Positions 1 to 32,582 of a DNA stretch of 32,582 bases are shown here, piece after piece. The position numbers and the translations under genes were made by a program. The stretch's first letter is position 1, and each line of letters begins with the position of its first letter. The notes under the pieces are model-generated. The model ran no database searches and was not told the DNA's origin. It was given only the letters and a program-made list of their open reading frames with translations. Source of the DNA: Maribacter sp. 4G9 (GTDB lineage Bacteria > Bacteroidota > Bacteroidia > Flavobacteriales > Flavobacteriaceae); NCBI RefSeq assembly GCF_002742265.1, contig NZ_MDGL01000063.1, positions 1-32,582 on the forward strand, read 5' to 3'.

Positions 1-168
1 AAGGCATGGCTTAGGGGGATGCACCACCACGTGGGGGACCTACAGGACTATCTCGACGAATATTGCTACAGGTTCAACCGCAGCTTCATGAAGGAGGGCA
101 TATTCGACAACCTGATGCTCAGGATGGTAAATACCCCGCCATGCTATATCAAAAATATTAGTGGTTAA
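1..168 (+). CDS. IS1595-family transposase, C-terminal part (cut by window start)
   Basis: Frame 1 is open from the first base to TAA at 166-168 and gives 55 residues. The stretch WLRGMHHHVGDLQDYLDEYC followed by YRFNR and IFDNLMLRMVNTPP is the typical C-terminal end of the ISXO2-like DDE transposase domain of IS1595-family elements (family recognition from memory, no search run). The N-terminal zinc ribbon and the catalytic residues would lie upstream of the window. The stop codon is followed directly by the ATG of the next reading frame with no spacer. The element's right terminal repeat must therefore lie inside the start of the next gene, or it has been lost. Whether the transposase is intact cannot be judged here. 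Confidence 0.8.
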   Translation, partial: KAWLRGMHHHVGDLQDYLDEYCYRFNRSFMKEGIFDNLMLRMVNTPPCYIKNISG

Positions 169-200
169 ATGCCTAAGTCAATAAATCTATTTATGATATC
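1..200 (+). mobile_element. Right end of an IS1595-type insertion sequence (partial)
   Basis: The transposase tail ends at 168. An IS of this family should continue a few tens of bases beyond the stop to its terminal inverted repeat, so the true boundary is probably somewhere in 169-200. The exact end cannot be fixed because the left end lies outside the window. The boundary given is an inference. Confidence 0.5.
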
Positions 201-1599
201 CTCATCGCGTGTCACTTGTTTAGTTCTTCTGTTCCTATCTACATACTACGTAACATCCCAACGTTTAGAAGTAAGTTCCAATAATCGGTATTTGGTCACC
301 CAAGAGGGCGAACCCTTCTTTTGGTTGGCGGATACAGCCTGGGAATTATTCCATAGATGTAATGAACAACAGGCGGATCTATACCTCAAAAAAAGGGCAG
401 AGCAGGGTTTCAATGTAATCCAAGCGGTGGCGCTGGCCGAACTGGATGGTTTGAACGACCCAAACCCCTATGGTGAAACCCCATTGTTGAACAACGACCC
501 TACCACCCCCAACAAGGCCTATTTTAATCATGTGGACCTCATCATCAAAAAGGCAGATTCCTTAGGCCTGTACATTGCCTTGCTACCCACTTGGGGCGAT
601 AAGGTCAATACCAAGGAATGGGGCGTTGGACCTGAAATATTCAATCCAGAAAATGCATACACCTTTGGGGAATGGATGGGAAATAGATACAAGGATTTCG
701 ATAACATCATCTGGGTCATTGGGGGCGACCGAAACCCCCGTGAAGATAGTAATGATGTACTCATCTGGAACCAAATGGCAGAGGGTGTGGCCAAGGGTGT
801 GGGAGGCTACGAACAAACCCTTATGACCTATCATCCCCAGCCAACGGAACAGGGCGGTTCTTCCACTTGGTTTCATAACCAGAAATGGTTGGATTTCAAT
901 ATGCACCAGACCGGTCACTGCGCCAACAAGGGAACCTATAACCATATTTTCCATGACTATGCACTAACACCTGTAAAGCCCGTTTTGGACGGGGAACCCC
1001 TGTATGAAGACCATCCCAATTGCTTCAATGCCAAAGAGCTTGGGTATAGTACTGCCGATGATATTAGAAGAATCATGTATTGGAACGTGTTCGCAGGCGC
1101 CCTTGGGCAATCCTATGGATGCCATGCCGTTTGGTAAATGTACACTCCGGATAAGGAACCTATAAACCGACCTTTACGTCCGTGGACTGCAGCCTTGGAC
1201 ATGCCTATGGCCAATCAGGTGAAACACATCAAAAATTTATTGTTGTCCAGACCCTTCCTGTCCCGCGTTCCCGATCAGGATATGATTCTTGGGGACCAAA
1301 AAGAAAACAATGATTATAAAATTGCTACACGTGACCAAAATGGCAGTTATGCCATGGTGTATATGCCTTCTGGCGGAGCCGTTCATCTAAATTTAACATC
1401 CCTTTCTTCCAAAAAATTTACTGCTTGGTGGTACGATCCAAGGACGGGAAATAGCTATCCGGCCGGTGAAATACCTCAATCAGATGATGTGAAAATTGAG
1501 GCCCCTACGACTGGAAAGGGACACGATTGGGTACTGGTACTTGACGCAAACCCTGGGGCGTTTCCCGCTCCTGGAAAAGGAGCATCCAAGCAACATTGA
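169..1599 (+). pseudogene. DUF4038 apiosidase-like glycoside hydrolase, split by an in-frame TAA
   Basis: Two open frames, 169-1137 (322 codons) and 1138-1599 (153 codons), lie in the same frame and are separated only by TAA at 1135-1137. The first part has a signal peptide (hydrophobic [14 protein letters not shown], cleavage near TSQ) and a DUF4038 TIM barrel ([20 protein letters not shown], later [16 protein letters not shown] and [10 protein letters not shown]). The second part begins YTPDKEPINRPLRPW and carries the small C-terminal beta domain often labelled collagen-binding. Family members normally read CHAVWQMY across the junction, so the stop is best explained as CAA (Gln) changed to TAA. 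Joined length, about 476 residues, is normal for the family. The start could be ATG 169 or ATG 193. The first few codons may belong to the end of the neighbouring IS, which would also have separated the gene from its promoter. Likely a recent pseudogene; a base-call error is the alternative. Confidence 0.8.
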
Positions 1600-1657
1600 A
1601 AATATAGGACCAACTCAGTATTTTTTCCTAACTTAAAAATCTAAAAAATTTAAAATA

Positions 1658-1951
1658 GTGGATTTAAAAGTAGCCGATAATCCGGCCAAAAAAAGATATG
1701 AGGCTGTCATCGAGGGCCACACGGCCTTCATAGAATATATTAAGGCCAAGGAAAAAATATTCCTGACGCATACGGAGGTACCTGCTGCCCTGGAGGGTAA
1801 GGGAATCGGTTCGGCACTGGTACTTCAGGTTTTGGAGGATATAGAAAAGCAGGGCCTCACCCTCGTACCCCTTTGCCCCTTTGTGGCCATGTACTTAAAA
1901 AAGCATCTGGAGTGGCGAAGATTGGTCATGAAGGGCATCAATATAGCATAA
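1658..1951 (+). CDS. GNAT-fold N-acetyltransferase, YjdJ type
   Basis: A 97-residue protein starting at GTG. It matches the short Gcn5-related acetyltransferase family that includes E. coli YjdJ. The acetyl-CoA loop is LEGKGIGSAL at residues 46-55, and the family's hallmark PLCPF lies at 71-75 with a following KKHLEW. The protein is near full length for this minimal family, which lacks the N-terminal part of larger GNATs. The natural substrate is unknown. The next gene, 6 nt downstream, is a YjdI-type iron-sulfur protein, the same pairing as yjdI-yjdJ in E. coli, which supports both calls. No obvious Shine-Dalgarno site precedes the GTG; the 58-nt upstream gap is AT-rich and probably carries the promoter. 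Confidence 0.8.
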   Translation: MDLKVADNPAKKRYEAVIEGHTAFIEYIKAKEKIFLTHTEVPAALEGKGIGSALVLQVLEDIEKQGLTLVPLCPFVAMYLKKHLEWRRLVMKGINIA

Positions 1952-1957
1952 ATAACT

Positions 1958-2392
1958 ATGGATAAGGAAATAACCAAAGAGTACACCAAAGAAGACTTGA
2001 CCATTGTATGGAAACCGAATAAATGTATCCATTCCGGGGTTTGCGTAGAAAAATTGCCGGAAGTCTATAAACCGAAGGAAAAACCGTGGATTACCCCTGA
2101 AAATGCCAATATTTCAGACCTGCAATCACAGATAAAAACGTGTCCCTCCGGGGCCTTATCCTATTACATGAAAGGTGAGGAAGATACTCAAGAAGGCAAT
2201 ACCGATGAACAATATACCGAAATCAAGATTTTGGCAAACGGCCCTTTTCGCATATTGGGCAAAGTAAAAATCGAGACAGCATCTGGGGAAACGATCCACA
2301 AAGACGGACCTATGAGTTTTTGTAGGTGCGGGGCATCGGAAAACAAACCTTTTTGCGATGGGGCCCATCGGAAAATAGCATTTAAAGGATAA
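1958..2392 (+). CDS. YjdI-type mono-cluster ferredoxin fused to a CDGSH iron-sulfur domain
   Basis: A 144-residue cytoplasmic protein with two metal-binding modules. The N-terminal part (residues about 14-70) is the divergent [4Fe-4S] mono-cluster domain of YjdI: Cys23 and Cys29 in CIHSGVC and Cys62 in TCPSGAL. The C-terminal part (about 88-144) is a CDGSH domain with C122-x-C124, C133 and H137 in CRCGASENKPFCDGAH, the 3Cys-1His ligand set of a redox-active [2Fe-2S] cluster. The role is probably electron transfer or redox sensing; the partner is unknown. It follows the acetyltransferase gene by 6 nt and precedes the isomerase operon by 27 nt, so it may be cotranscribed with both. Confidence 0.85.
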   Translation: MDKEITKEYTKEDLTIVWKPNKCIHSGVCVEKLPEVYKPKEKPWITPENANISDLQSQIKTCPSGALSYYMKGEEDTQEGNTDEQYTEIKILANGPFRILGKVKIETASGETIHKDGPMSFCRCGASENKPFCDGAHRKIAFKG

Positions 2393-2419
2393 GTAACACA
2401 CTAATATAGAATTAAATTC

Positions 2420-3307
2420 ATGGAATTAGCCATACACAATTGGATGCGTGCAGAATCATTGGAACATACCCTCAACCGTATTTCAAAATTCGATTACACG
2501 TATCTTGAAATTCAGGGAGCACCCGAAAGTTATGATGCGCAAAAGGTCAACCTGCAAATGGATATATACGGTATTAAATGTTGGGGTTCCGTTACCTTGA
2601 TGTTGGAGGAGCGGAATTTATTGGCCAAGGACCCCGCCCAGCGTAAAATGTCCGTCCAATACGTAAAGGATGTCGCCAAGATGGTTTCGGATTTGGGTGG
2701 CTCCGTCATTTCCCTGGTTCCCGCCACGGTTGGTAAAATAATACCAGATGCCACTCCAGAACAGGAATGGGAATGGGCCGTTGAAGGTGTCCGAGAAGTT
2801 TACAAGTATACCGAAGAATTAGGAGTACGGATAGGTATAGAACCCATTAACCGTTTTGAAACCTATTTCATTAATAGAGGAGCGCAGGCCTTGGCCCTGG
2901 CCGAAGAAGTTGGACCCAATTGTGGCGTCTGCTTGGACACCTTTCACATGAACATTGAGGAAGTGGACATGTTCGAGACTATGAAAAAAGTGGGCGACCG
3001 CTTGGTGAATTTCCATGTAGCCGATAATAATAGAATGGCACCCGGCATGGGTCATTTAAACTGGAAAAAAATCATTCATACCTTGAGGGAAATCAATTAC
3101 GACAAAGTGCTCTCCGTAGAGTTTTGTGCCCCGTTGGACAGAACTCCGGCTAACCCCTTTCCAAACTCCATTGAAACCGACCCCAAGGAGTTAACGGCAG
3201 AACAAAAAAAGTTTTTGGAAGACCATGGAAGTTCTGCCATTACCGACGAATTTTATACCATGCTGACGAAAAAATCTATGGACACCTTAACTGAACTACT
3301 TAAATAA
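2420..3307 (+). CDS. Sugar phosphate isomerase/epimerase-like TIM-barrel protein
   Basis: A 295-residue protein of the AP-endonuclease-2/xylose-isomerase-like TIM-barrel superfamily, which includes D-tagatose and D-psicose 3-epimerases and hydroxypyruvate isomerases. Candidate metal ligands are Glu141 (GIEPINRFET), Asp173 (CLDTFHMNIEE), His199 (VNFHVADNNR) and Glu234 (LSVEFCAP), in the order expected for the divalent-metal site of 3-epimerases. There is no signal peptide, so the protein is cytoplasmic. The substrate cannot be read from sequence. It is the first of five genes spaced 0-16 nt apart, which suggests it isomerises an intermediate used by the dehydratase or dehydrogenase downstream. 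Confidence 0.8.
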   Translation: MELAIHNWMRAESLEHTLNRISKFDYTYLEIQGAPESYDAQKVNLQMDIYGIKCWGSVTLMLEERNLLAKDPAQRKMSVQYVKDVAKMVSDLGGSVISLVPATVGKIIPDATPEQEWEWAVEGVREVYKYTEELGVRIGIEPINRFETYFINRGAQALALAEEVGPNCGVCLDTFHMNIEEVDMFETMKKVGDRLVNFHVADNNRMAPGMGHLNWKKIIHTLREINYDKVLSVEFCAPLDRTPANPFPNSIETDPKELTAEQKKFLEDHGSSAITDEFYTMLTKKSMDTLTELLK

Positions 3308-3323
3308 TCAGAAAAATTAAACC

Positions 3324-4487
3324 GTGAAAATAACCAACATAGAAGCGTTTTGGCTTCGTTGCCCTATACTCAAGGAGAAACAGCATTTTAGCGATTACGG
3401 ACTCCTCACCAATTTTGATATGACCTTGATCGTTGTTACAACCGATTCCGGTCTTCAAGGATTTGGGGAAGCCAAAGCGGCCGTTGGCTCATCAGGATCT
3501 TGCGCCAGCATCGTCAGTTGTGTGGAAAACGAATTAAAACCCCAACTCATAGGTCAGGATGCCCGAAATATTTCCCGTATTTGGGAAATGGTCTATAATG
3601 GCACCCGGGACCACTATTCGCTGTCCCGTGGTCGAAAATTTCCCATTTTGGGACGTCGGGGCCTCACCATTTCGGCACTCAGTGGCATCGACACCGCCCT
3701 TTGGGATATTAAGGGAAAATCCTTGGGAGTTCCAGTAGTGGAATTGTTGGGTGGAAGCTGTAGGAATAAAATGGAAGCCTATGCCAGTGGCGGATGGGCC
3801 AAAGTGGATGCCATTGGAGAACAATTAAAAGGCTATACCAGCAAAGGATTTTCCGGAGTAAAAATGCGCGTAGGCATTATGGATGAAACCGTTAAAGCCA
3901 GTGTAGAACGTGTAAAGGCAGCCCGAGAAGCTTTAGGGGATGATATCAAGTTGATGACGGATGCCCATGGCACCTTCAGCGTACCGGAGGCCAAACAGTT
4001 TTGTCGCGGCGTGGCCGATTGTAACCTGTATTGGTTTGAGGAACCCATCAATCCGGATAATAAAATAGGTACTGCGGAAGTTCGCTCGCAAACCGATATT
4101 CCCATCGCGGCAGGTGAAAGCGAATATACGGCCTTCGACATTCGGGATATGATTTCGGAACGAGCCTTGGATGTGCTGCAACCGGATTGTGCCATTATTG
4201 GTGGAATTACGGAAGCCATGCGGGTCTCGCAATTGGCACACACCTACCAATTGGAACTGGCCCCGCACTGTTGGGGTTCCGCGTTTTCCTTTATGGCCGG
4301 ACTTTCAGTGGCCTTCGCCTCGCCCTCGGCAAACGTCATAGAATTCTCGCTCGGCGGAAATCCAATGATGTACGATTTGGTGGAGGAACACATACGAGTG
4401 GACGATACGGGGATGATTTCGGCACCGGATAAACCCGGATTGGGGGTAACCCCCAATTGGGATTTTGTAAAGGATTTTAAACAATAA
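3324..4487 (+). CDS. Mandelate racemase/muconate lactonizing-type enolase-superfamily enzyme
   Basis: A 387-residue protein starting at GTG, 16 nt after the epimerase. The N-terminal capping domain (about 1-125) is followed by the (beta/alpha)7 barrel. Visible catalytic elements are the base motif K180-x-R182 (GVKMRVG), metal ligands Asp213 (MTDAHG), Glu239 or Glu240 (WFEEPINP) and Glu265 (AAGESE), and the Asp288/His315 dyad (QPDCAIIGG and LAPHCWGS). This pattern is that of the mandelate-racemase subgroup, whose bacterial members are mostly acid-sugar dehydratases; a dehydratase giving a 2-keto-3-deoxy acid is the best guess. The neighbouring D-2-hydroxyacid dehydrogenase would fit reduction or oxidation of such a product. 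The exact sugar acid is not determinable here. Confidence 0.85.
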   Translation: MKITNIEAFWLRCPILKEKQHFSDYGLLTNFDMTLIVVTTDSGLQGFGEAKAAVGSSGSCASIVSCVENELKPQLIGQDARNISRIWEMVYNGTRDHYSLSRGRKFPILGRRGLTISALSGIDTALWDIKGKSLGVPVVELLGGSCRNKMEAYASGGWAKVDAIGEQLKGYTSKGFSGVKMRVGIMDETVKASVERVKAAREALGDDIKLMTDAHGTFSVPEAKQFCRGVADCNLYWFEEPINPDNKIGTAEVRSQTDIPIAAGESEYTAFDIRDMISERALDVLQPDCAIIGGITEAMRVSQLAHTYQLELAPHCWGSAFSFMAGLSVAFASPSANVIEFSLGGNPMMYDLVEEHIRVDDTGMISAPDKPGLGVTPNWDFVKDFKQ

Positions 4488-4492
4488 ATATC

Positions 4493-4987
4493 ATGGCAAG
4501 AGCAGTAAAGATTAACCATGTGGCATTAATAGTAAGCAATTTGGAGGAAGCTTGTAAATTCTATGAGCACGAATTGGGCCTGGAACCCATTCCCGCCTTT
4601 TTGTTCGATTATCCTACGGCCTTTTTCAAGTTCAATGAGGAACAACAATTACACCTGACGGAGTGGGAGGACACCTATTCCTTTAGGGGACATCTGTGCG
4701 TCACTGTAGACGATATCAATGCGGTTTTCTTTAGGATGAAGGAGCTGGGTGTCATCGACATTAACCCTTGGGGCAAGGTACGCCAACTTCCGGATGGAGC
4801 GATCCAGATGTTCGTTAGAGATCCTTCGGGAAATTTGGTGGAAATCTCTTCGGACCCTGAAGATAAGGATAATATAGACCCTAAAATTTTTGAGGACGAA
4901 TTATACAAAGAAGGTATCTACGTATCCGGCAGAAATGACTTTAGGGGCTATAAAACCAAGGATGCCACGCTATATCATAATAAATAA
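4493..4987 (+). CDS. VOC-family (glyoxalase/dioxygenase fold) protein
   Basis: A 164-residue protein starting at ATG, 5 nt after the enolase-superfamily gene. It has one vicinal-oxygen-chelate unit: NHVALIVSNLEEACKFYEHE at the start and FVRDPSGNLVEI near the end. Possible metal ligands are His9, His54 (or His67) and Glu117. The C-terminal 40 residues extend beyond the usual fold and end in a charged tail. Members of this family include lyases, epimerases and ring-cleaving dioxygenases; without homologues the reaction cannot be named. The ATG of the next gene follows its stop directly, so the two are very likely translated from one mRNA and act in the same pathway. Confidence 0.8.
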   Translation: MARAVKINHVALIVSNLEEACKFYEHELGLEPIPAFLFDYPTAFFKFNEEQQLHLTEWEDTYSFRGHLCVTVDDINAVFFRMKELGVIDINPWGKVRQLPDGAIQMFVRDPSGNLVEISSDPEDKDNIDPKIFEDELYKEGIYVSGRNDFRGYKTKDATLYHNK

Positions 4988-5956
4988 ATGCCAAAAAACA
5001 TCCTTTTATTGGAAACCGTGGCCGACGAAGCTATGAACGTATTGGAATCGGCCCAGGATATGAACATCCTTACCGGATTTGATGAAAGTTCACTGCAAAA
5101 ACAGCTATCCGAAAATCAAATCGATGCCATTATTACCCGTGGAAAAGGTCAGGTAAGGGCCAACTTAATGGATGTACTTCCCAATCTAAAAGTGATATCT
5201 AGATGTGGGGTTGGTTTGGATAACATCGAAGTAACCGAAGCCACCCAGAGGGGTATCAAAGTAGTGAACGCACCCAATTCTAATGCAAACACTATTGCGG
5301 AACATACCATTTCCCTTCTCTTGGTATTGCAGCGCAATCTATATAACGCCATTTCCATGGTCAAGGAAGACCGATGGCAAGATCGTAGCGGTTATGTGGG
5401 CGACGAAGTCAATGGGAAGACTTTGGGTATTTTGGGGATGGGGAACATAGGAAAAAAGGTAGCGAAAATTGCAGATGCCTTAGGGATGCATATTATCTAC
5501 TGGAGTGCCAAGGAGGAAGCCGTCCCCTACCCTTTTTTGGATTTGGATACCGTCCTAAAAACGGCCGACTGCATCAGCCTACATTTACCACTTACAAAGG
5601 AGACTGAAAACCTGATAAATGCCACAGCCCTGGCAAAAATGAAACCATCGGCCCTAATCATAAATACGGCCAGAGGAAAGATCATTGACCAAACCGCTTT
5701 GACCGAAGCGCTCTACGCCAACCGGTTGGGTGGATTTGCCTCGGATGTACTATCCGAAGAACCCCCCAAACCGAACGACCCTTTATTAAAATTGCCCAAT
5801 ACCTATATCACCGCCCATGTTGGAAGTCTAACAAAGACAACCTATGACTTTATGTGCATGTTCACGGTCCAAAATACCTTGGCCATTCTTCGTGGAGAAG
5901 CTCCGGCAAACAACTGTATTTATAACTTAAAAGAATTAAACGAGCCTAATCGATAA
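4988..5956 (+). CDS. NAD-dependent D-2-hydroxyacid dehydrogenase
   Basis: A 322-residue cytoplasmic oxidoreductase that interconverts a 2-keto acid and a D-2-hydroxy acid. The Rossmann dinucleotide motif GMGNIG is at 150-155. The catalytic triad of the family is present: Arg229 (INTARG), Glu258 (DVLSEEPP) and His277 (YITAHVGS). The N-terminal catalytic half contains RCGVGLDNIEV, as in 3-phosphoglycerate dehydrogenases, but there is no C-terminal ACT regulatory domain and the context is catabolic. Serine biosynthesis is therefore a less likely role than handling the keto acid made by the upstream dehydratase. The start ATG abuts the preceding stop with no spacer. Confidence 0.88.
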   Translation: MPKNILLLETVADEAMNVLESAQDMNILTGFDESSLQKQLSENQIDAIITRGKGQVRANLMDVLPNLKVISRCGVGLDNIEVTEATQRGIKVVNAPNSNANTIAEHTISLLLVLQRNLYNAISMVKEDRWQDRSGYVGDEVNGKTLGILGMGNIGKKVAKIADALGMHIIYWSAKEEAVPYPFLDLDTVLKTADCISLHLPLTKETENLINATALAKMKPSALIINTARGKIIDQTALTEALYANRLGGFASDVLSEEPPKPNDPLLKLPNTYITAHVGSLTKTTYDFMCMFTVQNTLAILRGEAPANNCIYNLKELNEPNR

Positions 5957-5958
5957 AC

Positions 5959-7257
5959 ATGAAGTATCTACCCAAACTAACGTTACTATACATATTCACT
6001 CTTTTTACCATTGTTTCTGGGCATTCACAAGTATCCGTAAACCAAAACCGATTGGAACAGCGCATTTTCGATTTGGCAAAATTCGGACTTCAGGAAAATG
6101 GCGAAACGGAGCGGGTCGCCTTTAGTGATGCCAATATTGAAGCGAACAGATGGGTCATATCGGAATTGAACAAAATGGGTTTGGAAACGCATACCGATTT
6201 TGCAGGTAACATTGTGGCAACTAGGTCGGGTACTAAAAAAAACATGAAACCCATAGTTTTCGGGTCGCACATAGATCGTGTCCCAAACGGGGGCAATTAC
6301 GATGGTTGTGTGGGCTCCATGGCCGCTTTGGAGGTCATCCAAACCTTGAACGAGAACAATGTCAAAACAAAACATCCCCTTCAAGTCATCATTTTCTCCA
6401 ACGAGGAAGGTGGCGTTATGGGCAGTCGGGCCATTGCCGGGCATTTGGGAAAAACCGCTTTGGGCGTGAGAAACTCCACGGGGTATTCTATGGGTGAAGG
6501 TATTATGCGTTTGGGAGGCGATACCACCCGCATCGCCGAAGTCGCAAGAAAAGAAGGGGATGTTGCCGCTTTCTTGGAACTTCATATTGAACAGGGAGGC
6601 ACTTTGGAAAAAGAAAATATAGAAATTGGCGTGGTTGAAGGTATTGTTGGACTTAAATGGTGGGATGTTGAATTTACAGGTTTTGCAAATCACGCCGGTA
6701 CAACACCTATGAACGCCAGGCAGGATGCCCTATTGGCAGCGGCTAAATATATTGTAGCCGTAAACGAGATCACCAATAGTTTTGAGGGCGCCCAGGTAGG
6801 TACTGTAGGACGAATAAAAGCGGAACCCGGTGCCCCAAATGTAATTCCCGGAAAGGTGATCGCAAGTCTTGAAATTAGAGATCTTTCTTCTGAGGTCATT
6901 GAAAAGGTATTCAATGCCATCAAAGCCAAAACAGAGGACATAGCGGAGGCTTCCAATGTCAAAGTCGAATTCCATCCCCTAGATACTACGGCCGACGCGG
7001 CCATTATGGATTCACAAATCCAAAAAATCATTGCTACAAATGCCGAATCCTTGGGGCTTACTTATAAATATATGCCCAGTGGCGCAGGACACGACGCCCA
7101 GGACATGGCACTTATTGCACCGACCGGAATGATTTTTGTTCCCAGCAAGGGCGGCATTAGCCACTCGCCAAAAGAATTTACTTCTGCAAAAGACATGGCC
7201 AATGGGGCCAATGTGCTCTTAAAGTCCCTATTGGAGTTGGACAAAAAGATGAATTAA
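5959..7257 (+). CDS. Exported M20-family amidohydrolase (carbamoylase/allantoate amidohydrolase-like)
   Basis: A 432-residue protein with a signal peptide (MKYLPKLTLLYIFTLFTIVS, cleavage near GHSQ), so it is secreted to the periplasm or outer surface. The mature part is a zinc-dependent M20 hydrolase of the hydantoinase/carbamoylase type. It shows H104 in GSHIDRVPNGG, D115 in NYDGCVGS, the EE pair 149-150 in FSNEEGG, then LELHIEQG and, near the C terminus, SGAGHDAQDMA. Relatives cleave N-carbamoyl amino acids, allantoate or ureidopropionate, usually in the cytoplasm, so the export signal is unusual. It lies 2 nt after the dehydrogenase gene and is the last gene of the tight cluster. It may release a substrate from an amide- or carbamoyl-linked precursor outside the cytoplasm. 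Confidence 0.82.
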   Translation: MKYLPKLTLLYIFTLFTIVSGHSQVSVNQNRLEQRIFDLAKFGLQENGETERVAFSDANIEANRWVISELNKMGLETHTDFAGNIVATRSGTKKNMKPIVFGSHIDRVPNGGNYDGCVGSMAALEVIQTLNENNVKTKHPLQVIIFSNEEGGVMGSRAIAGHLGKTALGVRNSTGYSMGEGIMRLGGDTTRIAEVARKEGDVAAFLELHIEQGGTLEKENIEIGVVEGIVGLKWWDVEFTGFANHAGTTPMNARQDALLAAAKYIVAVNEITNSFEGAQVGTVGRIKAEPGAPNVIPGKVIASLEIRDLSSEVIEKVFNAIKAKTEDIAEASNVKVEFHPLDTTADAAIMDSQIQKIIATNAESLGLTYKYMPSGAGHDAQDMALIAPTGMIFVPSKGGISHSPKEFTSAKDMANGANVLLKSLLELDKKMN

Positions 7258-7276
7258 ATCTGTCATAGCATTTCTC

Positions 7277-7314
7277 ATTAAACGTTTAATCGCTAACTTG
7301 AAGCCTTATTTTAG
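7277..7314 (+). promoter_or_regulatory. Putative promoter with a perfect 14-bp operator-like palindrome
   Basis: ATTAAACGTTTAAT at 7277-7290 is a perfect palindrome whose AAACGTTT core resembles LacI-family operators. TATTTTAG at 7307-7314 is one base off the Bacteroidota -7 consensus TAnnTTTG. TTTA at 7285-7288 sits at about the right distance for the -33 box. The ATG of the M28 peptidase follows 13 nt after the -7 box. The overlap of palindrome and -33 box would suit repression. No regulator gene is in view; this is inference from sequence shape. Confidence 0.35.
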
Positions 7315-7327
7315 AAACTACCTCAAC

Positions 7328-8881
7328 ATGCAAAGACAATTACTGCTTACCCTGTTTTTAAGTATCGGTTTTATCATAAACCTTAGAGCACAGACTACAG
7401 AAGAAATCGTGGCCGCCATTGAAAAAGAAGGTACTGAAAACTCACAACTGGAAACATTGGCCTATCAGCTTATGGATTACAACGGACCCCGATTGGTGGG
7501 TACCCCGGAAATGAAATCGGCACACGATTGGGCCGTAAATACATATAAAAGTTGGGGCATTGATGCCGAAAACCAGCAATGGGGAACTTGGAAGGGTTGG
7601 CAAAGGGGCATTACCCATGTGGATATGGTCTCGCCCAGAGTGGCCTCGTTACACGCCACACAATTGGCATGGAGCCCAAGTACGGGCAAAAAAGGGGTTA
7701 CGGCAGCATTAGTTACCTTACCCACAGTGGGGGATTCCATGGCATTTGCCAAGTGGCTTCCCTCCGTAAAGGGGAAAATAGTCATGGTCAGCATGATGCA
7801 GCCTACAGGAAGACCGGATGATAATTGGGAGGAATTCGCTACCGAAGCATCCTTTGCCAAAATGAAGGAAGAGAGGGAAGCAATGGAAAAAGCATGGGAT
7901 GAAAACATGAAAAATACCGGTTACTCCAGTAGGACCATCAACAAAGCTTTGGAAGACGCGGGAGCGGTAGCCATAGCACAATCCCGATGGTCACGTGGAT
8001 TTGGGGCGAACAAAATTTTTAGTGCCGGAACCGATAAAATTCCCGTGATGGACATCTCCTTGGAAGATTATGGAATGTTGTATAGAATGGTAGAACATGG
8101 GGCGAAACCTGAAATAAAAATTGTAGCGGAATCGGAAGATTTGGGAGAGGTACCTGCCTTCAATACCATCGCTACCATTCCCGGAACGGAACTACCCGAT
8201 GAATATATAATACTTTCCGCGCATTTCGATTCGTGGGACGGGGCTACTGGAGCTACCGATAATGGTACGGGAACCATTACCATGTTAGAAGCCGCCAGAA
8301 TTTTGAAGAAAGTGTATCCCAATCCGAAGAGAACTATTCTAATTGGTCACTGGGGAAGCGAAGAGCAGGGGTTAAACGGGTCCAGGGCCTTTGTGGAGGA
8401 TAACCCAAAAATTGTGGAGGGACTTCAGGCACTGTTCAATCAGGACAACGGTACGGGAAGGGTCGTACGTATTTCAGGTCAGGGATTTCTGCACGCGTAT
8501 GATTATTTGGGCCGATGGTTGGAAGCGGTTCCTGATGCCTATAAAAATGAAATTGAAACTACTTTTCCAGGAACTCCTGGTGGAGGAGGTTCCGATTATG
8601 CATCCTTTGTAGCGGCCGGTGCACCGGCATTTTCCTTAAGCTCCCTAAGCTGGGCCTATTGGAACTATACGTGGCATACCAATTTGGACACCTATGACAA
8701 AATTGTGTTTGACGATGTCCGAAACAACGCCATCCTAACGGCCATTTTGACCTATATGGCCTGTGAGGACCCTGAAAAAACATCGAGGGAAAAAGCGGTA
8801 TTGGGTATCAATCCAAGAACGGGGGAACAACGGGAATGGCCATCACAACGAAGCCCTAATCGTAGGGGTGGATTGGATTAA
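7328..8881 (+). CDS. Secreted M28-family metallopeptidase
   Basis: A 517-residue protein. The frame is open from a TTG at 7298, but ATG 7328 starts a clean signal peptide (MQRQLLLTLFLSIGFIINLR, then AQ), so that start is preferred. A protease-associated insert lies in the first half. The zinc peptidase domain shows HFDSWDGATGATDNGTG (His and Asp ligands), GSEEQGLNGSRAF (catalytic Glu and a Glu ligand) and TWHTNLDTYD (His ligand). It resembles carboxypeptidase Q-like and aminopeptidase members of M28. The C-terminal tail after about residue 490 is charged and probably disordered. It has its own upstream region, with a possible operator, so it may be transcribed apart from the cluster before it. 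Confidence 0.87.
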   Translation: MQRQLLLTLFLSIGFIINLRAQTTEEIVAAIEKEGTENSQLETLAYQLMDYNGPRLVGTPEMKSAHDWAVNTYKSWGIDAENQQWGTWKGWQRGITHVDMVSPRVASLHATQLAWSPSTGKKGVTAALVTLPTVGDSMAFAKWLPSVKGKIVMVSMMQPTGRPDDNWEEFATEASFAKMKEEREAMEKAWDENMKNTGYSSRTINKALEDAGAVAIAQSRWSRGFGANKIFSAGTDKIPVMDISLEDYGMLYRMVEHGAKPEIKIVAESEDLGEVPAFNTIATIPGTELPDEYIILSAHFDSWDGATGATDNGTGTITMLEAARILKKVYPNPKRTILIGHWGSEEQGLNGSRAFVEDNPKIVEGLQALFNQDNGTGRVVRISGQGFLHAYDYLGRWLEAVPDAYKNEIETTFPGTPGGGGSDYASFVAAGAPAFSLSSLSWAYWNYTWHTNLDTYDKIVFDDVRNNAILTAILTYMACEDPEKTSREKAVLGINPRTGEQREWPSQRSPNRRGGLD

Positions 8882-8925
8882 TAATTTGGTGCTTTTTTTT
8901 AAATAATCTCTTGAATCTGAAGGAA

Positions 8926-9642
8926 CTAGGAAAGCAAGGCCGCTCGAATCGTACGGCTCCAAATGTCATACCCGGCCTTGTTCAAATGTAACCCATCGGA
9001 CATATAGATTTCAGGCATTGGTTTTTGGTTAGGCCCAATCATATTATTGAACACATCTATGTACTGGGCCCCAAGTTCATGGATAACGTACTGTTTCAAT
9101 AAGCGATTGGTTTCCTGAATTTCCGGAATCATCCCTTGTCTGGCCAGGGTGGGCTTCAAGCTGATTACCGCAAGTTCAATCGTTGCATCCTTTTCCTTGA
9201 TTTTTTGTACGAGTTTTTTGAAATCTGCCAACACCACCTCGGGCGACTTGCCTTCGCCCAAATCATTCTCCCCTGCATATAGAACAATTTTGCTAGGATG
9301 TAAAGGACCAAATACCTCATCAAAATAATGGGCACACCAAGCATAGTTGGAACCACCAAAACCAAGATTTACAACATTCAAGGGCGCTAGGTCATTTTTC
9401 ATATGCACCCATAGCCGTATGGAGGAGCTTCCATAAAAGACAATTAGGTTTTCCTGTTGATCCAAGGTCCGCACCCTTCTTTTGAGTCGGTTAATCTGGT
9501 GGCGCCAAAAATCGTACGGGTCTTCTCCGTCAATCTGTGATATTTCAATTGTTTCGGTCTGAACCTTATCGGCAGCCCCGTTAAATCTCAAATATTTCCA
9601 AACATCGGCAATTACTGATTTTATTCGCACTAGATATTCCAT
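8926..9642 (-). CDS. SGNH/GDSL-family hydrolase
   Basis: A 238-residue protein if started at the ATG at 9642 (MEYLVRIKS). The longer frame to 9708 would add a hydrophobic leader, but a TAnnTTTG box at 9662-9669 lies inside it, so the short start is preferred. The four SGNH blocks are visible: YGSSSIRLW (nucleophile Ser), NLGFGGSN (Gly), YAGENDLGEG (Asn) and MSDGLHLNKAGYDIW (Asp and His). Such enzymes are esterases, often acting on acetylated sugars or lipids. The substrate is unknown. With the short start there is no signal peptide. It converges with the M28 gene, leaving 44 nt and no clear hairpin terminator. Confidence 0.8.
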   Translation of the reverse strand: MEYLVRIKSVIADVWKYLRFNGAADKVQTETIEISQIDGEDPYDFWRHQINRLKRRVRTLDQQENLIVFYGSSSIRLWVHMKNDLAPLNVVNLGFGGSNYAWCAHYFDEVFGPLHPSKIVLYAGENDLGEGKSPEVVLADFKKLVQKIKEKDATIELAVISLKPTLARQGMIPEIQETNRLLKQYVIHELGAQYIDVFNNMIGPNQKPMPEIYMSDGLHLNKAGYDIWSRTIRAALLS

Positions 9643-9661
9643 TCGGCTAAAAAATTCTAGG

Positions 9662-9669
9662 CAAAGGTA
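9662..9669 (-). promoter_or_regulatory. Putative -7 promoter element (TAnnTTTG type)
   Basis: The reverse strand reads TACCTTTG, a perfect match to the Bacteroidota -7 consensus TAnnTTTG. It lies 19 nt before the preferred ATG of the SGNH hydrolase gene. No convincing TTTG -33 box is visible upstream. Its position argues against the longer start of that gene. Confidence 0.5.
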
Positions 9670-9784
9670 CGATATGCATACTAGTATATGGATGTAAGAC
9701 CATTTCACCTCTTGATAAATAAAAAATACATTCTAGATGAGGTAACCTACTAACGCGAAATCCCCTCCAAAAAAAGTTTTCTTT

Positions 9785-9847
9785 AAAAAAAGCTCCCCTC
9801 CCAGAGCAGGGAGGGGTGTTTCGTGACAGCGAAACGGGGAGGGTCGG
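9785..9847. repeat. Double-hairpin palindromic repeat, copy A
   Basis: A poly-A run is followed by CCCCTCCC (9795-9802) pairing with GGGAGGGG (9809-9816), then GTTTCG (9818-9823) pairing with CGAAAC (9830-9835), then GGGGAGGGTCGG. The same layout recurs at 10111 and 30676, with paired base changes in the second hairpin. It is not part of a gene. Confidence 0.9.
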
Positions 9848-9899
9848 ATTATGATGGTTTTTCCGTTTGGTTGCTGGGTAAATAAAGATTTGTTCTTCG

Positions 9900-10088
9900 A
9901 TACTTTTTCCATTGCCGAAAAAGTATCCAAAAAGGCTAGGCTGATTTTGGTGCACTTGAAATCCAAGAAGTCCTCGGGCCACATCGCCCAGGTCGTTTCC
10001 GATTACATCGGAATACTATTTGGGCGATTTCCTTTTGGCCAAATCCAAGTCCTTCCGGATTTACTACGTATCCCAAAATAGGCCGGTT
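9900..10088. repeat. 189-bp dispersed repeat core, copy 1
   Basis: This segment aligns end to end with 30752-30940; both are 189 bp and similarity by eye is roughly 80%. Internal inverted repeats are ATACTTTTTC/GAAAAAGTAT (9900-9926), ATCGCCCA (9983-9990) with TGGGCGAT (10021-10028), and inside that TTCCGAT/ATCGGAA (9997-10013). A short frame, 9851-10081, crosses it, but the other copy has an in-frame TAG and compensating indels, so coding is unlikely. It is flanked on both sides by copies of the double-hairpin repeat in the same orientation. Confidence 0.85.
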
Positions 10089-10110
10089 ATCTCAAAAATA
10101 GTACACCCTA

Positions 10111-10173
10111 AAAAAAAGCTCCCCTCCCTGGTTAGGGAGGGGTGTTTCGCGATAGCGGAACTGGGAGGGTCGG
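10111..10173. repeat. Double-hairpin palindromic repeat, copy B
   Basis: Same layout as copies A and C: poly-A, CCCCTCCC (10121-10128) with GGGAGGGG (10135-10142), then GTTTCGC (10044-type arm at 10144-10150) with GCGGAAC (10155-10161), which pairs through one G-U, then a GGGAGGGTCGG tail. It lies just downstream of the 189-bp core and upstream of the propeller-protein gene. Confidence 0.9.
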
Positions 10174-10267
10174 ACTAGGATTTTTGTGCGTTTACTGGGA
10201 TTATCACTTTTAAACAGAAAATAAATACCATTTCATTATCTTCATAGCCCTAAAACCGTCCATACCC

Positions 10268-13200
10268 ATGATACAAAAACTAAGCTTGCTTATTGCCCTA
10301 CTCTTTATTTTACCAGCAACGGTAGAATCACAACGCAAAAAAAACAAAAACCAATCGGACTACGTAAAAGTTCAGGACTCCATGTTCACCAGCCTAAAGT
10401 GGCGTAACATAGGACCGTCCAGAGGTGGAAGAAGCGTAGCCTCCACAGGTGTGGTCGGTGAACCGATGACCTATTACATGGGAACCGTAGGCGGTGGCAT
10501 CTACAAAACGACCGATGACGGAATAACTTGGAAAAATATTTCGGACGGCTTCCTAAAAACCGGAACTGTTGGAGCCATTGCGGTGGCCGAAAGCAACCCT
10601 AATATCGTATTCGTTGGCATGGGAGAACATGCCGCAAGAGGGGTGATGACCTCCATGGGTGATGGGGTTTATAAATCTACCGATGCCGGAAAAACATGGA
10701 TCCATGTGGGCTTGGATGAAACCCGGCATATCTCTGACGTTATTATTCACCCTACCAATCCAGACATTGTTTTTGTTGCTGCCCAAGGGGCGCAATACGG
10801 TCCCAGTGCGCAACGAGGTATCTATCGTTCAACCGATGGGGGTGCCACTTGGGAAAACGTGCTCTTTGTGGATAACAACACCGGGGCCTCTTCCCTGTCC
10901 ATGGATATGAAAAACCCCTTGATCTTATATGCTGCCATGTGGCAACATAGAAGGTATCCTTGGGTGATGGAATCGGGAGGAAAAAATTCCGGAATTTATA
11001 AATCTACAGATGGGGGTACCACTTGGGAGCAGTTAAAGGAAGGGCTGCCCGAGGAAATGGGAAAAATTGGAATATCCGTTTCGAGAGCCAATCCGGAGAA
11101 AGTATTCGCCGTTATAGAGGCAGAAGGTGAAAAAGGCGGCGTATATCGGTCCGATAATGCCGGTAAAAAATGGACTCAGGTCAACAAGGACCGTATCAAC
11201 ATTGCAAGGGCTTGGTATTATATGGAGATAGTTGCAGACCCTCAAAATGAAAATATCGTGTATGTTTTGAACGCCCCCGTTACCAAGTCCATTGACGGAG
11301 GAAAGACGTTTACCCCAGTACCTACCCCGCATGGTGACAACCACCATTTATGGATAAACCCCTATGATAACCAGAAAATGGTCAATTCCAACGATGGGGG
11401 TGCCAATATCTCCAACAACGGCGGCAAAAGCTGGAGTACACAAGAAAATCAGACAACCGCCCAATTTTATAGGGTCATTACGGATAACCTAGTTCCTTAT
11501 AATGTTTATGGCGGACAACAGGACAATTCCACCGTCGCCATTGCTTCAAGAACCAACGATTCCGGTATCGATTGGAAGGATTGGTACGCAGTTGCCGGGG
11601 GAGAAAGTGCCTTCTTGGCCTTTGACCCGGACGACCCTAAAATTATTTATGGAGGCACCTATCAAGGAAATATTGACAAATGGGATGCCGCAACCAAGGA
11701 ATCAAAACCCATAAAGGAATATCCAGAACTTGGACTTAGTATTGCTCCCAAGGATGCGAAATATCGGTACAACTGGAATGCCCCCATCATTACGTCGCCC
11801 CATAACAGACAGACTATTTACCATGCCGGAAACGTGGTCTTTAAATCGACCGATGAAGGGATCAGCTGGACACCTATTAGTCCGGATCTAACCAAAAACG
11901 AAACCGACAAACATGGCCCTGGCGGAACCCCGTTTACCAATGAGGCCGCCGGGGGCGAGAATTACAACACCCTAACCTACTTGGTAGAATCTCCACAGGA
12001 AGAAGGTGTGCTTTGGGCAGGCAGTGATGACGGACTCTTACACGTAACTCGAGACGGTGGCAAAAACTGGCAAAACGTAACCCCATCAGGAATCCCCGAT
12101 GGTATTGTGAACAGCATTGAAGTTTCTCCCCATGACCCGGCAACCGCCTATGTGGTCGTGATGCGTTATAAGTCGATGGACCTTAATTCCTATATATTCA
12201 AAACTACGGACTACGGTGCTACCTGGACCAAAATAGTAAACGGCATCACAGGAGATCATACTTTTACGAGGGTCGTTCGCGAGGACAAAAAAGTAAAAGG
12301 CCTGCTCTATGCAGGTACCGAAACCGGACTTTTCATTTCACTCAACGACGGACAGAATTGGCAGCCTTTGCAGCTGAATTTGCCCATAGTGCCCATCAAC
12401 GACCTGATCATTCATGACAATGACCTCGTTGCCGCCACGGCCGGAAGGGCCTTTTGGATTTTGGACGACCTATCCACCCTACAAAACATACAGACCGAAA
12501 AACAGGCCGTTACAATATTTCAGCCCAAGGATACCTACCTGTTCTTTGGTGGCTATAGCGAAAACCCTGGGCCGGGAGAAGGTTCCAACCCAAAAAGTGG
12601 GGTAACCTTCGATTATTATCTGGAATCAAAACTGGATTCCACCGAACTGAAATTGGAGGTGTTGCACAACGGTAAGGTCATCCGCACCCTAACCAACCAA
12701 AAACCTAAGGATTTCAAATCCTGGCCTGGAGGTCCTTCAAAACCGGAAGTCCTGCCTTCCAAAAAAGGCTATAACCGCTTTACATGGAATTTTAGAAAGG
12801 ACCCCATTGTGGCCGTGGACAAGGTATTCGTTCTGGGAGGCGACCAAGGCTCGACCGTGGCCCCGGGAACCTACATACTTCGTCTTTCCATGCCCGGAAC
12901 CACTTCCGAAACGGAAGTCAATATCTTGGCAAACCCGAACGTAAAGGCAACTCCGGCCGACTATGCTGAGCAACAGGAAATGTTGAACACCATTGATGAA
13001 ACAGTCGTGGACATACACGAAGCCGTCAATGCCATGCGCTCTGCCAAGGATCAACTAAAAAGTTACAAGGCTTTACTGAAGGGCACTGAAAGTGCATCCG
13101 AACTTATAAAACAAGGGGACTCCATTGTAGAGAAAATCACTCGATGGGAAGAGAAATTGATTCAGCCAAAGCAGAAAACCTTTCAAGATGTTATCAATTT

Positions 13201-13417
13201 CAAGAACCAACTCAATGCCCAATTGCTGAATCTAAAGGGTTATGTAGATGTTGCCGAACCTAAAGTTACTGCAGGTGCCAAGGAAAGATTGAGGGATTTA
13301 TTGACTGCTTGGAGCAGTTTAAAACAAGAACAAAAGACCATAATCCAACAAGAAATGGCCAGTTATAACAAACTCTACAAAACACTTGAACTTCCGGCCA
13401 TTATCATGGAGAAATAA
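10268..13417 (+). CDS. Secreted VPS10/sortilin-like BNR (Asp-box) beta-propeller protein
   Basis: A 1049-residue protein with a signal peptide ([20 protein letters not shown], cleavage near SQ). About eleven Asp-box motifs of the form S/T-x-D-x-G-x-T/S-W are visible, for example [54 protein letters not shown] and KTTDYGATW. They build one or two beta-propellers in the first 700 residues. The C-terminal third contains a beta-rich segment and a helical, charged stretch (about 890-1030) that could form coiled coil. Flavobacterial homologues of this length are common and mostly uncharacterised; some are annotated as glycosyl hydrolases, but Asp-boxes alone do not show enzyme activity. Likely extracytoplasmic. 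Confidence 0.85.
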
Positions 13418-13431
13418 TTAATTTTTAGAAA

Positions 13432-14004
13432 ATGACCGATTTTATCTGCGACAAGAACTTTAAATCCAAGGACTTTACGCAAATACGATTGAAAAGGGCA
13501 GAATATGAAAACTGCACCTTTGAAGGCTGTAATTTTTCCAATGGTTTTTTGGACAACCAAAACTTCATGGAGTGCTCTTTTACGGACTGTAATCTAAGCA
13601 ACGCCAATTTGACCAATACCATTTTTAAAGAAGTGGACTTTAAGCATTGCAAAATGATGGGTATGAAATTCGAGGACTGTAACGATTTTTTAATGGACTT
13701 TTCTTTTTTGGATTGTACCCTAAACTACACCTCCTTCTATGGATTGGATTTAAAAAACATACAGATTATTGATTGTAAGCTTGTTGCCACGGATTTTACG
13801 GATTGTAATTTGTCCCGCTCAAAATTCGATAACTGTGATCTTGATAAGGCCATATTCGTCAATACGAACCTTTCCAATGCAAATATGAGTACTTCGTACC
13901 ATATTACTATGGACCCGGAGCAAAACAAATTGAAGCATGCACATTTTTCACTGGCAAGTCTGCCCGGATTATTGGCCAAACACAAAATAAAGGTAATTTC
14001 CTAA
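13432..14004 (+). CDS. Pentapeptide-repeat protein, Qnr/McbG-like
   Basis: A 190-residue protein consisting almost entirely of pentapeptide repeats with a Phe/Leu/Met at the central position and Asn, Asp, Ser or Cys before it: CTFEGCNFSN, CSFTDCNLSNANLTNTIF and DFTDCNLSRSKFDNCDLDKA. The C-terminal part (MDPEQNKLKHAHFSLASLPG) resembles the capping end of Qnr and McbG proteins, which mimic DNA and protect gyrase. Resistance cannot be inferred from this resemblance; many chromosomal relatives have no known phenotype. It begins 14 nt after the propeller gene and its stop overlaps the next ATG by one base, so it is translationally coupled to a VOC protein. Confidence 0.85.
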   Translation: MTDFICDKNFKSKDFTQIRLKRAEYENCTFEGCNFSNGFLDNQNFMECSFTDCNLSNANLTNTIFKEVDFKHCKMMGMKFEDCNDFLMDFSFLDCTLNYTSFYGLDLKNIQIIDCKLVATDFTDCNLSRSKFDNCDLDKAIFVNTNLSNANMSTSYHITMDPEQNKLKHAHFSLASLPGLLAKHKIKVIS

Positions 14005-14387
14005 TGCTTTCCAAGGTCCATCATATCGCCATTATTTGTTCCGATTATGAAAAGTCCAAAAATTTCTACACCCAATTTCTGGGACTCAGCATTATCAACG
14101 AAAGTTATAGGGCAGAAAGGGCTTCCTATAAATTGGATTTGGCCCTAAACGGTGATTACATCATAGAACTGTTCTCCTTCCCTAACCCTCCAAAGCGTAC
14201 TTCCAGACCGGAAGCTTGTGGATTGCGACATTTGGCCTTTCAAGTTGGGAGCATCGAAGAAATGGTCACCCATTGCATCCAAAACAATATTGAGGCAGAA
14301 CCTATCCGGATAGATGAAATCACGGGAAAGAAATTCACATTTATTTCCGATCCGGATAATTTGCCCATTGAATTTTACGAATACTAA
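14004..14387 (+). CDS. VOC-family protein, YaeR/GloA2-like
   Basis: A 127-residue single-domain VOC protein. The beginning VHHIAIICSDYEKSKNFYTQ, the middle GLRHLAFQV and the end FISDPDNLPIEFYEY match the YaeR/GloA2 type of glyoxalase-related proteins. Likely metal ligands are the first His, the His of LRHLAF and the Glu of IEFYEY. The natural substrate of YaeR-type proteins is not firmly known. The ATG overlaps the stop of the pentapeptide-repeat gene (TAATG). Confidence 0.85.
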   Translation: MLSKVHHIAIICSDYEKSKNFYTQFLGLSIINESYRAERASYKLDLALNGDYIIELFSFPNPPKRTSRPEACGLRHLAFQVGSIEEMVTHCIQNNIEAEPIRIDEITGKKFTFISDPDNLPIEFYEY

Positions 14388-14393
14388 TTTTAA

Positions 14394-14407
14394 CCGTTTG
14401 TAAACGG
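14394..14407. other. 14-bp inverted repeat upstream of the DUF6265 gene
   Basis: CCGTTT (14394-14399) and AAACGG (14402-14407) form a short perfect inverted repeat with a 2-bp centre, 32 nt before the next ATG. No T-run follows, so an operator is as likely as a weak terminator. Function unknown. Confidence 0.35.
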
Positions 14408-14439
14408 ATATTTGTTACCTTGTTGTAAACTAATCACCT

Positions 14440-14931
14440 ATGAGACTTTTCTTGTTTTTTTCCGTATTATTTGTTCAGTCAATGGTTGCGCAGAACACCA
14501 TTTCTTGGGAAGAAGGGATGACTTCGCCCGATGCCTCGCTCAAACATGTGGAATGGATGACCGGGCATTGGAAAGGAGAGGCTTTTGGAGGTATTACCGA
14601 GGAAATCTGGAGTCCGCCCTTGGGAGGAACCATGATGTTTTCCTTTAAACTTGTAGTGGAGGGAACCGTTAGTTTTTATGAACTGGGACATATTAGGGAA
14701 GTCGATGAAACCCTCCTATTTCAACTGAAGCATTTTGACGGTGACCTTTTTGGATGGGAAGAAAAGGAGGAAACTATCGATTTTAGATTGGTAAAAATAG
14801 AGGGTAACAGGGTGTTTTTTGATGACTTTACCCTCGAGAGGATTTCCGATCAGGAAGTCAATATATATGTTGTCATTGAAAATGACGATGGCACCCAGGA
14901 AGAGGTGCGGTTCAATTACAAAAGACAATAA
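14440..14931 (+). CDS. Exported DUF6265-like protein
   Basis: A 163-residue protein with a signal peptide (MRLFLFFSVLFVQSMVA, then QN). The mature part is a lipocalin-like small beta-barrel type often annotated DUF6265. It has WMTGHWKGEAFGGITEEIWS, then SPPLGGTMMFSFKL and a C-terminal FDDFTLERISDQEVNIYVV. The tryptophan-glycine and EEIW features are typical of that family. No enzyme residues are evident and the function is unknown. The next gene starts one base after its stop and may be cotranscribed. Confidence 0.7.
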   Translation: MRLFLFFSVLFVQSMVAQNTISWEEGMTSPDASLKHVEWMTGHWKGEAFGGITEEIWSPPLGGTMMFSFKLVVEGTVSFYELGHIREVDETLLFQLKHFDGDLFGWEEKEETIDFRLVKIEGNRVFFDDFTLERISDQEVNIYVVIENDDGTQEEVRFNYKRQ

Positions 14932-14932
14932 A

Positions 14933-15286
14933 GTGGAAAAAAGAAAATGTTTGGAATGCGGTACTGAGGTCAAGGGTCGCTTGGACAAAAAATTCTGCAA
15001 CGATTACTGCCGTAACGCTTACAACAACAAGGTTAATAAGGACAGTAAAAACTTGATGCGCAACATCAACAATCGCCTTCGAAAAAATTACCGGGTGTTG
15101 GACAGTTTCAAACTTACGGACGGTAAAACCAAGACCACAAAAACCCGACTGATGGACAAAGGTTTTGATTTTGAATATATTACCAATCTATATACCACCA
15201 AAAAAGGAACCACCTACTATTTTGTGTACGACTTGGGCTACCTGCCCTTGGACAATGATTTTTACATGATCGTAAAGCGGGAATAA
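14933..15286 (+). CDS. Small zinc-ribbon protein, conserved in Bacteroidota
   Basis: The frame is open from 14819, but that part overlaps the preceding gene. GTG 14933, one base after the preceding stop, gives a 117-residue protein starting MEKRKCLECGTEV. A zinc ribbon is formed by CLEC and CNDYC (C-x2-C ... C-x3-C), followed by RNAYNNKVNKDSKNLMRNIN and a C-terminal part rich in Lys and aromatic residues (GTTYYFVYDLGYLPLDNDFY). I recognise it as a widespread conserved hypothetical protein of this phylum with no assigned function. Nucleic-acid binding is a guess from the zinc ribbon and basic middle. Confidence 0.7.
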   Translation: MEKRKCLECGTEVKGRLDKKFCNDYCRNAYNNKVNKDSKNLMRNINNRLRKNYRVLDSFKLTDGKTKTTKTRLMDKGFDFEYITNLYTTKKGTTYYFVYDLGYLPLDNDFYMIVKRE

Positions 15287-15323
15287 AACTAACGAACTCC
15301 CTATAAACAAATTTTAATATACT

Positions 15324-16121
15324 ATGCAAACAATTGTATCGGCCACTTGGCTCCATCAGCATATAGAAAAATCCAACTTAATCATTCTTGATGCCAGTAT
15401 GGCATTCCATGGTCTGGCCATTCCCCAGGCACGTTTATTTGACCTGGACCATGCTTTTGCGGACACTTCCAGCCCCTTCCCCAATACCGTTCCCAAACCG
15501 GAACAATTTGAGATGGAATGTCAAAAACTGGGCATCGACCAAGATTCACAGATTGTGGTGTACGACAACAAAGGTATTTACACCAGTCCGCGGGTGTGGT
15601 GGCTGTTCCAAATCATGGGACATAAAAATATTGCGGTTCTGGACGGTGGCCTGCCCGCTTGGTTTGAAAATGGCTTTGAAACGGTATCGGAACATTTCAA
15701 ACCGACAAAAAAGGGAAATTATAAGTCGGAATATCAAAAGGATATGGTGATAACCTTTGACCAAATCAAGGCGAATATCGACCAACAAAAATTTGTGGTT
15801 GTGGATGCACGGTCCGCCGGAAGGTTCAATGGGACCGTTCCAGAACCCAGAAAACATTTAAAAAGTGGCAGTATTCCAAATTCGGTAAATCTTCCTTTTG
15901 AGGATGTACTTGACAGTGGTAAATTCAAGTCTGAGGATGAGATAAAAAAACTGTTCCAAAGTATCGTCAAAGACCACCAAGAGTTAGTATTTAGCTGTGG
16001 CTCCGGCATTACGGCCAGTATCATTTTGTTGGCCAGCGTGATTGGATATAAAAATAGCTTGAAACTTTATGACGGCTCCTGGACGGAATGGGCGGAATTG
16101 AACAAATTAACAACTAACTAA
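15324..16121 (+). CDS. Thiosulfate/3-mercaptopyruvate sulfurtransferase
   Basis: A 265-residue cytoplasmic protein with two rhodanese domains. The N-terminal one is inactive and structural (about 1-125, with DQDSQIVVYDNKGIYTSPRV). The C-terminal one carries the active-site Cys225 in CGSGITAS. A CG-S-G-x-T loop is typical of 3-mercaptopyruvate sulfurtransferases, while thiosulfate enzymes usually have CRxGxT, so mercaptopyruvate is the more likely sulfur donor. The end YDGSWTEWA is the usual C-terminal signature. It is followed by a hairpin that can stop transcription from both sides. Confidence 0.88.
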   Translation: MQTIVSATWLHQHIEKSNLIILDASMAFHGLAIPQARLFDLDHAFADTSSPFPNTVPKPEQFEMECQKLGIDQDSQIVVYDNKGIYTSPRVWWLFQIMGHKNIAVLDGGLPAWFENGFETVSEHFKPTKKGNYKSEYQKDMVITFDQIKANIDQQKFVVVDARSAGRFNGTVPEPRKHLKSGSIPNSVNLPFEDVLDSGKFKSEDEIKKLFQSIVKDHQELVFSCGSGITASIILLASVIGYKNSLKLYDGSWTEWAELNKLTTN

Positions 16122-16130
16122 GCATAAATC

Positions 16131-16166
16131 AAAAAAAAGGCCCCCTTTCGGGAGCACCTTTATTAA
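16131..16166. terminator. Bidirectional terminator between convergent genes
   Basis: AAAGG (16136-16140) pairs with CCTTT (16157-16161) and an inner CCC-TTTC-GGG hairpin (16043-type core at 16143-16152) closes it. An A-run on the left and a T-rich right side give U-tracts in both directions. It sits between the sulfurtransferase and the CBS gene, which converge. Confidence 0.7.
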
Positions 16167-16184
16167 CTAACTTGGTTTAAAAAT

Positions 16185-16649
16185 TTATTTCCAATTGTGG
16201 CCACTCAGTTTTAGTGCCGCAATGACGATGTCCTTTCTACTGATCTGCCCCACCAAAATACCGTTGCGCATTACGGGAAGTCTTCTTCTGTTATGCTGCG
16301 CAAAAATACCGGCTGCATCAAATATTGAAATATCGTCGGGGATGGTTTGCACATTTTTGGTCATAAAGTTCTCCACGTTCTTTTCTAAAATAGGCTGATT
16401 AAAATACCGGCTTTCGGAAATTTGCTTCATACAATCCGCCTCGGAAATAATACCTACCAAAAAACCGTTATCGTCCAACACGGGACCACCCGAAATATGA
16501 TGTTTGGCAAACTTCTCCATAACCTCTAAAATGGACTGGTCCGGCCTAAAAGTGATTAATTTCGTGGTCATATAATCCGCCACCAATATAGGGGCCTCAA
16601 ATTCCTTTTTAACGGTCTTCCGTATTCCTTGAAAGCTTTTGATTCCCAT
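16185..16649 (-). CDS. Two-CBS-domain protein
   Basis: A 154-residue cytoplasmic protein consisting of a Bateman module. The first CBS domain (about 24-78) has VADYMTTKLITFRPDQSILE and PVLDDNGFLVGIISEADCM. The second (about 92-146) has VENFMTKNVQTIPDDISIFD and LPVMRNGILVGQISRKDIV. Such modules bind adenine nucleotides and regulate a partner protein. No catalytic domain is attached and no partner is obvious next door. The promoter should lie in the AT-rich 16650-16768 gap shared with the divergent M28 gene. Confidence 0.88.
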   Translation of the reverse strand: MGIKSFQGIRKTVKKEFEAPILVADYMTTKLITFRPDQSILEVMEKFAKHHISGGPVLDDNGFLVGIISEADCMKQISESRYFNQPILEKNVENFMTKNVQTIPDDISIFDAAGIFAQHNRRRLPVMRNGILVGQISRKDIVIAALKLSGHNWK

Positions 16650-16768
16650 AAGTATGTATTTAGTGATTGACTACTAAATATATTAAAAAAAAATCAATTT
16701 GATAAAAAAAATAGATGTATGGTGCCAGCTCTTTAATATTTAATAAATTTAGACAGAACCGAAACCCA

Positions 16769-19054
16769 ATGAAAAAGACTGCCTCCGTACTTGTTTTACT
16801 CCTATTGACATTGGCCGTTTACTGGAGCATTACTTCCTTGATGCCGACCTATTCCCCTGATATGGATAGCAACGAGACCGACTTTTCCACGGACAGGGCG
16901 CTGGCCCATGTGGAAGCCATTTCCAGCGAACCCCACGGGGTTGGATTTCCCGCGCATAAAAAAGTACGTTCCTATATCGTTTCCCAATTGGAAAAAATGG
17001 GCCTGCAGACCCAACTACAATCGGGATATACGGCCGGGGACTGGGCCAACCTCAGCAAGGCTACCAACATATTGGCCAGAATCAAAGGAACGGGCAATGG
17101 CAAGGCCCTGCTATTGTTGAGCCATTATGATAGCAGTCCGCATTCCTCCTATGGGGCCAGCGATGCCGGCAGTGGGGTTGCCACTATTTTGGAGGGGGTA
17201 AGGGCTTTTTTGGCAAAAAATGAATCACCAAAAAATGACATCATCATCCTAATTTCCGATGCCGAGGAGTTGGGCCTTAACGGTGCCGATTTGTTCGTAA
17301 GGGAGCATCCATGGGCCAAGGACGTTGGATTGGTGATCAATTTTGAGGCACGTGGCAGCGGTGGTCCCGGGATTATGCTGTTGGAAACGAACCGTGGCAA
17401 CTATAATTTGATACAGGAGTTTACCAAGGCCAATCCGCAATATCCGGTAGCCAACTCACTTTCCTATAGCATTTACAAGTTGTTACCCAATGACACAGAT
17501 CTGACCGTGTTTCGGGAAAAAGCGGATATCGATGGGTTCAATTTTGCTTTCATCGATGATCATTTCGACTACCATACCGCCAAGGACACCTATGAACGGT
17601 TGGATAAAAATACCCTTGCCCACCAAGGCAGTTATCTCAGTACCCTGTTGGATCATTTCAGCGCCTTGGACCTGGCTAAGGTTAGGAGCTTAAAGGAATC
17701 CGTTTATTTCAACATGCCCTTCTTTAAAATGATATCCTATCCCTTTGAATGGATCTGGCCCATGCTCTATTTGGGCATTGCCCTTTTTATTGGGTTGTTG
17801 GTATTGGGCATACAAAAAAAGGCCCTGAACGGAAAGGACATCCTTAAAGGTTTTGTCCCCATGCTATTGGCCCTAGTCATCAACGGAATTGTTGGGTACT
17901 TTTCATGGGGCGTACTAAAATCTGTATATCCAGCCTACGCGGATATCCTGCACGGCTTTACGTACAACGGCCATACCTACATCCTTGTTTTTGTCTTTTT
18001 CTCCTTGAGCATCTGTTTCTACGCCTATCACAAATTTCAGGTGGTTAAAACCCCCAATTTGTTGATTGCGCCCCTGTTTCTATGGTTGGTGATTTGCGGC
18101 CTCCTTTGTTTCTATTTGAACGGTGCGGCATTTTTCATTATTCCCGTTTATGCCTGTTTAGCGGCCCTTTATATCCTTATCAATCAAAAGAGCCCCAACG
18201 GGTTCTTATTATTGTTCCTGGGCTTGCCGGCCATTTTTATTTTTGCTCCCTTCATCCAACTCTTTCCCATTGCGCTGGGACTTAAAATGATGGTGGCCAG
18301 CACAATTTTTACGACCTTGACCTTCCTTCTGTTGCTACCCTTGATCATACGGTTACGGAACAAAAGGGGCTTGGCCTTTTTGAGTTTTATATTGTTTCTG
18401 GGCTTCTTTGTATCGGCGCATATGAATTCCGGTTTTAATGCCGATACTCCAAAACCCACCAGTTTATTGTATGTATGGGATGTGGACAAAAATGAAAGTC
18501 GCTGGGCCACGTATGAAAAGGTGTTATCGGAATGGACACAGCAGTATATAGGTGAAACCAAGATGCGTCCCCAAGATTTGGCAGAAAACACCATCAGCAG
18601 TAAATACGGTTCGGGATTCAGTTATATTTCAGAAGCCCCAACAAAGAAAATCGCCGCGCCAGTCATCGAGGTACTTTCGGATACCCTAATAGGCGCACAT
18701 CGGTCCATAAAACTTGTGGTAATTCCCCAGCGAAACGTAAACCGATTGGAAGTTTTTACCAATGATATTCCCATCGATAAGGCCATTGTAAACGATATTC
18801 CGTTATCGGAATACTATATTAGGAACCGAAGCAAGGGAAAATTGGTTACGCATTACATCAGTGATAACGAAACGACAACGCTACAGCTTGAGTATCCTGC
18901 GGAAGCGGAACTGGAACTGACTTTTTACGAGGCAAGCAACGACCTATTGGAAAATCCTTTGTTCACCGTCCCAAAACGACCAGAGGATGCCATCCCGATG
19001 CCCTTTGTCCTGAACGATGCCGTACTAACCATCCAAAAAATGAAGTTTGAATAA
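16769..19054 (+). CDS. Membrane-anchored M28 metallopeptidase with multi-pass C-terminal domain
   Basis: The frame is open from ATG 16715, but ATG 16769 (MKKTASVLVLLLLTLAVYWS) starts directly with a membrane anchor and is preferred, giving 761 residues. The M28 catalytic domain follows with LLSHYDSSPHS, GASDAGSGVAT, SDAEELGLNGA, NFEARGSGGPG and DHFDYHTAKDT, so the zinc ligands and the catalytic Glu are present. From about residue 325 to 585 there are eight or nine hydrophobic segments. A soluble C-terminal domain (about 590-761) follows. The plan recalls ERMP1/Fxna-type membrane peptidases. The catalytic part should face the periplasm. Its last bases overlap the TTG start of the next gene by 8 nt. 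Confidence 0.85.
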   Translation: MKKTASVLVLLLLTLAVYWSITSLMPTYSPDMDSNETDFSTDRALAHVEAISSEPHGVGFPAHKKVRSYIVSQLEKMGLQTQLQSGYTAGDWANLSKATNILARIKGTGNGKALLLLSHYDSSPHSSYGASDAGSGVATILEGVRAFLAKNESPKNDIIILISDAEELGLNGADLFVREHPWAKDVGLVINFEARGSGGPGIMLLETNRGNYNLIQEFTKANPQYPVANSLSYSIYKLLPNDTDLTVFREKADIDGFNFAFIDDHFDYHTAKDTYERLDKNTLAHQGSYLSTLLDHFSALDLAKVRSLKESVYFNMPFFKMISYPFEWIWPMLYLGIALFIGLLVLGIQKKALNGKDILKGFVPMLLALVINGIVGYFSWGVLKSVYPAYADILHGFTYNGHTYILVFVFFSLSICFYAYHKFQVVKTPNLLIAPLFLWLVICGLLCFYLNGAAFFIIPVYACLAALYILINQKSPNGFLLLFLGLPAIFIFAPFIQLFPIALGLKMMVASTIFTTLTFLLLLPLIIRLRNKRGLAFLSFILFLGFFVSAHMNSGFNADTPKPTSLLYVWDVDKNESRWATYEKVLSEWTQQYIGETKMRPQDLAENTISSKYGSGFSYISEAPTKKIAAPVIEVLSDTLIGAHRSIKLVVIPQRNVNRLEVFTNDIPIDKAIVNDIPLSEYYIRNRSKGKLVTHYISDNETTTLQLEYPAEAELELTFYEASNDLLENPLFTVPKRPEDAIPMPFVLNDAVLTIQKMKFE

Positions 19055-19853
19055 GGTACTAGGTGTCATAGGCTGTGGTTGGCTGGGGCTTCCCTTGGCA
19101 AAAAAACTCGTGGAACAAGGTTTTAGGGTAAAGGGTACCACTACCTCCAAGGAAAAAATGTCGGTACTTTCCAAATTGGGCATAGAACCCTATTGGGTTC
19201 AAATCTCCGAAACGGAAATCTTGGGCGATATCCTTGACTTTTTGGAAGGCGTGGATACCTTGGTGGTGAACATTCCCCCAAAACTAAGGGGAAAGGGACC
19301 TAAGGAGAATTATGTACGTAAAATTGGGCTGTTATCGACCGCAATCGAATCTTCCTCGGTAAGGGAGGTTCTTTTTGTAAGCAGTACATCGGTGTATGGG
19401 GATGATCAAGGGGAAGTGGACGAGGAAACCATCCCTGAGCCGACATCGGAAGCCGGCAAACAGCTTTTGGCCACCGAAGAACTCCTAAAGGAAAACACAC
19501 TTTTTAAAATGACGGTCGTGCGTTTCGCGGGACTTATTGGTCCGGACAGACATCCGATCACCATGTTATCTGGCCGAACGGATCTTAGTGGGGGCAACGC
19601 CCCGGTAAACCTCATCCATTTGGACGACTGTATTGGCATCATAACGTCAATAATCCAAAAAAATGAGTGGGGCCAAATTATAAATGGGGTCTACCCTGTA
19701 CATCCCACCAAGGAATCCTATTATACGCAAAAGGCCCTGGAGAAAGGACTAAACCCGCCCGGATATGCCAAAAAAATCCTTGAAAATCCGAAAAAAATCA
19801 CATCTTGTAGTCTTTTTATTACTAAATACTACAGATTTTCTACCGCTATTTAA
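19047..19853 (+). CDS. NAD(P)-binding SDR/epimerase-like protein (YeeZ type)
   Basis: A 268-residue protein. The start is TTG at 19047 (MNKVLGVIGCGWLGLPLAKK), which places the nucleotide-binding G-x-G-x-x-G at the very N terminus; no ATG is available in frame nearby. The active-site region contains VSSTSVYGDDQGEVDE, an extended-SDR feature, and later RFAGLIGPDRHP and NLIHLDDC. It belongs to the YeeZ-like atypical SDRs of unknown substrate. The start overlaps the end of the membrane peptidase gene by 8 nt, so translation is probably coupled. The C terminus (ITSCSLFITKYYRFSTAI) seems natural rather than truncated. Confidence 0.78.
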   Translation: MNKVLGVIGCGWLGLPLAKKLVEQGFRVKGTTTSKEKMSVLSKLGIEPYWVQISETEILGDILDFLEGVDTLVVNIPPKLRGKGPKENYVRKIGLLSTAIESSSVREVLFVSSTSVYGDDQGEVDEETIPEPTSEAGKQLLATEELLKENTLFKMTVVRFAGLIGPDRHPITMLSGRTDLSGGNAPVNLIHLDDCIGIITSIIQKNEWGQIINGVYPVHPTKESYYTQKALEKGLNPPGYAKKILENPKKITSCSLFITKYYRFSTAI

Positions 19854-19979
19854 TCCTTTTTCACCACATATTCTTGGTATTTCACAACAAAGTAGTTCAA
19901 TTTATGTTAATAAAATGTTGATTTTTAATTAGTTATCGACGAAATACATAACTTAGAGTAAACTTTAAAACAATATATC

Positions 19980-20354
19980 ATGAAAAATTCTAAGCTTAAC
20001 GAAGGGATTATCATGGAGTTGGAACGCTTGATCGCACAAAGCTGCGGGGACGAGCAAAAATCAAGGAAGTTTACACAGCTACATGTAGCCTTGCTAAAGA
20101 AATACTATAATGCCGCCGATGTCTCCATCGACTATCACAGGCATCGGATAAAAATGGATGTCCTAATGGATGACACCTCCTACAGCCCGGGCAAACTAAA
20201 TATCAACTTACCCATCTTGCACATCAATCTTTTGTTCGATAATCTAAAGAGCTTTCTTCGTAACTGTATAGATAAAGACAGCAAAAGCCTAGGTTTCTAT
20301 GCTCAACTGTTGAAGAACTTTAAACAAAAGGAAACGGTCTATTCCCTGGCTTAA
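19980..20354 (+). CDS. Conserved-looking small protein of unknown function
   Basis: A 124-residue soluble protein, not recognised beyond a general resemblance to flavobacterial hypothetical proteins. It is mostly helical, rich in Lys and Leu, with no signal peptide or membrane segment. The middle (INLPILHINLLFDNLKSFLRNC) is amphipathic. It has its own 126-nt AT-rich upstream region and its own strong terminator 22 nt after the stop, so it is a single-gene transcription unit. Confidence 0.65.
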   Translation: MKNSKLNEGIIMELERLIAQSCGDEQKSRKFTQLHVALLKKYYNAADVSIDYHRHRIKMDVLMDDTSYSPGKLNINLPILHINLLFDNLKSFLRNCIDKDSKSLGFYAQLLKNFKQKETVYSLA

Positions 20355-20376
20355 GGAATACGATATACAAGAAATC

Positions 20377-20404
20377 AAGGACGCCCAAGGGCGTCCTTTT
20401 TGTT
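20377..20404 (+). terminator. Intrinsic terminator after the 124-residue gene
   Basis: AAGGACGCCC (20377-20386) pairs perfectly with GGGCGTCCTT (20389-20398), followed by a T-rich run. This is a strong GC-rich hairpin in the right place. Confidence 0.9.
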
Positions 20405-20487
20405 TTAAATGTAATTAAAGCTTTCATTAACAAGTTCATTCGGAATAATTTAATAGTTTAGCGCACCAAAAAATAATCAAAATAGTG

Positions 20488-21189
20488 ATGAAAAAATTAG
20501 TTATGGTGCTTGTGTTGACCGTAGGTCTTTATGGAACGGCACAGACCAAAAGTGAGCTTCAAAAGCATTATGAGGAATTTTATAGCCAAATGCGATTACA
20601 AGGGGATGTAGATGGCGTTATCAATGCCCTTACCCACCTGAACGTGCTATCACCTTCCAAGGAACGTATGGATACCCTGGCCTATATCTACGCCAACGAC
20701 AACCAGCACTTACAGGCACTTAATACCATAGGGATTGAAAAATTGGATACCGATTCTGATTTGGCCGTTCAAGTGAAGGCAATATCCTTAAAAGCATTGA
20801 ACCAGCCCAAAAGGGCCTTGGAACAGTTTGAAGTACTGTACCAAAGAAACCCAAATCCGTACTTGGCCTATGAATTGGCCGATCTAAAGATTCAGGTAGG
20901 TGACAACGCGGGTGCATCTACCAATATAGAATATGGGATTACCAATTCCAAGGACGATATGCGCTATGCCTTCTATGAGCGCCAACAACCCTACGATGTT
21001 CCCTTAAAAGCCGCATTCCTTCATTTGAAGGGACTGGTACAATTCAATACCGACAAAGAAAATATCGATGCCGCCATAGCTACTATTGACGAAGCCTTGG
21101 CCATTGATCCCAACTTTAACTTGGCCAGTTTGAGCAAGCAGGCACTTACCGCAAGAAAACAAGCACCCGCGGAAGAACCAAAGCAGTAG
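20488..21189 (+). CDS. Exported TPR-like protein
   Basis: A 233-residue protein. GTG 20485 precedes ATG 20488 in frame; the ATG gives MKKLVMVLVLTVGLYGTAQ, a signal peptide. The mature part is helical and reads as tetratricopeptide-like repeats: ALTHLNVLSPSKERMDTLAY, then LAVQVKAISLKALNQPKRAL, EQFEVLYQRNPNPYLAYELA and a final AIATIDEALAIDPNFNLASL. The C-terminal residues are Lys/Pro/Glu-rich. TPR proteins scaffold complexes; the partner is unknown. It is followed by a hairpin terminator. Confidence 0.75.
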   Translation: MKKLVMVLVLTVGLYGTAQTKSELQKHYEEFYSQMRLQGDVDGVINALTHLNVLSPSKERMDTLAYIYANDNQHLQALNTIGIEKLDTDSDLAVQVKAISLKALNQPKRALEQFEVLYQRNPNPYLAYELADLKIQVGDNAGASTNIEYGITNSKDDMRYAFYERQQPYDVPLKAAFLHLKGLVQFNTDKENIDAAIATIDEALAIDPNFNLASLSKQALTARKQAPAEEPKQ

Positions 21190-21208
21190 TATCGCTAAGA
21201 AATAAAAC

Positions 21209-21250
21209 AAGACCGTTTGAGAACTATGCGCTTGAACGGTCTTTTCTTTT
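21209..21250 (+). terminator. Intrinsic terminator after the TPR gene
   Basis: AAGACCGTT (21209-21217) pairs with AACGGTCTT (21235-21243), with partial extension into the loop, followed by TTCTTTTT. Confidence 0.85.
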
Positions 21251-21508
21251 TGGCTACGTTCCTGCTACATTTGGATGCCCCATAGGCGAACGGTCGTTAC
21301 ACAAGGCAATACCAAGTTCCTTGGGCCGTCTTAAAGCTACAATTCTCGCTTCTATCTAAATAAGGTTGGGGATTCCTTAAAGGTGATTGACCGTTTTTGG
21401 ATGCCTGGGAATCTGTAGAATCGATAGCTGTGGTTATTGAACCTAAAGTGGGGTTGGTACGTTTCCCAATGCCGGGCATCCCGTGTTTCAGTAATTCCCT
21501 ATTTCCAT
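21251..21508. other. Gene-free stretch, nothing recognised
   Basis: No convincing gene is seen. A 60-codon frame on the reverse strand (21297-21479) encodes a Ser/Pro/Asn-rich peptide that I do not recognise. It has no visible promoter or start context. It could be a degraded gene end. Confidence 0.4.
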
Positions 21509-21709
21509 GGCCCTTTGAATTTTAACCCGGATTATGTATTAGAGGGGCGTCGTGAAGGTAAAAAGCGCAATAAAATAAAGCGGTTTGGGAATTTTAGCAT
21601 AGCACCGCTATGGTGAAATTGAAAACACATCAAAGCGTTTTATTTTGAAGGGATTTTTAGCTGTAACAGCTTTTCTAGTGCATAATCAGGGTTTAAAGAC
21701 AAGTGCCCA
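21509..21709. repeat. About 200-bp fold-back (MITE-like) imperfect palindrome
   Basis: The two halves are inverted copies of each other around a centre at 21604-21606. The innermost arms are 21590-21603 and 21607-21620 (CATAGC-ACC-GCTATG at the tip). Further out, AATAAAATAAAGCG faces CGTTTTATTTTG. At the outside, AACCCGGATTATGTATTAGA (21524-21543) faces TCTAGTGCATAATCAGGGTT (21674-21693). Arms of about 95-103 bp match at roughly two thirds of positions by eye. There is no open frame. It fits a small inverted-repeat element or the fused ends of a deleted IS, and would form a very long hairpin in RNA. Confidence 0.7.
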
Positions 21710-21724
21710 CAAAAACAATGGGAA

Positions 21725-22225
21725 CTAGAGCTCGTTAGTCTCCAATAATTCTGCCGGTAGGGTATTGTTTACCGTGACATTAAATTGATCCCTTAAGGCA
21801 TTGTAGGCGGTAATCAGTTCCTTGATGGAGGTTTCCGGGTTCAAGCGATATTCCAGATCGCCCTTTGTCTTCAAAATATAGGTTTTAACGACCTTCTGTC
21901 TCCCCTTTATTTGCGGAATATCGAACTCGGCAGGATATTCACTATTTTCCAATGCCTTTTGCTTTTCCACCAAATCATCAATGACCAATACCAGGTCCTC
22001 CCTAGTATCAATGGTATAGATGCGTTCAAAACCCTGATGAAACATACTGTAGTCCTTCCACCCGTCTAGAATAGCTTTGGCCTTGGCGTTCACTGAAACG
22101 ACTTTTGGCAATTCGTTGGCCATGGCCCCAAAGCTGGATTCCTCCACGATGGCCGTCTCTTGGACACCCTCCTTACAAGAGACCAAAATCAACAGCAATA
22201 CAAGAAAATACCCGAATTTTTGCAT
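21725..22225 (-). CDS. Putative lipoprotein of unknown function
   Basis: A 166-residue protein if started at ATG 22225 (MQKFGYFLVLLLILVSCKEG), which gives an ideal lipoprotein signal with lipobox LVSC. A start five codons further up is possible but adds MYLRS before it. The mature protein is acidic and mostly helical (KAKAILDGWKDYSMFHQGFE; later LITAYNALRDQFN), with no recognisable domain. The gene ends 16 nt from the fold-back palindrome. It is divergent from the threonine dehydrogenase-like gene with a 65-nt gap that must hold both promoters. Confidence 0.7.
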   Translation of the reverse strand: MQKFGYFLVLLLILVSCKEGVQETAIVEESSFGAMANELPKVVSVNAKAKAILDGWKDYSMFHQGFERIYTIDTREDLVLVIDDLVEKQKALENSEYPAEFDIPQIKGRQKVVKTYILKTKGDLEYRLNPETSIKELITAYNALRDQFNVTVNNTLPAELLETNEL

Positions 22226-22290
22226 AGATCGAAGGTACACATTTTAAGAAAAGCTATCTTTACCCATTAGGTCATTTAACTTCATTTTTA

Positions 22291-23232
22291 ATGGAAAAAT
22301 ACATTTTGATTATTGGTGCCTGCGGACAGATCGGAACGGAACTCACACTCACTTTGCGGGAACGCTATGGGAATGACCGTGTCATTGCCAGCGACATCCG
22401 CGAGGGCAGCGATAGTTTGATGCACTCCGGACCTTTTGAGATTCTGGACGCCACCAATTATGATGCCTTGGAAGAGGTGGTGGCCTACCATGACATCAGC
22501 GAGGTCTATTTAATGGCCGCCATGCTAAGCGCCACGGCCGAAAAATTCCCCATGCGCGCATGGAATCTTAACATGAACTCCCTGTTCAACGTATTGAACC
22601 TTGCCAAAGAAAAAAAGATAAACAAGGTCTTTTGGCCTTCCAGTATTGCCGTTTTTGGTCCCAATACCCCCAAGGACCATACCCCGCAGCATACCATCAT
22701 GGAACCCAGTACCGTGTATGGCATTAGTAAGCAATCCGGGGAACGCTGGTGCGAATACTATTTTAAGAAGTTCAACGTGGACGTACGAAGTCTTCGCTAC
22801 CCGGGTCTTATCAGTTGGAAGACCATGCCGGGTGGAGGTACGACGGACTATGCCGTTGAAATCTACCACAAAGCCCTAAAACAGGGACAGTATACCTGCT
22901 TCTTGAAGAAGGATACGATACTGCCCATGATGTTTATGGACGATGCCATAAGGGCGACCTTGGAATTGATGGAGGCCGATGCCGAACGCATTAAGGTCCG
23001 TTCCGCCTATAACCTGGCCGCCATGAGTTTTGACCCGGAGGAAATGGCCCGAAGCATTCAAAAGCACCTGCCTGATTTTACCATCGACTATGATCCTGAC
23101 TTTAGACAGCTCATTGCCGATTCTTGGCCCAAAAGTATTGACGATTCCCACGCCCAAAACGATTGGAACTGGAAGCCGGAATTTGATTTGGACCGCACTA
23201 CAGAAACCATGCTGGAAAATTTAAAATCCTAG
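22291..23232 (+). CDS. GalE-type (SDR) L-threonine 3-dehydrogenase
   Basis: A 313-residue extended SDR. The NAD-binding motif GACGQIGTEL is at 9-18, and the active site shows PSSIAVFG and then STVYGISKQSGE with the Tyr-x3-Lys pair. The segment RYPGLISWKTMPGGGTTDYA is characteristic of the SDR-type L-threonine dehydrogenases known from Flavobacterium, which are related to UDP-galactose epimerases and unrelated to the zinc enzyme of E. coli. The reaction would be L-threonine + NAD+ to 2-amino-3-ketobutyrate. No kbl ligase gene is adjacent. Full length for the family. Cytoplasmic. Confidence 0.85.
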   Translation: MEKYILIIGACGQIGTELTLTLRERYGNDRVIASDIREGSDSLMHSGPFEILDATNYDALEEVVAYHDISEVYLMAAMLSATAEKFPMRAWNLNMNSLFNVLNLAKEKKINKVFWPSSIAVFGPNTPKDHTPQHTIMEPSTVYGISKQSGERWCEYYFKKFNVDVRSLRYPGLISWKTMPGGGTTDYAVEIYHKALKQGQYTCFLKKDTILPMMFMDDAIRATLELMEADAERIKVRSAYNLAAMSFDPEEMARSIQKHLPDFTIDYDPDFRQLIADSWPKSIDDSHAQNDWNWKPEFDLDRTTETMLENLKS

Positions 23233-23239
23233 CAACACC

Positions 23240-24001
23240 CTACAACATGGTCCCGCCGGAGGCCTCTATACGTTGCCCATTGATCCAACGGGCATCATCT
23301 GTACACAAAAACGCGACCAGTCCGCCAATGTCCTCAGGTTCCCCTACCCTTCCCAGGGCAGTTACGCTCGATACCATTTTTCGTTTCTGTTCATTGGTCT
23401 TGTTCTCCCCGTTACCAAAATCCGTAGCTACCGCACCAGGCGCTACCACATTGGCCCTTATTTTAAGCTCCCCAAGCTCCTTGGCCAAATAGCGTGTAAA
23501 GACCTCCACACCGCCCTTCATGGACGCATAGGCCGAGGACTTGGGAAAGGTGAACCGGGCCAAACCGGAGGAAATATTGATAATGCCACCGCCATCGTTC
23601 ATACATTTTAAGGCCTTTTGGGTCAAAAAATAGACGCCCTTTAAATGAATGTTCATCATTTCGTCAAAATCCGCTTCGGTGGTTTCCACAAAGGGTTTGT
23701 AAATGCCCGTTCCAGCGTTGTTGATGAGAAAGTCGAAGTGGCTGCTCCCCATGGTTTCTTTAAGGCCTTCTTCCAATCGACCATAAAAGGCATCAAAGGT
23801 GGAAACATTGCTAGTGTCAAATTGTAGGGCAAAAGAATTCACCCCATATTTTTTTACCTGTGCCACCACATCCTCTGCTGCAGCTGCGTTGGAGTGATAG
23901 GTAATGACGACATCCAAACCCTTCCTTGCGATCTGAAAGGCCATATCTCGGCCCAATCCCCTACTTCCCCCAGTGATTACCGCTATTTTTCTTGTGCTCA
24001 T
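23240..24001 (-). CDS. Classical SDR-family oxidoreductase
   Basis: A 253-residue protein with the complete classical SDR pattern: nucleotide motif TGGSRGLG near residue 11, NNAG in FLINNAGTGIY, catalytic Ser in INISSGLARF, the Tyr-x3-Lys of SAYASMKGG and a C-terminal WINGQRIEASGG. It resembles 3-oxoacyl-reductase and glucose-dehydrogenase-like enzymes. The substrate is not determinable. It converges with the threonine dehydrogenase gene, leaving 7 nt between the stops. Confidence 0.88.
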   Translation of the reverse strand: MSTRKIAVITGGSRGLGRDMAFQIARKGLDVVITYHSNAAAAEDVVAQVKKYGVNSFALQFDTSNVSTFDAFYGRLEEGLKETMGSSHFDFLINNAGTGIYKPFVETTEADFDEMMNIHLKGVYFLTQKALKCMNDGGGIINISSGLARFTFPKSSAYASMKGGVEVFTRYLAKELGELKIRANVVAPGAVATDFGNGENKTNEQKRKMVSSVTALGRVGEPEDIGGLVAFLCTDDARWINGQRIEASGGTML

Positions 24002-24104
24002 AGGTATTGTTTTATTTTTTTACAAAGTTCGAAAAGATAGATCAAAAACCGTATTTAAATCCTTGGATACCAAAACCTAAGCCGTGTTTCGACCTAAAAC
24101 AGGA

Positions 24105-24995
24105 TCAATCAATATCTCCGTCAGCCAAATCATCGGGCTCTATATGGATGAGGACATGTTCCAAATTGGGCATGACCGACTTGAGGTGGTCCTGTAACCT
24201 GTGTGCAATGTCATGTCCATCCCGCACGGAAATATCAGCCTTTACCATGGCATGCAGGTCAATATGGTACTTCATGCCGGCCTTACGGATGTAACACTTT
24301 TCCGTTCCTTCTATACCTTCAACCTTCAGGGACTCGACCTTGATTTTTTCCAAAATATCATCATAGCGATGTTCGTCCATAATTTCGCCCAAAGCCGGTC
24401 TAAAAATAAGATAGCTGTTATAAAGGATAAAGCCCGATGCCAGTAAGGCCGCCCAATCGTCTGCCGTTTCGTAGCCCTTGCCAAAAATCAGGGCAATGGA
24501 AATCCCCACAAAGGCCATGACCGAGGTAATGGCATCGCTCCGATGGTGCCAAGCATCCGCCTTAAGTGAGGAACTATGGGTCTGCTTGCTTTTCTTTAGA
24601 ACAATTCTATAGGAAACCTCTTTCCATAGTATAATGACACCCAGTACGATCAAGGTCCAAGGCTTGGGCACCTTATGGGGCGTACGGATGTTCTCGATGC
24701 TTTCATAGGCAATCACCGTGGCCGAGGTCACCAAAAAAGCAACCACCAAAAAGGTCACCAAAGGTTCAATTTTCCCGTGACCGTAGGGGTGGTTCTCGTC
24801 CGCCGGTCTTTTGGCATAGGTAAGCCCGAACAATACCAATAGGGAAGAAAAAATGTCCGTGGTGGACTCAATGGCATCGGCAATGAGGGCATAGGAGTTT
24901 CCAAAAAATCCCGCCAATCCTTTTATCAAGGCCAAACAGGTGTTTCCTATGATACTGAAATACGTGGTTCGTATGGCGCTTTGTTCGTTGGACAT
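24105..24995 (-). CDS. Cation diffusion facilitator (CDF) family transporter
   Basis: A 296-residue inner-membrane protein with about six hydrophobic segments (to residue 205) and a cytoplasmic C-terminal domain of CDF type (ESLKVEGIEGTEKCYIRKAG, HIDLHAMVKADIS). The metal site in helix 2 reads ADAIESTTD, so Glu43 and Asp47 stand where many zinc members have His/Asp-x3-Asp. Helix 5 has the usual HHRSD (His-x3-Asp). It probably exports Zn2+, Fe2+ or Mn2+ in exchange for protons; the Glu substitution makes the metal uncertain. Transcribed alone or with the downstream SDR gene after a 103-nt gap. Confidence 0.88.
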   Translation of the reverse strand: MSNEQSAIRTTYFSIIGNTCLALIKGLAGFFGNSYALIADAIESTTDIFSSLLVLFGLTYAKRPADENHPYGHGKIEPLVTFLVVAFLVTSATVIAYESIENIRTPHKVPKPWTLIVLGVIILWKEVSYRIVLKKSKQTHSSSLKADAWHHRSDAITSVMAFVGISIALIFGKGYETADDWAALLASGFILYNSYLIFRPALGEIMDEHRYDDILEKIKVESLKVEGIEGTEKCYIRKAGMKYHIDLHAMVKADISVRDGHDIAHRLQDHLKSVMPNLEHVLIHIEPDDLADGDID

Positions 24996-25113
24996 ATTGC
25001 TTTGGATGCATCCCTCTAGACTATTGCAAAAATACCACCTTCCCTTCTTTTAGAGACCGCTTTACGTTGATAGTTTTAGGTAAAGGTCTTTGCCCTTTCC
25101 GATGTCGCTATTT

Positions 25114-25566
25114 TTAAAGCCCATAGGCCTTTCTGGCACTTGCGATCTGTTCCTCTTCCGTGGTTTCCGGATACAGGATATATTTGGGTGCGATAATGGG
25201 TTTTACATGTTCCACGCTTATTTTCGTGATGGTCGCAAAGGGAAATTTTCCTTCGGTCATTTGGGTGAGCAGGTTTTCCATATCGGGGAAATGGGTATGG
25301 GATTTCGTAAGAATTTCGGCCTTGCCCTTTACCTGAAAGCCCTTTTGTGCCAGAATATCCAAAAAGCTGACACATACCTTTGGATTGTGCTTTATGTTTT
25401 TTACCGATTGGGGCGAGGCGATATTCGCCACTATAACACAATCGTCGTTGTAATGGGTGAAAATCTCCTTGGGGGATACGTTGGGTGTATTGTCCTTGGA
25501 TGTAGTGGCCAACCAGCACAACACACTTTTGTCCATGCACCGTTTTATTTCTTTGGATAGTTTCAT
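25114..25566 (-). CDS. Pyridoxamine 5'-phosphate oxidase-fold protein
   Basis: A 150-residue split-beta-barrel flavin-binding-type protein. Family features are VLCWLATTSKDNTPNVSPKE at the start, then VIVANIASPQSVKNIKHNPK and VCVSFLDILAQKGFQVKGKA. It is shorter than true PdxH, lacks the substrate-binding C terminus and belongs to the general PPOX-like group that binds FMN, F420 or heme. No signal peptide. The function is unknown. Two longer frames overlap it on both strands but have no family features. Confidence 0.8.
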   Translation of the reverse strand: MKLSKEIKRCMDKSVLCWLATTSKDNTPNVSPKEIFTHYNDDCVIVANIASPQSVKNIKHNPKVCVSFLDILAQKGFQVKGKAEILTKSHTHFPDMENLLTQMTEGKFPFATITKISVEHVKPIIAPKYILYPETTEEEQIASARKAYGL

Positions 25567-25695
25567 GTTGAAAATTGACTATTGGCAAGCCAATTTACAT
25601 TGAAAACAATTAAAAATCCCTTCATAAATAATTTGGGCTTAAGGTTTACTAAGTTCCTGAAACAAAACATATCTGGGCGGTCAGCGTCATCCGCG

Positions 25696-26574
25696 TCACT
25701 TTAATTCCAATAGCTCGAACAAATCCTTTTCCGCTATGGTTTCACCAATGAAATAGAAATAGCGCCAGCCGCCCTCAGGGGTATCGTTGTCCACCTCCAA
25801 CCGCTCCGTTGGGGTCACGATCTTAAAACGCCTTCTTTCCGTATTGATGTAGGGAATTTGCAGACTATCCAGCACTTCCATCATCTGGGCACTGTACCAC
25901 ATGAGGTCGTCCATGGCGGTAAAAAAATCCTCTTCGCCCCATTTGAATTGCATGGCCTCCAACTGAAGGGAATCTGGGGAAACCCCCACCACGCTTCGTT
26001 CGTTCAGCTTTATTTCGTACAGCACTTCCTCTGGCCAAACGGTCTTGAACATTTCACAGACCACGAGCATATCCTCGGTTAATTTTTGACCACTTTCTTC
26101 CAAGGTGTTTTGAAAAAATGCACGGTGCGCCTTCTTCCATTGGGCCAGCGCGTCTACTTCCGTGCCCGTGTCCATGGCGGCATACGCAGCCGAAATCTGA
26201 TTGAAGGGTACCGTATCCACCTGTATGATTTCAATGATGGCCTGTGCCGTACCGTCAAAATTGGTGATGATGCTTTTGGCGCCCACAGCGGGCAAATCTG
26301 CCCCGGCCTCCTGATACCAAGCATATAGCCCAGAAGAGGCCCTCTTTTTCCCGTTTATAACCAGTGCCACCAAGCGATCCGCGTCTTTTTGGTTATCGTG
26401 AAAAAACCAAGATTCTGGCATTTCATTGCTTTTCGCTTCTGGATGGGCTTGGCCATAGTCCTCCCACATGGCATATACCGTGGGGTCTATTTTTTGTGGC
26501 GCGGCAATCTGGGTTTTTGGATCGGGTTTGCAGCTAGCCAAAATGAATAGTAAGATAAAAGGAAGGTTTTTCAT
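25696..26574 (-). CDS. Lipoprotein with an ASCH domain and a C-terminal unknown domain
   Basis: A 292-residue protein with a lipoprotein signal (MKNLPFILLFILASCKPD, lipobox LASC, Cys15). Residues about 33-170 look like an ASCH (DUF437) domain: WFFHDNQKDADRLVALVING, KKRASSGLYAWYQEAG, GAKSIITNFDGTAQAIIEI and ALAQWKKAHRAFF. The C-terminal 100 residues (from RSVVGVSP) form a separate part not recognised. ASCH domains are normally cytoplasmic and RNA- or nucleoside-related, so a lipid anchor outside the inner membrane is unexpected. The gene is the last with host-like composition before the AT-rich island. Confidence 0.7.
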   Translation of the reverse strand: MKNLPFILLFILASCKPDPKTQIAAPQKIDPTVYAMWEDYGQAHPEAKSNEMPESWFFHDNQKDADRLVALVINGKKRASSGLYAWYQEAGADLPAVGAKSIITNFDGTAQAIIEIIQVDTVPFNQISAAYAAMDTGTEVDALAQWKKAHRAFFQNTLEESGQKLTEDMLVVCEMFKTVWPEEVLYEIKLNERSVVGVSPDSLQLEAMQFKWGEEDFFTAMDDLMWYSAQMMEVLDSLQIPYINTERRRFKIVTPTERLEVDNDTPEGGWRYFYFIGETIAEKDLFELLELK

Positions 26575-26586
26575 TTATTTATTATC

Positions 26587-26711
26587 ACCGTTTGAGCTAT
26601 GATTGCGTAGCGGACTTTCCCAACGGAAAATATCCGGGAGAAATCGTGCCCTGTTAATGTTCGATAGTTTTAAATTTAGCGAAAATGCAGCAATAAATTA
26701 TAATAGCCGGT
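26587..26711. repeat. Cruciform repeat at the left edge of the defence island
   Basis: Outer arms ACCGTTTGAGCTATGATTGC (26587-26606) and the complement of 26690-26711 match with small gaps (ACCG, GCTAT and TTGC blocks shared). Inside, CGGA-TTTCC pairs with GGAAA-TCCG (26611-26636). The region between holds no gene. I have seen similar sequences repeatedly in flavobacterial genomes next to accessory genes (from memory, no search run). It lies between the lipoprotein gene start and the gajB stop. Confidence 0.6.
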
Positions 26712-26732
26712 ATTGGCTGCAGGTATTATTTA

Positions 26733-28673
26733 TTATGCCATATTTGGCGCTTCAATTATTTCCCAAACATCTCTGTCTATTTCACTTAGAAAATTGTCAA
26801 ATCTGTCTTTTTCCACAGCTATACAAAGCAAATCAGTTGGTCGTGAAAAACCAACATAGGCCATTTTAACTGAACTCTTATGACGAACTCTGTTGTCATT
26901 GAAACTATTTCCTAAGAATTGATTTGATAGTCTTTGAGATTCATAATTGCTATGATAGTAGGATTCCAAATACAAAGTCGCACAATGCGTTTGTCCTTTT
27001 ACTGCGTGAACGCTGGTAATTTCAATTTCAAGTCCTTCTTCTTTGTAATGGTTAGTGGGTGCTAAAACTTCGGCATTGTCATTAGGAATATCGGCATTGT
27101 CAGTATGGATAAAGTCCGAACTTGCATAAATTGTTTTGTCAAACAGTGCAAGCATAATAGGAACGTATAATTTTATTCCGGTCCAAACATCTTCTGTTTT
27201 TTCTTGGATTATTCCGATTGACCAATTGTAAAGGTTCAAATTGAGTTCATCAAATTTTTGAATATCTTTGTCGTGAATAAAGTCAATGAGTTTTTTCTTT
27301 GTGAAAGGTCTGTCGTCTAAGGTGTTGATATTTTCTAAACGCAAGATTTTTAGAAAAGCGTTTAAAATGTTTTTACGCAAAGGTTCTAATGTTTGCTTTT
27401 TGTCGTAATACAGCAAATAACTTTTTAAGTTATCATAGTCTTGTTTGGGCTTTCCTTTTTCTTTCTTGAAGCCTTTATGATAATCTTCTAAACGTAGTTT
27501 TGTTGCATCATTTCTGCTTGCTTCATCGTCTTTCCACTCTGTATTCCAACAAACAACTTTTATCGGTTTTTCGGAATTTTCAAGTCCCTTTTCTTTTATA
27601 ATTTGAGCAAAACAAGGAATAATGCTGCCGATGTTTGCAGTTTCGAAAACTAAAATATGTGGTTTTATTTCACATTCGTATTTTCCGACAATATCAAACG
27701 TTGCATCGCTGTACAAGGCAAATTTTTTTACTACATCGGCAATAGGTTTGCTAAGTCGTTGGCTACCATTTAATCGTAGTATATCTGCTCTGTCTTGCCA
27801 AACATCTGTTGCTTTTACAGAATTATAGATTGCTTGGTTTTTGTCGCCAATTCTTTGAATTTTTGAAAAGCTGTTTCCTTCATCATAAAATATCTTTTCC
27901 AGCAAATTGTACTGGTGTGTGTCCATATCTTGCATCTCATCTACAAAAACTAAAGGAAATCGTTTCTGCAAAATGGTTTTGATATTGGGTATTTCTTTCA
28001 AATAACATTCCGCTAAAAAATATGCATCGTCATAATTCAAAACGCCCGATAACAAAATTTGCTGTTTTATCGTTTTGAAAGTTTTGTATGATGCGGAATT
28101 GCTGTTACTTCTTAATATTATATTACCGTTCATTCCGTTTGTCAAATTCAAATCAATGTCAAAGCGGAAATTCTTAAATAAATTTTCGGGGTCGTGCTGA
28201 TTATTTAACCAAGTTTTAGCAGCGGAATTTGGAAGATTGTTATAACGTTTCGTTGCAACTTCATTGTAAATTTCATGGTCAATTCTGTTTGGTTTTTTCT
28301 TGCACTTATGAATGTAAAATGGAATAGCCAAAAACTCATCAACAAAACTTTGTATTGTGCCAATAAAATTTGGATAGGAAAATAATCTAGGACAGTGTTT
28401 TTGAATTTTTTCTTTTATCTCGTCAATTGCTGCGTTGGTATGCGACAAAACCAAAATGCCCGATCCGCCAGCAAAAGGAAGTTTGCGTTCTAAAATAACC
28501 AACTTTGCCAGCAAAGCTGTTGTTTTTCCACTTCCTGGAACGGCCTGTAAATCAATTGTATTGAAATTGCGAATAAATGCTTTGCGTTCATCGTCAAAAG
28601 TTTTTCCCGCAGGTAACAGCAAACCTTCAGCATATTGAATTTCTTCGTCTGATATGTTAATTACCTGTGGCAT
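26733..28673 (-). CDS. gajB: GajB-like UvrD/PcrA-type helicase of a Gabija system
   Basis: A 646-residue superfamily 1A helicase. Visible motifs are Walker A in AVPGSGKTT (44-52), VLSHTNAAIDE (Ia, 75-85), Walker B VDEMQDMD (244-251), GDKNQAIYNS (III, from 276), LNGSQRLSKP (IV, from 301), TSVHAVKGQTH (V) and YVGFSRPTDLL (VI, with Arg611). It overlaps the upstream OLD-type nuclease gene by 17 nt, which is the gene order and coupling of Gabija gajA-gajB. Known GajB proteins are around 500 residues, so this one is longer, mainly between motifs. GajB is thought to sense DNA ends and relieve or promote GajA activity within a GajA-GajB complex. The gene is clearly more AT-rich than the genes to its left. 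Confidence 0.87.
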   Translation of the reverse strand: MPQVINISDEEIQYAEGLLLPAGKTFDDERKAFIRNFNTIDLQAVPGSGKTTALLAKLVILERKLPFAGGSGILVLSHTNAAIDEIKEKIQKHCPRLFSYPNFIGTIQSFVDEFLAIPFYIHKCKKKPNRIDHEIYNEVATKRYNNLPNSAAKTWLNNQHDPENLFKNFRFDIDLNLTNGMNGNIILRSNSNSASYKTFKTIKQQILLSGVLNYDDAYFLAECYLKEIPNIKTILQKRFPLVFVDEMQDMDTHQYNLLEKIFYDEGNSFSKIQRIGDKNQAIYNSVKATDVWQDRADILRLNGSQRLSKPIADVVKKFALYSDATFDIVGKYECEIKPHILVFETANIGSIIPCFAQIIKEKGLENSEKPIKVVCWNTEWKDDEASRNDATKLRLEDYHKGFKKEKGKPKQDYDNLKSYLLYYDKKQTLEPLRKNILNAFLKILRLENINTLDDRPFTKKKLIDFIHDKDIQKFDELNLNLYNWSIGIIQEKTEDVWTGIKLYVPIMLALFDKTIYASSDFIHTDNADIPNDNAEVLAPTNHYKEEGLEIEITSVHAVKGQTHCATLYLESYYHSNYESQRLSNQFLGNSFNDNRVRHKSSVKMAYVGFSRPTDLLCIAVEKDRFDNFLSEIDRDVWEIIEAPNMA

Positions 28674-30429
28674 ATTTAATCGCTTTTACAAGGTAATGAA
28701 CCGTGTCAGTTGTATCATCAACATTCAGAATTGTGTGAACTTCTTTTATTAAATCTTCATCAATAGCGTTTGCTATTTGATATGCAATTTCAGTTTTCTT
28801 TAATCCTTTATTGATTAGCTTTATTGCAAGTGCTTTTTCAAAATCGGTGTTCCAATCCGTTCCTGTGTGAATCGTTTTTACGGAGGTTTCAAATGTCGTT
28901 TTTAAACAGGCTGATTTAAACAAAGAATACTCCAAAGTCCAATTTGGTGCAGGAAAATATTTTACGCATTGCTCTGCTTTTCCGTTTATAGTTGCTAACT
29001 TTTCTTGTGTTTCCTGTTGTACGGTTTGAATTTCTCGTTTTACAAAATCATCTCCGTTTTTTTCATATTCTCTAATGTCGGAATCAGTAATTACGGCAAC
29101 AGGAATTGTCATATTGGGTTCTCCTTGTCGCAAGTAAATTTTTGAGTAGTGGTCAAAACCTGTGTGTCCAATATTTACAATGGAAACGCCTTTTTCGGTT
29201 AAGTTTATTCCGATTGCATTTGCTATGCTGGGCAAAAGAATTTCTTCAGCCCAACCCTCCACTAAAATTACGCCTTTGGCAAAAAACAAATTGGCTTTTG
29301 TAGTATCTAAAAATTTTTCTAAAAACTTATAATTGTCTTTTCCCAACTTTGTGTAAGAATCGCCCATTGGAAAAGCGTTTGCGTTATTGCAAATAATCAA
29401 GTTTTCCAGTTTGAGTTTGGAAGCCAAATTCGGGCTGTGTATTGTAAGAATAAGTTGTATAATTTTTTGTTTTTGAAATGCTTCAATGACTTGCATTTGT
29501 GCCTGTGGGTGCAAATGTGCTTCCAATTCTTCAACCAAACCTAAACGTAAACCTGACCAATTTGATTTGGTTAAATGAAGTAATTCTGCAGCCATAAACA
29601 AACGGTTCAAAGTTCCTAAGCCCGGATTTGGTTCGCCCTTCAGTGTTAAAGAAAGTTTTTCAAGAATACTTTTGATATCAGTTGATGTTGATTCAAATTC
29701 GCCTTCGTTATCCTTGCTGTAAAAACTTTTAATGTAGCTGTCAATTTTATCCTTTATCTGTTTTCCCTCTGTGGCTTTAGGCTGACCTGCATCATCAATC
29801 CCATTGAAATAATTTTCCAATTCTTCTTTTAAACCCGAAAAGATTTTTATCAGATCATTGTCTTTCTCTTTTCCTTTAAATGCTTCATCGCTCAAAAGAA
29901 TTTGTGACAAACGTGAATTCCGCTTGGCAATCAATTCGTTTTCGGCATCACGCAATGGTTTTAAGTAGGTTGCTTTCAGATATTCTTTTGCTTCTGCCGT
30001 AAGTAAATAGCCGTCTTCATCAATGCCAGCTTTTACATCGGTTGGAAATATTTTATTTGCTTGGCGTTTTACATCGTAATTGAGTTTTAAAAAAGGTTTT
30101 GCTTCTTCACCTGTTCCATTCCAACCCAACCATTCTGTAAAGTTTTTTGCTTCTTCGGGCACTAAACCTTCAAAGGTTAATTCTATACGAAAACGATTTG
30201 CTTCTTGGTGAAAATCTTTATCATTTACGCGAATATATTCGTAGCTGTGTGTTTTTAATACTAATTTGATTGCATCAATAATTGCAGTTTTACCAGAATC
30301 ATTTTCTCCAATGATAACATTCAATCCATTAGTTAAGGTTAAATCTAAATGTGGGTTTGTTTGATAATCAGTTGAATCATCAGATCCGAATTTTCTAAAG
30401 TTCCAAAGTTTTATATTCGAAAGGTACAT
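28657..30429 (-). CDS. gajA: GajA-like OLD-family ATPase/TOPRIM nuclease of a Gabija system
   Basis: A 590-residue protein. The N-terminal ABC-type ATPase has Walker A GENDSGKT (41-48), Walker B LVEELEAH (298-305) and the switch His331 in LTIHSPN. A predicted dimerisation/helical insertion (about 160-270) divides it. The C-terminal TOPRIM nuclease has Glu391 in LVEGWAEE and Asp449-x-Asp451 in ITDSDIREYE, the metal-binding acidic triad. Length and layout fit GajA (about 580 residues), a nucleotide-inhibited DNA-cleaving enzyme of anti-phage defence. It is the first gene of the pair, and its 3' end overlaps the helicase gene start by 17 nt. It starts at an ATG 9 codons ahead of FRKF, as usual in OLD proteins. 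Confidence 0.9.
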   Translation of the reverse strand: MYLSNIKLWNFRKFGSDDSTDYQTNPHLDLTLTNGLNVIIGENDSGKTAIIDAIKLVLKTHSYEYIRVNDKDFHQEANRFRIELTFEGLVPEEAKNFTEWLGWNGTGEEAKPFLKLNYDVKRQANKIFPTDVKAGIDEDGYLLTAEAKEYLKATYLKPLRDAENELIAKRNSRLSQILLSDEAFKGKEKDNDLIKIFSGLKEELENYFNGIDDAGQPKATEGKQIKDKIDSYIKSFYSKDNEGEFESTSTDIKSILEKLSLTLKGEPNPGLGTLNRLFMAAELLHLTKSNWSGLRLGLVEELEAHLHPQAQMQVIEAFQKQKIIQLILTIHSPNLASKLKLENLIICNNANAFPMGDSYTKLGKDNYKFLEKFLDTTKANLFFAKGVILVEGWAEEILLPSIANAIGINLTEKGVSIVNIGHTGFDHYSKIYLRQGEPNMTIPVAVITDSDIREYEKNGDDFVKREIQTVQQETQEKLATINGKAEQCVKYFPAPNWTLEYSLFKSACLKTTFETSVKTIHTGTDWNTDFEKALAIKLINKGLKKTEIAYQIANAIDEDLIKEVHTILNVDDTTDTVHYLVKAIKYATGN

Positions 30430-30595
30430 TCTTTATCTATAGTTGTTTATTTCGAAGGTTTTTAACTTGCTGCCAACAATTGTCTATGCGTACAATTACA
30501 TTAAATGTCTTTTTTAGGGGAAGTGCCTTAAAAATCCTACAAATTATTGATTGGTGCAAATAAAGTTTTGGTATTTGGAGGGATAAGGGTAATTT

Positions 30596-30640
30596 GAGAT
30601 TCTTCCTTCTGGCTATGCTCGTCATCAGAATGACAAAAAA
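30596..30640. repeat. Possible small dispersed repeat upstream of gajA
   Basis: GAGATTCTTCCTTCTGG and CAGAATGACAAAAAA are recognisable halves of a short inverted repeat common in bacterial intergenic regions, here with TTCTG facing CAGAA. Only one copy is in the window, so the repeat nature rests on memory. Confidence 0.3.
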
Positions 30641-30675
30641 GGGGTGTACTTAAATTCAGTTACTTTTAGCACCCC

Positions 30676-30739
30676 AAAAAAAAGCTCCCCTCCCTGAGTA
30701 GGGAGGGGTGTTCCGCGACAGCGGAACGGGGAGGGTCGG
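30676..30739. repeat. Double-hairpin palindromic repeat, copy C
   Basis: Same layout as the copies at 9785 and 10111: poly-A, CCCCTCCC (30687-30694) with GGGAGGGG (30701-30708), then GTTCCGC (30710-30716) perfectly paired with GCGGAAC (30721-30727), then GGGGAGGGTCGG. Here both arms of the second hairpin differ from copy A in a way that keeps pairing. Confidence 0.9.
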
Positions 30740-30751
30740 GATTTATAGACT

Positions 30752-30940
30752 ATACTTTTTCCATCGCCGAAAAATTATCCAAAAAGGCTAGGCTGATGCT
30801 AGGATACTTGAAATCCAAGCAGTCCTTGGGCCACATCGCCCAGACCGTTTAGGATTATATCGGAATAGGTTGCAGGGCGATTTCCTTCAACAATCGCCAA
30901 GTCCTCCAGGATTTACTACCTATCCTATCATAGGCCGGTT
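30752..30940. repeat. 189-bp dispersed repeat core, copy 2
   Basis: It aligns along its whole length with 9900-10088. The first inverted repeat has one mismatch here (ATACTTTTTC with GAAAAATTAT). The ATCGCCC/GGGCGAT pair is kept. A TAG interrupts the frame that is open in copy 1. Only the left side carries the double-hairpin repeat; none follows on the right. Confidence 0.85.
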
Positions 30941-30975
30941 TTGACTAAACACGTATTTGTGTTACATCGCCGCTA

Positions 30976-31130
30976 CCGCCAGTTTGCAACTGGCGGCCGT
31001 AACGTTAAGCAGGCAAACCTAACCCATAAAACCCTTTCGTCAATTTTTAAAATCATGTGATTCCACGACGTTGCTGCCGTGGTTATGGCCTGTATTTCTT
31101 GTTGGTACGCCACTAGTCACAGACTAGCGG
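30976..31130. repeat. Gene-free stretch with two REP-like palindromes
   Basis: CCGCCAGTT-TGC-AACTGGCGG (30976-30996) is a perfect 9-bp-arm hairpin. CCACTAGTC-ACA-GACTAGCGG (31110-31130) is a hairpin with one mismatch. Such GC-rich palindromes in an AT-rich island resemble REP units. No Y1/RAYT transposase is in the window. Nothing else is seen between them. Confidence 0.55.
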
Positions 31131-31153
31131 GAGCAGGGGGCATTTCGTTATTT

Positions 31154-31645
31154 TTATTCATTCAGTAATTTCTCATCCGTCATTATTCTAATTGCTTTTT
31201 CGGTTTCATTTTGTCCGTCAGTCATTGAGCCTGGAAGCATTATTAGTCTTTTCTTAATTTTCCCGTTATCATCTTCAAATAGAACTTCAAATCGAGAACG
31301 AGTAAGTCCGAATATTGCTTTTTTCAGTTTAATTCCTTTGATTTTATTTCTTTCAATTATCGGTGTTGTTGAATTGTTCAGACTTTTAAATATTCCGAAA
31401 ATTAAAAACAAACCAATTATTCCGTATAATACCGAGATAGAAGTCTGTCCTTTTTGAAAACTACTAAATGCAGAGTAAAGCAGGAATAAAGAAAGTCCAC
31501 CGTAAATTAATAATATTCGGCTGATATTATTTCCGACAGTCACTTTTGCTACGTTTCCAATTATTCCGTCTCTTGTTAGAATAATTTTGTCAGGTAAAAT
31601 ATGGCAAAATCCTGTTTTGGTTTTAAATGTATTTTTACTATCCAT
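31154..31645 (-). CDS. Small membrane protein of unknown function
   Basis: A 163-residue protein with two hydrophobic segments (ISRILLIYGGLSLFLLYSAF and SVLYGIIGLFLIFGIF, about residues 42-85). A soluble N-terminal part (FKTKTGFCHILPDKIILTRD) precedes them and a basic C-terminal part (GLTRSRFEVLFEDDNGKIKK) follows. I recall near-identical conserved hypothetical proteins in many Flavobacteriia, but no function. Its start overlaps the end of the upstream immunity-like gene by 8 nt, so they are cotranscribed. AT-rich like the rest of the island. Confidence 0.7.
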   Translation of the reverse strand: MDSKNTFKTKTGFCHILPDKIILTRDGIIGNVAKVTVGNNISRILLIYGGLSLFLLYSAFSSFQKGQTSISVLYGIIGLFLIFGIFKSLNNSTTPIIERNKIKGIKLKKAIFGLTRSRFEVLFEDDNGKIKKRLIMLPGSMTDGQNETEKAIRIMTDEKLLNE

Positions 31646-32051
31646 TTATTTTTTCAAAATCTTTAAAGGAGTCAAATAACTCTTTATGGTTATAGTCTAA
31701 TTCATCTCTTTTTTCTTTAAACAGATTGACAACTAAAGACCAATTTTCCTTTTCTTTTTTCCAATAGTCGGCTTCACTTGTTAAAACACTTTTTAGTAAG
31801 TCTCCTTCATAAAAATCTCCTTCAGCCAATATGTTCTGCTTTAATTCTTCAACCGCAAGAGGAATTAGATAATTTAAGCCAATGTTCTGTCCAATCATTA
31901 TCCTTAAATCTTCAATATCAAAATCTTTTAGTTGCTTTTTTCTTAATTTATGGCAAGTTGTTACTAAATGACTTGAATATTCAGATTCACTCCAAACATC
32001 TTTTTCAAGATTTTCCAAAGATTTATTTTTCCAATTATTTTCTAATTTCAT
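31638..32051 (-). CDS. CDI-type immunity protein (orphan)
   Basis: A 137-residue soluble, acidic, helical protein. The pattern WKNKSLENLEKDVW, then LVTTCHKLRKKQLKDFDIED, LRIMIGQNIGLNYLIPLAVE and EGDFYEGDLLKSVL is that of contact-dependent-inhibition immunity proteins annotated in Bacteroidota (recognised from memory). These bind and block the toxin domain delivered by a neighbouring cell. No toxin gene is within the window, so it is an orphan here. It overlaps the membrane-protein gene by 8 nt. A cruciform repeat begins 19 nt upstream of its start. Confidence 0.6.
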   Translation of the reverse strand: MKLENNWKNKSLENLEKDVWSESEYSSHLVTTCHKLRKKQLKDFDIEDLRIMIGQNIGLNYLIPLAVEELKQNILAEGDFYEGDLLKSVLTSEADYWKKEKENWSLVVNLFKEKRDELDYNHKELFDSFKDFEKING

Positions 32052-32070
32052 TTAGTCTGTCTTAATGAAT

Positions 32071-32193
32071 GCCAACGTATTCGTGTATGATTAGTTGCGT
32101 GTGTAAGTAACTAAATTAGCAAAAGAAAACGAACCAGAGGAAAATCCGTAAGATTTTCCAAGTAAGCGATAATCAAGCAATTGATTATACACG
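32071..32193. repeat. Cruciform repeat at the right edge of the island, cut by IS110 on its right side
   Basis: The outer arms CGTGTATGATTAGTTGC (32082-32098) and the complement of GCAATTGATTATACACG (32177-32193) agree at 14 of 17 positions. A central hairpin GGAAAATC-CGTAA-GATTTTCC (32139-32159) and a side hairpin TTAGTT/AACTAA (32091-32113) complete a cruciform. GCCAACG (32071-32077) to its left has no mirror on the right, where the IS110 leader begins. It resembles frequently repeated flavobacterial intergenic sequences (memory). No gene in it. Confidence 0.75.
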
Positions 32194-32208
32194 TCTTAAG
32201 TTTGATTC

Positions 32209-32380
32209 TCTTTAAATTGATGTGTTAATCAGAAAGAACAAAAGAGAGAATTAAGGTTACTATACACGGTGAAGCTTACGACTTCGACAACATTGATAAT
32301 CCTCTCTCTTTTACTACTTAAATCACGTTCAGTTCTGTGAGACTTTAGATCTCGTTTTCAAGTTGTTGTGATACCAGTAG
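32209..32380 (+). ncRNA. Candidate bridge RNA of the IS110 element
   Basis: By-eye folding gives three consecutive structures. The 5' stem-loop pairs TCTTT (32209-32213) with AAAGA (32233-32237), with TGAT/ATCA inside. Module 1 has basal stem AAAAGAGAGA (32240-32249) with TCTCTCTTTT (32303-32312), then GGTTA (32255-32259) with TAA-T-CC (32297-32302), an internal loop (32260-32269 and 32287-32296) and a terminal hairpin GAAG/CTTC (32271-32285). Module 2 has CTAC (32314-32317) with GTAG (32377-32380), ATCAC (32322-32326) with GTGAT (32368-32372), an internal loop (32327-32338 and 32354-32367) and hairpin GAGA/TCTC (32339-32353). This is the layout of IS110 bridge RNAs, with target- and donor-binding loops. 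The 5' loop strand of module 1 contains TATACACG, equal to the left flank 32186-32193. Not verified by software. Confidence 0.65.
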
Positions 32381-32405
32381 CTAGTTCTTTCATAAATCTT
32401 TTCTT

Positions 32406-32582
32406 ATGAATAAATATAAAGAAACTTATGGAGTTGACATCAGTAAGGATGTCTTTGATGTACATGGTAGTAACAAAGGTCACGACCAGTATAAGAACGA
32501 TGAAACTGGATTCAAGAAATACCTTAAAGAATTACCTGAAGGTTCATTGGTGGTAATGGAAGCTACTGGTTATTATCATTAC
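32406..32582 (+). CDS. IS110-family transposase, N-terminal part (cut by window end)
   Basis: ATG at 32406 opens a frame that runs to the last base (59 residues). The start YKETYGVDISKDVFDVHG contains the first catalytic Asp (Asp11) of the RuvC-like DEDD domain, and VVMEATGYYHY contains the Glu (Glu52). These are the first two acidic residues of IS110-type recombinases. The serine-containing C-terminal domain lies beyond the window. The long non-coding leader upstream favours the IS110 subgroup, in which the guide RNA precedes the gene, over the IS1111 subgroup. Confidence 0.88.
   Translation, partial: MNKYKETYGVDISKDVFDVHGSNKGHDQYKNDETGFKKYLKELPEGSLVVMEATGYYHY

Follow-up and report, generated by a model that had tools for sequence, protein, structure and literature searches.

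How does an IS110-group element choose the palindrome that it splits? The DNA analyzed here (the window) is contig C63 of the Maribacter sp. 4G9 genome, 32,582 nucleotides, whose last bases belong to such an element, placed directly 3' of an imperfect palindrome with arms at 32082-32101 and 32174-32193. An earlier note on this DNA had pointed out that TATACACG occurs both in the flank that closes the palindrome (32186-32193) and in the leader of the element's gene (32261-32268), within what it took for the first loop of a bridge RNA. The palindrome and both occurrences are there as described. In one copy alone, an 8-base match between loop and flank is at chance level, several further exact direct repeats of 8-9 bases being present within these 683 bases; it becomes decisive only once relatives are compared. 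With relatives compared, the observation is confirmed and its interpretation supported, and the checks that could be run on it, on the right flank, on other copies and on the covariation of the fold, came out in its favor. We consider it very probable that a bridge RNA explains the leader, its loops and the insertion site as a whole (Table 1).

Table 1. Features of the split repeat and of the element's left end, in window coordinates.
Feature	Position	Strand	Remarks
attC-like palindromic repeat, ~120 bp, split by the element	32073..32194	+	Match to repeat model R1 at 32073-32198, E 1.2e-14; right part (TGTTR...) is on the far side of the element
Left target TATACACGT, 9 nt	32186..32194	+	Ninth base belongs to the target and differs among copies
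Left end and start of IS110-group element	32195..32582	+	Cut by contig end; closest copy in G030, 96% over 388 bases, 1294 bp
Conserved bridge RNA region (predicted)	32232..32391	+	Closing helix 32232-32239 / 32384-32391
Target-binding module (predicted)	32240..32312	+	Helices 32240-32249/32303-32312 and 32255-32259/32297-32301; hairpin 32271-32274/32282-32285
Left target guide TATACACGG	32261..32269	+	9 nt; covaries with left flank over 123 insertions
Right target guide CAACA	32288..32292	+	Complementary to TGTTG of right flank; TGTTR in 65/76 rows and at both host right ends
Donor-binding module (predicted)	32324..32370	+	Helix 32324-32327/32367-32370; hairpin 32338-32342/32350-32354
Left donor guide TCAGTTCTG	32329..32337	+	8/9 equal to element right end TCAGTTCTT
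Candidate right donor guide CAAG	32359..32362	+	Would pair with CTT of left end; partial match
Recombinase gene, first 59 codons	32406..32582	+	IS110 recombinase; coding frame starts at 32406

The element was delimited by comparison with its relatives, 28 of the 60 searched giving a match. In these, it spans CTTAAG to CTCAGTTCTT, with full copies of about 1294 bp. The base preceding CTTAAG varies among copies (mostly T or G, some A) and is the ninth base of the target; the start given in the earlier note, 32194, was off by one. A second left end, identical over 172 bases and also directly 3' of TATACACGT, finishes contig C68, in a palindromic repeat other than that of the window. Two right ends, of 175 and 176 bp and 99% identical to the G030 copy, open contigs C126 and C148, which then continue as TGTTAGCAAAAG and TGTTGGCATACG. 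The host genome has two copies of the element, the middle of which is missing from the assembly, and either right end (C126 or C148) may belong to either left end (C63 or C68). Because the middle is missing and the gene is cut, a PF01548 search of the host assembly found no gene, and the window's own codons have no match to IS110 family models, again for a cut gene. The full-length relative protein P0002, from the G030 copy, is over the cut-off for both PF01548 and PF02371 and scores 224.7 bits against NF033542, the NCBI model of IS110 RNA-guided transposases (cut-off 140). The gene is preceded by 211 bp and followed by about 115 bp in the Maribacter copies (about 33 in some relatives), which gives the IS110-group arrangement, the left end being the longer of the two and holding the bridge RNA. 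An Rfam search of the window found nothing.

Both host right ends are followed by TGTT, and the site reads TATACACG-N-TGTT. This is what the earlier note had predicted for the right flank, and the joined sites, TATACACGTTGTT, contain its predicted 12-mer TATACACGTTGT. The same 12-mer occurs uninterrupted twice in the host genome, each time at the end of such a palindromic repeat. Joined flanks equal uninterrupted sites, and insertion is thus without target duplication. A right end could be located in 76 rows; of their right flanks, 43 read TGTTG and 22 TGTTA, and 11 depart from TGTTR. Positions 8-9 of the target are GT, AT, GG or one of eight other pairs, and the element's right end finishes in TT; with this variable target core, we find no core dinucleotide shared by donor and target, a feature described for IS621 that we do not take as family-defining.

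The repeats that serve as targets resemble the attC-type sites of integron-like cassettes, a likeness that the earlier note had missed. Searching the host genome with the repeat model gave at least 42 matches at E up to 0.01 (150 of 2914 candidates scored), and among these at least 42 matches, 10 of the 11 contigs with two or more have them on one strand only. Their inner arms vary (TATACAC, TATATAC, TTTATAC, TATAGCC and others). The alternative, that they are ordinary REP-like palindromes and not cassette recombination sites, is unlikely in our judgment. In its favor, the boxes of the repeats read YAAC...GTTR and do not fit the full attC box consensus, RYYYAAC/GTTRRRY, and matches to the integron integrase model TIGR02249 are under the curated cut-off in 6/6 genomes (the host and five further genomes of the genus, G001, G007, G012, G032 and G033). 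Such weaker matches are also present in 14/14 control genomes.

The arrangement of the sequence between repeats bears on both readings. Each cassette of an integron array opens with bases complementary to those that close it just ahead of the following site. Counted over every neighboring pair among the 42 matches, complementary cassette ends of 9 nt are found in only 8 of 21 pairs, a point on the side of REP-like palindromes; this count replaces an earlier 7/7 on hand-picked pairs. On the same side, CATC replaces YAAC at the start of 15 of the 42 repeats (on host contigs C178, C42, C38, C17, C122 and others), and none of the six scorable pairs in which the next repeat starts with CATC follows the 9-nt rule. 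Five of these scored pairs have the identical end sequence ATGATGTAC, which is possibly a common element end abutting the repeats. A single pair with a GAAC start fails as well, and two neighboring pairs are unscorable, one of them the window's own (26586-32073). Against REP-like palindromes, where the next repeat starts with YAAC, 8 of 12 scorable pairs have a 9-nt run and one an 8-nt run, with three failures (C177 224-7779, 7.5 kb apart; C126 1030-3306; and a pair on C114), and all three stretches that follow an element right end (C68, C126, C148) have the 9-nt run. The run shared by the outer ends of one same repeat is short (2, 6, 3, 3, 2), and the confinement of matches to one strand in 10 of 11 contigs also speaks for cassettes. 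A wider set of neighbors, misdetected ones included, gives 3.24/6 against 1.99 (0/20000). The count over all pairs does not alter our odds for the cassette reading, since 11 stretches still have a 9-nt run and the failures fall mainly on CATC repeats, and we infer that the target repeats are gene-cassette recombination sites. At eight places in G007 (on C1, such as 3594309-3595127) there is a 298-aa tyrosine recombinase frame with identical scores, in some cases beside cassette repeats; it is a candidate cassette recombinase, or belongs to a mobile element of its own.

How the element finds one such repeat was addressed over 160 sources, made up of 78 of the 80 named loci (L183 and L185 are without a leader) and 82 genome stretches. 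Dropping 27 of the 160 (no recognizable left end or loop, or cut) left 134 rows, 123 of them unique. When the 9-nt flank is scanned along the leader at all offsets inside the element, the best match falls four bases after AAGG, at the guide offset, with 7.24/9 against a mean of 2.57 and a maximum of 4.06 elsewhere (n=123). The match that the earlier note placed at 32261-32268 stands, with a guide that is 9 nt and not 8 nt long. Nine bases match in 22 rows, eight in 33, seven in 43, six in 13 and five or fewer in 12. Permuting the flanks gives 6.06 +/- 0.08, and 0/5000 permutations, which ignore relatedness, reach 7.24. Keeping one row per distinct guide/flank pair (42 pairs) gives 5.29/7 against 4.07, reached by 0/20000 shuffles that likewise ignore relatedness. 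The flank, however, is not inherited with a moving element.

The same correspondence is seen at the level of guide classes, four of which we defined after inspecting the data. The flank is of the matching class in 112 of 123 rows; the other 11 have a guide or flank in 'other', and no two named classes are cross-paired. TAYAC-type guides are at TAYAC flanks in 95/98 rows, AGCC guides at their own flanks in 6/6, AACC-type in 5/5 and TAGG in 6/6. Other copies with the same loop sit at the same kind of target. For the genus set alone, guide and flank agree in class in 26 of the 42 rows that belong to the three main classes, compared with 17.6 +/- 3.1 in shuffles (reached by 111/20000), and 23 further rows fall outside these three classes. 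Guide and flank are equal at 9/9 positions in, for example, L205, L194, L097 and L111. Only 22/123 guides reach this, a measure of mismatch tolerance, and the rows with five or fewer matches include L104, L105, L093, L095 and L085, the last of which is probably mis-anchored. Comparison of insertions thus finds the first loop covarying with the target, as in bridge RNAs, for the left guide. On the right side neither guide nor flank varies, which makes this a match and not covariation.

These data also weigh on two other explanations of the loop match. The recombinase might recognize the folded palindrome (cruciform) alone, the match being incidental: most of the insertions examined occupy one position in palindromes of a single kind, and the permuted match is already 6.06/9 because most targets are alike. 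Guide and flank nevertheless change together across four classes and within one genus, and TATAGCC arms exist in the host genome, yet 0/98 rows with TAYAC-type guides sit at one, so we hold recognition by shape alone to be very improbable. Still less credible is a loop that merely records the last flank, captured at transposition, since despite flank and loop being equal or nearly so in many single elements, the two host copies have a common loop in different repeats, and the eight copies in G007, with one identical leader, lie beside two flank types (four TATACAC and four TATATAC), an unchanged guide beside different flanks that argues against copying of the flank into the loop.

The bridge RNA reading further predicts a fold that is preserved among relatives. 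A consensus from 32 aligned leaders has 35 pairs in six helices, with 98.5% of cells pairing against 92.4% in shuffles. The two modules that the earlier note had folded by eye are borne out by two-sided changes in 13 of 35 pairs, against 5.7 in shuffled and 0-4 in slid versions, a comparison in which the structure is favored over the slid versions by having been derived from the same alignment. Compensatory base changes are present in the modules of both loops, and the largest share of compensated pairs is in helices 4 (the target-loop hairpin), 5 and 6 (the donor module). The 5' stem-loop that had also been described was not recovered as a conserved feature, with no consensus pair before alignment column 50. 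Single-sequence folding was rejected as support, the leader not being separable from shuffles: its fold is not unusually stable (z 0.15), and 107/200 shuffles fold as well.

The second loop supplies the donor match that could not be shown from the left end alone, over 8/9 bases on the left side and in part on the right. The left donor guide, compared with the right ends of the copies, differs from the right end in its last base alone. Its variable base agrees with that of the right end as C/C in 73 and T/T in 2 rows, with 1 unscored (n=76); by eye, L192-L195, which are copies in a single species, agree as T/T too. The left donor guide covaries with the donor end in these few elements, and the right donor guide remains a partial match.

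Taken together, we describe an IS110-group element with a probable bridge RNA encoded in its left end, whose mechanism would be that of known bridge RNAs. Comparison shows its anatomy, the covariation of left guide and flank, the paired helices and the left donor match. Points that count against this reading are the variable target core, the mismatches that guides tolerate, the 11 right flanks other than TGTTR, the 27 sources dropped, shuffles blind to relatedness and the ordinary stability of the single-sequence fold. By analogy with IS621 and ISEc21, the RNA is presumably made, bound by the recombinase and able to direct recombination. The leader would be transcribed as the bridge RNA, the second loop of which would pair with the element's own abutted ends, and the recombinase would insert the element at the 3' end of attC-like repeats, with N to its left and TGTTR to its right, in one orientation and without target duplication.

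IS1111-attC elements have reportedly been treated by Tetu and Holmes in 2008 and by Post and Hall in 2009. ISKpn4 and ISPst6, studied by Siddiquee et al. (2024, PMC11187229), are RNA-guided DEDD elements targeting one attC end of gene cassettes. The Maribacter element resembles them as an RNA-guided DEDD element on one end of attC-like sites; unlike these IS1111-group elements, in which the RNA is downstream of the gene, it is an IS110-group element of Flavobacteriaceae with its RNA upstream. With the IS110-type ISEc21 and ISMch6, also in PMC11187229, it shares the upstream RNA, a guide that has been redirected in nature together with its flank, and movement of a short-ended mini element; their target is linear and lies in an IS3-family gene, whereas the natural redirection of the Maribacter lineage extends over many genera. 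In the sections of Durrant et al. (2024, PMC11208160) concerned with IS621, the bridge RNA of this IS110-group element is in the left end and has two internal loops, the 5' loop strands pairing with the bottom strand over 8-9 nt and the 3' strands with the top strand over 4-7; palindromic repeats are among the sites that IS110 elements enter, and the donor loop is more conserved than the first. The Maribacter element is alike in all of these respects. It differs in having no common CT core (IS621 has one), no conserved 5' stem-loop and an attC-like site as target, and its closing helix around both modules is not part of the IS621 description in those sections.

The mechanism, the family (PMC11208160, PMC11187229) and attC-end targeting by IS1111-group elements (PMC11187229) are already known, and since integrons are recorded in Bacteroidota (PMC8618304, PMC9668308), arrays of cassettes are in themselves nothing new for the phylum. 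Among the open-licence papers listed for IS110 bridge RNA, attC, flavobacterial palindromes and Bacteroidota integrons, judged by title and the start of the abstract, none was on the element or its target. The novelty lies in the lineage, in the guide series that it forms in nature and, for Flavobacteriaceae, in a cassette-like target. One IS lineage with four guide classes at matching sites, and with several near-identical copies in some genomes, forms a natural reprogramming series from which one can learn how far bridge RNAs tolerate mismatches and which rules govern their core, and an IS110-group parallel to the IS1111-attC elements. With about even confidence, we propose that the recombination sites on which this Flavobacteriaceae IS110 lineage lives belong to a Bacteroidota cassette system without a recognizable integron integrase, the left guide tracking the inner arm, which varies with the repeat class, and the right guide fixed on the shared TGTTR crossover box. 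If this is true, any cassette junction of the right repeat class would be a target. The lineage also points to a cassette system in marine Bacteroidota.

Several relatives depart from the common organization. Mini-elements measuring about 90 bp or 186 bp (L106, L109 and L110 in the genus relative G002; L104 and L105 in G036) consist of a left end joined to a right end with no gene, have a TGTT right flank in 4/5 cases and look like non-autonomous derivatives. In L052 (G001:C1:3832984-3835659; L039 and L218 are the same place), a 75-bp left end breaks off after its guide, TATATACGG, and a full copy begins right there, as if it had used the guide DNA of another copy as its target; this arrangement is the only case among the loci compared. 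A second subfamily (L097, L098, L100-L102 and L111) has the guide TTTAGGTTT or TATAGGTTT, a different repeat class and a left end of CCTAAG, with a protein identity of 51-53% for L097 and L101 (L111 left out).

Upstream of the split repeat, the window encodes on the reverse strand a Gabija pair (26733-30429; GajA, 590 aa, 751 bits; GajB, 646 aa, 848 bits; PADLOC) and a CDI immunity protein (31638-32051; PF18616, CdiI_3), the stretch ending at the split repeat. A neighboring 163-aa frame (31154-31645) has no Pfam match. On the forward strand, 26586-26712 matches the repeat model weakly (E 0.005), with no scorable GTT box; if this repeat is real, two repeats would enclose the Gabija pair and the immunity gene.
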